A DNA stretch of 64,000 nt from Bradyrhizobium betae (GTDB lineage Bacteria; Pseudomonadota; Alphaproteobacteria; Rhizobiales; Xanthobacteraceae), in contig NZ_CP044543.1 in NCBI RefSeq assembly GCF_008932115.1, forward strand, positions 3,106,501 through 3,170,500, written 5' to 3'. The notes under the pieces were generated by a model. That model was not told where the DNA came from, did not search any database, and saw only the letters and a list, made by a program, of their open reading frames with translations. The position numbers and the translations under genes were made by a program. Shown one piece after another: positions 1-64,000 of the stretch; the first letter of the stretch is position 1; each line of letters starts with the position of its first letter.

Positions 1-2016
1 GTCGATGCGCTGCGCGATCGCGGCGACGGATTCCAGATCACGCTGACGACGGCGCATGGTCACACGCTGGAGGCCATCGGCCGCGCCATCGGCGGCCAGG
101 CCATTGTCAGGATTCGCGAACTCTCGGGCCTGCGCCGCGAACTGGCCGAAACCAATCTGCGCTACAAGGCGCTCTCCGACGAGACCGAGATGCTGCGCGG
201 CTTCGCCGCCGCCGCGCCATGGCCGATCTGGGGCAAGGCCGAGAACGGCGCGCTCACTTTCGCCAATCCGGCCTATGTCCGCGCAACGGAGGCGACCAGC
301 GTCGGGGACGCCCAGGAGCGCAAGCTCGAGCTGCTCGACAGTGCCGACCGCACCGCCATGGACCGCGGCCTGAAAGAGGCCGCCAGCTTCACCTCCCGGC
401 TGCCCATCGTGATCGGCGGCGAGCGGCGTATCTACGACGTCCGCGCGGTCAATGTCGGCAGCAGCAGTGTTGGCGTCGCGATCGACGCCAGCGAGGCGGA
501 TGCGCTGAGCTCGGCCCTGGTGCGGATGGCGGAGGCGCATCGCCGCACGCTCGACCAGCTCTCCTCGGGCGTCGCCGTGTTCGACGGCCAGCGCCGGCTC
601 GCCTTCTACAACGATTCCTACCGGCGGCTGTGGGACCTCGACCGCACCTTCCTCGACGCCAATCCTGACGATTCCAGCGTGCTCGACCAGCTCCGCGCCG
701 CACGGAAACTGCCGGAGCAGCCGGACTTCCGTGCCTGGAAGGCAAAATTGCACGAGGCCTATCGTGCCGTGGAGGCCGCCAAGGACACCTGGTACCTGCC
801 CGACGGCCGCGCGCTCTCCGTCGTCACCACGCCGAATCCGGAAGGCGGCGTCACCTATCTGTTCGACGACGTCACCGAGAGCCTCGAGCTCGCCCGCCGC
901 TTCGACGGCATGATCCGGGTCCAGCGCGAGACGCTCGACAGCCTCGCCGAGGGCGTCGCGGTGTTCGGCAGCAACGGCAAGGCCCAGCTGTTCAACCCGG
1001 CCTTCGTCCGGATGTGGAAGCTGTCCGCCGACGCCATGCGCGACGAGCCGCATATCCAGACCGTCGAAGGCTGGTGCCACCAGCTGTTCGACGACCCCGC
1101 GGTCTGGCGCCAGATCCGTGAGGCCGTCACCTCGATCGAGAGCCGCGCCGACATTCCCCTGAAACTGGAACGCAAGGACGGCAGCGTGCTCGACGGCATG
1201 ATCCGCCCGCTGCACGACGGCGCCACCATGCTGACGTTCCAGGACATCACTGACACCGAGAACGTCGAGCGTGCGCTGCGTGAGCGCAACGAGGCGCTGG
1301 AGGCCGCCGACCAGATGAAGGTGGATTTCGTCCACCACGTCTCCTACGAGCTGCGCTCGCCGCTCACCACCATCATCGGCTTCGCGCACTTCCTCAGCGA
1401 TCCCTCCACGGGGCCGCTGACGCCGAAGCAGGCCGAATATCTCGACTACGTCACCAAATCGACCAACGCGCTGCTGGCGCTGACCAACAACATCCTGGAC
1501 CTCGCCACCATCGACGCCGGCGCCATGAAGCTGGAACTCGGCCCGGTCGACGTCAGCAAGACCATCGAGCTGGCCGCCGAGGGCATCCAGGACCGGCTCG
1601 CCACCGACCGCATCCGTCTCAAGGTCGAGATCGCGCCCGATATCGGCAGCTTCATCGGCGATGAGAAGCGCGTGGTGCAGGTGCTCTATAACCTCCTCGC
1701 CAACGCCGTCGGGTTTTCTCCACAGGATTCCACCGTCGGCATCAGCGCGCGCCGCACCGAGGGCAGCGTGGTCTTCACCGTGACAGATTCCGGGCCTGGA
1801 ATACCTGCCGACATGAAGGACAAGGTGTTCAACTGGTTCGAAAGCCGCTCGCAGGGGTCGCGTCACCGCGGCGCCGGGCTTGGCCTGTCGCTGGTGCGTT
1901 CCTTCGTCGAGCTGCATGGCGGCAAGGTGCGGGTGGATTCGATCGTCGGCCGGGGCACGCTCGTGATCTGCGATTTCCCGACCGACCAGGCGGCGCATCG
2001 CGACGCCGCCGAATGA
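1..2016 (+). CDS. divL: DivL-like tyrosine-box sensor kinase (5' partial)
   Basis: The reading frame is open to the first base, so the N-terminus is missing; 671 residues are visible. PAS-like segments fill roughly residues 60-410. A dimerisation/H-box region follows, then an HATPase domain with N box (LLANAV), G1 (DSGPGIP) and G2 (GAGLGLSLV). The H box reads VSYELRSPL, so the phospho-accepting His of ordinary kinases is Tyr (visible residue 449, codon 1345-1347). That is the hallmark of Caulobacter DivL, which regulates CckA in the CtrA cell-cycle pathway. The gene overlaps tsaE by 4 bases, suggesting co-translation. The kinase family is clear; the divL name rests on the Tyr box and the neighbouring tsaE. 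Confidence 0.85.
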   Translation, partial: VDALRDRGDGFQITLTTAHGHTLEAIGRAIGGQAIVRIRELSGLRRELAETNLRYKALSDETEMLRGFAAAAPWPIWGKAENGALTFANPAYVRATEATSVGDAQERKLELLDSADRTAMDRGLKEAASFTSRLPIVIGGERRIYDVRAVNVGSSSVGVAIDASEADALSSALVRMAEAHRRTLDQLSSGVAVFDGQRRLAFYNDSYRRLWDLDRTFLDANPDDSSVLDQLRAARKLPEQPDFRAWKAKLHEAYRAVEAAKDTWYLPDGRALSVVTTPNPEGGVTYLFDDVTESLELARRFDGMIRVQRETLDSLAEGVAVFGSNGKAQLFNPAFVRMWKLSADAMRDEPHIQTVEGWCHQLFDDPAVWRQIREAVTSIESRADIPLKLERKDGSVLDGMIRPLHDGATMLTFQDITDTENVERALRERNEALEAADQMKVDFVHHVSYELRSPLTTIIGFAHFLSDPSTGPLTPKQAEYLDYVTKSTNALLALTNNILDLATIDAGAMKLELGPVDVSKTIELAAEGIQDRLATDRIRLKVEIAPDIGSFIGDEKRVVQVLYNLLANAVGFSPQDSTVGISARRTEGSVVFTVTDSGPGIPADMKDKVFNWFESRSQGSRHRGAGLGLSLVRSFVELHGGKVRVDSIVGRGTLVICDFPTDQAAHRDAAE

Positions 2017-3539
2017 CTGCGTCCACCACATTCTCCGTCGCGCTTCCCAATGAGACGGCGACTGCGCAACTGATGGCCGACCTCGCGCTGCTGGTCGGTC
2101 CCGGCGATGTCATCACGCTCACCGGCGATCTCGGCGCCGGCAAGACTGCGGCCGCCCGCAGCCTGATCCGCTACCTCGCCGGCGACGAGGAACTGGAAGT
2201 GCCGAGCCCGACCTTCACTCTGGTGCAGGGCTACGAGCTGCCGCCATTTCCGGTGATGCATGCCGACCTCTATCGCATCGAGGACGAGAACGAACTCGAG
2301 GAGATCGGGCTGTCGCCGCTCCCCGATGCCACGCTGGTGCTGATCGAATGGCCGGAGCGCGCGCCGTCGGCGATGCCTGGGGATCGCATCGACATCACGC
2401 TGACGCACCGGCCGGCGCTGGGCCCGAACGCGCGCGCCGCCGAGATCACCGGTTACGGCAAGAGCGCCGCCGTCGTTGCGCGGCTGCAGGCGTTGCGCGA
2501 CTTCCTCGATAGGTCCGGCTATATCGACGCAGGCCGCAAGCGCATGGCCGGCGACGCCTCGACCCGCTCCTATGCGCGACTGCTGCGCGATGACGGCGTC
2601 GTCATCCTCATGAACTTTCCGCAGCGCCCGGACGGCGCCGCGCTCTACAACGGAAAATCCTACAGCGCCGCTGTGCATCTCGCCGAGAACATCAGGCCGT
2701 TCGTCGCGATCGACGAGGGCCTGCGCGCGCAGGGACTCTCGGCGCCTCAGATCCATCATTTCGATCTCGACCACGGCTTTCTGATCAGCGAGGACTTTGG
2801 CAGCGAGGGCGTGATCGAAGGCGATCCGCCGCGGCCGATCGTAGACCGCTATGAAGCCGCGACCGATGTGCTCGCGATGCTGCACGGCAAGACGTTGCCG
2901 GAGATGCTGCCGCTGAACGGGCAGGCCTACGACATTCCCGTCTTCGACATCGAAGCACTTTTGATCGAGATCGGATTGATGCCGGAATGGTATCTGCCCG
3001 ATCGCAACGCGCCGCTGAGCGACGACAAGCGCGACGAATTCTTCGCGATGTGGCGCGAGCTGTTGAAGAAGCCGCTGGCCGCGCCGAAGACGTGGATCAT
3101 CCGCGACTATCACTCGCCAAATCTGATCTGGCTTGCGGACCGTATCGGCATCGCCCGCGTCGGCTTGATCGACTTCCAGGACACCGTGCTGGGGCCGCAC
3201 TCCTACGACGTGGTGTCGCTGCTCCAGGACGCCCGCATCGACGTGCCCGAGGCGCTCGAGCTGACGCTGCTGTCGCGGTACATCAAGGCGCGGCGCGCCG
3301 ATGATGCGAGCTTCGATCCGGCCGGCTTTGCCGAGCTCTACGCCATCATGTCGGCGCAGCGGAACACCCGCTTGCTCGGCACCTTCGCCCGGCTCAACCG
3401 CCGCGACGGTAAGCCGCATTATCTGCGCCACCAGCCGCGGATCTGGACCTATCTCCAGCGTTCGCTGGCGCATCCTGCGCTCAGCCCTTTGCGCGACTGG
3501 TATCTCGCCAACGTTCCACCGCCCCGGTCCGGAACCTGA
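2013..3539 (+). CDS. tsaE: TsaE-AmgK fusion: t6A ATPase / aminosugar kinase
   Basis: 508 aa with two domains. Residues 1-150 are TsaE, the ATPase needed for threonylcarbamoyl-adenosine-37 formation on tRNAs, with Walker A GDLGAGKT and the typical PSPTFTLV segment. Residues 165-508 are an aminoglycoside-phosphotransferase-fold kinase of the AmgK type (GDASTRSYARL; catalytic IRDYHSPN; metal-binding IDFQD). AmgK phosphorylates N-acetylmuramate/GlcNAc at the anomeric position in peptidoglycan recycling. The MurU-like nucleotidyltransferase that would use its product lies two genes downstream, which supports this reading. ATG overlaps the divL stop (ATGA). The fusion is seen directly; the kinase substrate is inferred. 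Confidence 0.9.
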   Translation: MTASTTFSVALPNETATAQLMADLALLVGPGDVITLTGDLGAGKTAAARSLIRYLAGDEELEVPSPTFTLVQGYELPPFPVMHADLYRIEDENELEEIGLSPLPDATLVLIEWPERAPSAMPGDRIDITLTHRPALGPNARAAEITGYGKSAAVVARLQALRDFLDRSGYIDAGRKRMAGDASTRSYARLLRDDGVVILMNFPQRPDGAALYNGKSYSAAVHLAENIRPFVAIDEGLRAQGLSAPQIHHFDLDHGFLISEDFGSEGVIEGDPPRPIVDRYEAATDVLAMLHGKTLPEMLPLNGQAYDIPVFDIEALLIEIGLMPEWYLPDRNAPLSDDKRDEFFAMWRELLKKPLAAPKTWIIRDYHSPNLIWLADRIGIARVGLIDFQDTVLGPHSYDVVSLLQDARIDVPEALELTLLSRYIKARRADDASFDPAGFAELYAIMSAQRNTRLLGTFARLNRRDGKPHYLRHQPRIWTYLQRSLAHPALSPLRDWYLANVPPPRSGT

Positions 3540-3615
3540 TTTACCGGCTGTTAGCCATCCCATCGGTATCATCGCCCGAACGCAGCCGGATAAATACGGG
3601 GCTGGAGCAAGGCAG

Positions 3616-3933
3616 ATGGCGGTCAAGACGGACCAGCGCGGGAACAGCAGGGTTGTTTTCGAACGTGGGATTGCGGCCCAGATGATGGGGATCGACGGCA
3701 CCTGGCGACGCGACTGCACCATGGAGGACGTCTCCGAGACCGGCGCCAAGCTGACGATCGACGGCTCCGTCGAAGGCCTCCATCTGAAGGAATTCTTTCT
3801 CGTGCTGTCGTCCACCGGGCTCGCGTACCGGCGCTGCGAGCTGGCCTGGGTCAATGGCGACCAGATCGGCGTCAATTTCCTGAAGGTCGGCGACAGGAAG
3901 AAAAAGGCGCGTTCCACATCGGTCGGGGCGTAA
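3616..3933 (+). CDS. PilZ domain protein
   Basis: A 105-aa single-domain PilZ protein. Near the start it has RxxxR (R8-G-N-S-R12), and further in a DxSxxG motif (DVSETG); together these are the c-di-GMP contact motifs of the family. The ATG at 3616 is chosen because the longer in-frame ORF reads back into the upstream kinase gene and because the PilZ fold begins right here. It sits between the AmgK domain and murU on the same strand, so it may be co-transcribed with them. Its target is unknown; a link between c-di-GMP and wall recycling is speculation from position only. Confidence 0.85.
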   Translation: MAVKTDQRGNSRVVFERGIAAQMMGIDGTWRRDCTMEDVSETGAKLTIDGSVEGLHLKEFFLVLSSTGLAYRRCELAWVNGDQIGVNFLKVGDRKKKARSTSVGA

Positions 3934-4072
3934 CGGCAACACCCGTCGTACAACCGTCACGGCAGCTGGCTATGGCGGTTAAGACGCGGTGCGGCCAGAT
4001 GAGGCCCGTGCTAGGATTGCCGCGAATACGAATTTCAGGAATCTGACAGAGACGAGTCCAGGAAAGCGAAGG

Positions 4073-4795
4073 ATGTCCGTCAAACCGACCAAAGCCATGG
4101 TGCTCGCCGCGGGGTTCGGCCTGCGTATGCGTCCGTTGACGGAGAAGATGCCCAAGCCCCTGGTGCCCGTGGCCGGCCAGCCGCTGCTCGACCATGTGCT
4201 CGACAAGCTCGGCGAGGCCGGTGTGACCGAGGCCGTCGTCAACGTGCACTATTTGCCGGACCAGATCATCAATCACGTCGCGTCCCGCCAGCATCCGCGC
4301 GTCACCATCTCCGACGAGCGCGACCAGGTGCTCGGCACCGGCGGCGGCGTGGTCAAGGCATTGCCGCTGCTCGGCGACGCGCCGTTCTTCCACGTCAATT
4401 CCGACACGCTGTGGATCGACGGCGTGCGCTCCAATCTGGCGCGGCTTGCGGAAAACTTCGACCCCGCGCGGATGGACATCCTGCTGCTGATGGCGCCGAC
4501 CGCGACCAGCATCGGCTATAGCGGCCGCGGCGATTACGGCATGCTGCCCGACGGCGCCCTGCGCAAGCGCAAGGAAAAGGAGGTCGTTCCGTTCGTCTAT
4601 GCGGGCGCGGCGATCCTGTCCCCGTCGATCTTCGCCGATGCGCCGCAGGGCGAATTCTCGCTGACCAGAATGTTCGACCGCGCGAACGAGCAGGACCGGC
4701 TGTTCGGCCTGCGCCTCGACGGGGTCTGGATGCATGTCGGGACGCCCGATGCGGTGCACGCGGCGGAAGAAGCGTTTCTGGAGAGCGTGGCGTAA
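4073..4795 (+). CDS. murU: MurU-type N-acetylmuramate-1-P uridylyltransferase
   Basis: 240 aa, sugar nucleotidyltransferase fold. The N-terminus carries the NTP-binding signature LAAGFGLRMRPLTEKMPKPL, and later there is a GTGGGV stretch. MurU converts MurNAc-1-P to UDP-MurNAc, feeding recycled wall sugar back into synthesis and bypassing the fosfomycin-sensitive MurA step. The start at 4073 follows an AGGAAAGCGAAGG purine tract; an upstream in-frame ATG (3989) lacks a ribosome site. The AmgK domain upstream supplies the matching kinase. A related specificity (mannose-1-P guanylyltransferase-like) cannot be excluded from sequence alone. Confidence 0.8.
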   Translation: MSVKPTKAMVLAAGFGLRMRPLTEKMPKPLVPVAGQPLLDHVLDKLGEAGVTEAVVNVHYLPDQIINHVASRQHPRVTISDERDQVLGTGGGVVKALPLLGDAPFFHVNSDTLWIDGVRSNLARLAENFDPARMDILLLMAPTATSIGYSGRGDYGMLPDGALRKRKEKEVVPFVYAGAAILSPSIFADAPQGEFSLTRMFDRANEQDRLFGLRLDGVWMHVGTPDAVHAAEEAFLESVA

Positions 4796-4816
4796 GCCGC
4801 CCGCCACTCGCACCGC

Positions 4817-4919
4817 TGTCATGCCCCGCGAAGGCGGGGCATCCAGTACGCCGCGGCTTCTCGGCCAGGACTTTACCGCCTGTGGAATACTGGATCATCC
4901 GCCTTCGCGGATGATGACA
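4817..4919. repeat. REP-like palindromic repeat, copy 1
   Basis: A 103-bp element made of an outer inverted pair (TGTCATGCCCC...) and a second palindrome (GATCATCCGCCTTCGCGGATGATG). A near-identical 103-bp copy is at 58628-58730, 54 kb away. It fills the murU-addB gap and contains no plausible gene. Confidence 0.8.
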
Positions 4920-5021
4920 CCTGTCCCTGCCCGACGAACAGCGGGGATGATCTCCCCTCCACCCATATCCATTTGAGTCCGCCTCCCTATATTGGCGCCT
5001 GATCCTTCGAATCAGGCAGCC

Positions 5022-8000
5022 ATGCGCGTTTTCAGCGTTCCCCTCTCAGTTCCGTTCCTGCGCACGGTCGTCACGGCCCTGCTCGACGGCCGGCTGGTCG
5101 ACGGATTCGAGGCGCGCAAGGAGCCGGCGCGGCTGGCCGATGCCACGCTGTACCTGCCGACACGACGCGCCATGCGCGTCGTCCGCGAGATCTTCCTCGA
5201 CGAGATGGAGGCCGATGCCGTGGTGCTGCCGCGCATCGTCGCGCTCGGCGACATCGACGAGGACGAGCTGGCTTTCGCCGACGAAGGCGAGCAGTTTTCC
5301 GGCGCAACGCCGCTCGACATTCCGCCGCGGCTCGGCGAGCTCGAACGGCGGTTGACGCTGGCGCAGCTCGTCGCCGCCTGGGCCAAGGGCCCGGTGTTGT
5401 CGCCGCTGGTGGTCGGCGGCCCGGCCTCGACGCTGGCGCTGGCCGGCGACCTCGCGCGCCTGATCGACGACATGGTCACGCGCGGCGTCGACTGGAGCGC
5501 GCTCGACGGCCTCGTGCCTGATATGCTCGACCGCTACTGGCAGCATTCGCTCGAATTCCTGCGCATCGCGCGCATCGCCTGGCCCGGCCACCTCGCAGAG
5601 ATCAACCGGATCGAGCCTGCGGCGCGGCGCGATCTCCTGATCGCGGCGGAGGCCAACCGGCTGACTACGCATCCCCGTGGCCCCGTGATCGCGGCCGGAT
5701 CAACCGGCTCGATGCCGGCCACCGCAAAATTCCTGCATGCGGTCGCCTCGCTGCCGCACGGCGCCGTCGTGCTGCCGGGCCTCGACACCGATCTCGACGA
5801 CGACGCCTGGCGGACTATCGGCGGCGTGCGCGACTCACTCGGAAAATTCGTCGAGCATCCGGCCTCGAACCATCCGCAATATGCCTTGCATGCGCTGCTG
5901 GATCGTTTTGGCATCAAGCGCGGCGACGTCGAGATCCTCCAGTCGCCCGCGGACGGCGGCCGCGACCTGCTGGCCTCGGAATCGATGCGGCCGTCCACGA
6001 GGACGGAGGTCTGGTACGACCGGCTCAAGCAGCCGGATGTCGCCGCCAGGATCGCCGGCGGCATGACAGATCTCGCCGTCGTCGAAGCCCCCAATCCTGA
6101 AATGGAAGCACTCGCAATCGCCATTGCGATGCGCGAGGCGCGGCATCTCGAAAAATCGGCGGCGCTGGTAACGCCGGACCGCGCGCTGGCGCGGCGGGTG
6201 ATGGCGGCGCTGACTCGATGGGATCTCGCCTTCGACGATTCCGGCGGCGACGTGCTGATGGAAACGTCTGCCGGAACCTTCGCACGTCTGGCGGCGGAGG
6301 CGGCGACCAAGGGCCTGGAGCCGCCGACGCTGCTGGCGATGCTGAAGCATCCGCTGTGCCGGCTCGGCCGCGCGCCCGGCGCGTGGAAGACGGCGATCGA
6401 AGGGTTGGAGCTCGCGCTCCTGCGCGGGACGCGGCCACCCGCTGGCACGGCCGGCCTGCTGCGGGAATTCAACCGCTTCCGCGAGGAGCTTGCGAAGCTC
6501 GAGCGCAAGGAGGTCTCCTCACTCCATCACGCCGAGCCGCGCGCGCGTCTCAAGGCGCCGGACATCGAGCGGATCCAGGCGCTGATCGATATCCTGCAAA
6601 AGGTGCTGGCACCGATCGAGAGCCTGGCATCATCAAAACCGTATGACTTCGCCGAACTCGCGCATCGGCATCGCGAGATCCTGATCGAGCTGTCGCGCGA
6701 CGAGCAGGGTATCCCGCTGGCCTTCGAGGAGCGCGAAGGCCTCGCGCTCGCCGGCGCCTTCGACGATCTGCTGCGCGGCGGCACGACCAGCGGGCTGATG
6801 GTGCAGTTGGCCGACTATCCCGAACTGTTCCAGACAGCCTTCGGCGACCGCGCCGTGCGGCGGCGTGACAAGCCCGGCGCGCGGCTGCAGATCTACGGCC
6901 CGCTGGAATCGCGCCTGATGCAAGCCGATCGCATCATCGTCGGCGGCCTGATTGAAGGCGTCTGGCCGCCGGCGCCGCGCATCGATCCCTGGCTCAGCCG
7001 ACCGATGCGGCACGAGCTCGGCCTCGACCTGCCGGAGCGCCGCATCGGCCTTTCCGCCCACGATTTCGCGCAGCTGCTCGGCGGCGGCGAAGTCATTCTC
7101 ACCCACTCCGCCAAGGCCGGCGGCGCACCGGCGGTGGCCTCGCGCTTCCTGCACCGGCTCGAGGCCGTCGCGGGCGAGGAGCATTGGAAAGCGGCCATTC
7201 GCGCCGGCGAAAAATACGTGAAATTCGCCGAAGCGCTCGACCAGCCCGAGGAGGTCGAACCGGTCAAGCAGCCCGAGCCGCGACCACCGCGCGCGACACG
7301 GCCGATGAGAATGTCGGTGACCGAAATAGAAGACTGGTTGCGCGATCCCTACACCATCTACGCCAAACGCATCCTGAAGCTCGCCGCGCTCGATCCCGTC
7401 GACATGCCGTTGTCGGCCGCCGACCGCGGCTCGGCGATTCACGATGCGCTCGGCGAGTTCACGGAAACCCATTCCACGCATCTGCCCGCCGATCCCGCCC
7501 GCGTGCTGCGCGCGATCGGCGAGAAGTATTTCGCGCCGCTGATGGAGCGGCCCGAGGCGAAAGCGCTGTGGTGGCCGCGCTTCCAGCGCATCGCGCGCTG
7601 GTTCGGCGAATGGGAGACGGTGCGGCGCGAGGCGATCGAGACGATCACGGCGGAGACCCAGGGCAGGATTTCGATCGGGCTCGACAACGAGCGCAGCTTC
7701 ATTCTCACTGCACGCGCCGATCGCATCGAACGGCGTCGGGGCGGAGGCTATGCCATCCTCGACTACAAGACCGGACAGCCGCCGACCGGCAAGCAGGTCC
7801 GCATGGGCCTGTCACCGCAGCTCACGCTGGAAGCCGCGATCCTGCGCGAGGGCGGTTTTCCCGATATCGATGCCGGCTCCTCGGTGAGCCAGCTGGTCTA
7901 TGTCCGCCTGAGCGGCAACAATCCGCCGGGCGAAGAACGCATCCTCGAGCTGAAGTTCAAGCAGAGCGACGAGCCGCAGCCGCCGGACACCGCCGCCGCG

Positions 8001-8168
8001 GAGGCGAGGGCCAAGCTGGAGGTACTGATCCGCGCCTTCGACGACGAGAACCAGCCCTACACCTCGCTGAACCTGCCGATGTGGACCAACCGCTACGGCA
8101 CCTATGACGATCTCGCCCGGATCAAGGAATGGTCCGCGGCCGGCGGTTTGGGAATCGAGGAATGGTGA
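5022..8168 (+). CDS. addB: AddB, double-strand break repair nuclease subunit
   Basis: 1048 aa, alphaproteobacterial AddB. It partners AddA in processing double-strand DNA ends for RecA recombination. The C-terminal quarter has the PD-(D/E)xK nuclease core: IHDALGEF around residue 810 and ILDYKTGQ around residue 915, then QLTLEAAIL. The middle region is a degenerate SF1 helicase fold. ATG 5022 (MRVFSVPL) is preferred over the TTG ten codons upstream. The end overlaps addA by 7 bases, so the two subunits are probably translationally coupled. Confidence 0.93.
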   Translation: MRVFSVPLSVPFLRTVVTALLDGRLVDGFEARKEPARLADATLYLPTRRAMRVVREIFLDEMEADAVVLPRIVALGDIDEDELAFADEGEQFSGATPLDIPPRLGELERRLTLAQLVAAWAKGPVLSPLVVGGPASTLALAGDLARLIDDMVTRGVDWSALDGLVPDMLDRYWQHSLEFLRIARIAWPGHLAEINRIEPAARRDLLIAAEANRLTTHPRGPVIAAGSTGSMPATAKFLHAVASLPHGAVVLPGLDTDLDDDAWRTIGGVRDSLGKFVEHPASNHPQYALHALLDRFGIKRGDVEILQSPADGGRDLLASESMRPSTRTEVWYDRLKQPDVAARIAGGMTDLAVVEAPNPEMEALAIAIAMREARHLEKSAALVTPDRALARRVMAALTRWDLAFDDSGGDVLMETSAGTFARLAAEAATKGLEPPTLLAMLKHPLCRLGRAPGAWKTAIEGLELALLRGTRPPAGTAGLLREFNRFREELAKLERKEVSSLHHAEPRARLKAPDIERIQALIDILQKVLAPIESLASSKPYDFAELAHRHREILIELSRDEQGIPLAFEEREGLALAGAFDDLLRGGTTSGLMVQLADYPELFQTAFGDRAVRRRDKPGARLQIYGPLESRLMQADRIIVGGLIEGVWPPAPRIDPWLSRPMRHELGLDLPERRIGLSAHDFAQLLGGGEVILTHSAKAGGAPAVASRFLHRLEAVAGEEHWKAAIRAGEKYVKFAEALDQPEEVEPVKQPEPRPPRATRPMRMSVTEIEDWLRDPYTIYAKRILKLAALDPVDMPLSAADRGSAIHDALGEFTETHSTHLPADPARVLRAIGEKYFAPLMERPEAKALWWPRFQRIARWFGEWETVRREAIETITAETQGRISIGLDNERSFILTARADRIERRRGGGYAILDYKTGQPPTGKQVRMGLSPQLTLEAAILREGGFPDIDAGSSVSQLVYVRLSGNNPPGEERILELKFKQSDEPQPPDTAAAEARAKLEVLIRAFDDENQPYTSLNLPMWTNRYGTYDDLARIKEWSAAGGLGIEEW

Positions 8169-11100
8169 AGCTGCCGCGCCCCATCCCGGAGGAGGTGCGC
8201 GCGCGTCAGGCGCGTGCGTCCGATCCGACCGCGTCGGCTTTCGTGTCGGCCAATGCCGGCTCGGGCAAGACGCACGTGCTGGTGCAGCGCGTGATCCGCC
8301 TTCTGCTGTCGGGCGTGCCACCGGAAAAGATCCTCTGCATCACCTTCACCAAGGCTGCCGCGGCTAACATGGCCGAGCGCGTGTTCACCACGCTTGGCCA
8401 TTGGGTGACGCTGGACGACGATGCGCTCACGAGGGCCATTGTCGCGGTCGGGATCCCGTTTCCCACCGCAAAACTGCGGCGCGAAGCACGAAAGCTGTTC
8501 GCCTGTGCGCTGGAGACGCCGGGCGGGCTGAAGGTGCAGACCATCCACGCGCTGTGCACCCGACTGCTCCAGCAATTCCCGTTCGAGGCCAACGTTCCCG
8601 CGCGCTTCGCCGTGATCGACGAGCGCGACCAGACCGACATGATGGAGCGCGCCAATCTGAAGGTGCTGCTGGAGGCCGCGCGCGATCCGGACAGCGTCAC
8701 CGGCCGCGCGCTGCTGACCGCGATGGCGAGCGCCGCCGATGTCACCTTCAAGGAGGTCGTGCGCGAGGCCTGTCTCAGCCGCGACCATTTCATGGCCTGG
8801 ACCGACGAGGCCGGCAATGCGGAAGCGGCGGCCGTGCAGATGGCGGCGGCGCTGGGTGTGGATGCGAGCGACCGCATCGAACACGTCGAGACGGAGATTC
8901 TCGACGGCCCGTTCCTGCCGCGATCGCGCTGGGACGACATCGCGTTTGCGCTGGAGGACGGCAGCAAGTCCGACAACGACCAGGCCAGCCGGCTCCGCGA
9001 GGCGAAGGTGTTTTCCGGCGCCGCGCAGGTCGACGCCTATCTCGGCGTCTTCCTCACCGACGAGAAGCTGCCGCGCAAGGCGGTGCTGACCAAGAAATTT
9101 GGCGAGCACAACCCGTCCGTCGCGCGCCTGTTCGAGAATGAGGCGCAGCGCGTCAGCGGCTTGATCGAGAAGCGCCGCGCGGTGTCCATGCGCGACCGCA
9201 CCGCAGCTCTGTTGCACATCGCGACCGCAGCCGCCGCAAACTATCGGCGCGAGAAGCAGGAGCGCGGCCTGCTCGACTACGACGACCTCATCGACAAGAC
9301 GCTGGCGATGCTGAACCGCGTCGCTTCGGGCTGGGTGCACTACAAGCTCGACCGCGGTGTCGACCACGTACTGATCGACGAAGCCCAGGACACCAGCCCG
9401 CGGCAATGGGACATCGTCGCGCACATCATCTCCGAGTTCACGGCCGGCGAAGGCGCGCGCGAGGGGCTGAACCGCACGGTCTTCGCGGTCGGCGACGAGA
9501 AGCAGTCGATCTTCTCGTTCCAGGGCGCGGCCCCGCACGAGTTCGACGCGCGGCGGCGCGAGCTGCACCGCAAGTTCACCGCGGCCGGGCTGAAATTCGA
9601 TCCCGTCGCCTTCACCTATTCGTTCCGCTCGGGCGCTGCGATCCTGCACTCGGTCGACCACGTCTTCCGCGATCCCGCGATCTACAAGAGCATCCATTCC
9701 GTCGAGATCGGCCATCCCCTGCATAACGCGCTCGCCGATGCTGGCCCGAGCGTGATCGAGCTGTGGGACCTGGCGCAAGCCGACGACAGGCAGGACATCG
9801 AGGGCTGGCGTGCGCCGTTCGACGGCGTCGCCGTCACCAGCCCCGAGGTCAAGCTCGCCCGCCGCATCCAGGCCGAGATCAAGCGGCTGGTCGAGAGCGG
9901 CACGCTGACCGGACACGAAGGCGAGCGGCGCCCGCTGCGCTATGGCGACATGCTGATCCTGGTGCGCCGGCGCGGCAATGCGTTCGACGCGGTGATCCAG
10001 GCGCTGAAGCACGCGGGCGTCCCGGTCGCCGGCGCCGACCGGCTCAAGCTCACCGAGCATATCGGCATCATCGATCTGATGAACCTCGCCGACGCACTGC
10101 TGCTGCCACAGGATGATCTCGCGCTCGCGGTGGCGCTGAAGAGCCCGTTGTTCGGGCTCGATGACGACGATCTGTTTCAGCTCGCCCATGATCGCAAGGG
10201 ATCGCTGCGCCGCGCGCTGGGCGTGCATGCGGCTGGAAGCGAGAAATTCACGACCGTGCTGCGGCGGCTCGAAGCCTGCGAAGCGCGCGCACGCGATGAA
10301 ACGCCATTCGCCTTCTATGGCTGGCTGCTCGGCGGCGACGGCGGACGCGCGCGCATCCTGCGACGGCTCGGCCATGAGGCCAACGACGCGCTCGACGAGT
10401 TCCTGGAGCTCGCACTGAACTACGAGCGCAAGGCGCCGGCCTCGCTGCAGGGCTTCATGGCCTGGCTACGCTCGGCCGACACCGAGGTGAAGCGCGACAT
10501 GGAGATCTCGCGCGACGAGGTGCGGGTGATGACGGTGCACGGCGCCAAGGGCCTCGAGGCCTCCGTTGTGTTCATGGTCGACACCACGTCCTCGCCGGCG
10601 GATTCGCAGCGGGTCCGCTTGATCCACGTGCCGCGCGGCAATGGCGGCGAGGTCGTGGTCTGGGCGGGGCGCAAGGCGGATGATCCGAAGCCCGTCGCCG
10701 ACGGGCGCAAGGCGATGATCGAGGAGACCGAAGACGAATATCGCCGCCTGCTCTATGTCGCGATGACGCGCGCGGCCGACCGGCTGATCGTCGGCGGCTG
10801 CATGCCTGGCAACATGAAGACGGTGCGCAAGCTGAGCTGGTACGACCTGATCGACACCGGGCTCAAAGGCTCAGGCCTCGACAAGCAGACGATCGAGACG
10901 CCGCTCGGCAAGGTGACGAGGTTCGCCCGGCCCGAGGATGTCGCTGCGCAGGGCACGCCCGCCACAGCGGTGGACCAGACGATCGCGTTGCCCGGCTGGC
11001 TGCGGACGCCGGCGCCGCGCGAGATGATCGACGACGATCCGGTGCGTCCCTCCGGCCAGTCGGCCGAGGAGGGCCGCAGCGTGCGATCAGGCGAATCAGT

Positions 11101-11671
11101 CCAGTCTCGCGCGCTGGCGCTGCAACGCGGCACGCTGGTGCACCGGCTGCTGCAATCCCTGCCCGACATTGCCATGGAGCGCCGGCGCGAGGCCGCGCTC
11201 GGCTTCATGGCGCGCAACGCCGCGAACTGGCCGGAGGCCGACCGCACGGCGCTGGCCGACAAGGTGCTCGCCCTGATCGCCGAGCCGCGCTTCGCAGCCG
11301 TCTTTGCAGCCGGCAGCCGGGCGGAGGTCGCCATCGTCGGCCGGCTGGAGCGGCCGGGCCGCGCCCCGGCGCTGGTGTCGGGGCAGATCGACCGGCTGGT
11401 CGTTCGTCCGGACGAGGTCCTGATCGTCGATTTCAAGACCAATCAGGCCGCGCCCAAAAACGCCGCGGAAGCCCCTGCCGCCTATGTCCGGCAGCTCGCA
11501 CTGTACCGGGCGGTGCTGGCGCGGCTTTATCCCCAAAAGCCGGTCAGGACCGTCCTGCTCTGGACCGAGGCCCTTGAATATATGGAGATTTCAGCCCCCG
11601 CGCTGGACGCGGCGCTGGCATCCCTTCATGTCGGCGTGAGCGTCCTTGACCCGGCAAGGGGCCGTTCATAG
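8162..11671 (+). CDS. addA: AddA, helicase-nuclease subunit
   Basis: 1169 aa. UvrD-like SF1 helicase with Walker A NAGSGKT at about residues 31-37, Walker B LIDEAQDTSPRQWD, motif III GDEKQSIFSFQGA and motif VI LYVAMTRAADRL. The C-terminal RecB-family nuclease is shown by LIVDFKTNQ near residue 1090. AddAB unwinds and resects broken ends. The ATG at 8162 lies inside the last codons of addB (ATGGTGA). A longer in-frame ATG at 8129 would overlap addB by 40 bases and adds no conserved sequence. Confidence 0.94.
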   Translation: MVKLPRPIPEEVRARQARASDPTASAFVSANAGSGKTHVLVQRVIRLLLSGVPPEKILCITFTKAAAANMAERVFTTLGHWVTLDDDALTRAIVAVGIPFPTAKLRREARKLFACALETPGGLKVQTIHALCTRLLQQFPFEANVPARFAVIDERDQTDMMERANLKVLLEAARDPDSVTGRALLTAMASAADVTFKEVVREACLSRDHFMAWTDEAGNAEAAAVQMAAALGVDASDRIEHVETEILDGPFLPRSRWDDIAFALEDGSKSDNDQASRLREAKVFSGAAQVDAYLGVFLTDEKLPRKAVLTKKFGEHNPSVARLFENEAQRVSGLIEKRRAVSMRDRTAALLHIATAAAANYRREKQERGLLDYDDLIDKTLAMLNRVASGWVHYKLDRGVDHVLIDEAQDTSPRQWDIVAHIISEFTAGEGAREGLNRTVFAVGDEKQSIFSFQGAAPHEFDARRRELHRKFTAAGLKFDPVAFTYSFRSGAAILHSVDHVFRDPAIYKSIHSVEIGHPLHNALADAGPSVIELWDLAQADDRQDIEGWRAPFDGVAVTSPEVKLARRIQAEIKRLVESGTLTGHEGERRPLRYGDMLILVRRRGNAFDAVIQALKHAGVPVAGADRLKLTEHIGIIDLMNLADALLLPQDDLALAVALKSPLFGLDDDDLFQLAHDRKGSLRRALGVHAAGSEKFTTVLRRLEACEARARDETPFAFYGWLLGGDGGRARILRRLGHEANDALDEFLELALNYERKAPASLQGFMAWLRSADTEVKRDMEISRDEVRVMTVHGAKGLEASVVFMVDTTSSPADSQRVRLIHVPRGNGGEVVVWAGRKADDPKPVADGRKAMIEETEDEYRRLLYVAMTRAADRLIVGGCMPGNMKTVRKLSWYDLIDTGLKGSGLDKQTIETPLGKVTRFARPEDVAAQGTPATAVDQTIALPGWLRTPAPREMIDDDPVRPSGQSAEEGRSVRSGESVQSRALALQRGTLVHRLLQSLPDIAMERRREAALGFMARNAANWPEADRTALADKVLALIAEPRFAAVFAAGSRAEVAIVGRLERPGRAPALVSGQIDRLVVRPDEVLIVDFKTNQAAPKNAAEAPAAYVRQLALYRAVLARLYPQKPVRTVLLWTEALEYMEISAPALDAALASLHVGVSVLDPARGRS

Positions 11672-11740
11672 GTTGGCTCCATGATCCCCGGCGCGATTCC
11701 AGGTCGCGCCGATTCTCTTTCAACCGAACGAGGTACTCCC

Positions 11741-12061
11741 ATGGCCGTTGGCAAGGTTTCCGACACCGATTTCGAAGCCGAAGTGCTCAAGGCGAACGGT
11801 CCCGTCGTCGTCGATTTCTGGGCCGAGTGGTGCGGCCCCTGCCGCATGATCGCCCCCGCGCTCGACGAGATCGCCGGCGCGATGGGCGACAAGGTCAAGA
11901 TCGTGAAGCTCAACGTCGACGAGAGCCCGAAGACCGCGTCGAAGTATGGCGTGATGTCGATCCCGACCCTGATGATCTTCAAGGGCGGCGAGATGGCCTC
12001 CCGCCAGGTCGGCGCAGCGCCGAAGGCGAAGCTCCAGCAGTGGATCACGTCGGCGGTCTGA
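11741..12061 (+). CDS. trxA: Thioredoxin
   Basis: 106 aa, the normal size of thioredoxin 1. The active site WCGPC is at residues 30-34, the cis-Pro segment IPTLMIF follows, and the fold is complete, so this is a functional cytoplasmic disulfide reductase. ATG 11741 is preceded by an ACGAGGT ribosome site; an in-frame ATG 20 codons upstream is not needed for the fold. It follows addA by 69 bases on the same strand and is ended by a strong hairpin terminator. Confidence 0.95.
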
Positions 12062-12085
12062 TCCGCGGCGCGCAAGAGTTTGTGC

Positions 12086-12116
12086 AACGGCCGGCGAAAG
12101 CCGGCCGTTTTGTTTT
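12086..12116 (+). terminator. Rho-independent terminator of trxA
   Basis: Perfect 9-bp stem ACGGCCGGC/GCCGGCCGT at 12087-12108 with a GAAA loop, followed by TTTGTTTT. It lies 25 bases after the trxA stop. Confidence 0.88.
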
Positions 12117-12140
12117 GGCCTTGCCCAAAGCCAGATGCCT

Positions 12141-12180
12141 GTCATTCCGGGCTCGATGCTTCGCATCGCCCCGGAATGAC
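12141..12180. repeat. 40-bp REP-like palindrome
   Basis: The left half GTCATTCCGGGCTCGATGCT and the right half are near-perfect reverse complements. It sits between the convergent trxA and metallophosphoesterase genes. Confidence 0.75.
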
Positions 12181-12187
12181 GGAGGGG

Positions 12188-12928
12188 CTACTTGATCCGC
12201 CCCGTCGCCAGCGCGTTCGCCAGTTCGGGTTGATTGTTGCGGCGTGCCAGCGCGGCCATCGTTTCATGATCGTAGGCGATGTGGCGGAACGTCACCTGCC
12301 AGGCACCATCCGCCAATTCGAGGATCGCATAGCGCGCGTGCGGCGTGCCGGCTTCGACGACATGCGGGAATGGATGCACGTCGCGATAGCCGGGGCTGCC
12401 GACACTGCCGGGATTGACGATCAGCCGGCCATCGCGAAGCCGCACCGCACGAGCGAGATGGGTGTGGGCGCACAGGATCAGCGATTGCGTGATGCCTTGC
12501 GCGAACTGCTCGATCCGGTCCAGCGGCGATAGCGCCACCGTACCATCGGGATGCACGGTATCGAGCCAATAGACCTCGTCATTCCCGGGCGTCGCATGGC
12601 AGAGAAACACCTGATCACGAAAGACGCGCGTCTTCGGCTGCGCGCGCAGCCAGTCGAGTTGCGCAGCATCGAGCGCGTCGTAGGCGGGACGATCCCACGA
12701 GCCCATCTTCTCCGGCGGGCGGTCGAGCAGATAGCGATCGTGATTGCCGAGCACGTGCACGGCGTCGATCCTCATCAGGATCTCGACGGTTCGCCGCGCA
12801 TCGAGCGGGCCGCTCAGCATGTCGCCGAGATTGACGATGTCGGAGATGCCTTGCGCGTGGATGTCGGCAAGCACCGCTTCCAGCGCGAGGTGGTTTCCAT
12901 GGACGTCCGCTATCGCGGCAAAACGCAT
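12188..12928 (-). CDS. Metallophosphoesterase family protein
   Basis: 246 aa, calcineurin-like phosphoesterase of the YfcE/DNA-repair-exonuclease type. All metal-binding motifs are present: ADVHGN, NLGD, LGNHD, a second-sphere CHATPG, and CAHTH followed by NPGSVGSP. The enzyme is probably an active phosphodiesterase or phosphatase; the substrate is unknown. Start 12928 (MRFAAIADVHGN) has AGTGAGA about 6 bases upstream; an ATG two codons earlier (12934) is an equal alternative. It is convergent with trxA and flanked on both sides by repeats. Confidence 0.85.
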   Translation of the reverse strand: MRFAAIADVHGNHLALEAVLADIHAQGISDIVNLGDMLSGPLDARRTVEILMRIDAVHVLGNHDRYLLDRPPEKMGSWDRPAYDALDAAQLDWLRAQPKTRVFRDQVFLCHATPGNDEVYWLDTVHPDGTVALSPLDRIEQFAQGITQSLILCAHTHLARAVRLRDGRLIVNPGSVGSPGYRDVHPFPHVVEAGTPHARYAILELADGAWQVTFRHIAYDHETMAALARRNNQPELANALATGRIK

Positions 12929-12944
12929 CGGCATTCTCACTCTC

Positions 12945-13089
12945 GTGCCCCGGACGCGGCGCAGTACGTACCTCGCGATGCGAAGCATCGTCGAGTGTGG
13001 TGCGCTGCAGAGCCGGGGCCCATGTGGCGGCATTCTGGGTCCCGGCTCTGCGCAGCAACGCTTGCGCGTTGCAGCGCGTCCGGGACACG
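12945..13089. repeat. Composite REP-like element
   Basis: Outer arms (CGTGCCCCGGACGCG and CGCGTCCGGGACACG) enclose a second inverted pair (GAGCCGGGGCCCA / TGGGTCCCGGCTC). The element fills the gap between folC and the metallophosphoesterase. No gene is seen in it. Confidence 0.75.
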
Positions 13090-13096
13090 AAACTAC

Positions 13097-14440
13097 CTAT
13101 GCAGGAGGCGTGCCGTTGATATCAAGCACATGGCCGGCGAGATAGAGCGAGCCTGATATCAGGATTCGCGGCGGCACTTCGTAGGCGAGCTTCGACAGCC
13201 CGCGCAATGCGGCCTCGATGCCGGGCGCGATCTCGACGCGCATGCCGAGGCTGCGCGCGGCGTCCGCGAGCCGGTCGACCGGCATCACGTTTTCGATGTC
13301 GGGAATCGGTACCGCGATGATGTGACGGGTGAGGCCGGCGAAATTGGCGAGGAAGGCCTGCGCGTCCTTGTTGGCCATCATGCCTGATATCACCACCAGC
13401 GGCCGCGACACCCGCTCTTCGAGATCACCAAGCGCCGCCGCCGCGACGCGGCCGCCCTCCGCATTGTGGCCGCCATCGAGCCAGAGCTCCGACCCCTGCG
13501 GTCCGAGGCCGAGCAGCTCGCCCGAGGTGATGCGCTGCATCCGCGCCGGCCATTCCGCGCCGACGATGCCGGCCTCGAACGCCGCATGATCGACCTTGAA
13601 TGTGGGAATCGCGCGCAGCGTCGCGATCGCGAGGCCGGCATTGTCGAACTGGTGACGACCGAACAGGCGCGGCGCGGTGAGATCCATCAGGCCACGCTCG
13701 TCGGAATAGACCAGGCGCCCGTGCTCGACATTGACATGCCAGCTCTCGTTCGAGGCAAACAGCGGCGCGCGCATGCGCCTCGCCTGCGCCTCGATCACGG
13801 CCATCGCTTCCGGCGCCTGCTCCGCGCAAACCACGGGCACGCCGCGCTTGATGATCGCGGCCTTCTCGCCCGCGATGGAGGTCAGCGTATCACCGAGGAA
13901 GTCCATGTGATCCATGCTGACGGGCGTGATCACGCAGGCCGCCGGCGTATCGATGACATTGGTCGAATCGAGCCGGCCGCCGAGGCCGACTTCGAGCAGC
14001 ACCACATCGGCCGGGTTCTGTGCGAACAGGTGAAAGGCGGCCGCGGTCTTCAGCTCGAACACGGTCGCAGGCTCGCCGGCATTGACGCGCTCGACCTCTT
14101 CGAGCGCCGCACGCAACTCATCATCGCCGACGAGCATGCCGCCGCCGACGCGGCCGATCCGGAAACATTCGTTGATGCGGACGAGATAGGGCGAGGTATA
14201 GGCGTGGACACGCAGGCCTGCCGCCTCCAGCGTCGCGCGCAGATAAGCGAGCGTCGAGCCCTTGCCGTTGGTGCCGGCGATGTGGATTACCGGCGGCAGC
14301 TTGCGTTCAGGGTGGCCGAGCCGCTCGAGCAGGCGGTGCATCCGCTCGAGCCCGAGATCGATGCGCTTCTGATGCAGGGCCGACAGCCGCCCGATCAATT
14401 CGCCGAGCGGCGGCTTTGCATTGTCCGCGGAAGCGTTCAC
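13097..14440 (-). CDS. folC: Folylpolyglutamate / dihydrofolate synthase
   Basis: 447 aa, Mur-ligase fold. The P loop is [10 protein letters not shown], with further family motifs [13 protein letters not shown] and [12 protein letters not shown]. The enzyme makes dihydrofolate from dihydropteroate and adds glutamates to folates. The start is a GTG at 14440 that overlaps the accD stop as GTGA. In-frame sequence upstream of it lies wholly inside accD, so a longer protein is unlikely. The accD-folC order is usual in proteobacteria. Confidence 0.92.
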
Positions 14441-15378
14441 GCGTGCGGCGCGGCCGGCGCCACTTCCGGGGCCGATACGATCTGCGCCGGGCTGACGACA
14501 GGCTGCGCTGACTTGGATGCACTTTCCAGCGCGGGCGCCTTTGTCAGGAGACGGCAAAGCCGCGCCAGGGTCGGGCGCAAATCGTGGCGGTGCACGACCA
14601 TGTCGACCATGCCGTGCTCTTTCAGGTACTCGGCGCGCTGGAAACCCTCGGGAAGCTTTTCGCGAATGGTCTGCTCGATCACGCGCGCGCCGGCAAAGCC
14701 GATCAGCGCGCCGGGTTCGGCGATCTGCACGTCGCCCAGCATCGCATAGGACGCGGTGACACCGCCGGTGGTCGGGTTGGTCAGCACGACGATGTAGGGC
14801 AGCTTGGCCTCGCGCAGCATCTGCACGCCGACCGTGGTGCGCGGCATCTGCATCAGCGACAGGATGCCTTCCTGCATCCGCGCGCCGCCGGATGCGGCGA
14901 AGACGATGAACGGCGACTTCTTCTCGACCGCGAGCTCGAGCCCGCGCACGAGGGCCTCGCCAGCGGCCATGCCGAGCGAGCCGCCCATGAAATCGAAATC
15001 CTGCACGGCGATGACGACGGCGGCGCCTTCGAGCTTGCCGTAGCCGACCTTGACCGCGTCGTTCAAATTGGTTCGCGCGCGCGCATCCTTGATGCGGTCG
15101 ACATATTTCTTCTCGTCGCGGAACTTGAGCGGATCGGGGGTGACGTCAGGCAATGCGACGTCGAACCAGGTCTCGTTGTCGAAGATCGACTTCAGACGCG
15201 CCACCGCGCCCATGCGCATATGGTAGTTCGAGCCGGGGATGACGAACTGGTTGGCCTCGACGTCCTTGTAGAACACGAGCTGTCCGGAATCCGGGCACTT
15301 GATCCACAGATTCTCCGGCGTCTCCCGCCGCAGCATGTTGCGGATTTTCGGCCGGACCACATTGGTAAGCCAGTTCAT
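14437..15378 (-). CDS. accD: Acetyl-CoA carboxylase carboxyltransferase beta
   Basis: 313 aa, carboxyltransferase beta subunit for malonyl-CoA synthesis. The crotonase-like core is intact ([37 protein letters not shown]). The N-terminal zinc ribbon is not: where E. coli has two CxxC pairs, this protein has KCPDSGQ and VIPGSNYHM, leaving only Cys28. The fatty-acid role stands, but the ribbon cannot bind zinc by four cysteines. ATG 15378 begins the conserved MNWLTNVV. The C-terminal 30 residues are Ala/Pro-rich and variable. Confidence 0.94.
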
Positions 15379-15490
15379 GGTTTGCTCCGATGTGCGACCC
15401 CCGCCCGGGGATCGCCTGAAGGGATATATGGCGGCCGGGCCGTTGCCCGGCAAGCCGCCGTGTCGCCCGCCCTGGAAGCGGAATTATGGC

Positions 15491-16323
15491 CTATTCCGCC
15501 GCCTGTTGCGCGCCCCTGACGCCCTGGGCCAGGGACGCCGTCAGCTCGGCAACGGCGTTAACGGTTTTGGCGGTCGCGCGGCCTTCCGCATCAAGACTGC
15601 TCTTGAGCGCGTCGACCAGCGCGGTGCCGACCACGGCGCCGTTCGCATGCGAGGCGATGGAGCGCGCGGTCTCCGGCGTCCGGATGCCGAAGCCGACGCA
15701 GACCGGCAGTTTCGTATGCCGCTTGATGCGGGCAACCGCCTCGCTGACGGCCGAGGAGTCCGCGGCCGCAGCACCGGTGATGCCGGTGATCGAGACGTAG
15801 TAGACGAAGCCTGAGGTGTTGGCGAGCACGGCCGGCAGACGCTTGTCGTCGGTGGTCGGCGTCGCCAGGCGGATGAAGTTGAGGCCGGCCTTCATCGCGG
15901 GCAGGCAGAGCTCTTCGTCTTCTTCCGGCGGCAGGTCGACGATGATCAGGCCATCGACGCCCGCGCTCTTCGCATCGACCAGGAATTTGTCGACGCCGTA
16001 GATGTAGATCGGATTGTAGTAGCCCATCAGCACGATCGGCGTGGCATTGTCGTCCTTGCGGAAGCCGCGCACGAGCTCCAACGTCTTCTTCAACGTCATG
16101 CCGGCCTTGAGCGCGCGCAGGCCCGCGGCCTGGATCGACGGACCGTCGGCCATCGGATCGGTGAAGGGCATGCCGATCTCGATCACATCGGCGCCTGCCT
16201 TCGGCAGCGCCTTGATGATCTCGAGCGACGTTGCCGGATCGGGATCGCCTGCCATCAGGAAGGTGACAAAGGCCGAGCGGCCCTGCTTCTTCAATTCTGC
16301 AAAACGGGTGTCGATACGCGTGG

Positions 16324-16327
<4 letters not shown>
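15491..16327 (-). CDS. trpA: Tryptophan synthase alpha chain
   Basis: 278 aa TIM barrel that cleaves indole-3-glycerol phosphate. The catalytic pair Glu50 (VIEIGMPF) and Asp61 (MADGP) match the known active site. The phosphate-binding end GFGIRTPE is present. The start is GTG at 16327, overlapping the trpB stop (GTGA). It is the third gene of a trpF-trpB-trpA run. Confidence 0.95.
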
Positions 16328-17537
<1,210 letters not shown>

Positions 17538-17541
<4 letters not shown>

Positions 17542-18197
17542 CGGACGCTCAATTCTTGCGTGGCGCGGCTTGCGCGAATGAAGGCTTTGATCATCTCCGG
17601 ATCCTTGACGCCGGGAGCGCTCTCGACACCGGAGGAGACGTCGACGCCGCCGGCGCGGGTGACCCGAACGGCTTCGGCGACGTTCCCTGCATGGAGACCG
17701 CCCGAAACCATATACGGCAGCCCGAGCTCCAGGTTTTGCAGAAGGTGCCAATCGAAGGGGGCGCCGAGCCCGCCCGGCCGCGTTGCGTCCTTGGGCGGCC
17801 TCGCGTCGAACAGGATGCGGTCGGCGACCGCAGCATAGCCGGGCAGGACGGCGAGATCGGCGGCGGTCTCGACCGGCAGCGCCTTCATCACCGGGCGACC
17901 GAACTTCTGCTTGATGTCGCGCAGCCGGGCCACGGTCTCCTTGCCGTGGAGCTGAAAGATGTCCGGCGACAGGGCATCCATGATGTTGTCGAACGTGGCA
18001 TCGTCGGCATCGACCGTGAGTGCGACCTTGAGGGCGCGCCGCTTCACCTGGCGACCGAGATCACGGCCAAGCTCCAGTGCGACGTGCCGCGGCGACGGCG
18101 GAAAGAAGACGAATCCCACCATGTCGGCGCCCGCGTCGAGCGCTGTTTCAAGCGTTTCGCGCGTGGACAGGCCACAGATTTTAACGAGCAGGGACAT
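17538..18197 (-). CDS. trpF: Phosphoribosylanthranilate isomerase
   Basis: 219 aa TIM barrel. The catalytic Cys lies in [10 protein letters not shown] (residues 5-14), and the Asp region in FDARPP. It performs the third pathway step, just before indole-glycerol-phosphate synthase. It is the first gene of the overlapping trpFBA unit. trpC, trpD and trpE are not in this window. Confidence 0.95.
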
Positions 18198-18263
18198 GGT
18201 CTCGAAGCAGCTGGAGGCCGCAGGTCCGCGGCCGGAAAACAGGGTTTTCTGTCGGGGCCGCTT

Positions 18264-18656
18264 CTACAACGTCGCGCGCTGCTTGTCTCGCCCGACGGGC
18301 CCGTAAAGGCCGACCCCGGCGGGGACGGGGAGGCGCTGGACCTCGGGTTTCGCTGCGGCCGCCTGGGCCCGCAGATCGGCCAGTTCGAGCCTGGCAGCCC
18401 GCGCATCCGCATCGTTCCGGCGCGCCGCGCGCCGCCAGTGGCGCTGGTCGAACCAGACCGCGCAGCCGCCTGCCAGGACCCCGAGGGCGCCCACCAGGAT
18501 CAGCAGCAGGAACAGCGGCAGAGTGACCGACAGCGACGGATCGTCCGAGATGAAGGGGTCGAAGGAGACCGTGACGAAATGCCGGTTGGCAACGGCGAAG
18601 GCCACCAGGATCAGGCCCAGCGGGATCACGATCAGCGCGGTCAGGAACTTTCGCAT
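18264..18656 (-). CDS. LapA-domain inner-membrane protein
   Basis: 130 aa. Two predicted membrane helices (about residues 5-25 and 45-70) form the LapA/DUF1049 hairpin, with a charged cytoplasmic tail rich in Arg/Ala that may be coiled. In E. coli the family member LapA (YciS) works with LapB in LPS assembly control; here no lapB is adjacent, so the role is unproven. It lies between ihfB and trpF, as in many Rhizobiales. Confidence 0.8.
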   Translation of the reverse strand: MRKFLTALIVIPLGLILVAFAVANRHFVTVSFDPFISDDPSLSVTLPLFLLLILVGALGVLAGGCAVWFDQRHWRRAARRNDADARAARLELADLRAQAAAAKPEVQRLPVPAGVGLYGPVGRDKQRATL

Positions 18657-18737
18657 CGCGATCGCTCGTCTTGAATCAAGCTTGCTGCCGCATCATGCGG
18701 CCGTTCGGTTAAGCCCGGACGACAGTCGACGACGGCC

Positions 18738-19043
18738 TTAATCCGGCGCGCCGGGATCCGGATGGTCGCGATTCAGCCGCTCGCGCATTTCCTTGCCGGT
18801 CTTGAAGAACGGAACACTCTTCTGGTCGACGGGCACATGGGCGCCGGTGCGTGGATTACGCCCGGCGCGTGCAGGGCGATGCTTGACCGAGAAGGCACCG
18901 AAGCCGCGCAACTCGACGCGATCACCGCGCGCGAGGGCTGCTACGATCTCTTCGAGAATCGCATTCACAATGTTCTCGACATCCCGCTGGTACAGATGCG
19001 GGTTGTGCTCGGCGATACGCTGAACAAGTTCGGATTTGATCAT
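18738..19043 (-). CDS. ihfB: Integration host factor subunit beta
   Basis: 101 aa HU/IHF-fold DNA-bending protein. The DNA-inserting arm holds the Pro of [12 protein letters not shown], and the N-terminus [12 protein letters not shown] is typical of IhfB. The C-terminal tail is slightly longer than in E. coli (94 aa). It acts with IhfA, encoded elsewhere, in sigma-54 promoter activation and recombination. Confidence 0.94.
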
Positions 19044-19215
19044 CGAGAGATAGGACCCGGAAGCGTGCGGATGACCATTTCCGTGAAAATACCGTGATCT
19101 GTCAAGACGCTAAATCAAGGTTGAGCGTCGTGAAAATACGTGACAAATGCCGAAAAAGCGGGCTGACTCGACACCCGCGAGACGGGAAAAGCCTTTGGCG
19201 CTCGCCCGACCCCGG

Positions 19216-20196
19216 TCAGTTTGACGCCGCCGGCTGCCACAGGGCCAGCATTCCATCCATTCCGAACCGGTCCACGGCCTGCGCGACACCGGTTTGCCCG
19301 ATCTGATGCGCAATCGAGCCTAAACCGAGCGCTTCCAGCGTCACGGCAGCCGCCGCCTTGAGGAACGGCAAATCGCTGAAGCGCGGCTGAAGCTTGTAAT
19401 CGCGGACGGTGAGTCCCTTCTTGACGCCCTTCTGTTCGACCAGCCAGGTCACCGCGGTCTTCTCGTCGCCGAGCTGATCGATCAGCTTGAGATCGATTGC
19501 CTGGCGCCCGGTGAAGACGCGGCCATCGGCGACTTTTTCGAGCTGCGTGTCATCCATGCCACGCCGTTCCTTCACCAGGCCCTTGAACCAGGCGTAGGAA
19601 TCCTTCACCAGCGCATCGAGCGCGGCGCGCGCCTCCGGGCTGGTCGGCTCGAAGCCGTTGGGCGCGGCCTTCAGCGGCGAGGACTTTACCTCCTCGACCT
19701 TGACGCCGACGGTCTTCAGCAGCTCCGAGACGTTGGGAAACTGGAACAGCACGCCGATCGAGCCGACCAGCGAGCTCTGCTGGGCGATGATGTGGTCGCT
19801 CGCAATCGCCGTGATGTAACCGCCGGAAGCGGCAAGGCCTTCGACCACGACGACGAGCGGCTTCTTCGCCTTCAGCCTCACCAGCGAATCGTAGAGCTGC
19901 TCGGAGCCGGCGGTGGTGCCGCCCGGCGAGTTGATATGGACGATGACCGCGGCGGCCTGCGAATTCTCCAATCGCTCCAGCGCCTGCGTGCGGTCGGAAT
20001 CGCTGCGGATCAGGCCTTCGATCTGAACGCGAGCGATCGAGCCGGCGGCTGCGAACGTGCCGCGCGCGCCGGGCGTCGCGATCAGCGCGAAGCCTGCGAT
20101 CGCCGCGATCGCGATCAGGGCGGCGGCCACGCGCCAGAACGTCAGCTTGCGACGGATCCTGCGGCGATCGACGATGATGTCCGAATCGAGCGACAT
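19216..20196 (-). CDS. sppA: Signal peptide peptidase SppA (S49 family)
   Basis: 326 aa, single-domain S49 protease. One N-terminal transmembrane helix (about residues 22-42) follows a basic head. The Ser/Lys dyad is visible as Ser124 (LAASGGYI) and Lys176 (SPLKAAP), 52 residues apart as in the Bacillus enzyme. It digests cleaved signal peptides in the membrane. It lies upstream of ihfB on the same strand with a 172-base gap. Confidence 0.92.
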   Translation of the reverse strand: MSLDSDIIVDRRRIRRKLTFWRVAAALIAIAAIAGFALIATPGARGTFAAAGSIARVQIEGLIRSDSDRTQALERLENSQAAAVIVHINSPGGTTAGSEQLYDSLVRLKAKKPLVVVVEGLAASGGYITAIASDHIIAQQSSLVGSIGVLFQFPNVSELLKTVGVKVEEVKSSPLKAAPNGFEPTSPEARAALDALVKDSYAWFKGLVKERRGMDDTQLEKVADGRVFTGRQAIDLKLIDQLGDEKTAVTWLVEQKGVKKGLTVRDYKLQPRFSDLPFLKAAAAVTLEALGLGSIAHQIGQTGVAQAVDRFGMDGMLALWQPAASN

Positions 20197-20334
20197 CGCA
20201 ATATCTCCAAATGAAAGGCCAGGCGCGTTGTGCCGTCACAGCGTGACCATTGGCTTATCTGGATACATCAATTGCGGCGCAATTTGAAGAAAACAAGGCC
20301 TGCCGAGGGCGGAGGAAGTCGCCACAAACTCATT

Positions 20335-20478
20335 CGTCATCCCCGCGAACGCGGGGATCCATAACCCCAGGGAGAAGTTGTCGCGCGAAGCTCGTAACTC
20401 CGGGTCTTCGCCAAATGTCTCCCTGGGGCTATGGGTCCCGGATCGGCGCGCCGCTTCGCTGCGCTTGTCCGGGACGAC
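20335..20478. repeat. Composite REP-like element
   Basis: Outer arms CGTCATCCCCGCGAACGCGG and the ending GTCCGGGACGAC enclose an inverted pair (CCATAACCCCAGGGAGA / TCTCCCTGGGGCTATGG). It occupies the gap between sppA and rpsA. No gene seen in 20197-20550. Confidence 0.75.
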
Positions 20479-20493
20479 AGTTGAGAATGTAGC

Positions 20494-20524
20494 AACAAAA
20501 AAGCCCCGGCTCGCGCCGGGGCTT
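20494..20524 (-). terminator. Rho-independent terminator of rpsA
   Basis: On the minus strand, a 9-bp stem AGCCCCGGC/GCCGGGGCT (20502-20523) with a 4-base loop is followed by TTTTTTGTTG. It lies 27 bases past the rpsA stop. Confidence 0.9.
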
Positions 20525-20550
20525 TGGTGTCAGCGAAACCTTCGTTTCGC

Positions 20551-22254
20551 TTACTTGTCGCGGTTCTTGAGCGCGGTGCCGAGGATGTCGCCGAGCGTCG
20601 CCCCCGAATCGGAGGAGCCGTACTGCGCGATGGCTTCCTTCTCTTCGGCGACTTCGAGCGCCTTGATCGACACCTGGACCTTGCGGGCCTTCTTGTCGAA
20701 CTGGATCACGCGGGCATCGACCTTCTCGCCGACGGCAAAGCGTTCGGCGCGCTGGTCGTTGCGGTCACGGGCGAGCTCCGAGCGCTTGATGAAGGTCGAG
20801 AAGTCGGTACCGGTGATCTTCACCTCGATGCCGCTTTCCTTCACTTCGAGCACTTCGCAGGTCACGACCGCGCCCTTCTTGACATCGCCCGGCTCGGCGA
20901 ATGGGTCGCCTTCGAGCTGCTTGATGCCGAGCGAGATGCGCTCCTTCTCGACGTCCACATCGAGCACCACGGCCTTGACCATGTCGCCCTTCTTGTAGTT
21001 GTCGATCACCTGCTCGCCGGGAAGCTTCCAGTCGAGGTCGGAGAGATGGACCATGCCGTCGACGTCGCCCTCGAGGCCCAGGAACAGACCGAACTCGGTC
21101 TTGTTCTTGACTTCGCCCTCGACCACCGAACCGGTCGGGTGACCTTCGACAAAGACCTCCCAGGGGTTGCGCATGGTCTGCTTGAGGCCGAGCGAGATGC
21201 GGCGCTTGACGGAATCGACTTCGAGCACCTGCACTTCGACTTCCTGCGAGGTCGAAACGATCTTGCCGGGGTGCATGTTCTTCTTGGTCCACGACATCTC
21301 GGAGACGTGGATCAGGCCTTCGATGCCCGGCTCGAGCTCGACGAACGCACCGTAGTCGGTGATGTTGGTGACGCGGCCGGTGAAGCGGGCACCCAGCGGG
21401 TACTTGGCTTCGATGCCCTGCCACGGATCGTCCAGCAGCTGCTTCATGCCCAGCGAGATGCGGTGCGTCTCGTGGTTGATCTTGATGATCTTGACCTTCA
21501 CGGTCTGGCCGATCGAGAGCACCTCGGTCGGGTGGTTGACGCGGCGCCACGCGATGTCGGTGACATGCAGCAGGCCGTCGATGCCGCCGAGATCAACGAA
21601 CGCACCGTAATCGGTGATGTTCTTGACCACGCCGTCGATGACCTGACCCTCTTCGAGGTTCTGCACCAGCTCCTGACGCTGCTCGGCGCGTGTCTCTTCC
21701 AGCACCGTGCGGCGGGAGACGACGATGTTGCCGCGGCGGCGGTCCATCTTGAGGATCTGGAACGGCTGCGAGTTGTTCATCAGCGGCGCAACGTCGCGGA
21801 TCGGACGGATGTCGACCTGCGAGCGCGGCAGGAAGGCCACGGCACCGTCGAGGTCGACCGTGAAGCCGCCCTTGACCTGGTTGAAGATGACGCCGTTGAC
21901 CTTCTCGTTGTTCTGGAACGCCTTCTCGAGCTTGCCCCAGCTCTCTTCGCGGCGCGCCTTGTCGCGCGACAGCACGGCTTCGCCGAGGGCGTTCTCGATG
22001 CGATCGAGGAACACTTCCACCTCGTCGCCGACCTTGAGCTCGCTGTCACGGCCGGGGCCGGAAAATTCGCGCAGGGCGACGCGGCCCTCGGTCTTCAGGC
22101 CGACGTCGATGACGGCCATGTCCTTTTCGATTGCAACAACCCTGCCCTTGATGACGGAGCTCTCCTGCAGGTTGCCACCTGCGAAGGACTCATCGAGCAT
22201 CGCGGCGAAATCATCGCGCGAGGGGCTATAGGTATCAGCGGAAGTCGAAGCCAT
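20551..22254 (-). CDS. rpsA: 30S ribosomal protein S1
   Basis: 567 aa with six S1 (OB-fold) repeats; the repeated signature ITDYGAFVDLG/ITDYGAFVELE is visible twice in the middle. It recruits mRNA to the 30S subunit. ATG 22254 (MASTSADTY) is chosen; the upstream in-frame ATG (22332) has no support. It follows cmk on the same strand after a 265-base gap that could hold its own promoter. The aroA-cmk-rpsA order is classic. Confidence 0.97.
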   Translation of the reverse strand: MASTSADTYSPSRDDFAAMLDESFAGGNLQESSVIKGRVVAIEKDMAVIDVGLKTEGRVALREFSGPGRDSELKVGDEVEVFLDRIENALGEAVLSRDKARREESWGKLEKAFQNNEKVNGVIFNQVKGGFTVDLDGAVAFLPRSQVDIRPIRDVAPLMNNSQPFQILKMDRRRGNIVVSRRTVLEETRAEQRQELVQNLEEGQVIDGVVKNITDYGAFVDLGGIDGLLHVTDIAWRRVNHPTEVLSIGQTVKVKIIKINHETHRISLGMKQLLDDPWQGIEAKYPLGARFTGRVTNITDYGAFVELEPGIEGLIHVSEMSWTKKNMHPGKIVSTSQEVEVQVLEVDSVKRRISLGLKQTMRNPWEVFVEGHPTGSVVEGEVKNKTEFGLFLGLEGDVDGMVHLSDLDWKLPGEQVIDNYKKGDMVKAVVLDVDVEKERISLGIKQLEGDPFAEPGDVKKGAVVTCEVLEVKESGIEVKITGTDFSTFIKRSELARDRNDQRAERFAVGEKVDARVIQFDKKARKVQVSIKALEVAEEKEAIAQYGSSDSGATLGDILGTALKNRDK

Positions 22255-22519
22255 TTGTTCTCCAGTTGCGGATGTCGTGCCGGCCGTTGGGTTCAAGGGC
22301 GTATCGGGCGCGCAGTGTCGGAAGGTCCACAAAACCTTCGAGCGACCGCTCGTTGCTCCGGTTTGAACCGGAACAGCGGAAGCGGGCCGGCTGAGGCCCG
22401 CGCATTCGATACGTGGAATCTTTGTCCGGAGCCTGGATCGCGCCGGTCCCGAAACGAAGGACCCGACGTATCGACCTCAAAGAGCGGGAGCGGGCGCTTC
22501 CTCCAATGACGGCAGCGGC

Positions 22520-23158
22520 TTAACCCCGCGACCGGCCCGCTCGGACGGCCTCGATAATGTCGATGGCGGCCCGGACGCCCGCTTCTATATCCAGTTGGGA
22601 GTTATCTAGCAAGTAAGCATCGGAGGCGGGTTTCAGGGGGGCGATCGGCCGGTTCTGGTCGCGTTCGTCGCGCTGGATGATGTCCGCCAGCACGGCCGCC
22701 TCGTCCGCCTCCTCGCCCCGCGCCAGGGCTTCCATGGTCCGGCGGCGGGCGCGGACCTTGGGGTCGGCGACGACGAAGATCTTCACATCGGCATCCGGGC
22801 AGATCACGGTTCCAATGTCGCGGCCATCAAGCACGGCACCGGGCGGATCGGCGGCGAACTGCCGCTGGAAATTGACCAGGGCCTCACGAACCCTCGGGAT
22901 GGCCGAGACGATGGAGGCGCCCTCGCCGGCCTTCTGGGTCTTCAGGGCGGGATTGCCGAATTTTTCGGGATCGAGCTCCAACGCCGCCGCGACCGCCGCC
23001 GCTTCGTCCCTGAGGTCATGTCCGGACTGCATCAGGGCGTAGGCCACCGCGCGATAGATCACGCCGGTATCGAGATGACGATAGCCGTAGTGATGAGCGA
23101 GCCTCTTGCCGAGCGTCCCCTTGCCCGAGGCGGCCGGTCCGTCGATGGCGATGATCAT
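22520..23158 (-). CDS. cmk: Cytidylate kinase
   Basis: 212 aa P-loop kinase ([18 protein letters not shown]) with the CMP-specificity segment [19 protein letters not shown] and the lid region [13 protein letters not shown]. It phosphorylates CMP and dCMP. Its ATG overlaps the aroA stop by 4 bases. Confidence 0.96.
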
Positions 23159-24492
23159 GAAAACTCGGCCCCCAGCGAACGCATCATCGGGATGAAATCC
23201 GGGAAGCTGGTGGCGATGAAGGCGGTGTCGTCGACGGTGACCGGCTGGTCGGACGCGCAGCCCATCACCAGCGCGGACATCGCGATGCGATGATCCATGT
23301 GGGTGGCGACCGTGCCGCCGCCGGGGACATGGCCGCGCCCCTCGACGATCAGATCGTCGCCGGAGACCTCGACCTTCACACCGTTGACGCGGAGCATATC
23401 GGCGGTGGCCTCCAGCCGGTCGGATTCCTTGACGCGCAGCTCCTGCAGGCCGCGCATGATGGTGGTGCCCTCGGCGAAAGAGGCCGCCACCGCCAGCACG
23501 AGATATTCGTCGATCATCGACGGCGCGCGCTCGGGCGGCACCTCGACGCCGCGCAATTTCGAGGCGCGCACGCGCAGCTGCGCCATCGGCTCGCCGGCAT
23601 CGCCGCGCACGTCGCTTTCCTCGATCGAGGCGCCCATTTCACGCAGCGTGGTGAACAGGCCGGTGCGCAGAGGATTGGTCATGACATCGGACAGAACGAC
23701 ATCAGACCCCTCGACGATGAGCGCAGCAACGACCGGGAAGGCCGCCGAAGACGGATCGGCGGGCACGATGACAGTCGCGCCATGCAGCTCGGGCTGGCCC
23801 ACCAGCGTGATGCGGCGGCCATGCTGGCCTTCCGGCACAGACGTGATCTCGGCACCGAAATGCTTGAGCATCAGCTCGGTATGGTCGCGGCTGGCCTCGC
23901 TCTCGATCACCGTGGTGGTGCCGGGTGCGGCGAGGCCCGCCAGCAGCACCGCCGATTTGATCTGGGCCGATGCGACCGGGGTCTTGTAGGTGATCGGCAG
24001 CGGATCGCGCGCGCCCTGGACGGTCAGCGGCAGACGGCCGCCCTCGCCACCGGAAACGACCTTCGCGCCCATCTTTTCGAGCGGGTCCAGGATCCGGCGC
24101 ATCGGGCGGCTGCGCAGCGAGGCGTCGCCATCGAACACGGCCGAGATCGGGCAGCCCGCAACGGCGCCCATGACGAGCCGGCAGCCGGTGCCGGAGTTGC
24201 CGAAATCGAGCGGCGCCTTGGGCTCGGCGAAGCCGGCGACGCCGACGCCGTTCACCTTCCAGGCGAAATCTCCGGTGCGTTCGACCCTGGCGCCCAGTGC
24301 CTGCATGGATTTGGCGGTGTTGAGGACGTCTTCGCCCTCCAGCAGGCCCGAAATCCTGGTCTCGCCGACCGCGAGCGCGCCCAGGATGAGGGCGCGGTGG
24401 GAAATCGACTTGTCCCCGGGCACCCGTACTTTTCCGGTCAGGGGACCGCTGGCCCGCGACTTGAGCGGCGTCGGCTTGTCGGAATGGGTCAA
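23155..24492 (-). CDS. aroA: 5-enolpyruvylshikimate-3-phosphate synthase
   Basis: 445 aa shikimate-pathway enzyme of the class II (CP4-like) type: [44 protein letters not shown] and [11 protein letters not shown]. The start is judged to be TTG at 24492 because AAGGA lies exactly 7 bases upstream; the ATG at 24540 has no such site and adds 16 unconserved residues. At the position of CP4 Ala100 (the glyphosate-tolerance residue) this protein has Gly101 (NSGTGCRL), so CP4-type tolerance is not predicted. The stop overlaps cmk. Confidence 0.93.
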
Positions 24493-24652
24493 GATTGTGT
24501 CCTTGGATGGCTCTTTGGAGCTCGTGGGCAGGTACCACAAGGTGTCCTCGCCGTCACCGGCATGTCTTTCTCCCGTAATGCGCTATTGACAGCGGGCCGC
24601 CAACTAGCCAAGTGAAACACCGCTTTTCCGACATTCCCAGGATTCCTCTGCC

Positions 24653-25057
24653 GTGGCCAAGTCCGAACTCGGAACCAAACGTATTTGCCCGACCACGGGC
24701 AAGAAGTTCTATGACCTCAACAAGACTCCGGTGATCTCGCCCTATACCGGCGAAGTGGTGCCGATTGCGCCGATTGCGCCGGCTCGTGCGAGCCGGGCCG
24801 AACCCCGCCATGCGCCGGCCGCTGACACCGCGCCGGAGCCGGCAGAGGTCGAGGAGGTCTCGCTCGAGGAGGCCGACGCCGAGGAAAACACCGGCAAGGT
24901 CAAAGCCGTCGTGCCCGAATCCGAGGACGATATCGAGGTCGACGAGACCATCGAGGACGATGACGACGATGATTCGACCTTCATCGCCGACGACGAAGAG
25001 GGCGATGAGGACGTCACCGACATCATTGGTGACGTCGGAGGCGATGAAGAGACTTGA
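24653..25057 (+). CDS. TIGR02300 (FYDLN acid) family protein
   Basis: 134 aa from a GTG start. The first 45 residues hold the conserved core with CPTTGKKFYDLN and SPYTGEVVP, resembling a small zinc-ribbon-like module with one visible Cys. The remainder is an extremely acidic, low-complexity tail including six consecutive Asp. The family is alphaproteobacterial and of unknown function. It is divergent from aroA and is followed by tRNA-Ala. Confidence 0.85.
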   Translation: MAKSELGTKRICPTTGKKFYDLNKTPVISPYTGEVVPIAPIAPARASRAEPRHAPAADTAPEPAEVEEVSLEEADAEENTGKVKAVVPESEDDIEVDETIEDDDDDDSTFIADDEEGDEDVTDIIGDVGGDEET

Positions 25058-25152
25058 GATCAGCCCTGATCTGTGAAAAAGGGTGCACCGCGCGAGTCAC
25101 CAGGCTCGCCGGTCGGGAGTGATCCACCAGGATCGTTCCGTTTAAGGACTAC

Positions 25153-25224
<72 letters not shown>

Positions 25225-25228
<4 letters not shown>

Positions 25229-25314
25229 CGCTTCGCCCTTCGGGCTACGCGTGGCGCAGCCGCGCACAGCCCGAAGGGCGAAGCGTGGTGTCCGGCGAAG
25301 CCCGAAGGGCGAAG
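25225..25314. repeat. Perfect 22-bp inverted repeat abutting tRNA-Ala
   Basis: ACCACGCTTCGCCCTTCGGG plus two bases (25225-25246) is repeated exactly in reverse complement at 25268-25289, and its 16-base core (AGCCCGAAGGGCGAAG) recurs at 25299-25314. The left arm begins with the last four bases of the tRNA (ACCA). Confidence 0.85.
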
Positions 25315-25367
25315 ACGGACTGGTAGACGCGCCCCCTATCCCTAAGCTTCCGCCGTGCGAGCCAACG

Positions 25368-25610
25368 ATGTGGTACGTCTACATCATCCGCAGCATCGAG
25401 TTCCCCGACCAAGAATACATTGGCGCCACCGAGGATCTGAAGCGGCGGCTTCCGGAGCATAATGCCGGTAAATCCGCTCATACTGCCAAGTTCAAGCCGT
25501 GGAAGCTGGTCTGGTACTGCGCTTTCCCCGACAAGCTTAAGGCCTTGGCATTCGAGAAATATCTCAAGTCACACTCAGGCCGCGCCTTCTCAAAAAAGCG
25601 GCTCTGCTGA
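25368..25610 (+). CDS. GIY-YIG nuclease-like protein
   Basis: 80 aa, a stand-alone GIY-YIG domain of the UPF0213/YhbQ-type. WYVYIIRS at the start and YIGATEDLKRRLPEHNAG correspond to the two strands and the catalytic Arg-bearing helix; HTAKFKPWKLVWY and FEKYLKS complete it. ATG 25368 is where the domain begins; in-frame sequence upstream is derived from the inverted repeat. It may be a real small nuclease or a captured passenger of the repeat element. It is convergent with ohrR. Confidence 0.75.
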   Translation: MWYVYIIRSIEFPDQEYIGATEDLKRRLPEHNAGKSAHTAKFKPWKLVWYCAFPDKLKALAFEKYLKSHSGRAFSKKRLC

Positions 25611-25616
25611 TTCTCC

Positions 25617-26075
25617 CTACTCCCCGATCACCGCATTCAGCCTGTCCCGCAACGCGACGATCTCGTCCTTCATCGCCACCAGTTCCGAGACCGAACAGTC
25701 CGACGCGGCCAGGATCGATTGCGGCACGGCGCGCGCCTTGTCCTTCAGGGCGTAGCCCTGCGGCGTCAGTGCGATCAGCACCTGACGCTCGTCCTCGCTG
25801 GAGCGGGTGCGCTTGACCAGGTGGGCGGCCTCGAGCCGCTTCAGGAGCGGGGTCAGCGTGCCCGAATCGAGGAACAGCTTCTCGCCGATGTCCTTCACCG
25901 GCACGTCGTCGCGCTCCCACAGAACCAGCATCACGAGATATTGGGGATAGGTCAGGCCGAGCCGGTCCAGCAACGGCTTGTAGACGCGGTTGAAGGCGTG
26001 CGCGGCGGAATAGACCGCAAAGCAGATTTGGTTGTCGAGACGTTGCGGATCCAGGGTCGATGATTTCCGGGGCAT
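25617..26075 (-). CDS. ohrR: OhrR, peroxide-sensing MarR repressor
   Basis: 152 aa winged-helix MarR-family protein. Cys18 in [16 protein letters not shown] matches the peroxide-sensing N-terminal Cys of OhrR, and the DNA-reading region is [19 protein letters not shown]. Oxidation of the Cys by organic hydroperoxides should release it from the operators at 26126-26175. It is divergent from its expected target ohr. ATG 26075 opens the conserved protein. Confidence 0.92.
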
Positions 26076-26125
26076 AGAGAATCTCACGAGGTCTCCCCAT
26101 TCTGGGGCCGGGCGGCGGCACATTC

Positions 26126-26175
26126 AATTGCGAACAATTAAATGTGAGGTACGGCAATTTCAATTGCGCACAATC
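26126..26175. promoter_or_regulatory. Paired OhrR operators between ohrR and ohr
   Basis: Two copies of AATTGCGnACAAT lie 36 bases apart: a perfect inverted repeat AATTG-CGAA-CAATT at 26126-26139 and AATTG-CGCA-CAATC at 26162-26175. AT-rich inverted sites of this kind are what OhrR proteins bind. The position in the divergent promoter suits control of both genes. Confidence 0.75.
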
Positions 26176-26220
26176 TAATTGCCTGCGATATGAATTGCAC
26201 CCCAACCCGAGGAGACGAAA

Positions 26221-26646
26221 ATGTCAGTGAACGTCCTCTACAAGACCAGCGCAAAAGCCACCGGTGGCCGCGACGGCCATGCTGCGACCCTCGACGGCGC
26301 GCTCGACGTCAAGCTGACCACGCCGAAGGAGCTCGGCGGTGGCGGCGGCGCCGGCAACAATCCCGAGCAGCTGTTTGCGGCCGGCTACGCTGCCTGCTTC
26401 ATCGGCGCGATGAAGTTCGTGGCGTCCCAGGGCGGCCCGAAGGTGCCGGCCGACGCCTCCGTCACCTCGACCGTCGGCATCGGCCCGCGCTCGGAAGGCG
26501 GCTTCGGTCTCGACATCGATCTTGCCGTCTCGCTGCCGGGCCTCGCCCGCACTGATGCAGAGGCGCTGGTCGAGAAGGCCCACCAGGTGTGCCCCTACTC
26601 CAATGCCACGCGCGGCAATGTCGACGTTCGCCTGACGGTCGTCTGA
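26221..26646 (+). CDS. ohr: Organic hydroperoxide resistance protein Ohr
   Basis: 141 aa OsmC/Ohr fold. The two reactive cysteines are Cys59 (GYAACF) and Cys124 ([13 protein letters not shown]), the signature of thiol-dependent organic peroxide reductases. GAGG lies 7 bases before the ATG. It pairs with the divergent repressor gene ohrR. Confidence 0.96.
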
Positions 26647-26824
26647 TCCAACGACGGATTGGCTGGCCCGAGATCCCCCTTGGGCCGGCCGCTTCCGTTT
26701 CATTTTGCCACGCCGCGGGACTGCACGGCGGCGCTGCATATGCCCCACCGCAACCAAGCCATTGCTGGCACAAAAAAACCTCGCTAGGCCTGTGATCAAA
26801 CGCCGACACAGGGGAAGCGAAGGC

Positions 26825-28027
26825 ATGACTGAAGCCGTTTTGGGCGCAATGAGCGGACTGCGCGTGATCGATCTCACGCGCGTGCTTGGCGGTCCCTACT
26901 GCACCCAGATCCTCGCCGACCATGGCGCCGATGTGATCAAGGTCGAGCCACCCGCCGGCGACGAGGTGCGCGACTGGGGTCCTCCGTTCCACGAGGACGA
27001 CGCGGCCTATTTCATCGGCATCAACCGCAACAAGCGCTCGATCGGCCTCGACCTCGCCTCCGAAGGCGGCCGCGTCGTGCTGCTCAAGATGCTGGAGACG
27101 GCCGACGTCCTGATCGAGAATTTCAAGCCGGGCACGCTGGAGAAATGGGGCATCGGCAACGAGGTGTTGCGCGAGAAATTCCCGCGCCTCGTGCATTGCC
27201 GGATCTGCGGCTTCGGCGCCGACGGTCCGCGCGGCGGCAATCCCGGTTATGACGCCATCATCCAGGCCATGACCGGCATGATCGCGGCAACCGGCTCGCC
27301 CGAGAGCGGGCCGATGCGGATCGGCGTGCCGCTGGTCGACATCGGCACGGGACTCTACGCGGCGATCGGCATCTTGATGGCGCTGTCGGAACGGCAGCGC
27401 TCTGGCAAAGGCCAGTTCCTCGAGACCACGCTGTACGAGACCGGCCTTGCCATCATGCATCCGCACACCGCGAATTATTTCATGCACGGCAAGCCGCCCG
27501 GCCTCACCGGCAACGAGCATCCCAATCTCGTTCCCTACGCGATCTTCCCGACCAAGACCGACAACATCTTCATCGGCGTCGGCAATGACGGCACCTTCCG
27601 CAAGCTCGCCAAGGAGATCGGCAAGCCCGAGCTCGGCACCGATCCGCGCTTTGCCCGCAACAAGGACCGCATCGCCAATCGCGAGGCGCTGCGCGCCGAG
27701 CTTGCCGCCGTGTTCAGCCAGCACGAGGCCGAGCCGCTGTGCAATCGCCTGCTCGCCGCGGGCCTGCCCGCGGGTCCGGTGCAGAAGATCGACCAGGCGT
27801 TGACGAACCCGCACACGATCGCGCGCGGCGATATTATCGAGAAGGATTGGTACAAGGGCGTGGCCTCGCCGATCCGGCTCGATCGCAGCAAGCCGAGCCT
27901 GCGCCGCCTGCCGCCGAAATTCAGCCAGCACGCTCAGGAGGTGCTGGGCGAGTTCGGGTATTCCAAGACCGAGATCGACGCCATGGTCGAGAAAGGCACG
28001 GTCTGCGGCCCCGAGCGCAAGGGCTAG
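26825..28027 (+). CDS. Family III CoA transferase (CaiB/BaiF)
   Basis: 400 aa. The N-terminal Rossmann-like part has LRVIDLTRVLGGPYCTQ and GADVIKVEPP; NKRSIGLDL follows; the catalytic Asp is expected in VPLVDIGTGLYA. Such enzymes move CoA between acyl groups; the substrate here (carnitine, formate/oxalate, succinate or other) cannot be read from the sequence. GGGGAAGCGAAGGC precedes ATG 26825. No acyl-CoA partner gene is adjacent. Confidence 0.88.
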   Translation: MTEAVLGAMSGLRVIDLTRVLGGPYCTQILADHGADVIKVEPPAGDEVRDWGPPFHEDDAAYFIGINRNKRSIGLDLASEGGRVVLLKMLETADVLIENFKPGTLEKWGIGNEVLREKFPRLVHCRICGFGADGPRGGNPGYDAIIQAMTGMIAATGSPESGPMRIGVPLVDIGTGLYAAIGILMALSERQRSGKGQFLETTLYETGLAIMHPHTANYFMHGKPPGLTGNEHPNLVPYAIFPTKTDNIFIGVGNDGTFRKLAKEIGKPELGTDPRFARNKDRIANREALRAELAAVFSQHEAEPLCNRLLAAGLPAGPVQKIDQALTNPHTIARGDIIEKDWYKGVASPIRLDRSKPSLRRLPPKFSQHAQEVLGEFGYSKTEIDAMVEKGTVCGPERKG

Positions 28028-28255
28028 GGGCCCTCACCTCCTCACGCAATGATGCCGCACTGCGGCGCGGGCATACATGTGCACTGCGAACGGAGGAGGC
28101 TGCCTGCGTCGCCTTCGCCTATTTGACGGCTCCCCTTTAGCAGCGCTTGCCGCTTTCGTTTCTCCCGCTTACACAGTCATGTGAACGTCATATGGCGCTG
28201 CTAGCGCAAGCGATCTTTTTGACGGCCAAGAGAACGGCCAAGGGAGGTTTACTTG

Positions 28256-29572
28256 ATGGCTCTTCGACACTTTGGGGCGGCTGCCGCATTTGCAGTCATG
28301 GTTGGCATGACGGCTTCGCCGGCGCTGGCTGTGACCGAGATCCAGTGGTGGCACGCGATGACCGGCGCCAACAACGACGTCATCGTCAAGCTCGCCACCG
28401 ACTTCAACGCGTCGCAGACCGATTACAAGGTCATTCCGACCTACAAGGGCAACTACCCCGACACGATGAACGCCGGCATCGCCGCGTTCCGCGCCGGCAA
28501 CGCCCCGCACATCATGCAGGTGTTCGAAGTCGGCACCGCGACCATGATGGCCGCGACCGGTGCCGTGAAGCCCGTCTACAAGCTGATGGCCGAGGCCGGC
28601 GAGAAGTTCGATCCGAAGAACTATCTCTCCGCGATCACCGGCTATTACTCGACCTCGAAGGGCGAGATGCTGTCGTTCCCCTTCAACTCGTCCTCGACCG
28701 TCATGTGGGTCAACCTCGACGAGCTGAAGAAGGCCAACGTCGAGATCCCGAAGACCTGGCCGGAAACCTTCGCGGCCGCCAAGAAGCTTCACGACAACGG
28801 CCATCCCACCTGCGGCTTCTCCGGCTCCTGGATCACGTGGGTCAATCTCGAGCAGCTCTCCGCCTGGCACAACGTGCCGCTCGCCAGCAAGGCCAACGGC
28901 CTCGACGGCTTCGACACCGTGCTCGAATTCAACGGCCCGCTCCAGGTCAAGCATCTCGAAAAGCTGGTCGAGCTGCAAAAGGACAAGACCTACGACTACG
29001 CCGGCCGCACCAACACCGGCGAAGGCCGCTTCACGTCCGGCGAATGCCCGATCTACCTGACTTCCTCGGCATTCTTCGGCAACGTCAAGGCGCAGGCCAA
29101 GTTCGCCTTCAACGCAGTGCCGATGCCGTATTATCCGGACGTCAAGGGCGCGCCGCAGAACTCGATCATCGGCGGCGCTTCGCTCTGGGTGATGGGCGGC
29201 AAGTCGGCCGACGAATACAAGGGCGTCGCGAAGTTCCTGACCTTCCTCTCCGACACCGATCGCCAAGTCTACATCCACAAGGCCTCGGGCTATCTGCCGA
29301 TCACCAAGGCGGCCTATGAGAAAGCCAAGGCCGAGGGCTTCTACAAGGATCAGCCCTATCTCGAGACCCCGCTGCTCGAGCTGACCAACAAGGAGCCGAC
29401 CGAAAACTCGCGCGGTCTGCGGCTCGGCAACATGGTCCAGCTGCGCGACGTCTGGTCGGAGGAAATCGAGCAGGCTCTGGCCGGCAAGAAGACCGCCAAG
29501 CAGGCGCTGGATGCCGCCGTGGAACGTGGCAACACGATGCTGCGTCAGTTCGAAAAGACCGCAGTGAAGTAA
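28256..29572 (+). CDS. ugpB: Glycerol-3-phosphate ABC transporter, binding protein
   Basis: 438 aa periplasmic solute-binding protein. Signal peptide residues 1-24 (ending SPALA). The mature start EIQWWHAMTG and the long UgpB-like sequence (TYKGNYPDTMNAGIAAFRAG) point to sn-glycerol-3-phosphate or its diesters as ligand. ATG 28256 has GGGAGG 8 bases upstream; a TTG immediately before is ignored. It is first of four ugp genes. Confidence 0.93.
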   Translation: MALRHFGAAAAFAVMVGMTASPALAVTEIQWWHAMTGANNDVIVKLATDFNASQTDYKVIPTYKGNYPDTMNAGIAAFRAGNAPHIMQVFEVGTATMMAATGAVKPVYKLMAEAGEKFDPKNYLSAITGYYSTSKGEMLSFPFNSSSTVMWVNLDELKKANVEIPKTWPETFAAAKKLHDNGHPTCGFSGSWITWVNLEQLSAWHNVPLASKANGLDGFDTVLEFNGPLQVKHLEKLVELQKDKTYDYAGRTNTGEGRFTSGECPIYLTSSAFFGNVKAQAKFAFNAVPMPYYPDVKGAPQNSIIGGASLWVMGGKSADEYKGVAKFLTFLSDTDRQVYIHKASGYLPITKAAYEKAKAEGFYKDQPYLETPLLELTNKEPTENSRGLRLGNMVQLRDVWSEEIEQALAGKKTAKQALDAAVERGNTMLRQFEKTAVK

Positions 29573-29619
29573 GGCATTGAAGCGGCAGGCCGGACCCGGC
29601 CTGCCGCTTCGGCTGCATC

Positions 29620-30501
29620 ATGCAAAAGCAAGCCATTTTCCAATCCAAGCTATTGCCCTACGCGCTGGTTGCGCCGCAGCTCGCGATCGTCCTGATTTTC
29701 TTCTATTGGCCGGCCTTGCAGGCGGTGATCCAGTCCTTCCTGCTGCAGGACGCCTTTGGTCTGTCGACCACCTTCGTCTGGTTCGAGAACTACGTCGAGC
29801 TGTTCAGGGACCCCGCCTATTTCGAGGCGATCGTCCGAACCTTCCTGTTCTCGTTCGCCATCGCCGTGTCGTCGCTGTCCTTTGCGCTGCTGCTCGCCGT
29901 GATGGCGGACAAGCCCCTGCGCGGCTCGATGCTCTACCGCACGCTACTGATCTGGCCCTATGCGGTCGCGCCGCCCGTGGTCGGCGTGCTGTGGATCTTC
30001 ATGCTGCATCCCTCGCTTGGCGTGCTGTCGCGCTATCTGCGCGCGGTCGGCATCGACTGGAATCCGCTGCTCGACGGCGACCAGGCCGCGGCACTGATTA
30101 TTCTCGCCGCCGCCTGGAAGCAGATCTCCTATAATTTCCTGTTCTTCCTCGCCGGCCTGCAGGCCATCCCGAAGAGCGTGTTCGAGGCCGCCGCGATCGA
30201 CGGCGCGCGGCCGATGCGGCGATTCTGGACCGTGACCTTCCCGCTGCTGTCGCCGACCATCTTCTTCCTGCTGGTCGTCAACATCGTCTACGCCTTCTTC
30301 GACACTTTCGGCATCATCGACACCATGACGCGCGGCGGGCCCGGCACGTCGACGGTCACGTTGGTCTACAAGGTTTATTCCGACGGCCTGCTCGGCGGCA
30401 ATCTCGGCAGCTCGGCGGCGCAATCGGTGATCCTGATGGTCATGGTCATCGTACTGACCGGAATCCAGTTCCGCTTTGTCGAACGCAAGGTGACCTACTG
30501 A
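29620..30501 (+). CDS. ugpA: Glycerol-3-phosphate ABC permease UgpA
   Basis: 293 aa inner-membrane permease with about six helices. The EAA loop ([22 protein letters not shown]) that docks on the ATPase is present. It overlaps ugpE by one base at the stop/start. It forms the translocation channel with UgpE. Confidence 0.93.
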
Positions 30502-31349
30502 TGGTCGAGGAAGAGGGCTTCCGGCGCTACGTCGCCCATTTCATCCTCTGGATCGGGATCGCGATCGTCGCGTTCCCGGTCTACATCGCGATCATCGCCT
30601 CGACGCAGGACAACGCGCTGATCGCCAACGGACAGATGTCGCTGCTGCCGGGCGGGCATTTCTTCGAGACCTACTACCAGACCATTTTCGTCGGCACGAG
30701 CGGCTCGACCCGCGAGCCCGTCGGCAACATGATGCTGAACTCGCTGGTGATGGCGCTGGCGATCGCGATCGGCAAGATCGCGATCTCGATCATCTCGGCC
30801 TATGCGATCGTGTATTTCCGCTTTCCGTTCCGGATGCCTATCTTCTGGATCATCTTCATCACCCTGATGCTGCCGGTCGAGGTGCGCATCTATCCGACCT
30901 ACAAGATCGTCGCCGATCTGCACATGCTCGACAGCTATGCCGGCCTCGCGCTGCCGCTGATCGCGTCGGCGACCGCGACGCTGCTGTTCCGCCAGTTCTT
31001 CATGACCGTGCCGGACGAACTGCTGGAGGCCTCGCGCATCGACGGCGCCGGCCCCTTGCGCTTCTTCTGGGATACGCTGCTGCCGCTGTCGCGCACCAAC
31101 ATGGCTGCGCTGTTCGTGATCCTCTTCATCCTCGGCTGGAACCAGTATCTCTGGCCGCTGCTGATCACCACCCGCGACGACATGCAGACCATCCAGGTCG
31201 GCATCCGCAAGATGATCACCACCACCGACGCGCTGACCGAATGGCCGATCGTGATGGCGACTGCCGTGCTGGCGATGCTGCCGCCGGTGTTCGTCGTCGT
31301 CGCCATGCAGAAATTGTTCGTGCGCGGCCTGGTCGAGACCGAGAAGTAA
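30501..31349 (+). CDS. ugpE: Glycerol-3-phosphate ABC permease UgpE
   Basis: 282 aa, six-helix MalG-type permease with EAA loop EASRIDGAGPLRFFWDTLLPL. The start overlaps ugpA by a base (TGATG arrangement). It ends 10 bases before ugpC. Confidence 0.93.
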   Translation: MVEEEGFRRYVAHFILWIGIAIVAFPVYIAIIASTQDNALIANGQMSLLPGGHFFETYYQTIFVGTSGSTREPVGNMMLNSLVMALAIAIGKIAISIISAYAIVYFRFPFRMPIFWIIFITLMLPVEVRIYPTYKIVADLHMLDSYAGLALPLIASATATLLFRQFFMTVPDELLEASRIDGAGPLRFFWDTLLPLSRTNMAALFVILFILGWNQYLWPLLITTRDDMQTIQVGIRKMITTTDALTEWPIVMATAVLAMLPPVFVVVAMQKLFVRGLVETEK

Positions 31350-31359
31350 GTGAGTTCTG

Positions 31360-32445
31360 ATGGCTAACGTCACCCTGCGCAACGTCCGCAAGACCTATCC
31401 CGGCGGCTTCGAGGCCATCAAGGGCGTCAACGTCGATGTTGCCGACGGGCAGTTCTGCGTGCTGGTCGGCCCCTCCGGCTGCGGCAAGTCGACCCTGCTG
31501 CGCATGGTCGCGGGGCTCGAGACCGTCACCGGCGGCGAGATCGATATCGGCGGCCGAATCGTCAACCAGATCGAGCCCGCCGATCGCGACATCGCGATGG
31601 TGTTCCAGAACTACGCGCTCTATCCGCATATGAGCGTCTTCAACAACATGGCCTACGGCCTGCGCAACCGCGGCATGAAGGAGGCCGAGGTCAAGACCCG
31701 CGTCGACGAGGCCGCGCGCGTGCTCGAGCTCACCTCGATGCTGGATCGCAAGCCGCGCCAGCTCTCCGGCGGCCAGCGCCAGCGCGTCGCCATGGGCCGC
31801 GCCATCGTGCGCCAGCCAAAAGTGTTCCTGTTCGACGAGCCGCTTTCCAATCTCGACGCCAAGCTGCGCATCGCGATGCGCGTCGAGATCCGCAAATTGC
31901 AGCGCCGGCTGAAGACGACGTCGATCTACGTCACCCACGACCAGCTCGAGGCGATGACGCTCGCCGACATTCTCGTCGTGATGAGCGGCGGCCAGGTCGA
32001 GCAGGTCGGCAATCCGCTGGCGATCTACGAGAAGCCGGCGACCACCTTCGTCGCTTCGTTCATCGGCGCGCCGCCGATGAACCTGATGTCGATACGCTCC
32101 GACGAGATCAAGTCGCAGCTCGGCGGCAGCGCGAGTGAGGCCGGCATCCTCGGCATCCGGCCGGAAGATTTCGTCATCACCGACCAGACGCCCGCCGGCG
32201 GCGTCACGCTTCCGCTCACGATCGAAGCCATCGAGCGCGTCGGCGCCGAAACCTTCATCTACGGCTCACGAGCCCAGGACGAGCAGCGAATCGCCGCCAC
32301 CCCGGGCGAGCTGCCGCCCGGCGAGGTCATCGTCCGCGTTCCCGGAACCGAGGCCCCCGCCATCGGCGCGAAAATCCGCGTCGCCGCGGTGCGGGCGAAG
32401 CTGCATCTGTTCAGCGGCGACGGGCGGACACGAATCGAGGCCTGA
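31360..32445 (+). CDS. ugpC: Glycerol-3-phosphate ABC ATPase UgpC
   Basis: 361 aa. Walker [10 protein letters not shown], signature [14 protein letters not shown], Walker [12 protein letters not shown] and H-loop VTHDQLEAM are intact. The C-terminal third is the OB-type TOBE regulatory domain of MalK-like ATPases (GIRPEDF). It powers the UgpAE channel. Its last codons are followed by a 250-base gap leading to the heat-shock genes. Confidence 0.94.
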
Positions 32446-32600
32446 CCGCCTCTGCAGGGGTTCCTCGATCAAAGGGCGCGAAAACAACCCCATGCACAGT
32501 AGACGGGGTGCTGTTTTCATTGGGATAAATCGCCCGGCAAATTCGCCGGGCTCGGGACTGGCGACGATGGTCATGGCCCGTCCACAGCCCCCGCTACGTC

Positions 32601-32629
32601 CTTGAACCGACACGGGGATATGCCCATAT
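32601..32629 (+). promoter_or_regulatory. RpoH (sigma-32) type promoter of hsp20
   Basis: CTTGAA at 32601-32606 and CCCATAT at 32623-32629 match the heat-shock sigma consensus with 16 bases between them. Transcription would begin near 32636, giving a leader of about 60 nt. Confidence 0.75.
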
Positions 32630-32636
32630 TGCTCAT

Positions 32637-32697
32637 CAAGGGGTGCCGCTTCCGGGCCCTGAAATGCCAAAGTCGCTTCGAGAGGACTTTGTAAACT
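32637..32697 (+). promoter_or_regulatory. ROSE-type RNA thermometer in hsp20 leader
   Basis: The leader folds into an upstream GC-rich hairpin (AGGGG...GGGCCCT, about 32639-32660) and a terminal hairpin AAAGT/ACTTT at 32669-32690. In the terminal hairpin the conserved UYGCU element (TCGCT, 32673-32677) faces the Shine-Dalgarno AGGA (32683-32686), leaving a bulged G, exactly as in ROSE elements of Bradyrhizobium small heat-shock genes. Heating would melt it and expose the ribosome site 11 bases before the ATG. Confidence 0.85.
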
Positions 32698-33123
32698 ATG
32701 TCTCGTGTTCCTACGTTATCCAGTCCGTTCCTTCTGGGCTTCGACGAGATCGAGCGCGTGCTTGATCGTGTCGTCAAAGGCGCCGACGGTTATCCGCCCT
32801 ACAATATCGAGCGGTGCGACCGGTCTGACGGCCAGCCCGAGCGGCTGCGGATCACGCTGGCGGTCGCCGGATTCACCCGCGACCAACTCGATGTTACCAT
32901 TGAGGAAAACCAGCTCGTCATTCGCGGGCGTCAGCAGGACGACAAGACCCGGCAATACATCCATCGCGGCATCGCCGCGCGCCACTTCCAGCGCACCTTC
33001 GTGCTGGCGGAAGGGATGCTGGTGCTGGGTGCGGATCTGAAGAACGGGCTGTTGTCGGTCGACCTTGCCCGGCCTGAACCGGAGAGGATCGTTAAGACAA
33101 TCGCTATCAATGAGCACGAATAA
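32698..33123 (+). CDS. Small heat-shock protein (Hsp20)
   Basis: 141 aa with an alpha-crystallin domain at about residues 35-130 and the start MSRVPTLSSPFLLGFDEIER typical of class A (IbpA-like) rhizobial sHsps. Conserved elements are RLRITLAVAGF, LVIRGRQ and ADLKNGLLSVDL. It is an ATP-independent holdase. The C-terminal I-x-I motif is present as IAI near the end. Expression is predicted to depend on the RpoH promoter and thermometer just upstream. A DUF1150 gene follows by 51 bases. Confidence 0.93.
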   Translation: MSRVPTLSSPFLLGFDEIERVLDRVVKGADGYPPYNIERCDRSDGQPERLRITLAVAGFTRDQLDVTIEENQLVIRGRQQDDKTRQYIHRGIAARHFQRTFVLAEGMLVLGADLKNGLLSVDLARPEPERIVKTIAINEHE

Positions 33124-33174
33124 TGGAACGAGTAGCGGACTCGACCGCTTAGTTTCTGTGAAGGAGTCGAGACC

Positions 33175-33447
33175 ATGAGTGAAGGTCACGTTGCGTTCGA
33201 ATACGAAGCCAAGAACGTCTCTCCGGAGACGCTGGCAACCCTCGGCGAAGGCCATATCGCCTATGTGAAGCAGATCCGCTCGGAAGATGTGCCGGGCCTG
33301 TTTCCCGAAGCGCCGAAAATCGCGCCGGGCCTCAAGCTCTTCGCGCTCCACGCCGCCGACGGCACGCCGATCATGCTGACCGACAGCCGCGAAGCGGCAG
33401 TTGCCAATGCCTGGAGCAACGAGCTGCAAGCGGTGAGCGTGCACTGA
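33175..33447 (+). CDS. DUF1150 family protein
   Basis: 90 aa. The core AYVKQIRSEDVPGLFPEAP and GLKLFALHAADGTPI is the DUF1150 signature. These proteins commonly follow an hsp20 gene in Alphaproteobacteria, as here, so a heat-stress role is likely but undefined. GAAGGAG lies 9 bases upstream of the ATG. A strong terminator follows. Confidence 0.85.
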   Translation: MSEGHVAFEYEAKNVSPETLATLGEGHIAYVKQIRSEDVPGLFPEAPKIAPGLKLFALHAADGTPIMLTDSREAAVANAWSNELQAVSVH

Positions 33448-33482
33448 GCGCTCAAACGTCGCACGACGAATAGAGATTCAAG

Positions 33483-33516
33483 CGGGCACGCCTTCGCAGG
33501 AAGGCGTGCCCGTTTT
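33483..33516 (+). terminator. Rho-independent terminator of hsp20 operon
   Basis: Perfect 12-bp stem CGGGCACGCCTT/AAGGCGTGCCCG (33483-33512) with a six-base loop, then TTTT. Confidence 0.9.
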
Positions 33517-33542
33517 CATTTTTGACGAAGGTCGCTCCACGT

Positions 33543-33658
33543 CGTCATTGCGAGGAGCTCGCGACAAAATTGCGAAGCAATTTTGCGCTGATGCGACCAA
33601 GGAATCCAGAATTCCCCGCGGAACGATTCTGGATTGCCTCGCTGCGCTCGCAATGACG
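33543..33658. repeat. REP-like element with long imperfect palindrome
   Basis: CGTCATTGCGAGG at the left and CCTCGCTGCGCTCGCAATGACG at the right are inverted. Internal pairs are AAAATTGC/GCAATTTT and CCAGAAT/ATTCTGG. No gene is seen. Confidence 0.8.
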
Positions 33659-33692
33659 GCGTGTGAGGCTGCAAGCGGACACGAGTCCGCCA

Positions 33693-34805
33693 TCACTTCA
33701 CAAATCCGAGCCCTTCGCGCGCCGTGTCCACGGCCCATTTGTCGTTCGGCGGCAGCGCGAGCACGGCATTGAAATCGGCGCGGGCATGCTTGGGGTCGGA
33801 CATCACCATGTAGAGGAGACCCCGATTGACCAAGGTATCCTGGTTGTTGGGATCGAGTCGAAGCGCCTCGTTGTAGTCGGCGAGCGCAGCTTCGTGCTTT
33901 CCCATTTCGCGCAACGCCATGGCCCGATTTTTATAGCCGGTCGCGTTTCCCTGCTGCAGCCTGACCGCTTCGTCGAAATCGGCAACGGCGCGTTTATCGT
34001 CGCCCTTCTTGTGCCAGGCGAGGGCGCGAAGGGAATAGGCCCTCTCGAAAGTCGGAGCGATCCTCGTGACCTCGTCGAACTCCCGGATGGCGCCATCGGC
34101 GTCGTCCTTTTTCAGGAGGACGACGGCCCGGCAAAAATGGCCCCCGGCCCTCCCCGGCTCCAGACGAACCGAATTGTTGCAGTCATCAAGAGCCGCATCG
34201 AATTCGCCCTTTTTGACACGGACGTCGCTTCGCAGTTCGTAAGGCCATGCGGCGGCCGGATTCAATCGCATCGCTTCGTTGTAGTCGGCGACAGCATGAT
34301 CAGCGTCGCCCTTTGCAGCATACGCCTGCCCTCTCATGAGGGTCGCAAAGTAGATTTGCTTGGGATTGCGTTCGATCGCCTCGGTGAAGCCGGCGATGGC
34401 GAAATCCAGGTCGCCCTTGTTGAAATATTCCTGTGCCCTCGAGGTGTAGGACGGTCCGTAGTTCGGATCGAGGCGAATGGCTTCATTGTAGTCAGCCATC
34501 GCGTGATCCCGATCACCTTTGGCCGAAGTGGCACGGCCGCGGCAATGATAGGCGCGTCCGAAATTCGGATCGATCCGGATCGCGGCGCTGCAATCCTCGA
34601 AGGCGCGTTCCTTGTCGCGCTTCATGTAATACGCTTCGCCACGGAGCTCGTAAGCGACTGCATTGGTCGGGTCTGCCGCAATGATCCCGGTCTTCTCCGC
34701 GATGACGCGGTCGTTGGACGCATCGTCGGCATGGGCCGCGGTCGTGACGGCAAGGGTGACAGAGCAAAGCAGACCGAAGATCCGGCCGATCGAACCGCAA
34801 ATCAT
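33693..34805 (-). CDS. Secreted tetratricopeptide-repeat protein
   Basis: 370 aa. A signal peptide (residues 1-26, ending AHA) precedes about nine TPR units; typical repeats read YNEAIRLDPNYG, YNEAMRLNPAAA and YNEALRLDPNNQ. The protein is periplasmic or envelope-located and probably a protein-binding scaffold. No catalytic domain is visible and no partner gene is adjacent. It lies downstream of ptsN after 120 bases. Confidence 0.85.
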   Translation of the reverse strand: MICGSIGRIFGLLCSVTLAVTTAAHADDASNDRVIAEKTGIIAADPTNAVAYELRGEAYYMKRDKERAFEDCSAAIRIDPNFGRAYHCRGRATSAKGDRDHAMADYNEAIRLDPNYGPSYTSRAQEYFNKGDLDFAIAGFTEAIERNPKQIYFATLMRGQAYAAKGDADHAVADYNEAMRLNPAAAWPYELRSDVRVKKGEFDAALDDCNNSVRLEPGRAGGHFCRAVVLLKKDDADGAIREFDEVTRIAPTFERAYSLRALAWHKKGDDKRAVADFDEAVRLQQGNATGYKNRAMALREMGKHEAALADYNEALRLDPNNQDTLVNRGLLYMVMSDPKHARADFNAVLALPPNDKWAVDTAREGLGFVK

Positions 34806-34925
34806 GTCGCAAAATCCCCGCTCCGGAGCCGTGCCGGTCGCAGGTGGACATGGTGACGAAGTGTCACGGCGCCCGGCTGCGAAATAAGTCGCAGGCCGAG
34901 CGGCTCGGGTTCGAACGAGTGAGGA

Positions 34926-35387
34926 TTACGCTGCGGTCGCCGGCGGCAGGGCCAGCACAGAATAGATCGCCTGGGCGTCGCGCGAGGCGCGGAGCTTCTT
35001 GGCGATGTCCTGGTCGCGCAGCAGGCGGGCGATGCGGGCGAGGGCCTTGAGGTGGTCGGCGCCGGCGCCTTCGGGGGCGAGCAGCAGGAAGACGAGATCG
35101 ACCGGCTGGCCGTCCATCGCCTCGAAATCGATCGGACGATCGAGGCGCGCGAACAGACCAAAAATCTTTTCCAGCTTGGGCAGCTTGCCGTGGGGGATGG
35201 CGACGCCGTAGCCGACCGCCGTGGTGCCGAGCTTCTCACGCTGCAGCAGCACCTCGAACACGGAGCGCTCGTTCTGTCCGGTCAGCTCGGCAGCCCTGGC
35301 CGCCAGCTCCTGGAGCGCCTGCTTCTTGCTGTTGACCTTCAATGCAGGGAGAATCGCCTCGGGCGCGACCAGATCGGTAATCGGCAT
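34926..35387 (-). CDS. ptsN: PTS IIA-like nitrogen regulatory protein
   Basis: 153 aa EIIA-Ntr. The phosphorylated His is His66 in GVAIPHGKL. It receives phosphate from the PtsP-NPr chain and links nitrogen/potassium status to other regulators. It is last in the lptC-lptA-lptB-rpoN-hpf-ptsN order shared with E. coli. Confidence 0.94.
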   Translation of the reverse strand: MPITDLVAPEAILPALKVNSKKQALQELAARAAELTGQNERSVFEVLLQREKLGTTAVGYGVAIPHGKLPKLEKIFGLFARLDRPIDFEAMDGQPVDLVFLLLAPEGAGADHLKALARIARLLRDQDIAKKLRASRDAQAIYSVLALPPATAA

Positions 35388-35617
35388 GGATGGTTTCCGA
35401 GGTGAATTAAACCGTCAGGTTCCGAATTGGCCTGCTCAGTCGAACTGAGCCCGGCCGGCGTCAAGAAGGTGAAGCAGGAGGGGGACTTAGCCCAAGTCCC
35501 GTTAGGTCCTGATGTGGGGCGCTTCTACTCCAACGCAATCCCGGTGCCAACTCCTGCGTGCGTCTTTGCCCCGGTCATTGTTAAGGGCTGCGGATGGTAC
35601 GGGGCTGGTGTCCGGGC

Positions 35618-36241
35618 CTAGCCGCCCGGCTTTCCGTCCGCCTTGCTGTCCACCTTGGCGCCGGGCGGGTCGATCCAGCCCACATTGCCGTCGGCGCGGC
35701 GGTAGATGATGTTCACCCGGCCGCTGGAACCATGCTGGAATACCAGGCAGGGTGCTCCGCTGAGGTCGAGTTCCATGACCGCCTCGCTGACCGACAACGG
35801 CTTCAGCGCCGTGGTGGACTCGGCGATGATCACGGGGCTGTAGCTGGTGACCTCCTCGTCGTCCTCCCCCTCGCCCGGCGCTTCCAGCACGTAACTCGTG
35901 GCGTCCATGGCGGCGAGCGCCGCGGAGGCGACGTGGGCCTTGCGGGCCGAGCGGTCCTTGAGCCGGCTCTTGTAGCGCTTGAGCCGCTTCTCGATCATCA
36001 GCAGGGCCTGGTCGGCGCTGGCATAGGCGTCCGGCGCGTTCGAATCGGCCTCCAGCGTAATCCCCGAATCGAGATGCAGCGCACAGTCGGTGCGGAAGCC
36101 GAAGCCGTCCTTGCTGAGCGTGATGTGGCCGGAATAATTGCCGTCGAAATATTTGCGCAGGACCTCTTCAGTCCGGTCGGAGACGCGGCCGCGCAGGGCC
36201 TCGCCGACGCTGACGCTCTTGCCCGAAATCCGAAGAGTCAT
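35618..36241 (-). CDS. hpf: Ribosome hibernation promoting factor, long form
   Basis: 207 aa, long-form HPF. Residues 1-105 are the S30AE/YfiA domain (ISGKSVSVGEALRGRV; the basic RLKRYKSRLKDR). A linker of about 45 residues leads to a C-terminal dimerisation domain (PLSVSEAVMELDLSGAPCLVF, GRVNIIYRRADGNVGWIDP). Long forms make 100S ribosome dimers. It is located between rpoN and ptsN. Confidence 0.94.
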   Translation of the reverse strand: MTLRISGKSVSVGEALRGRVSDRTEEVLRKYFDGNYSGHITLSKDGFGFRTDCALHLDSGITLEADSNAPDAYASADQALLMIEKRLKRYKSRLKDRSARKAHVASAALAAMDATSYVLEAPGEGEDDEEVTSYSPVIIAESTTALKPLSVSEAVMELDLSGAPCLVFQHGSSGRVNIIYRRADGNVGWIDPPGAKVDSKADGKPGG

Positions 36242-36308
36242 GTGATGCCTCGCTTGGTTTGAGGGTCCGGGACGTGATGACGCGTCATCGCATCCCGGGT
36301 CATTCCTT

Positions 36309-36348
36309 GCGCATGATCTTCTCGGAAAGAGTTTTCCGAATCATGCGC
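36309..36348. repeat. 40-bp palindrome between hpf and rpoN
   Basis: GCGCATGAT/ATCATGCGC outer arms and CGGAAA/TTTCCG inner arms form an interrupted palindrome. It could act as an intergenic REP or attenuator. Confidence 0.7.
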
Positions 36349-36406
36349 GTGCTTGGACCGGTCGCCATAGGGGGAATGAGAGTAGCGCGATTTCGCGCCA
36401 GCGCAA

Positions 36407-38029
36407 TCAGGCCGGCTCGGTGTTGCGGGAGCGATCGGACATTGCGGTGGAGATGACGTTACCAAGAGCGCTCTGCTTGTCGCGGCGGCGTTGCACCGAG
36501 GACGGAATGCGCATGGCTTCGCGGTACTTCGCGACCGTGCGGCGGGCAATATCAATGCCCGAGGCGCGCAACCGTTCCACGATGGTGTCATCCGACAGGA
36601 TCGCGGCGGGCGCTTCCGAATCGATCAGCTGCTTGATGTGGTGACGCACGGCTTCGGCCGAATGCGCCTCGCCGCCGTCGGCTGAGGCGATCGACGCCGT
36701 GAAGAAATACTTCAACTCGAATGTGCCGCGATTTGTCGCCATGTATTTGTTGGCGGTGACGCGCGACACCGTGGATTCGTGCATCTGGATGGCGTCGGCA
36801 ACGGCCTTCAGATTCAGCGGCCGCAGGTGCGCCACGCCGTGCGTGAAGAAGCCGTCCTGCTGGCGCACGATCTCGGTTGCAACTTTCAGGATGGTGCGGG
36901 CGCGCTGGTCGAGCGCGCGCACCAGCCAGGTCGCGTTCTGCAACGCGTCGGTGAAGTAGGACTTGTCGCCGTCCTTGCCGATCTTCTTCGACAGTTCGGA
37001 ATAGTAGGTCTGGTTGACCAGCACGCGCGGCAAGGTGTCGCTGTTGAGCTCGACATGCCAGCCACCGTCGGGACCCGGGCGGACGTAGACGTCGGGCACC
37101 ATGGTCTGGAGCCGCGCCGTGCCGAACTTCATGCCGGGCTTGGGATTGAGGCGGCGGATCTCGCCGATCATGTCGGCGATGTCCTCGTCGTCGACACCGC
37201 AGATCTTGCGCAGGCCCGCGATGTCGCGCTTGGCGAGCAGATCGAGATGCTCGACCAGTGCCTGCATCGCGGGGTCGTAACGGTCGAGCTCGCGAAGCTG
37301 GATCGCCAGGCATTCACTCAAATTGCGCGCGCAGACACCGGGAGGATCGAATTTCTGCAGCACCGCGAGGACGTCGTCGACATCCTGCTGCGATGCACCA
37401 AGGCGCTCCGCGGCCTGACCGAGATCGGGCGGCAGGTAGCCGGCGTCGTCGACGAGGTCGATCAGGTACTGGCCGATCATCCGCTGCGCCGGCCCGGCGA
37501 AGGCCACCGAGAGCTGCTCGGCGAGATGGTCGCCGAGCGTTGTCTCGGCTGCGACAAAAGCTTCCAGATTGTAGTCTTCGTCACCGGAGGCGCCGCCGCC
37601 CCATTCCGTATAGGTGGTCGGCGCGACGTCCTGGGCGTTGCGCGCGGCGGCCTCGGCCGGCTCCTCGGAGAAGACGTTGTCCAGGCCCGTGTCCAGGGTC
37701 TGCTCGATCTCGGCGCGGGTGCCGAGATCCTTGCTCATCCATTCTTCCTGGCCCGGCTCGAACGCCTCGCCCGGGCCACCGCCCGGCTCGTCGCTGCCAC
37801 CGCCGCCGAAATCGTCGCTATCGCCGTATTGGCCGGCCTCGGCCGGGGCTTCACCCGCGGGGGGCTCGTCGTTGGCCCGTTCCAGCAGCGGGTTCCGCTC
37901 GAGTTCCTCTTCCACGAAGGTCGTGAGATCGAGATTGGACAATTGCAGCAGCTTGATCGCCTGCATCAGCTGCGGCGTCATGACCAGCGACTGCGATTGT
38001 CGGAACTCTAATCTCTGCGTGAGCGCCAT
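36407..38029 (-). CDS. rpoN: RNA polymerase sigma-54 factor
   Basis: 540 aa. Region I (LEFRQSQSLVMTPQLMQAIKL) contacts activators, region II is acidic (residues 55-130), and region III has the core-binding and HTH parts. The C-terminal RpoN box ARRTVAKYRE recognises the -24 element. It directs nitrogen-related transcription. Bradyrhizobium often carries two rpoN genes; this one has the lpt/hpf/ptsN setting. Confidence 0.96.
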   Translation of the reverse strand: MALTQRLEFRQSQSLVMTPQLMQAIKLLQLSNLDLTTFVEEELERNPLLERANDEPPAGEAPAEAGQYGDSDDFGGGGSDEPGGGPGEAFEPGQEEWMSKDLGTRAEIEQTLDTGLDNVFSEEPAEAAARNAQDVAPTTYTEWGGGASGDEDYNLEAFVAAETTLGDHLAEQLSVAFAGPAQRMIGQYLIDLVDDAGYLPPDLGQAAERLGASQQDVDDVLAVLQKFDPPGVCARNLSECLAIQLRELDRYDPAMQALVEHLDLLAKRDIAGLRKICGVDDEDIADMIGEIRRLNPKPGMKFGTARLQTMVPDVYVRPGPDGGWHVELNSDTLPRVLVNQTYYSELSKKIGKDGDKSYFTDALQNATWLVRALDQRARTILKVATEIVRQQDGFFTHGVAHLRPLNLKAVADAIQMHESTVSRVTANKYMATNRGTFELKYFFTASIASADGGEAHSAEAVRHHIKQLIDSEAPAAILSDDTIVERLRASGIDIARRTVAKYREAMRIPSSVQRRRDKQSALGNVISTAMSDRSRNTEPA

Positions 38030-38119
38030 GAAGCAAGAACCGATCCCAAAAGTTGGTCCGATTTTTGCTTATCCTAGGCTGAGCCCGATGTACACGCCTT
38101 GACGAAACGCAAAAAAGGG

Positions 38120-39106
38120 CTAGAGGCGGAATTCCTCGCCAAGGTAAAGGCGGCGAACGTCCGGATCAGCGACGATCTCATCCGGGCTGCCCTCGGTCAA
38201 GATTTCCCCGGCATAGACGATATAGGCGCGATCGGTGAGGCCGAGCGTCTCGCGCACATTGTGGTCGGTGATGAGCACGCCGATGCCGCGATTGGTGAGA
38301 TGGCGGACGAGATCCTGAATGTCGCCGACCGCGATCGGATCGATGCCGGCGAAGGGCTCGTCGAGCAGCATGTAGTTCGGCCGCGTCGCCAGCGCGCGCG
38401 CGATCTCGACACGGCGGCGCTCACCGCCCGACAGCGCGATCGACGGCGATTTCCGCAGGCGCGTGATGTTGAACTCGTCGAGCAGCGAGTCGAGCTGCTG
38501 CTCGCGCTTCTTGCGCGAGGGCTCGACCACTTCGAGCACGGCCCGGATGTTCTGCTCGACCGTGAGGCCACGGAAGATCGAGGCTTCCTGCGGCAGATAG
38601 CCGATGCCGAGCCGGGCGCGCTGATACATCGGCAGCCTGGTGACGTCGTGGCCGTCGAGCTCGATCGCGCCGCGATCGGGCTTGATCAGGCCGGTGATCA
38701 TGTAGAACACCGTGGTCTTGCCGGCGCCGTTCGGGCCGAGCAGACCGACCGCTTCGCCGCGGCGCACATAGATGCTGACGCCGCGCACCACCTGGCGGCT
38801 GCCAAAGGCCTTTTCCACGCTATGCACAGCCAGGAAGCCCGGCCGCTTCAGAAGCTGCGGCGCGCCGGCGCCGTTGGGCCGGCTGGCGGCCCTGACGGGA
38901 TGAGACGCCTGGGCCCGCGGCGGCTCCGTCTGGAACTGGTCGGGCGCATGCATCGGCTGGTCACGGGCGATCGGCGGCGCGTCCCTGACAGGGCTGGCCA
39001 CGAGACCGCCGACGCCGTCACCGAGCGCGGTGATGTCCTGACGCGCAAATCCTGGCCGGCCGCGTTTGGCGGGGCGCCGACGGAACATGCTGAAGAGATC
39101 GACCAT
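38120..39106 (-). CDS. lptB: LPS export ABC ATPase LptB, N-terminally extended
   Basis: 328 aa, about 85 longer than E. coli LptB. The ATPase is complete: Walker [10 protein letters not shown] (residues 124-132), signature [14 protein letters not shown], Walker [12 protein letters not shown]. It drives LPS extraction by LptFG and transfer through LptC and LptA. The extension (residues 1-85) is basic and Pro/Arg-rich without known domain. No start codon closer to the ATPase domain has an obvious ribosome site, so the extension may be real. Confidence 0.9.
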
Positions 39107-39329
39107 CCCCGCCTTCTAGCTTTGCGCGGTGCTCGCGCGACCTGCCACGCCGGCTTCTCGATTCGCCGACGCAGCTTGAGTGAACGGATGTCTCATGCCC
39201 AGTGAAACACGCCCGAAAAGCGGCAAAGCCCGCTTTGGAAGCCCTGTGCGGTAAATACAGTCTCGCCGGGCAAGCTTCAACCTCGGATCGGGAGCACCCG
39301 CCCCAAGCCGTTGAATTTGCTTTTCGAAT

Positions 39330-40046
39330 TTACTTTTGTTTGGCTGCGCCGGGCAATTGCAGAGGCGAGGCCGCAGCGGGCTTGCCCGAGCCAGCCGGCC
39401 CGCAATCGCTGCCGCCCCCCTGCGGCAGCAGCGCCTGCACCCTGCCGCTGTCGGATTCCACCCGCGACACGCCTGTCGTCATGTCGACCATCAGCCGGTC
39501 GCCGCGCAGCACGTTCTTGCATTGCGTCAGGACCACGCCGCCGAGCATGGTGATGAGATTGGTCTTGGTGTCGAACACGGCGGTCTCGCCCGTCACCACC
39601 TGGTCCTTCTGGGTGACCACGACATTGCCGCGGGCCTCCAGCCGCTTGATCGAGGAGCTGCCGCCCGGGCCCGGCTGCGCCGACTGCATCGGCGCCGTCT
39701 TCGCGCCCTTGGCCGGGGCGGCCGCGGGCTGCGGCGCGGCGGGCTTGTCGCCGCCCGATTCGTAGAACACCACCAGCGTCTTCGAGGTCATGGTGGTGTC
39801 GCCCTGGATGACCTTCACGTTGCCGGAGAAGGTCGCCTCCTTCTTCTTGTCGCGCATCTCGAGCGAGGCAGCCTCGATCTGGATCGGCTGATCGCGGTTC
39901 TGCGAAAAGCCCTGCATCGCGTTGGGCACGCCCTGCATGGAGCCCTGCGCGCGCGCCGTGCCCATTGCGAGCAGCACGAGGCTGAAGACGAGCGCGACAT
40001 GGCCGACATCGGCGCCGCGCGGAAAAGACTTCATCATGAAAATCAT
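39330..40046 (-). CDS. lptA: LPS transport periplasmic protein LptA
   Basis: 238 aa OstA-like jelly-roll protein. The signal peptide ends near ARAQ (residue 34). Repeated strands read ATFSGNVKVIQGDTTMTSKTL and RGNVVVTQKDQVVTGETAVFD. It bridges LPS across the periplasm. ATG 40046 overlaps the lptC stop (ATGA). An Ala/Pro-rich insertion (about 115-145) separates two halves of the roll. Confidence 0.9.
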   Translation of the reverse strand: MIFMMKSFPRGADVGHVALVFSLVLLAMGTARAQGSMQGVPNAMQGFSQNRDQPIQIEAASLEMRDKKKEATFSGNVKVIQGDTTMTSKTLVVFYESGGDKPAAPQPAAAPAKGAKTAPMQSAQPGPGGSSSIKRLEARGNVVVTQKDQVVTGETAVFDTKTNLITMLGGVVLTQCKNVLRGDRLMVDMTTGVSRVESDSGRVQALLPQGGGSDCGPAGSGKPAAASPLQLPGAAKQK

Positions 40047-40762
40047 CTTGAATTGGCAGACTTGTTCTGTGGCGTGCGCGTCTTCGCCGGCTGTGCGGGC
40101 TCGACGGGCGCTGCCGCGGGTTCATCCAGCTTGTCCAGATGCATCACCACGTTGCCCTCGAAGCGGATGACGTCGCCGCCTTCGGTGATGCGCAGCCGGT
40201 CGGCGGTCAGCGTGCCGTTGGTCAGCTTGACGTCGACATGTTCATCCGACGAAACCGTGCCCTTGCCCATGTCGACGAAGGCCGAGTTCAGCCGCGCCTC
40301 GTATCCTGACGAGGTGCGCAGGAAGATGTCCTTGTGCAGGTCGAGCTGCTGCTGCTTGTTGTCGAAGCGGCCGGTGCGGGCATCGAGGAACAGGGTCGAC
40401 TGGTCTTCCATCAGCACCTTCGCGCGCAGATCCGTGAGGTCGACATGGTCGGGGTCGGTGATGTCCTGTGTCGCGGTCTTGGCCCAGAGCTCGTAGGGCC
40501 GCTGATCCGGTGTGAAGCCGGACATGTGCGGCGATTCCATCGTGATCTTGGTGCCTGTCACCACGAGGTTGCCGGCATCGAGCTTCACCGGGATCTGAAA
40601 GGGATTGAGGAAGGTCGAGACGGCAACGATCGCGGCCATGGACGCAGCCACCGTCACCGGCACCGCGACGCGCAGAATCCGGACCAGGCGGCTGTGGCGC
40701 GCCGCGCTGGCGAACTTCGCCGCAAGCGCGGCGTCGTAGGTTGGAAACTGGGCCGAATTCAC
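40043..40762 (-). CDS. lptC: LPS export protein LptC
   Basis: 239 aa. An N-terminal membrane anchor at about residues 29-50 precedes the periplasmic jelly roll (ITMESPHMSGFTPDQRPYELWAKTA). It hands LPS from LptBFG to LptA. The last 30 residues are Ala/Pro-rich. It overlaps lptA. Confidence 0.9.
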   Translation of the reverse strand: MNSAQFPTYDAALAAKFASAARHSRLVRILRVAVPVTVAASMAAIVAVSTFLNPFQIPVKLDAGNLVVTGTKITMESPHMSGFTPDQRPYELWAKTATQDITDPDHVDLTDLRAKVLMEDQSTLFLDARTGRFDNKQQQLDLHKDIFLRTSSGYEARLNSAFVDMGKGTVSSDEHVDVKLTNGTLTADRLRITEGGDVIRFEGNVVMHLDKLDEPAAAPVEPAQPAKTRTPQNKSANSR

Positions 40763-40904
40763 CGCTGCTCCAGGGTGTCGCTCGCCTTTGCGAGGCGATA
40801 GTGCCTCATTGTACCCGCGACCTGCGCAATATGCAGCCGCGACAGGCCGTTACGAAAGTGACCGAAACGGGGCGGCTGGCCCACCCTAGCCGCCGGATGA
40901 GGGC

Positions 40905-41519
40905 TCAGGAATGCGCGAAAATGTCCTCTTCTTCCCAGCCCTGGAGGTCGAGCAGGCAGCGGGTCGGCAGGAAGTCGAAACAGGCCTTGGCCAGCGCTGT
41001 GCGGCCTTCCCGGACCAGCATGGCATCGAGCCGCTCGCGCAGGGCGTGCAGATGCAGCACGTCGGAGGCGGCGTAGGCGAGCTGCGGCTCGGTCAGGCTG
41101 TCGGAACCCCAGTCGCTGGATTGCTGCTGCTTGGAGAGGTCGACATTGAGCACCTCGCGCACGAGGTCCTTGAGGCCATGGCGGTCGGTATAGGTCCGGG
41201 TCAGGCGCGAGGCGATCTTGGTGCAGTAGACCGGCCCGGTCATGACGCCGAAGGTCTGGTACAGCACGGCGATGTCGAACCGCGCGAAATGGAAGATCTT
41301 GGTGATGGCGGGATTGGCCAGCAGCGCCTTCAGGTTCGGCGCGTCGGTGTGGCCCTTGGGGATCTGCACCACGTCGGCGCTGCCGTCGCCGGGCGACAGC
41401 TGCACCACGCAAAGACGGTCGCGGTGCGGGTTCAGCCCCATGGTCTCGGTGTCGATCGCCACCGCGCCGGTGTAGCGGGACAGGTCGGGCAAATCGCCGC
41501 GATGCAGGCGTACGGTCAT
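40905..41519 (-). CDS. rnd: Ribonuclease D-type 3'-5' exonuclease
   Basis: 204 aa DEDD exonuclease domain: ExoI AIDTETMGL, ExoII NPAITKIFHFARFDIAVL, ExoIII YAASDVLHL. It lacks the HRDC domains of E. coli RNase D, as is common for the short alphaproteobacterial form. It would trim tRNA or other RNA 3' ends. It is upstream of lptC on the same strand. Confidence 0.9.
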   Translation of the reverse strand: MTVRLHRGDLPDLSRYTGAVAIDTETMGLNPHRDRLCVVQLSPGDGSADVVQIPKGHTDAPNLKALLANPAITKIFHFARFDIAVLYQTFGVMTGPVYCTKIASRLTRTYTDRHGLKDLVREVLNVDLSKQQQSSDWGSDSLTEPQLAYAASDVLHLHALRERLDAMLVREGRTALAKACFDFLPTRCLLDLQGWEEEDIFAHS

Positions 41520-41637
41520 GGCGTGTCAAAACCTCGGGTGGAATTGGTCTGTCGGCATCATAGGCTAACCGGATTGCCCGCGATGTAGCCACTGGCGGCG
41601 GCCCGCGCAAGCGCCGGCTGTTCCCCGCCGGGCGCGG

Positions 41638-42963
41638 TCAGATCGCCGCCAGCATGATGCAGATCATCGCGGCGACCGTGATCCGGCTGGCGCCGTCGCG
41701 GAAGGTGTACAGGATCGGGTCGTCGGGCATCTCGCGGCGATGCGCCATCATCAGGGCGCGGCCGAACCAGTAGAGCAGCAGCGGGTTGAGCAGCCACAGC
41801 ATCCAGGGCCGGCTGTAGAGCGGCGTCACCGCCGACGACGAGACATAGAGCGAGAACACGGTCACCGCGTTCATGGCGCTCGCCGCCGCCATCGCGCCGA
41901 TGATGTGCAGGTCGGTGACGCGATAGTCGCGGTTGGCGGGATCGGCGAGCCCCACGCTCTCGCGCATGCTGAGCTCGCTGAAGCGCTTGATCAGGGCGAG
42001 CGAGGTGAACACGAACAGCGAGAAGATCAGCAGCCATTCCGACAGCACGACGCCGACGCCGACCGCGCCGGCGATGATGCGCAGCGTATAGAGGCCGGCC
42101 AGCGTGACGACGTCGACCAGCATCTTGCGCTTGAGCACGAGCGAATAGGCGATGGTGGTGGCGAGATAGGCGCCGAGCACGGCGAGGAACAGCGGCGAGA
42201 TGCAGAGGCTGGCCACGAGCGCGAACAACCACAGCGCGGGGATCGCCGACAGCGCCGAGGAGATCGGCAAATCGCCGGCCGCAAGCGCGCGATGGCGCTT
42301 GGTCGGATGCTGCCTGTCGGCGGCGAGATCCAGCAGATCGTTCATCAGATAGGCGCCCGACGCGCAGGCCGAGAACGCCAGGAACGCCAGCAGCGCGTAG
42401 CCGAGCGTCGCGAGATTCAGTTGATGCGCGGTGATGGCAGGCACGAACACCAGCGTGTTCTTGGCGTATTGATAGACCCGTAGCGCCTTCGCCCAGGTCT
42501 TGAGGTTCGCAACGTTGCCGCTGCCGCTCTGGATGCGATCGATGGAGCCGCGATCGAACGGCAGCTTGTCGCCTGCAGCGAGATCGGCCGGCGCGACGAC
42601 GCCGTCGAAGCCGAGATGCGCGGCGATGCCGGTCGCATGCCGGGCAAAGCGGCCGGCGACGAGATAGATCTTGTCACCCCGCGCCCGCGCTGCGAGCGCC
42701 CGGTTCAGCACGTCGGAATCATAGGGTAGATGGGCGTAGTCGATCTCGGCCTGCGCCAGGGTATCAGTGAACGCCGCCATGCCCGGGCGTCCGCCCGCGC
42801 CGAAGCGGGCAAGCATGCGGCCGGGGCTGCTGAACAGCGCTTCCATCAGCAGTTCCGAACGCAGCAATGCGCCTTCGAGGTCGATGACAAGCGTCCGGGC
42901 AGCCGCCGCCGTTGCCGACGGTGTGAGCGCGCCAGAATCGATTTGCCGGGCAGGCTGCTCCAT
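41638..42963 (-). CDS. HAD-UbiA fusion prenyl-phosphate transferase
   Basis: 441 aa. Residues 20-150 resemble a HAD phosphatase, and 165-441 are a multi-helix UbiA prenyltransferase with NDLLDLAADRQHPTKRHRAL and LVDVVTLAGLYTLRIIAGA, close to decaprenyl-phosphate phosphoribosyl transferases. The HAD motif I reads DLEGAL instead of DxDxT, and the expected Thr/Ser and Lys motifs are not evident, so the phosphatase may be dead. DprE1/DprE2-like genes, which would complete a lipid-linked arabinose route, are at 51984-54053. ATG 42963 is preferred over 43002. Confidence 0.82.
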   Translation of the reverse strand: MEQPARQIDSGALTPSATAAAARTLVIDLEGALLRSELLMEALFSSPGRMLARFGAGGRPGMAAFTDTLAQAEIDYAHLPYDSDVLNRALAARARGDKIYLVAGRFARHATGIAAHLGFDGVVAPADLAAGDKLPFDRGSIDRIQSGSGNVANLKTWAKALRVYQYAKNTLVFVPAITAHQLNLATLGYALLAFLAFSACASGAYLMNDLLDLAADRQHPTKRHRALAAGDLPISSALSAIPALWLFALVASLCISPLFLAVLGAYLATTIAYSLVLKRKMLVDVVTLAGLYTLRIIAGAVGVGVVLSEWLLIFSLFVFTSLALIKRFSELSMRESVGLADPANRDYRVTDLHIIGAMAAASAMNAVTVFSLYVSSSAVTPLYSRPWMLWLLNPLLLYWFGRALMMAHRREMPDDPILYTFRDGASRITVAAMICIMLAAI

Positions 42964-43273
42964 CCGAAAACGCTCTGACTTGCCGCAACACGACCGGCCC
43001 AACGACTGGGAGACCGGGAGCAGGGAAATGGACGGCCGGGAGCCTAGGAGGCATTCGCTAAGGGCGGTTTAATTCGAGCCGCGAGGAGCGGCGTCCCCCG
43101 CAACAGGCCAGGATCCGGTCGATACGCCCGGCTGTTGCCCGGATCCCACAACCCGGTGCGAGCTTCGTGGTCAGGCAAAGCCGGTGCCGTGCAGCCCGTG
43201 GAAATCGTCCCGGCCGACCCCATCTGTTGCAGTTCTCGCTTTCCCCGCCTCAGCCCGCCATGAATCAGGTGCC
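42964..43273. other. 310-bp divergent intergenic region
   Basis: GC-rich spacer between the divergent UbiA and MFS genes. It should hold both promoters, but no recognisable operator, repeat or gene was found. Confidence 0.6.
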
Positions 43274-44545
43274 ATGACCGAACAGACGCTTGCTGCGCCG
43301 ATCGACGATCAACCGGACCGCCAGCGCGGTTTTTCACGCTACCAGGTGCTCCTCGTCGCGCTGCTCGCGTTCGCGCAGTTCACCATCATCCTCGATTTCA
43401 TCATCATGTCGCCGCTCGGCGCCATCCTGATGCCTTCGCTCGATATCACCGCCGGGCAATTCGGCGTCGCCGTGTCGGCCTACGCGTTCAGCGCGGGACT
43501 ATCGGGCGTCCTCGCCGCCGGCTTTGCCGACCGCTTCGACCGCAAGCGCCTGCTGCTGTTCTTCTATGTCGGCTTCACGCTGGGCACCCTGCTCTGCGCC
43601 ATGGCGCAGACTTACCATATGCTGCTGCTCGGCCGGATCGTGACCGGATTGTTCGGCGGCGTAATCGGTTCGGTCGTGCTGGCCATCGTCACCGATCTGT
43701 TTCCGTTGCAAATGCGCGGCCGCGTGATGGGCTTCGTGCAGACCGCGTTCGCCGCCAGCCAGGTGCTGGGCGTTCCGGCCGGATTGTATCTCGCCAATCA
43801 CTGGAGCTGGCACGTCTGCTTCATTGCGATCGTCGGCCTGTCGATCGTGACGATTGCCATCATCGCCTTCGCCATGGAGCCGGTCGACGCGCATCTGAAA
43901 CTGAAGCAGGACCGGAACCCGTTCCACCATCTGATCGCGACGGTCGGTGAGCCGCGCTATACGCTGGCTTTCGCGGTCACGACGTTGCTCGCGACCGGCG
44001 GCTACATGATCATGCCGTATTCCAGCGCCTTCACCGTGAACAATGTCGGTATCGACATGGCGCATCTGCCGATCATCTATCTCGTCTCCGGCCTGTTCAG
44101 CATCGTCACCGGGCCGCTGGTCGGCCGCGCCAGCGACGCCTTCGGCAAGTACCCGACCTTCGTGTTCGGCTGCGTGATGACCATCGTCATGGTGCTGATC
44201 TACACCCATCTCGGCCACGTCTCGCTCGCGACCGCGATCATCGTCAACGTGCTGATGTTCGTCGGCATCTTCTCGCGCATGATCCCGTCACAGGCGCTGA
44301 TCTCGGCGATCCCCGATCCGGACCAGCGCGGCTCGTTCAGCGCGGTCAGCGCATCGCTGCAGCAGCTTTCCGGCGGGATCGGCTCGATGCTCGCCGCCGC
44401 GATCATCTCGCAGCAGCCTGACGGCTCGCTGCTGCATTTCGAGCGGATCGGCTATGTCGTCGTCGCGACGACGCTCATCACGCTGGTCGCGATGTATTTC
44501 GTGCAGAAGTCGGTGGCGGAGCGGGCGGGGAAGAGCGTGGTGTGA
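43274..44545 (+). CDS. MFS transporter
   Basis: 423 aa with about twelve membrane helices. The loop 2-3 motif is ADRFDRKRLLLF and motif C-like GFVQTAFAASQVLGVPAG lies in helix 5, as in AraJ/drug-efflux type MFS proteins. Substrate unknown. ATG 43274 has CAGG 4-8 bases upstream; the ORF extends 30 codons further but without membrane-protein character. Confidence 0.85.
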   Translation: MTEQTLAAPIDDQPDRQRGFSRYQVLLVALLAFAQFTIILDFIIMSPLGAILMPSLDITAGQFGVAVSAYAFSAGLSGVLAAGFADRFDRKRLLLFFYVGFTLGTLLCAMAQTYHMLLLGRIVTGLFGGVIGSVVLAIVTDLFPLQMRGRVMGFVQTAFAASQVLGVPAGLYLANHWSWHVCFIAIVGLSIVTIAIIAFAMEPVDAHLKLKQDRNPFHHLIATVGEPRYTLAFAVTTLLATGGYMIMPYSSAFTVNNVGIDMAHLPIIYLVSGLFSIVTGPLVGRASDAFGKYPTFVFGCVMTIVMVLIYTHLGHVSLATAIIVNVLMFVGIFSRMIPSQALISAIPDPDQRGSFSAVSASLQQLSGGIGSMLAAAIISQQPDGSLLHFERIGYVVVATTLITLVAMYFVQKSVAERAGKSVV

Positions 44546-44669
44546 AGGGCGACAACAGCTCCTCTTCCACATTCAGGTGAACCAACGTTGGGACTTCGAT
44601 GACCAAGGTTGAACGTCTCACCTATTGGTCGAAAATCTCGTAAGTCGATGCGCCGAACGGAGATCTCCA

Positions 44670-45155
44670 ATGAAGCTCATACTTGCCGCCGCGATGCTCG
44701 CGGCAAGCCTCCCGCTCGCATCGATGGCTTTCGCCCAAGCCACCGCGCCAGCCGACCTTGCAGTGATTGATTCCTGTCTGAAGACCGCGGAGAAAACCGG
44801 CGGTTTCGGCGGCGCGTGCGTCGGGCTCGTCGCCGACCCCTGCATCAAGGCGGCAAAGGGCGCGAATGACGACGTCGCCAAATGGAAAGCCTGCGCGGCG
44901 CGCGAACTCGCCATTTGGACGCAGAAAACCACTGAGGCGCTCAAGAAGGTTCAGGCCGGCGGGTTCGCCGAAATGATCGAGGCGGTCAAGGACTCGCAGA
45001 AAACCTTCGCCGCGTCGCGTGATCGCTTTTGCGCGGTCTTCGACAAAATCGAGCCCGGCATGTACCCGGGCGACGCGAGCTACTGCCGCCTGCGCGAGAC
45101 CGCGAACCACTCGCTGAGCCTGATCAAGCTCGGCGCTGCGGTCAACGAGCACTGA
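44670..45155 (+). CDS. LprI-like (DUF1311) secreted protein
   Basis: 161 aa. Signal peptide residues 1-22 (ending AFAQ). Six cysteines in the mature part and the pattern SQKTFAASRDRFC followed by YCRLRETANHSLSL match the DUF1311/LprI lysozyme-inhibitor-like family. It is a periplasmic protein of unproven function. ATG 44670 begins the signal sequence. It is the last chromosomal-type gene before the island. Confidence 0.75.
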   Translation: MKLILAAAMLAASLPLASMAFAQATAPADLAVIDSCLKTAEKTGGFGGACVGLVADPCIKAAKGANDDVAKWKACAARELAIWTQKTTEALKKVQAGGFAEMIEAVKDSQKTFAASRDRFCAVFDKIEPGMYPGDASYCRLRETANHSLSLIKLGAAVNEH

Positions 45156-45450
45156 GGCCTCTTAGGGGCTTGGGTCTTTGCCGACCTTTCCCCACATAGC
45201 GACGACGGCTTCGGCCGCGAGCGCGGTGGACGTCGTTGATAGCTTACCTGGCATCCGGGCAACGGCTGTCGGCGCGTAGCGCTTGCCGGAGCGACCGACG
45301 AAGGCAGCGGCTCAAGCTCGCCTGCGATCTCAGTCGACGCGACGAGCGATATGGGCCATTCGGTTAGCCAAGAGCGCTGTGCCTCGGTTTTGCGTACCGG
45401 TCAGCAGCTCGAACTCCCTGCAAATGAGCGATTTCAATCGCTTGAGCAGG
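45156..45450. other. GC-rich spacer, no gene recognised
   Basis: The region retains high CpG and chromosomal composition. Minus-strand translation around 45160-45420 gives interrupted stretches that could be a decayed coding sequence, but no family was recognised and stops interrupt each frame. Confidence 0.4.
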
Positions 45451-45469
45451 AGATGGTGCCTAGGAAAGG
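45451..45469. repeat. att-like repeat of tRNA-Leu 3' end (distal copy)
   Basis: AGATGGTGCCTAGGAAAGG matches 50592-50610, the 3' end of tRNA-Leu, at 18 of 19 bases. It is in direct orientation and marks the left boundary of the lower-GC segment. Confidence 0.75.
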
Positions 45470-45479
45470 CACCTCATTT

Positions 45480-45805
45480 ATCATCTAACAGATTGAACTA
45501 GCACCATTTTATCTCAAATGTGGACTGCCCATACCAACAATACAACCAACACTTGGGCACCCTCAAAGGTAGCTCCCCAGAGGGTCGCTGGAGCTGTTGC
45601 CCTGAGGGGGAGGTTGTTGCCCACCAGGGGCAACAGAGGCCTTAGAAGGCTCCAACAAAGCCTAGGGGTGCTTCACAAGTGGCCCTCATCAACTCCAACT
45701 CCCCCTTCTGGGAGCCCCCAGCGCACGGGAACTGAGGCCTAGGTGCCTCCTTAGCAGGGGATGCAACTAGCTTGTCCCCTGGTGGGATCCTCTGCACATG
45801 GTGGC
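45480..45805. other. CpG-depleted, hairpin-rich non-coding stretch
   Basis: Only three CpG dinucleotides occur in about 325 bases, and CTAG, rare around it, occurs several times. Hairpins include AGCTCC/GGAGCT (45571-45595), GTTGCCC/GGGCAAC (45616-45634), GAGGC/GCCTC (45734-45749) and CAGGGGA/TCCCCTG (45755-45781). A 74-codon ORF (45518-45742) is low-complexity and not convincing. It precedes the helicase gene and could encode a structured RNA or be foreign filler; this is unknown. Confidence 0.6.
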
Positions 45806-45859
45806 AACGCGTCAGCGCCAGTGATAAGTCAGAGCACTTAGGATGCGAGGCAGTTCAAC

Positions 45860-48025
45860 ATGACTATTGTGGTTTGGGGATCGACTAAGAAGCCGGTCAC
45901 TAGCCTACGCTTAGCCGAAGCCATTGAGCAGAACTTCCCCGAAGAAGGGATGCTTTACATTGGCTACCCCGTGCTGTCGGCTTCCGATGGCGCTAGTTCG
46001 ATCGATGCTCTTTGGATAAGCCCAAAACGTGGGTTGATCATCTTCCACTTGGTCGAAGGACGTGATGTCGGCAGTTACCAGGAGGTACAGGACGAGTTTG
46101 CTAACAACCTGGAGACCCGCCTCCGCGCACATCGAGCACTCATGCAGGGCCGCTCCCTGCTGGCACCACCGCGTGTTATTACATACGCTCCCATGGTGCA
46201 CATCGATGCGAACTACGATGTGTCTTATCCTCTTACTAACGACGACAATCTCATCACCGTCTTAAATGCGACAGTTTGGGATCGCCCAGATCTCTTCGCA
46301 GCAGCACACTCGGTTATTCAATCAATCTCCAGCATCCGACAAGGTCGACGCCGCCGGACGATCCATAATCAGAATTCTCGCGGCGCCGTCCTAAAGGCAC
46401 TTGAAGATTCTATTGCTAACCTCGACTCGCGGCAAAGCCGCGCCGTAATCGAAACGGTTGAGGGCGTGCAGAGAATCCGTGGACTAGCCGGCTCGGGCAA
46501 AACTATCATTCTGGCACTCAAGGCAGCGTATCTCCATGCCCAACATCCAGATTGGCGCATTGCGGTAACTTTCAATACGCGCTCGCTGAAGGGGCAGTTT
46601 CGAAAGTACATCACCGACTTTGTCTTCGAGCAAACACGGGATGTCCCAGACTGGACTAAGCTTCAGATCCTCAACGGGTGGGGCGCACCCGGTAGCGATG
46701 ACCGGACCGGGGTATACTATCAATTTTGCAGAGCGAATGGTGTTGAGTTCTTCGACTTTTCATCAGCGCGCAAGAAGTTCGGGTCAACTCGGGAGTTCTC
46801 CGGCGCATGCCAACATGCGCTTACGTCGGTGAATTCGCCTCAAAAGCTTTTTGATGTTGTACTTGTCGATGAGGCTCAAGATTTCGGTCCAGAGTTCCTG
46901 CGCCTTTGCTACGCAGCGCTAAGTGTCCCCAAAAGGCTCGTTTACGCCTACGACGAGCTTCAATCACTAACTGAGTCCACACTGCCACCTCCCGAAGAGC
47001 TTTTTGGAACGGATATCGAAGGTCGTTCACTTGTGACTTTCGCGGCACCACAGCCTGGCCAGCCAAGTCAAGATATCATCTTGGAAAAGTGCTATAGGAA
47101 TTCACGCCCTGTTCTCGCGAGCGCACATGCGCTTGGCTTCGGCATTTACCGAAACCCTGATGCAAAATCAGGCACCGGTCTGATTCAGATGTTCGACCGT
47201 AGCGAGCTATGGGAAGACGTGGGTTACAGCGTTGTTGGCGGCGAGCTCAAGGACGGAGCGAAAGTCTCACTTTCGCGCACTCCTCATTCAAGCCCAGAGT
47301 TTCTTGAAACTCCCGCCACCGTTGATCAGCTTATCGAATTTATAGTCTTCAACGATCCGGCTGAGCAAGCCCAATGGATAGCCGACGCGATCGAGAAGAA
47401 CATCAAGCAAGACGAGCTGAATCACAGCGATATCATCGTGATCAACCCCGACCCACTTACTACCGTGAAACAGGTTGGAGCGCCAAGGCTGCTGCTTTTC
47501 GAGAGAGGCATCCAGTCTCATGTAGCGGGCGTCGATACTGACTCCGATGTGTTTTTCAAAAGTGAAGACGACTCGGTCGCGTTTACGGGAATTTTCCGAG
47601 CAAAGGGTAATGAGGCGGGTATGGTGTACATCATGAACGCTCAAGACTGTTATTATTCATTTGGTAGCCTTCAAAAAATAAGAAACCAGATTTTTACCGC
47701 CATCACGCGAAGCAAGGCGTGGGTGAAAGTATTGGGCTTCGGCCCTAAGATGGAGAGACTTAAGGAGGAGTTCGCGCGGATTCGCGATCATGATTACCGG
47801 CTCGACTTCACCTACCCCGACGAAGAGACGCGACGATTTTTGAAGGTTGTTAATCGGGATCTGACCGCTGCTGAAAAGCGATCAATTAAGGGCGCAGCGC
47901 ATAATGTTAGAGAACTCGCGGCGGAGCTCGAGTCCGGCCGACTGATGCTCGACGACCTTCCGAAGGGAGAGCTGAGGAGGCTTCGAGAACTGTTGGACGA
48001 GAAGATGCGCGATGGCAACGCCTGA
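45860..48025 (+). CDS. SF1 helicase with NERD-like N-terminus
   Basis: 721 aa. Helicase motifs: Q motif NLDSRQSRAV (187-196), Walker A GLAGSGKT (208-215), Walker B LVDEAQDF (335-342), motif III AYDELQSL, a RNSRP segment in domain 2A, motif V-like AKGNEAGMVYIMNA, motif VI FTAITRSKAW. Residues 30-110 look like a NERD-type nuclease fold, but the expected E-x-K strand reads GLIIFHLVEG (His63, Val65), so the nuclease site is lost; Asp49 remains. Codon use is far less GC-rich than in neighbours. The gene overlaps the next by 14 bases, so they probably work together. A defence role is inferred from context. Confidence 0.82.
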   Translation: MTIVVWGSTKKPVTSLRLAEAIEQNFPEEGMLYIGYPVLSASDGASSIDALWISPKRGLIIFHLVEGRDVGSYQEVQDEFANNLETRLRAHRALMQGRSLLAPPRVITYAPMVHIDANYDVSYPLTNDDNLITVLNATVWDRPDLFAAAHSVIQSISSIRQGRRRRTIHNQNSRGAVLKALEDSIANLDSRQSRAVIETVEGVQRIRGLAGSGKTIILALKAAYLHAQHPDWRIAVTFNTRSLKGQFRKYITDFVFEQTRDVPDWTKLQILNGWGAPGSDDRTGVYYQFCRANGVEFFDFSSARKKFGSTREFSGACQHALTSVNSPQKLFDVVLVDEAQDFGPEFLRLCYAALSVPKRLVYAYDELQSLTESTLPPPEELFGTDIEGRSLVTFAAPQPGQPSQDIILEKCYRNSRPVLASAHALGFGIYRNPDAKSGTGLIQMFDRSELWEDVGYSVVGGELKDGAKVSLSRTPHSSPEFLETPATVDQLIEFIVFNDPAEQAQWIADAIEKNIKQDELNHSDIIVINPDPLTTVKQVGAPRLLLFERGIQSHVAGVDTDSDVFFKSEDDSVAFTGIFRAKGNEAGMVYIMNAQDCYYSFGSLQKIRNQIFTAITRSKAWVKVLGFGPKMERLKEEFARIRDHDYRLDFTYPDEETRRFLKVVNRDLTAAEKRSIKGAAHNVRELAAELESGRLMLDDLPKGELRRLRELLDEKMRDGNA

Positions 48026-48677
48026 GGTTCTCCTGCGGGAAACGCAGAAGCTGACAGCTGAGCTTATTGCGGTTGGGATCTGCACAGACCAGAATTTCCC
48101 CGCGCAAGTCGTTCAGATGGATGGTGCCGTCACGGTTGGAATGTCCAAAACGGATGGCCTAGCTATCACGTTAAAAAACATTCCCTACGCTGACTCTTAC
48201 AAGGTCCTTGCCGAAGAGCGCGCCTTCAGCATGCGCTTTATTGACGGCGGTCTCATCCAAATTCTCTACACGTTTCGAAACAATGAGCTTGTGAAGCATC
48301 GCCTTGCCTTTTTCCCTTCGCCGGACCTTTTGGAATATCAAAACAACGCCGAAATCTACGAATCCGATGAACTTTACGCTGACATCACGGCCCTAAATGT
48401 TGTTACGACGCCGATGAGGTTCGACTTCGACAGGGCGAACTTTGTGGAGGTCAATCATCCGATGTGCCATTTGACGATCGGACAGTACAGGAATTGTCGA
48501 ATACCTGTTTCTGCGCCACTTACGCCGCATGCGTTCGTAAGCTTCGTCTTGAGATCTTTTTACAACACCCCATTTAAGAACCTATGCTCCGACTTGAGCG
48601 TCATTTCGCCGAAATTGGTGCGAACTCTATCGGGCCTCGAACATCAGCAACTTTATATGCAAGCTTGCGGCATCTAG
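48012..48677 (+). CDS. DUF2290-like protein, partner of helicase
   Basis: 221 aa, no signal or membrane segment. The central-to-C-terminal signature HPMCHLTIGQYRNCRIPVS, then TPHAFVSFVLRSFY, matches what I recall of DUF2290, a family of unknown function. Two His (HPMCH) and a Cys are candidate metal or catalytic residues. The start overlaps the helicase end by 14 bases in another frame, indicating translational coupling. The family call is from memory of the motif, not a search. Confidence 0.65.
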   Translation: MATPEVLLRETQKLTAELIAVGICTDQNFPAQVVQMDGAVTVGMSKTDGLAITLKNIPYADSYKVLAEERAFSMRFIDGGLIQILYTFRNNELVKHRLAFFPSPDLLEYQNNAEIYESDELYADITALNVVTTPMRFDFDRANFVEVNHPMCHLTIGQYRNCRIPVSAPLTPHAFVSFVLRSFYNTPFKNLCSDLSVISPKLVRTLSGLEHQQLYMQACGI

Positions 48678-48876
48678 ACGCCCGCCGACGCGATATTCGC
48701 TGGTCGCATGAAAGCTTCTGCAAGACTCACTTCAGCAGTCATCACCTCAGACGCTACCATGCGGAATTGCCAATGCGGACGAACTTACGCAATTCCGCCC
48801 AACTAGGTGATTTAGTGACGGTGCAGCCGGCGTGCTACGCAGAACTGAACGATACCAAAAGTCGAAACTCGCACTC
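48678..48876. other. Convergent spacer in island
   Basis: About 200 bases between the DUF2290-like gene and the minus-strand 72-aa ORF. No gene or clear terminator was seen. Confidence 0.5.
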
Positions 48877-49095
48877 TCACGTTTTCAGAGTGTATGCTTG
48901 TTTCAGAGCACGCTCGACAGCAATTCGACCTCGAATGATGTCTGAGTCGGTCGCTCCGCCATGAGTTATCATCCCAAGGTGCCAGTCTTCAGGTGTCCGT
49001 ATGATTTTAACAGCAGAAACTGATCGGCATCCAGGCTCCTCCCGCATACGCTCGGCTGCATTCGTCGCGAGCATCGACTCTGTAAGCTCCCGCAT
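48877..49095 (-). CDS. Small hypothetical protein (72 aa)
   Basis: ATG 49095 has AGAGGAG six bases upstream, which decides the start; the frame runs further back but without such a site. The protein has the layout CRSVSAVKIIRT...WHLGMITHGG then a helical end ALKQAYTLK, resembling short rhizobial hypothetical proteins with a conserved Trp and C-terminal helix. Function unknown. It is downstream of, and possibly co-transcribed with, the Panacea operon (125-base gap). Confidence 0.55.
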   Translation of the reverse strand: MRELTESMLATNAAERMREEPGCRSVSAVKIIRTPEDWHLGMITHGGATDSDIIRGRIAVERALKQAYTLKT

Positions 49096-49220
49096 TCTGT
49101 GCTCCTCTTTGAGCTTTTTTGGCTTTTGAGTGCTGCAAAAAGACTTAGCGAGCTTCCGGCAGAACACGTCATCACCACGCCCACCGAGCAGTTGTTTGTT
49201 GATAGCCAAGTCGTCCCGAA

Positions 49221-49964
49221 TTAGGGAGCCTGCTGATCGTCGTCGAAGAAATCACCTTGCCTCGGATCGCGCTGCTTGCGATCTTCGGAGGGTGTTGCGG
49301 TGCTTCCGGCAAGCTCGGCTTCAGCCATAAAGTATCCGTCGGCAAAGATTCTCAGCATCTCAAATTTCGTGCTGTCGTCGATGCGCGGAATGTCCCGGGC
49401 ATCAATGACGCGCAGTTCACGTTCCGGCTCGCGGCCTTTCACCTTCGGCACGCTGAAATCCAATATCTGGAACTTGGCGCCTGCAAGATCAGGATCGTCC
49501 GCCAAGAGCTCATCAACGAGCGTCACGAAGAGCGACAAACGCTCTTTGGCGAGCGGATTTTGCCGCCAAAAACTGAACCAAGGGAACGTGAGCTGTCCAC
49601 CCACGCCATACAAAAGCGGTGGATCGAATGGCACCATGAGTCCGCGTCCGATCAAGTAGTAGCGGCGATCAATGGACTGCACAAAATCAGGAGAGACAGA
49701 GGCGAAGTGATCCCGGATCAACGGAAGCACTCCGAGCAAATTCTGCCGGACATCGGCACGCTTCACAGCCCGCCTGATCCCTTCGACAATCTCCTCGTAG
49801 GGCTGGTTGAACACCAGCATGTCTCGAGCCGCCAAAAACAACGAATTGTAGTTGAACGTCGGCGGGCTATTCGCGAGCGTTACCAGTTTCTTGCAGGTGC
49901 GCTCAGATGTGCTCTGCCAATTCCGGGCGAGATGCTGAACTGACGGCACTTTCAGTTTCGCCAC
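49221..49964 (-). CDS. Unknown partner of Panacea antitoxin (putative toxin)
   Basis: 247 aa, soluble, mixed alpha/beta, with an acidic disordered C-terminus (residues 220-247). No catalytic motif was recognised. Distinct stretches are NYNSLFLAARDMLVFN and YEEIVEGIRRAVKR near residues 40-70 and GRGLMVPFDPPLLYG near 108-122. It starts 9 bases after the Panacea gene, so the two form one operon. Since Panacea proteins neutralise the product of the adjacent gene, this is the candidate toxin, by position only. Confidence 0.6.
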   Translation of the reverse strand: MAKLKVPSVQHLARNWQSTSERTCKKLVTLANSPPTFNYNSLFLAARDMLVFNQPYEEIVEGIRRAVKRADVRQNLLGVLPLIRDHFASVSPDFVQSIDRRYYLIGRGLMVPFDPPLLYGVGGQLTFPWFSFWRQNPLAKERLSLFVTLVDELLADDPDLAGAKFQILDFSVPKVKGREPERELRVIDARDIPRIDDSTKFEMLRIFADGYFMAEAELAGSTATPSEDRKQRDPRQGDFFDDDQQAP

Positions 49965-49973
49965 GTTGACCTC

Positions 49974-50474
49974 TCATTGCAAAATGTATGGCGCTACGCG
50001 CTTGGAGTAGAAGCGAACAATTTCCTCATCTGCGATCTTCATGCCCGGGTTCACCGAACCTGGGTGATTCCAAACATTATACCACGGACTGTCTTTCGCG
50101 TGAGTCAGCTCAACAAGGTCGCTCGGCCGAAGCCGCGAATAGAACTCAACAACTTTTGTGAGCACATCTGCAGCTGAGCGGTCGAATGTATAACGTACAA
50201 CTTGACTCTGACCTGTGAGCGCGTCGATTCGCGTGGCTCGGCTCCGAATCGGTGAACGGTCGAATCCCTTGAACTCTCGGTATAAGTAGGGAAGCACCGG
50301 ACCGAACTCCCACGCTTCGAATCTCTGCGCGATCAGGGGAGCTTTCAATTCGATTAGGGACCAGACATGACAGAAATAGACGATCTTCTGAAGTGAGAGG
50401 TTCGTAACTTCGACGCCTCGCTTGTCACACTCATCCAAGACAAAATTCGCGATTGCGCGGCCGTCCTGAGCCAT
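49974..50474 (-). CDS. Panacea/SocA-domain (DUF4065) antitoxin-like protein
   Basis: 166 aa. The Panacea core is visible: NLSLQKIVYFCHVWSL, FEAWEFGPVLPYLYREFKG and the C-terminal HAKDSPWYNVWN. The domain occurs in SocA, GepA-type and many toxin-antitoxin pairs, where it blocks diverse toxins. It is the first gene of a two-gene operon and lies just inside the tRNA-Leu end of the island. Confidence 0.85.
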   Translation of the reverse strand: MAQDGRAIANFVLDECDKRGVEVTNLSLQKIVYFCHVWSLIELKAPLIAQRFEAWEFGPVLPYLYREFKGFDRSPIRSRATRIDALTGQSQVVRYTFDRSAADVLTKVVEFYSRLRPSDLVELTHAKDSPWYNVWNHPGSVNPGMKIADEEIVRFYSKRVAPYILQ

Positions 50475-50594
50475 CCGCTGTTCCTATTATGTTCCATAAG
50501 ATCACGGAGGGAGCGGCAACCTTGCCTGAGCGACGGAAATTACTCTGCCGCATCGAGTTCACGCTGTCCGGCAGAAACATCGTCGGGAAAAAGA

Positions 50595-50681
<87 letters not shown>

Positions 50682-50831
50682 ATGCCGTTTGGGGCACGGA
50701 GGCGGTTACTAAGGTTCGGTGACGCGGTTGTCAAATCATGAGTAGGGATGCGGATTGCGCATCGCAAACCGGCCCGATACAAGCCTGATAACACGCGCTC
50801 TTCCCCAGGAATGGACCCAGGATCAGATCCC

Positions 50832-51797
50832 ATGGCATCGAATTCGGAAACTCTCGTCACGGTTTTCGGCGGATCGGGGTTTTTGGGCCGGAATGTCGTC
50901 CGCGCGCTGTGCCGGCGGGATTACCGGGTCCGTGTTGCGGTGCGGCGGCCGGAATTGGCCGGATATCTCCAGCCCTCGGGCAAGGTCGGGCAGGTCCACG
51001 TCGTGCAGGCCAATTTGCGCTATCCGGCCTCGGTCGAGGCGGCGCTGCGTGATTCGGATGTGGCGATCAATCTGGTGGGCATCCTCGCCGAGGGTGGCGC
51101 GCAGAGCTTCGACGCCGTCCAGGCCAAGGGCGCCGAAACCGTCGCCAAGGCGGCCGCGGCCATTGGCGCCCGGATGGTGCATGTCTCGGCGATCGGCGCC
51201 GATGCGGAATCGCCCTCGGCCTACGCGCGCGCCAAGGCGGCCGGCGAGCAGGCGGTGCTGGCGGCAGTGCCGTCGGCCACGATCTTCCGTCCCTCGGTCG
51301 TATTCGGCCCCGAGGACCAGTTCACCAACCGCTTTGCCGCGCTGGCCCGGATGTCGCCGGTCATGCCGCTGATCGGCGGCGACACCAAGATGCAGCCGGT
51401 CTATGTCGGCGACGTCGCCACCGCGATCGCGGATGCCGTCGACGGCAAGGCCAAGGCGGGCGCCACCTACGAGCTCGGCGGACCGGAAGTGCTGACCATG
51501 CGTGAGATCATCGAGGCGATCCTCGAGATCGCCGATCGCAAGCCGATGCTGGTGCCGCTGCCGTTCGGCCTCGCCCGTTTCCAGGCCAATTTCCTGCAAT
51601 TCGCGCCGGGCATGCTGAAGCTGACGCCGGACCAGGTCACGCTGCTTGCGCGCGACAATGTCGTGTCGGATGCGGCGAAGGCCGCCGGCCTGACGCTGGA
51701 AGGACTCGGCATCACGGCCGATTCGCTCGAAGCGGTCGCCCCGCAATATCTCTGGCGCTTCCGCCCGCAGGGCCAGTTCCAGCGCAAGAGCGCGTAG
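50832..51797 (+). CDS. Complex I NDUFA9-like NAD(P)-binding protein
   Basis: 321 aa atypical SDR. The N-terminus has the nucleotide-binding GGSGFLGRNVVRAL, and further GARMVHVSAIGAD and SVVFGPEDQFTNRFA match the family related to mitochondrial complex I subunit NDUFA9. It may bind NADPH structurally or act in quinone-related metabolism. ATG 50832 has AGGA 9 bases upstream; in-frame ATGs at 50748 and 50811 are less likely. Confidence 0.85.
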   Translation: MASNSETLVTVFGGSGFLGRNVVRALCRRDYRVRVAVRRPELAGYLQPSGKVGQVHVVQANLRYPASVEAALRDSDVAINLVGILAEGGAQSFDAVQAKGAETVAKAAAAIGARMVHVSAIGADAESPSAYARAKAAGEQAVLAAVPSATIFRPSVVFGPEDQFTNRFAALARMSPVMPLIGGDTKMQPVYVGDVATAIADAVDGKAKAGATYELGGPEVLTMREIIEAILEIADRKPMLVPLPFGLARFQANFLQFAPGMLKLTPDQVTLLARDNVVSDAAKAAGLTLEGLGITADSLEAVAPQYLWRFRPQGQFQRKSA

Positions 51798-51809
51798 GTT
51801 TCTTTCTTC

Positions 51810-51942
51810 ACCTCGCCCCGCTTGCGGGGAGAGGTCGGATCGCTCTTGCGATCCGGGTGAGGGGGTACAGGTCTCTCGACCATCTCACGTGGGGAGAGAG
51901 GCCCCTCACCCCAACCCTCTCCCGGTAAGAACGGGGCGAGGG
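51810..51942. repeat. REP-like intergenic palindrome
   Basis: Arms CCTCGCCCCGCTTGCGGGGAGAGG and the terminal GAACGGGGCGAGG pair across the element, with internal CCCCTCACCC/GGGTGAGGGG. Located between convergent genes. Confidence 0.75.
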
Positions 51943-51983
51943 AGCACACTGCCGATGCGGCTGCAGCGCAAGCCCATCAAGTT

Positions 51984-52724
51984 TTAAAACCTCAGCTTCT
52001 TGAACACCGCTTCCGGCAGCGTCTTGATGATCAGCATCACGAGGCGCCATTTGCCGCTGACGTAGACGACATCGGTCTTGTTCTCGACGGCGCCGAGGAT
52101 CGCGTCGCCCACCACCGGCGCATCCACGGTGAGCGGGCCGATCAGCTTCATGCCCTCGGTCATCCTGGTGCGGACGAAGCCCGGCTTCACCGTGACGACG
52201 TGAACGCCGCCGCGGCTCGCGCGCGCGCGCAGGCCTGAGAGAAACGCCGAGAAGCCTGCTTTCGCCGAGCCGTAGACATAGTTCGAGGCGCGGCCGCGAT
52301 CGCCTGCGACCGAAGACACACCGACGATCGTGCCGGTGCCGCGGCCTAAGAATTTTTCGGCGAACAGGCCGAGGATCAGCGACGGGCCTTCGTAGTTCGA
52401 GCGCATGATCGTGGTGGCGTGGGCGAGATCGCTCTCGGCGTTCTCCTGCACACCCAGCAGGCCGACGATCGAGATGACGACGTCAGGCAACGCCGGAAGC
52501 CCGTTCACGAATCCCTCGAACGAGGCGGTGTCGAGCACATCGAACTTGTAGAGACCAACAACGACATCGTAACGCGCGCGCAGGTCCGCGGCGTCGGGCT
52601 CCAGCGCGGCGACATCGCGGCCCGCGAGGGCGACATCGTATCCGGCCTTGGCAAAGGCGCGCGCGGCAGCGCGGCCGATATCGGAGGAACCACCGAGCAC
52701 AATTGCGGTCTTGCGTGATGTCAC
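51984..52724 (-). CDS. SDR oxidoreductase, DprE2-like
   Basis: 246 aa short-chain dehydrogenase. NAD-binding GGSSDIGRAAARAFA; catalytic Ser in VSSVAGDRG; YxxxK as YGSAK. Its place 3 bases after a DprE1-like FAD enzyme suggests the NADH-dependent second step of decaprenylphosphoryl-ribose to arabinose epimerisation. This assignment is from operon context plus similarity, not proof. Confidence 0.82.
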   Translation of the reverse strand: MTSRKTAIVLGGSSDIGRAAARAFAKAGYDVALAGRDVAALEPDAADLRARYDVVVGLYKFDVLDTASFEGFVNGLPALPDVVISIVGLLGVQENAESDLAHATTIMRSNYEGPSLILGLFAEKFLGRGTGTIVGVSSVAGDRGRASNYVYGSAKAGFSAFLSGLRARASRGGVHVVTVKPGFVRTRMTEGMKLIGPLTVDAPVVGDAILGAVENKTDVVYVSGKWRLVMLIIKTLPEAVFKKLRF

Positions 52725-52727
52725 GGC

Positions 52728-54053
52728 TTAAACCTCATCGAACAGGCGTTGTGAAAGTTTCGAGCGAATGTTTCCGGCGGGATCGAGCGATCTGCGGATC
52801 GCGTTGAAGCGTTGGAGGGCCGGATAGCCGACCTCGAACGTCGTGCGCGACTGGCGCGCGTCCTTGGCGAGATAGAGCCTTCCGCCGGCGGCGACGACGA
52901 GGCGGTCGACCTCGTCGAGGAAGTTCATGATGTCGCCCTTCACCGGAAAATCCAGCGCCAGCGTATAGCCGGGCAACGGAAACGACAAAATGCCGTCGCC
53001 CTCGCCGAGCTTCTTGAGCACCGCGAGGAAGGACGCGTCGCCGCGCTGTGCGACGCGACCCAGGATCTCGCCGAGCACGGCGCGCGCGCCAGCTTGCGGA
53101 ATCACGCATTGATGCTGAAGGAAGCCGCGACGTCCATAGATGCGATTCCAGTCGGCGATAGCGTCGAGCGGGAAGAAATAGGGGTAGAGCGAGACCACAT
53201 GGCTGCCGCCGGCGCGCCGCGCGCCCATGCGGTAGTAGAGCTCGTTGAAGGCGCGGATGCTGGTGCGATTCAATGTCATCGCCGGCAGGTCGACGGGCAC
53301 GGCGAGCCCGGGATTCTTGCCGACGGGAAATGCCGCGGCGCCGTCGGCAAGTTCGCCCGGCCCTGCATGCTCACCGAGATAGATCAGCGAGCGGCCGAGA
53401 TCACGCCCTTTCGCCGCGCAATCGATCCACGCCACCGAATAGGTCGCGGCATCGCCGTCGTCGAGCGCACGCATCGCGGCATCGAGATCGGATGCGGCGA
53501 TCACCCGCTCGCGGATCCAGCCAGTCTCGACGGCGCGCAGCCGCATCGTCGCTTCGAGAATGATTCCGGTGAGGCCCATGCCGCCGATGGTCGCGAAGAA
53601 CGCATCGGAATTCTCCTCGCGCGAGGCCTCGATGGTCTCGCCCTGGCCCGTGCGCAGCAGGATGCTGTCGACATAGCGGCCGAAACCGCCCTCGCAATGA
53701 TGGTTCTTGCCGTGGACGTCAGCGGCAATGGCACCGCCGACGGACACAAAGCGCGTGCCGGGAACGACGAAGGGCAGAAAGCCGCGCGGACCGAACGTGT
53801 CGATCAGGTCCGACAGCAGCACGCCGGCTTCGAGGCGGATGCGCCCGGTCGCGGGATCAAACGACCTGACCCGGTCGAAGCCTGTCATGGCGACGGTTCT
53901 GACGGCGCCGATCGCGGCATCGCCATAGGCGCGGCCGTTGCCTCTGGCCACCGAGCCGGCCACCACGGCTTCGCCCACGGCCTCGAACGACCGCGGCCGC
54001 AGGAGTTCGCTATCGACGACCGGGAAGCGTCCCCAGCCGCTGACGAGGGTCAT
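52728..54053 (-). CDS. FAD-linked oxidase, DprE1-like
   Basis: 441 aa. FAD-binding PP-loop features GGAIAADVHGKNHHCEGGFG and the C-terminal FEVGYPALQRF...RRSLDP resemble mycobacterial DprE1, which oxidises decaprenylphosphoryl-ribose at C2. It sits directly upstream of the DprE2-like gene. Together with the HAD-UbiA gene at 41638 it would make a lipid-linked D-arabinose donor. Homologous functions arabinosylate Nod factors in Azorhizobium (noe genes). Substrate here is inferred. Confidence 0.83.
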   Translation of the reverse strand: MTLVSGWGRFPVVDSELLRPRSFEAVGEAVVAGSVARGNGRAYGDAAIGAVRTVAMTGFDRVRSFDPATGRIRLEAGVLLSDLIDTFGPRGFLPFVVPGTRFVSVGGAIAADVHGKNHHCEGGFGRYVDSILLRTGQGETIEASREENSDAFFATIGGMGLTGIILEATMRLRAVETGWIRERVIAASDLDAAMRALDDGDAATYSVAWIDCAAKGRDLGRSLIYLGEHAGPGELADGAAAFPVGKNPGLAVPVDLPAMTLNRTSIRAFNELYYRMGARRAGGSHVVSLYPYFFPLDAIADWNRIYGRRGFLQHQCVIPQAGARAVLGEILGRVAQRGDASFLAVLKKLGEGDGILSFPLPGYTLALDFPVKGDIMNFLDEVDRLVVAAGGRLYLAKDARQSRTTFEVGYPALQRFNAIRRSLDPAGNIRSKLSQRLFDEV

Positions 54054-54150
54054 GGTTCAGCTCCTGTGCAGGGCGAACCGCCCCGCGTGGAAACTGCCTA
54101 CCGATCAAAAGCTTATATTGCGTTGAGAAAAGCCGGCATAGCCGGGCGGG

Positions 54151-54238
54151 ATAGCCCGGATGGAGCGTAGCGCAATCCGGGGCCGTCAGCGCGTGTGGCA
54201 CGATTCCCGGATTTCGCTTCGCTCCATCCGGGCTACGG
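54151..54238. repeat. REP-like palindrome
   Basis: ATAGCCCGGATGGAGCG at the left and CGCTCCATCCGGGCTACG at the right are inverted; inner arms CAATCCGGG/CCCGGATTTC also pair. It occupies the uppP-dprE1-like gap. Confidence 0.78.
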
Positions 54239-54247
54239 CTCAATCGC

Positions 54248-55054
54248 TTAACGTCCCAGCGCCAGCGCGATCAGGCCGAGGGTGCCGACGATGACGCGCC
54301 ACCAGGCGAACACCACGAAGCCGTGGCGGGTGACGTAGGACAGGAACGTCTTCACCACGATGATTGCGGTGATGAACGACACCACGAAGCCGATCGCGAC
54401 GATGCCCATGTGGTCCATCGTCATCTCGGAGCGGTTCTTGTAGAAGTCATAGGCGAACGCGCCGATCATGGTGGGAATGGCGAGGAAGAACGAGAACTCC
54501 GCCGCCGCGCGCTTGTCGGCGCCCAAGAACATCGCCGCGACGATGCTGGCGCCGGAGCGCGACACGCCCGGGATCATCGCGACGCACTGCGCGATGCCGA
54601 TATAGAGATACATCAGCAGCGGAAAGCGGGTGGCATCATGCTCGCGCGCCTTGAGATCGAGCCGGTCGACCCACAACAGGATGGCGCCGCCGACGATCAG
54701 CGAGAAACAGACGACCCACGGATTGAACAGCAGGCTCTTGATGTATTTGCCGGCGACGAGGCCGACGATGACTGCGGGCAGGAACGCGACCAGCACGCCG
54801 ATCACAAAGCGGCGCGCATCGGCATCGCCGGTGAACATGCCGATCGCGACGTCCCACAATTTCTTGAAGTACAGCACGACGATCGCAAGGATCGCGCCGA
54901 GCTGGATCAGAACGGTAAACGAATCCCAGAACGCGCCTTCGCCAAGATGGAAGAAACGCTCCGCAAGCAGCAGGTGGCCGGTCGAGGAAACGGGAAGGAA
55001 CTCGGTCACACCCTCGATGATGCCGAGGATCACTGCCCGTATTGCGTCTGACAT
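54248..55054 (-). CDS. uppP: Undecaprenyl-diphosphatase UppP
   Basis: 268 aa, eight-helix BacA-type phosphatase. Catalytic motifs EGVTEFLPVSSTGHL (residues 14-28) and PGVSRSGASI are intact. It regenerates undecaprenyl phosphate for peptidoglycan and O-antigen synthesis; overexpression of homologues gives bacitracin resistance. It is on the same strand as the DprE-like pair but separated by a REP element. Confidence 0.95.
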   Translation of the reverse strand: MSDAIRAVILGIIEGVTEFLPVSSTGHLLLAERFFHLGEGAFWDSFTVLIQLGAILAIVVLYFKKLWDVAIGMFTGDADARRFVIGVLVAFLPAVIVGLVAGKYIKSLLFNPWVVCFSLIVGGAILLWVDRLDLKAREHDATRFPLLMYLYIGIAQCVAMIPGVSRSGASIVAAMFLGADKRAAAEFSFFLAIPTMIGAFAYDFYKNRSEMTMDHMGIVAIGFVVSFITAIIVVKTFLSYVTRHGFVVFAWWRVIVGTLGLIALALGR

Positions 55055-55223
55055 ATTTACGGTCCATTTCCGCTGGAAAAACGGGGTTCTTCTCGCCTAT
55101 TCCCCCCAATGCTGCAATCGCAAAATGCGACATCTCGCCCTTGCTTCGCGGTTTTGAAGGACTAGTGTGGCGCCGCACAAACATTGATGGATTCTTAAGC
55201 ACCATCACATAGTCAAAGGCTTC

Positions 55224-55916
55224 ATGTTTACGCTGTATCATCATCCGTTCTGTCCGCATTCGCGCTTCATCCGCCTGATCGCGGGGGAATACGGACTCGA
55301 AACTCGGCTGGTCGAAGAGCGCAGCTGGGAGCGGCGCGAGGCATTTCTGCTGCTCAATGCGGCAGGGACGACGCCGGTCCTGGTGGACGAGGAGCAGCCG
55401 CCGATCCCCGGCGCGGCCATCATCGCCGAATATGTCGACGAAGCCTATGGTCACGAGATGGGGCCCAAGCGCCTGATGCCGGACACCATTGCCGAGCGCG
55501 TCGAGGTGCGCCGGCTGATGGCCTGGTTCAACGAAAAATTCTTCGAGGAAGTCTCTCATCCTCTCGTCACCGAGCGAATCTACAAGCGCTTCATGAGCGA
55601 GGACAACGGCGGCGGCGCGCCCTCGGCCGACGTGATGCGCGCGGCCAAGGCAAATGTACGCTATCATCTGGCCTATATCGGCTGGCTGGCGCAGACGCGT
55701 AACTTCCTCGCCGGCGACCGGCTCACTTATGCGGATCTCGCCGCCGCGGCGCATCTCTCGGCGATCGACTATCTGGGCGACGTGCCATGGAGCGAGGACG
55801 ACGCGGCAAAGGCGTGGTACGCGCGGGTGAAATCCCGCCCGTCGTTCCGTCCGCTGCTGAGCGAATGGCTGGCCGGCGTGCCGGCGTCGCGGACCTACGT
55901 GGACCTGGATTTCTGA
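55224..55916 (+). CDS. Glutathione S-transferase family protein
   Basis: 230 aa. N-terminal thioredoxin-like domain with CPHSRFIRL (residues 10-18), cis-Pro region TTPVLVDE and the GSH-contact [11 protein letters not shown]-terminal helical domain with [17 protein letters not shown]. Cys10 or the adjacent Ser13 is the likely active residue. Substrate unknown. ATG 55224 follows an AAAGGC tract. Confidence 0.9.
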
Positions 55917-55924
55917 TGAAGGTC

Positions 55925-55953
55925 GTCATGCCCGGGCTTGTCCCGGGCATGAC
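55925..55953. repeat. 29-bp palindrome before queG
   Basis: GTCATGCCCGGG-CTTGT-CCCGGGCATGAC, a perfect 12-bp inverted repeat. It resembles the left part of the larger REP elements in the window, and makes upstream in-frame ATGs inside it unlikely starts. Confidence 0.85.
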
Positions 55954-55972
55954 GAGTGTGGATGCATCGGTG

Positions 55973-57106
55973 ATGAAATCCAGCATCGACATTGATGAGA
56001 TTCGGACGGCGCTTGCGCACGAGGCGCGCGCGCTCGGCTTCGACTGCATCGGCGTCACTGTGCCGGGTACGATCGAGAACGCGGGACAGCATTTTCTCGA
56101 ATTCATCGCTTCGGGCGGCCATGGCGACATGGACTGGCTGGCCGCGCAACCGGAGCGCCGCGTCGATCCGCGCGGGCTGTGGGCCGACGTGCGCAGCGTG
56201 ATCATGCTCGGCGTCAATTACGGCCCCGACTCCGATCCGCTCGAGATCCTCAAGCAACGGACTCGCGCGGCGATCTCGGTCTATGCGCAAGGTGACGACT
56301 ATCACGACCTCATCAAGAAGCGCCTGAAGGCGCTGGCGCGCTGGCTGGTCGCGACCGCACCGTCGGAGGTGAAGGTGTTCGTCGACACCGCCGCGGTGAT
56401 GGAGAAACCGCTGGCGCAGACCGCGGGTCTCGGCTGGCAGGGCAAGCATACCAATCTCGTCTCCCGCGAATTCGGCTCCTGGCTGTTTCTGGGCGCGATC
56501 TACACCACGCTCGAGCTGCCGCGCGACGATGCCGAGATCGATCATTGCGGCTCGTGCCGGGCCTGCCTCGAGATCTGCCCGACGTCGGCGTTTCCCGCGC
56601 CCTACAAGCTCGACGCGCGGCGCTGCATCTCGTATCTCACCATCGAGAACAAGGGACCGATCCCGCGCGCGTTTCGCAAAGCCATCGGCAATCGCATCTA
56701 TGGCTGCGACGATTGTCTTGCGGCGTGCCCCTGGAACAAGTTCGCGCAAGAGGGCCGCGAGGCGAAGCTCGCCGCGCGCGAGGAATTGCGGGCGCCGGAT
56801 CTCGCCGAACTCGCACGGCTGGATGACGCTGCGTTCCGTGCGCTGTTCACGAAGTCGCCGGTGAAGCGCATCGGCCGCGACCGGTTCTTGCGGAACGTGC
56901 TGATCGCGATCGGCAACTCCGGCGAGATAGCGCTGGCCGCGGAGGCGCGACGATTGCTGGAGGACGAGAGTCCGTTGGTGCGTGGGGCCGCGGTGTGGGC
57001 GTTGGGGCAGTTGGTGCCACGAGATGAGTTCGTCGCGATGAAGTCTGCCGCGATGGGCACAGAGCGCGACGAAAGCGTGCATGAGGAGTGGCACGCCGCC
57101 TCCTAA
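55973..57106 (+). CDS. queG: Epoxyqueuosine reductase
   Basis: 377 aa, cobalamin- and iron-sulfur-dependent enzyme for the last step of queuosine synthesis in tRNA. Two [4Fe-4S] clusters are shown by [12 protein letters not shown] and [12 protein letters not shown]-terminal HEAT-like repeat ([15 protein letters not shown]) is the usual tRNA-binding end. ATG 55973 ([12 protein letters not shown]) is taken because the palindrome at 55925-55953 precedes it. Confidence 0.94.
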
Positions 57107-57114
57107 TCCTCCGC

Positions 57115-57252
57115 TGTCATCCCCGCCACCGGGTCTCGCCTTCGGCGAGCCCGATGACAGGCTCCGGCGGGGGATCCAGTACGCTGCGGCCTATCGATTC
57201 AATCGCTGCCATCTCGGAGTACTGGATCGCCCGGTCAAGCCGGGCGATGGCA
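57115..57252. repeat. REP-like element, divergent relative
   Basis: It contains GGGATCCAGTACGCTGCGGC and a later AGTACTGGATCGCCCGG, sharing the 'atCCAGTACGCcGCGGC ... TACTGGATC' layout of the copies at 4817 and 58628. An inner palindrome is GGGTCTCGCCTTCGGCGAGCCC. Confidence 0.75.
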
Positions 57253-57324
57253 CCGTTGTTGCGGCCACAGTGCATGCTCTCCCCACCCTTGATTTCCCCG
57301 CAGCTTCCTTCAAGGTCGCGCGTC

Positions 57325-58125
57325 ATGACAAACATGCCTTTCTTCACCCGCGACGGCGACACATTCCACCCGACGGAAGTCGCCAACGGTCCGTGGGATC
57401 CGAACTCGCTGCACGGGCGCGTCATCGTCGGCCTGCTCGGCTTCGCCATCGAGGAGCGCCATTCCGGGCCTGAATTCGTGCCGGCGCGGCTCACCGTCGA
57501 CATGTTTCGGCTGCCGACCATCGACAAGCCGATTCACGTGACGACGCGCCTGGTGCGCGACGGACTGCGTATCCGCGTGGTCGAGGCGGAGTTCTTGTCC
57601 GGCGGCGTCAGCATGGCGCGCGCCTCCTGCCAGTTGCTGCGCCGAACGCAAAATCCCGACGGCAATGTCTGGTCGCCGCCGAACTGGGACGCACCGAAGC
57701 CGGCCGACATTCCCAAGCCGACCGATCCGAGACTCGGCATGAACGGCAAATGGACGACGCGGCCGATCGTGGGCCACATGGGCTCGCTCGGTCCGCGGCG
57801 GCTGTGGATGAGCGAGGTGCGCGAGCTGGTGGCGGGCGTGCCGATGACGCCGTTCGTGCATGTCACTGTCGGTGCCGATTTCGCCAGCCCGTTTGCGAAT
57901 GCCGGCGACAAGGGGCTCGGCTACATCAACAGCGACGTCACGATCTATCTGCACCGGCTGCCGGTGACGAACTGGATCGGCTTCGACGTGGTCAATCACC
58001 AGGCCACCGACGGCGTCGCGATCGGCGAATGCTGGCTCTATGACGAAGAGGGTCCGATCGGCACCGCCACGGTCGCAGCGCTGGCGCAGCGCAAGCCGAT
58101 GGCGAAGCTGCCACCGCCGCCGTAG
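57325..58125 (+). CDS. Double-hotdog acyl-CoA thioesterase-like protein
   Basis: 266 aa. Two hotdog halves: an N-terminal FFTRDGDTFHPTEVANGPWDP with helix HGRVIVGLLGFAIEE, and a C-terminal half with DVTIYLHRLPVTNWIGFDV then GECWLYDEEGPIGTATVAAL, as in TesB-like/4HBT_3 proteins. Probably hydrolyses an acyl-CoA; substrate unknown. ATG 57325 lies where the fold begins; the longer ORF runs into a repeat. Confidence 0.82.
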   Translation: MTNMPFFTRDGDTFHPTEVANGPWDPNSLHGRVIVGLLGFAIEERHSGPEFVPARLTVDMFRLPTIDKPIHVTTRLVRDGLRIRVVEAEFLSGGVSMARASCQLLRRTQNPDGNVWSPPNWDAPKPADIPKPTDPRLGMNGKWTTRPIVGHMGSLGPRRLWMSEVRELVAGVPMTPFVHVTVGADFASPFANAGDKGLGYINSDVTIYLHRLPVTNWIGFDVVNHQATDGVAIGECWLYDEEGPIGTATVAALAQRKPMAKLPPPP

Positions 58126-58133
58126 GGCGACCG

Positions 58134-58601
58134 TCAGGACAAATGCCGCTGCATCTCCGGCCGTGCCTTCAGCTCGGCACCCTGCTTGGCGACGATCTTG
58201 GCAATACGCTCCGGCGCGAACTTCAGATCGACGAAGGCCGTCGCGGTGTTGGCGACTTCGTGATAGTTCACGATCCTGCCGTCGCGGAGCGTCATGATCG
58301 CGACACCCTCGAACATCGCCCGCGCGCCGCCCGCCTCCGGCAAGGTCGAGCGATAACTGAAGGTGTAGCGCGCATAGAGCGTGGTGCCGTCGGTGACGGG
58401 ATCGTGCATGTCCCAGCGAAAATCGGTCGCCGTGCGATAGAACCAGTCGTCGACCATCGCTGCGATTTTGGAGCGGCCTTCGAAGGCGCCGTAGAAGACG
58501 TCATGATAAACGCCGTCCTCGGTGAATAGCTCGGCGAACGCTTTGCCGTTACGCTGTTCAACAGCGTCGCAGAAGGCGCGCAGCATGGCGGTGGTGGTCA
58601 T
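58134..58601 (-). CDS. NTF2-like (SnoaL) family protein
   Basis: 155 aa cone-fold protein: MLRAFCDAVEQRNGKAFAELFTEDGVYHD and the later DGRIVNYHEVANT are typical. Asp/His residues line the expected pocket. Members range from isomerases to stress-binding proteins, so no function is claimed. Convergent with the thioesterase gene with only 8 bases between. Confidence 0.82.
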   Translation of the reverse strand: MTTTAMLRAFCDAVEQRNGKAFAELFTEDGVYHDVFYGAFEGRSKIAAMVDDWFYRTATDFRWDMHDPVTDGTTLYARYTFSYRSTLPEAGGARAMFEGVAIMTLRDGRIVNYHEVANTATAFVDLKFAPERIAKIVAKQGAELKARPEMQRHLS

Positions 58602-58627
58602 TGGCGTTTCTCCCGATCTCCCTCTCC

Positions 58628-58730
58628 GTCATGCCCCGGCTTGACCGGGGCATCCAATACGCCGAGGCTTCTCGGCTCAATCACGACCGCTGGTGGAATA
58701 CTGGATCATCCGCCTTCGCGGATGATGACA
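58628..58730. repeat. REP-like palindromic repeat, copy 2
   Basis: 103 bp, nearly the same as 4817-4919: GTCATGCCCC, GGGGCATCCA, GGCTTCTCGG, GTGGAATACTGGATCATCCG and CGCGGATGATGACA appear in the same order and spacing. Confidence 0.82.
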
Positions 58731-58749
58731 TCGAATTCTGAGCATCACT

Positions 58750-59538
58750 TCACCCGATCTCGGCCACCGCGGCAAGAATGCGCGCGATGTCCTGCGGGCG
58801 GGAGAGGCGGTGATCGCCGTCCTGGATCATGGTCAGCACGACATCGTCGGCCGGCAGGCGATGGGTCAGCGCGAAGGCGTGCTGCCAGGGCACGTCAGGA
58901 TCCTGCGCGCCCTGCAGGATGCGGACGGGACAGCCGAGATCGATCGCGCTGCCGAGCACGAGATGATTGCGCCCCTCCTCGATCAGGTTTCGCGTGATCG
59001 GATAGGGCGAGCCGTCGCCATAGTCCGACGGACGCAGCCAGAAACCCTTGGTCTCGATCTCCTGCTTCACCTCGGGCGAGAAATTCTTCCACATCAGCTC
59101 CTCGGTGAAGTCGGGCGCCGGCGCGATCAGCACGAGCCCCGCCAACGACGCTTTGCTGGTCCGCTTCCTGATCTCGCGGGCGAGCAGCAGCGCCATCCAG
59201 CCGCCCATGGAGGAGCCGATCAGGATCTGCGGGCCGTCGCAGAACCGCTCGACCACCGCGACGCTGTCCTCGAGCCAGCGTCCGATGGTTCCGTCAGCGA
59301 AATCACCGCCGGATTCGCCGTGGCCGGAATAGTCGAACCGGACCACGGCGCGGCCGTGGTCCTTGGCCCAGCCGTCCAGCGCCACGGCCTTGCCACCCAG
59401 CATGTCCGACTTGAATCCGCCCAGCCACACCAGGCCGGGGCCCTTTCCGGGACGGCTGCGCACCGCGATCCTGCGCGCGGACGGGCCCTCGCCCACATCG
59501 ATGAAGTCGAGCACGGCGTCGGAAATGGCATCGGTCAT
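58750..59538 (-). CDS. Alpha/beta hydrolase
   Basis: 262 aa. Nucleophile elbow GSSMGGWMA; oxyanion region WLGGFKSDM; acid and His in the C-terminal part ([16 protein letters not shown]). The sequence FDYSGHGES is like ABHD10/YqiA-type serine esterases. Likely a cytoplasmic esterase or palmitoyl-type thioesterase; substrate unknown. It is divergent from infC. Confidence 0.87.
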
Positions 59539-59782
59539 GGAACGTTTACTCCGGCTGTGCAGTTTGAGCTGTCCGGGCGTGTTCCGCGGCGCGGCCCGGG
59601 ATTGGCCCTTTGGGACGCTTGCGGAACAGAAGCAAGGTGTCTATGTCCGTCAGCGTGCCGATCGGCGTGACCGAAATGCCTCGCATTTGAGGCTATTTCG
59701 CCTCCGCCCGAGCGAATTGCTTGCCGGCAAACCTATCTTCCTGCACAGTAGCTGCCTCTTTCACAACTTTGGAGAACCACCC

Positions 59783-60322
59783 ATTCGCCGTCCCAATAAA
59801 GCCCCGCCCGTTGCCAGCAAAGACGGGCCGCGCATCAATGATGATATTCGCAATGCGCAGATCCAGCTGATCGATCAGACCGGTGACAACAAAGGCACGG
59901 TCGAGACCGTCATGGCCATCCGCATGGCCCAGGAAGCCGGCATGGATCTGGTCGAGATCTCGCCGAACGTCAGCCCTCCCGTCTGCAAGATCATGGACTA
60001 CGGGAAGTATAAGTATTCCGCCCAGAAAAAAGCCGCCGAAGCCCGCAAGCGGCAGAAGATCGTCGAGATCAAGGAGATCAAGCTCCGCCCGATGATCGAC
60101 GACCACGATTACGAAGTTAAGATGCGCGCGATGCAGCGCTTCTTCGAAGAGGGCGACAAGGTCAAGATCACGCTGCGCTATCGCGGCCGCGAAATGGCGC
60201 ACCAGGAGATCGGCACCAAGCTGCTCGACAAGATCAAGACCGACGTTGCCGAGCTCGCCAAGGTAGAGCAGGACGCGCGGTTCGAAGGCCGCCAGGTCGT
60301 CATGGTGCTGGCGCCGCGCTGA
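59783..60322 (+). CDS. infC: Translation initiation factor IF-3 (AUU start)
   Basis: 179 aa. N-domain [17 protein letters not shown], linker and C-domain ([23 protein letters not shown]) are complete. No ATG, GTG or TTG with a ribosome site exists near the fold; the codon ATT at 59783 is in frame and has GGAG eight bases upstream. AUU is the rare start used by E. coli infC, where it lets IF-3 repress its own synthesis. Start confidence is high for the position. It is first in infC-rpmI-rplT-pheST. Confidence 0.93.
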
Positions 60323-60349
60323 CGCAGGCTCTTTAAGGTAAAGAATTCA

Positions 60350-60382
60350 ACGGCCCGTCCGGCTCTCCGGCGGGCCGTTTTG
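60350..60382 (+). terminator. Rho-independent terminator of infC
   Basis: Stem ACGGCCCG/CGGGCCGT (60350-60357 with 60371-60378) with an inner CCGG/CCGG stem, then TTTTGTT. It separates infC from rpmI transcription in part. Confidence 0.85.
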
Positions 60383-60385
60383 TTG

Positions 60386-60790
60386 TCAGGTCCGCGTCGC
60401 CTGCCAGGTGCCGCTGCAGCGGTCGCCGGAAATGATGCCGTTCCAGGAGCCGGTGCCGGCCACACCGGCGAGCCGGCCGCCGCCGCTGGCGTGGGACGCG
60501 CCGACCGAGACCTGGACCGCGACGGCGCCGCCGCGCCTGACCGTGCCGGAAACCCGGCCGCCACCGGCCGACGAGACCCGGCTGCCGGTCACGGCGAAGG
60601 GGACGCTGTAGCCGGAGCTGCAATTGCCCCGGGTGGTGGCGAAAGTGACATTCCAGATGCCGTCATAGCCGCCGACACGGGCATCGGCGGTCGAGGGCAG
60701 CAAGGCGGCCGCAACCACGGCAAGCAGCGCCAGGCGGCGTGGGCGGGCAAGAGCGGCGAAAGACGAAATCAACTGCGGGAAATGAGCCAT
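60386..60790 (-). CDS. Small secreted Gly-rich protein
   Basis: 134 aa. A signal peptide (residues 18-37, ending ADA) is followed by a Gly/Ser-rich beta-type mature protein with two cysteines (RGNCSSGY and GDRCSGTW), which may form one disulfide. GYDGIWNVTF and GTGSWNGIISG suggest a small beta-barrel. Function unknown. It lies antisense within the infC-rpmI interval. Confidence 0.7.
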   Translation of the reverse strand: MAHFPQLISSFAALARPRRLALLAVVAAALLPSTADARVGGYDGIWNVTFATTRGNCSSGYSVPFAVTGSRVSSAGGGRVSGTVRRGGAVAVQVSVGASHASGGGRLAGVAGTGSWNGIISGDRCSGTWQATRT

Positions 60791-61065
60791 TTTGGTCCTG
60801 CTTCTGGCGACACGACTTGGACAAGGATGGTAGCAATTCCGAATAGTCGGCCGCCAGGTTTCACCGGTTCATCGTTGCCAATTCGCCCGTTCTCTGTCAT
60901 AAGCCCGGCCTTCATCGCCCGGCTGATTAAGGGCTGCCGTGGCGGTGTTTCGTGCGGGTTTCGCGCTTGTTCGTAGAAACCTGAGCACAATCAACGCTCT
61001 AACGAGCATTTTTGACGGCCAGGCCGCCTTCGCGGGCGGATTTCGTTGGCCATTAGGAGAGCCAA

Positions 61066-61266
61066 ATGCCCAAGCTGAAGACCAAATCGGGCGCTAAAAA
61101 GCGCTTCAAGGTGACTGCCACCGGCAAAGTGATGTTCGCCCATCGCGGCAAGCGTCACGGCATGATCAAGCGGACGAAGAAGCAGATCCGTCAGCTCCGC
61201 GGCACCGCCGTGCTGTTCAAGACCGACGGCGACAACGTCAAGAAGTACTTCTTGCCGAACGCCTGA
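61066..61266 (+). CDS. rpmI: 50S ribosomal protein L35
   Basis: 66 aa, standard length. [17 protein letters not shown] and [16 protein letters not shown] are diagnostic. GGAG lies 7 bases before the ATG. The 270-base upstream region includes a GC-rich inverted stretch (61018-61051) that might be a leader structure. Confidence 0.97.
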
Positions 61267-61346
61267 TCGCGTCCAAGATCATTGCCATCAGCGCCGCGTT
61301 TTGCGCGGCGATCCGAAAAACCAAGTCATCTCTGAAGGATTTTGTC

Positions 61347-61706
61347 ATGTCTCGCGTCAAACGCGGTGTGACCGCCCACGCCAAGCACAAGAAAGTCTAC
61401 AAGGCCGCCAAGGGCTTCTACGGCCGCCGCAAGAACACCATCCGCGCCGCCAAGCCGGCCGTGGAGAAGGCCCAGCAGTACGCCTTCCGCGATCGCAAGC
61501 GCAAGAAGCGGACGTTCCGCGCGCTCTGGATCCAGCGCCTCAATGCTGCCGTCCGTCCGTTCGGCATGACCTACAGCCGATTTATCGACGGCCTCGCCAA
61601 GTCGGGCATCACCGTGGACCGCAAGGTGCTGTCGGATCTCGCGATCAACGAGCCTGCGTCGTTCCAGGCGATCGCCGAGAAGGCCAAGGCCGCGCTGGCC
61701 GCCTGA
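61347..61706 (+). CDS. rplT: 50S ribosomal protein L20
   Basis: 119 aa. [17 protein letters not shown] and the long basic helix are typical. It is essential for early 50S assembly, and in other bacteria represses this operon. It follows rpmI by 80 bases. Confidence 0.97.
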
Positions 61707-61720
61707 GCCAGGCTTGCGTG

Positions 61721-62128
61721 CTAACGGCCGGCTCCGCCGGCCTTCAGCGCGCGTCGCGAGTAACGCTGGGCGACCTCCGCCCGGCAGAAGGCTGTTGCCG
61801 AAATATACATGGTGCCGGACTTGTTCCGGTATTTCCGGTCGCAGACCCCCAACTCGCGCTGATAGCTGAGCTTCTGCGGCGTTTTCAGCTGGCCGAGAAA
61901 GTCCGCCTCGCACTTCTTCTCGACGACCTCCCCGAACTGAACGTCGCCACTGGCGCCGTATGAGCAGGCCTCGAACAGCTTCATGGCGCGGTCGCAGCTC
62001 GGCGCCGCGTTGAGGGCCGATTTGATGTCGTCCATCGCATTGGATTTGGCCGGACATTCCTCGGCGGCGTGAGCCACGCCTGCCATGAGAACCAGGGCCA
62101 GGCCGGCCAGGCAGGATCGTAAACGCAT
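61721..62128 (-). CDS. Small secreted Cys-rich protein
   Basis: 135 aa. ATG 62128 has AAGGAG six bases upstream and opens a clear signal peptide (MRLRSCLAGLALVLMAGVAHA). The mature part holds six cysteines and reads PSCDRAMKLFEACSYGASGD then YQRELGVCDRKYRNKSGTMY, resembling LprI/DUF1311-like envelope proteins loosely. Function unknown. The 300 codons upstream in the same frame are antisense to pheS and not part of the gene. It is antisense between rplT and pheS. Confidence 0.75.
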   Translation of the reverse strand: MRLRSCLAGLALVLMAGVAHAAEECPAKSNAMDDIKSALNAAPSCDRAMKLFEACSYGASGDVQFGEVVEKKCEADFLGQLKTPQKLSYQRELGVCDRKYRNKSGTMYISATAFCRAEVAQRYSRRALKAGGAGR

Positions 62129-62261
62129 CCTCCGCTCCTTCGTCAGGTTGGTGCCGGCCATGCTTGTACGGCTCAAATGCCCTGCATTTGCGACGGCTAT
62201 TCGGCTTGACGTTCCGGCCCGGCTGCGGCCACAACCGGCAGCCTTTTGAAAGGATCCGACC

Positions 62262-63344
62262 GTGTCCGACCTTGCCAGCCTCGTCCAATCCATCCTCGCA
62301 CAGATCACCTCCGCCGGCGACGAGGCAGCCCTCGAAGCCGTCCGCGTGGCCTCGCTCGGCAAGAAGGGCTCGATCTCAGCTCTTCTCGCAACGCTCGGCA
62401 AGATGTCGCCTGAAGAGCGCAAGACGCAGGGCGCCGCGATCAACCAGGCCAAGGACGAGGTCACCCAGGCGCTCGCGGCGAAGCGCGACGTTCTGAAGTC
62501 GGCAGCGCTCGACGCACGGCTTGCCTCGGAGACCGTCGACGTCACGCTGCCGCTGCGCGAGGCACCGACTGATGCCGGCCGCATCCATCCGCTGAGCCAG
62601 GTCTGGGACGAGCTGACGACGATCTTCGCCGACATGGGATTCTCGGTCGCCGAAGGCCCCGATATCGAGACCGACGACTACAATTTCACCAAGCTGAACT
62701 TCCCGGAAGGCCATCCCGCGCGCGAGATGCACGACACGTTCTTCTTCCATCCGAAGGAGGACGGCTCGCGCATGCTGCTGCGGACCCACACCTCGCCGGT
62801 GCAGGTGCGCACCATGCTGAGCCAGAAGCCGCCGATCCGCGTGATCTGCCCGGGCCGCACCTACCGCATCGATTCGGACGCGACCCACACGCCGCAATTC
62901 CACCAGGTCGAAGGCCTCGTCATCGACAAGCACTCGCATCTCGGCCACCTCAAATGGATCCTGCACGAGTTCTGCAAGGCGTTCTTCGAGGTCGACAACA
63001 TCAACATGCGCTTCCGTCCCTCGTTCTTCCCGTTCACCGAGCCGTCGCTGGAAGTCGACATCCAGTGCCGCCGCGACAAGGGCGAGATCCGCTTCGGCGA
63101 GGGCGAGGACTGGCTCGAGATTCTCGGCTGCGGCATGGTGCATCCGAACGTGCTGCGCGCCTGCGGCATCGATCCCGACGAATACCAGGGTTTCGCCTGG
63201 GGCATGGGCATCGACCGCATCGCCATGCTGAAATACGGCATCGCCGACCTGCGCCAGCTGTTCGACAGCGACGTCCGCTGGCTGTCCCATTACGGCTTCA
63301 AGCCGCTCGAAGTGCCAACGCTTGCCGGAGGGCTGAGCTCGTGA
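62262..63344 (+). CDS. pheS: Phenylalanyl-tRNA synthetase alpha subunit
   Basis: 360 aa class II synthetase. Motif 2 [31 protein letters not shown], and motif 3 [18 protein letters not shown] are intact; the N-terminal coiled coil binds tRNA. The GTG at 62262 starts the fold (SDLASLVQ). It overlaps pheT by 4 bases (GTGA). Confidence 0.96.
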
Positions 63345-64000
63345 AATTCACCCTCTCCTGGCTGAAAGACCATCTCGACACCGACGAGCCCTTGGAAAAG
63401 CTCGCCGACAAGCTCACCATGATCGGGCTCGAGGTCGAGAACATCGAGGACAAGGCGAAGGCGCTGAAGCCGTTCACCATTGCGAAGGTGATCTCGGCCG
63501 AGCAGCATCCGAATGCGGATCGGCTGCGCGTCTGCATGGTCGACACCGGTAACGGCGCGGCACCGGTGCAGGTGGTGTGCGGCGCGCCGAATGCGCGCGC
63601 GGGGCTCGTCAGCGTGTTCTCGCCGCCCGGGACCTACATTCCCGGCAAGGACATCACGCTCGGTGTCGGCACCATCCGCGGCGTCGAGAGCCGCGGCATG
63701 CTGTGCTCGGCGGCTGAGCTGCAGATCTCCAACGATCATGACGGCATCATGGAATTGCCGGCGGACGCGCCTGTTGGTGCCGGCTACGCCGAATGGGCCG
63801 CGCTCGGTGATCCCGTGGTCGAGATCAATTTGACGCCGAACCGGCAGGACTGCACCGGCGTGCACGGCATCGCGCGCGACCTCGCCGCTGCCGACATGGG
63901 CAAGTTCAAGGACCCCACGATCAAGCCGATCAAGGGTGAATTCCCCTGTCCGGTGAAGGTCACGGTCGAGGATGCCGCGCTGTGCCCGGGCTTCGCGCTG
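63341..64000 (+). CDS. pheT: Phenylalanyl-tRNA synthetase beta subunit (3' partial)
   Basis: The first 220 codons are seen; the frame is open to the window end. GTG 63341 starts [20 protein letters not shown]. The EMAP-like tRNA-binding domain ([28 protein letters not shown]) lies at residues 45-160, followed by [20 protein letters not shown]. Complete beta subunits are about 800 aa. It works with PheS as an alpha2-beta2 enzyme. Confidence 0.95.

Follow-up and report, generated by a model that had tools for sequence, protein, structure and literature searches.

Two overlapping genes, one for a helicase and one for a small protein, stand on the same strand of the 64,000-nucleotide stretch of Bradyrhizobium betae DNA analysed here, which we call the window. 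An earlier note, made from the letters alone, had proposed them as a candidate undescribed defence module on an island of atypical composition. The question that the locus raises is whether this pair is new and, if it already has a name, how its two proteins could divide the work of defence between them.

The gene pair and its name

Both open reading frames lie where the earlier note had placed them, with the helicase first and an overlap of 14 bases (48012-48025). The helicase matches the PADLOC-DB model PDLC03002 ("Helicase") with 1022 bits over residues 2-714 of 721, and the 221-aa protein matches PDLC02999 ("DUF2290") with 277 bits over residues 1-217 and Pfam PF10053 (DUF2290) with 165 bits against a cut-off of 25. 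These matches make it almost certain that the pair is a copy of the helicase-DUF2290 (Rst_HelicaseDUF2290) anti-phage system, which already has a name. For a relative of the window pair, made up of an ATP-dependent helicase and a DUF2290 protein, Rousset et al. 2022 report specific inhibition of T7 growth (PMC9122126), and later papers call the system Helicase-DUF2290 or Rst_HelicaseDUF2290 (PMC10855318, PMC11878078, PMC12390725, PMC11811056). The word "undescribed" was thus wrong, since the HMM search led to a system named in PADLOC, in Rousset et al. 2022 and by DefenseFinder; an undescribed system is ruled out by the PADLOC models together with that paper, and one candidate leaves the list of undescribed systems. 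The rest of the proposal finds support, both the defence module and its place on an island, which is an acquired one. Judged from its sequence, the pair is a well-preserved and horizontally acquired member of the system.

Table 1. Features of the helicase-DUF2290 insertion, in window coordinates.
Feature	Position	Strand	Basis or remark
Left boundary repeat, 19 bases (attL-like)	45451..45469	.	Differs from 50592-50610 at one of 19 bases
Helicase, SF1A (UvrD/PcrA-like), 721 aa	45860..48025	+	Helicase of the helicase-DUF2290 system
Helicase N-terminal alpha/beta domain, residues ~1-160	45860..46339	+	Conservation (70 and 65 sequences), secondary structure of model
Walker A GLAGSGKT, residues 208-215	46481..46504	+	Invariant except S212 (nearly invariant), 65 sequences
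Walker B DEAQD, residues 337-341	46868..46882	+	Invariant in 65 sequences
DUF2290 protein, 221 aa	48012..48677	+	Pfam PF10053, PADLOC PDLC02999
RFDFD motif, residues 136-140	48417..48431	+	R136, D138 invariant (83 sequences)
HPMCH motif, residues 149-153	48456..48470	+	H149, P150, H153 invariant (83 sequences)
NCRIP motif, residues 161-165	48492..48506	+	R163 invariant; N161, C162, I164, P165 nearly invariant (83 sequences)
247-aa partner of SocA-like gene, candidate toxin	49221..49964	-	Weak SocB match only, E 0.015, 14 bits against 210-bit cut-off
SocA/Panacea-type antitoxin gene, 166 aa	49974..50474	-	Pfam SocA_Panacea 71 bits; NCBIfam SocA 162 bits, under 190-bit cut-off
Right boundary repeat (attR-like), holds tRNA 3' end	50592..50610	.	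Match to left copy, flank junction in G405
tRNA-Leu (CAG), insertion site	50595..50681	-	ARAGORN; Rfam tRNA 50.6 bits

An insertion at a tRNA-Leu gene

Across 45470-50591 the GC content is 53.0%, as against 64.9% for the remainder of the window. No 2.8-kb stretch of the window is lower in GC than one that starts near 46200, on the pair; this bears out the atypical composition remarked on earlier. Comparison with same-genus genomes gave an insertion of 5141 bases with exact ends. One of these genomes, G405, has an empty site: its sequence follows the window on the left as far as 45469 and matches again on the right from 50592 onward, and the two flank matches overlap by 19 bases, AGATGGTGCCCAGGAAAGG, with a single copy at L070:2506-2524. 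In the window this repeat reads AGATGGTGCCTAGGAAAGG at 45451-45469 and keeps the unchanged AGATGGTGCCCAGGAAAGG form at 50592-50610. The genome from which the window comes has a single copy of the helicase. DUF2290 is present in four of 265 same-genus genomes, the three other carriers having the helicase as well at an identity of only 29-41%, and a copy from Phenylobacterium is 83% identical in DUF2290, 84% in the helicase and 73% in DNA. Taken together, the low GC, the exact ends, the rarity in the genus and the likeness to Phenylobacterium fit a horizontal acquisition of the island at the tRNA-Leu gene. The Pfam scan of five island proteins revealed no integrase, so the insertion may depend on an integrase acting in trans, or may once have had one and lost it.

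The same tRNA-Leu(CAG) has served as an insertion site more than once in the genus, being empty in G405, filled by 5.1 kb in the window and, in G402, filled by another insertion some 14 kb long with other genes; a 552-aa ORF beside the tRNA of G402 (L071) resembles a tyrosine recombinase by eye. A search for known structured RNAs in the island (Rfam, E up to 0.1, 44500-51000) gave only the tRNA. The insertion also carries, outside the helicase pair and in the opposite orientation, a divergent SocAB-like pair (49221-50474, minus strand). The earlier note had described this neighbour as toxin-antitoxin-like, and its gene at 49974-50474 does match SocA/Panacea; for the 247-aa partner, searches of Pfam, PADLOC and PHROGs found nothing at E up to 1.

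Stability of the pairing

When genome contigs were searched with a DUF2290 alignment, 87 relatives were confirmed and 80 loci kept, their titles naming many phyla. Helicase sequence lies directly upstream of DUF2290 in 74 of the 80, or 74 of the 78 with enough upstream DNA (L158 and L169 have almost none), so that the pairing, for which the earlier note had proposed a co-occurrence check, is stable. An automatic same-strand test had found 72 of the 80; L111 and L147, which it missed through a larger overlap arising from the start codon chosen, were added. The count also takes in shortened helicase ORFs in L107 (269 aa), L140 (625 aa) and L155 (645 aa), and the tblastn match spans nearly the whole helicase in L140 and L155. 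Only the first 70 helicase residues matched upstream of DUF2290 in L163, a remnant, and no helicase match was found near DUF2290 in L110, L132 and L162 (3/80). At L132, L162 and L163 the DUF2290 ORF is short, with 136-166 aa, and perhaps in decay; that of L110 has 254 aa. Of the 72 pairs in which the gap between the two genes was measured, 68 have a value from -53 to +13 bases.

Other samples gave a similar picture. DUF2290 occurs in nine of 398 same-phylum genomes and the helicase also in eight of these nine, the ninth (L008, 1955 bases) being a stretch that stops 125 bases upstream of DUF2290. The helicase is present at all five DUF2290 loci on viral contigs, and none of 50,697 phage records searched by tblastn matched DUF2290. 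Sixteen plasmid records match DUF2290; among the nine that were opened, eight have an ATP-binding-domain gene directly upstream and the ninth, which is unannotated, has a tblastn match to helicase residues 146-656.

The genes closest to the 72 pairs, 118 complete ORFs of 110-900 aa, include four type I specificity subunits, four phage integrases, four resolvases and four Uma2 proteins (the best 25 of 225 and the best 25 of 133 families listed); these raw counts, with no control set, do not amount to an enrichment beside defence genes. Individual settings vary. On the Thioflavicoccus mobilis plasmid pTHIMO01 (L086) the pair has BREX genes around it: brxC and a DNA methyltransferase gene precede it, and a gene with a PglZ domain lies further downstream. 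On two E. coli chromosomes (L171 and L172) it follows a recombinase-family gene, marked as a pseudogene in L172, within an element that also has trb conjugation genes, next to yfgI. The gene that adjoins the pair of the closest named relative (Phenylobacterium, L091:3618-4754) matches PADLOC PD-Lambda-2_C (E 2.9e-23) and Pfam Beta_protein.

DUF2290 as a candidate effector

A review states that the role of the helicase domains in helicase-DUF2290 is unexplored (PMC10952713), and the passages on DUF2290 or HelicaseDUF2290 found in the full-text literature gave no mechanism for the system and no activity for DUF2290. Schlafen and NERD passages of a paper on BREX diversity (PMC12839542) likewise had no bearing on the pair.

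The residues of the small protein offer a starting point. Its alignment takes in 66 of 70 reference sequences, the others having been dropped by hand for their likeness to rows retained, a likeness judged without measuring, and ORFs shorter than 205 aa were omitted beforehand. Of the conserved residues that the earlier note had read in the motifs HPMCH and NCRIP, H149, P150, H153 and R163 are invariant in the 83 sequences and C162 nearly so, but the Met and Cys of HPMCH did not hold up, the consensus being HPxSH. The DUF2290 sequence found nothing among solved structures at E up to 10, and fold searches (PDB, viral models) gave no convincing match among the matches listed; several UTRA and chorismate-lyase-like entries appear weakly in the Foldseek list, at E 0.1 and above, and we do not count them as evidence.

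We consider it probable, taking the explanation as a whole, that the island brought in a helicase-DUF2290 copy in which the helicase is sensor and motor and DUF2290 the effector. The helicase would recognise a fast-replicating invader by binding its single-stranded DNA or replication intermediates, and would spend ATP to bring its DUF2290 partner into action at the invader DNA; DUF2290 would then, most likely by cutting or modifying nucleic acid, bring replication to a stop. We assign the effector role to DUF2290 because its invariant Asp/Arg/His set is such as enzymes have. Taken separately, the assignment of sensing to the helicase and effect to DUF2290 is plausible but tentative, and that DUF2290 is specifically a nuclease is doubtful.

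The helicase and its N-terminal domain

The helicase alignment was built in the same way (64 of 68 reference sequences, the others dropped by hand for a likeness to rows retained that was judged without measuring; ORFs shorter than 690 aa omitted beforehand). The protein is an SF1 helicase, as first noticed, with GLAGSGKT, DEAQD and a TAITRSK-type motif VI intact, and its motif positions are nearly all invariant or close to it in 65 aligned members. Its N-terminal domain, alpha/beta in the predicted model, is reminiscent of a NERD/restriction-endonuclease-like domain, which raises the possibility that the helicase itself holds the effector, an N-terminal NERD-like nuclease, and that DUF2290 is a sensor or specificity subunit. 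This arrangement would suit an alpha/beta domain in which D49 and E66 are invariant in 70 of 70 helicases, and it would suit the second-best PADLOC match of the protein, a NERD+UvrD model at E 3.8e-13, though the best stretch of that match (residues 185-388) lies in the helicase part. The catalytic motif of NERD nucleases, however, consists of a D and an E-x-K. At positions 63 and 65, where the E-x-K was sought, the window protein carries H63 and V65, and conservation across the 70 sequences stays below 90% in both columns; in 14 of the 70 aligned rows, column 63 is variable and column 65 Val or Ile. No NERD family stands among the eight Pfam families matched by the window helicase, or among the best 25 of 52 for the 65 members. 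An active NERD nuclease was therefore rejected as the favoured effector, the E-x-K being absent despite the invariant D49, and we regard a helicase-borne effector as unlikely.

Plasmids, toxins and decay

A second alternative is that the pair acts against plasmids first, by disturbing plasmid replication started by Rep, and that inhibition of T7 is the same interference at forks. Its basis is work on Pseudomonas. In P. aeruginosa PAO1 the cost of a small plasmid was removed by mutations in PA1372, a putative helicase gene, or in two kinase genes (PMC4208098). The plasmid altered how 749 genes were expressed and set off the SOS response, and inactivation of the PA1372 helicase restored gene expression and fitness in plasmid-bearing cells and lowered rep expression 11-fold (PMC4410645). 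The same paper places PA1372 on a low-GC island, always accompanied by PA1371; the two were assigned to the helicase + DUF2290 system in a 2024 paper (PMC11637435), and a table row for them reads DUF2290 (PMC8407307). However, these data concern one small plasmid, whose copy number did not differ significantly after helicase inactivation, and the authors' reading is that rep expression depends on the helicase (PMC4410645). For both reasons we treat them as a lead and not as proof of plasmid defence. The pair is, moreover, carried by plasmids themselves, as the plasmid records described above attest, and an anti-plasmid role as the primary one is not what we would expect.

It is also conceivable that DUF2290 is a toxin restrained by the helicase and freed on infection, by a logic like that of toxin-antitoxin pairs. 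A fixed two-gene operon whose genes touch or overlap, within the narrow gap given above, would be in keeping with this. Operons of such layout are, however, common without any toxin, and the three DUF2290 loci with no helicase match and the one with a remnant speak against a restrained toxin, although three of these four ORFs are short; we hold this reading improbable. Finally, the island could be a relic whose pair no longer works in this host, as the lack of a recognised integrase might hint, but both ORFs are full length with their conserved motifs intact, and copies of one or other protein at 83-92% identity exist elsewhere, so decay is very improbable.

Comparison with known systems

The preferred reading, a sensing helicase with DUF2290 as effector, can be set beside several known systems. 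Gabija is the first, as the UvrD-like helicase of the window weakly matches GajB models (best 24 bits). The window pair has, however, DUF2290 in place of a GajA-type partner; PADLOC and Pfam scans of four proteins, the pair and the two of the SocA operon, gave no GajA (OLD/TOPRIM), and Gabija is excluded for lack of that partner in the PADLOC scan. Hachiman, with two genes, a helicase sensor and a small effector, is the nearest worked-out example of the proposed logic (PMC12278908). In the account given there HamB is compared with Ski2-like helicases, whereas the window helicase is SF1A, and neither protein matched a HamA or HamB model at E up to 1, on which ground Hachiman too was rejected.

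The top Foldseek match of the predicted helicase structure is human Schlafen-11, whose linker plus SF1 helicase arrangement can be compared with the window model. The bacterial helicase might then be related to the linker-plus-helicase half of group III Schlafens. Its N-terminal domain, which looks nuclease-like yet lacks the usual catalytic lysine, would correspond to the Schlafen linker, and DUF2290 would be a separately encoded effector replacing the Schlafen core nuclease. We think this a long shot, weakened by the finding that only two of the seven Schlafen rows include the N-terminal domain, one of them at 17.8 A rmsd. No Schlafen sequence-profile match to the helicase was found, and neither protein has a Pfam match to a Schlafen core (AlbA_2-type) nuclease at E up to 1. 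If the reading were true, human SLFN11 and this two-gene system of bacteria would sense stressed replication DNA, and shut down virus or cell, in a common way. With the invariant residues, the resemblance to Schlafen-11 and the published data on plasmid cost, the question of the DUF2290 mechanism becomes testable.

The closest comparison remains the helicase-DUF2290 system itself. Its models cover nearly the full length of both window proteins, and gene order, strand and the overlap of the genes are shared; in the pair of an E. coli plasmid, the helicase is 51% and the DUF2290 protein 40% identical to the window copies. Within the pair itself we found no difference from the system. The differences lie in the host, here the alphaproteobacterium Bradyrhizobium, and in the site, a tRNA-Leu gene instead of a P4-like satellite.
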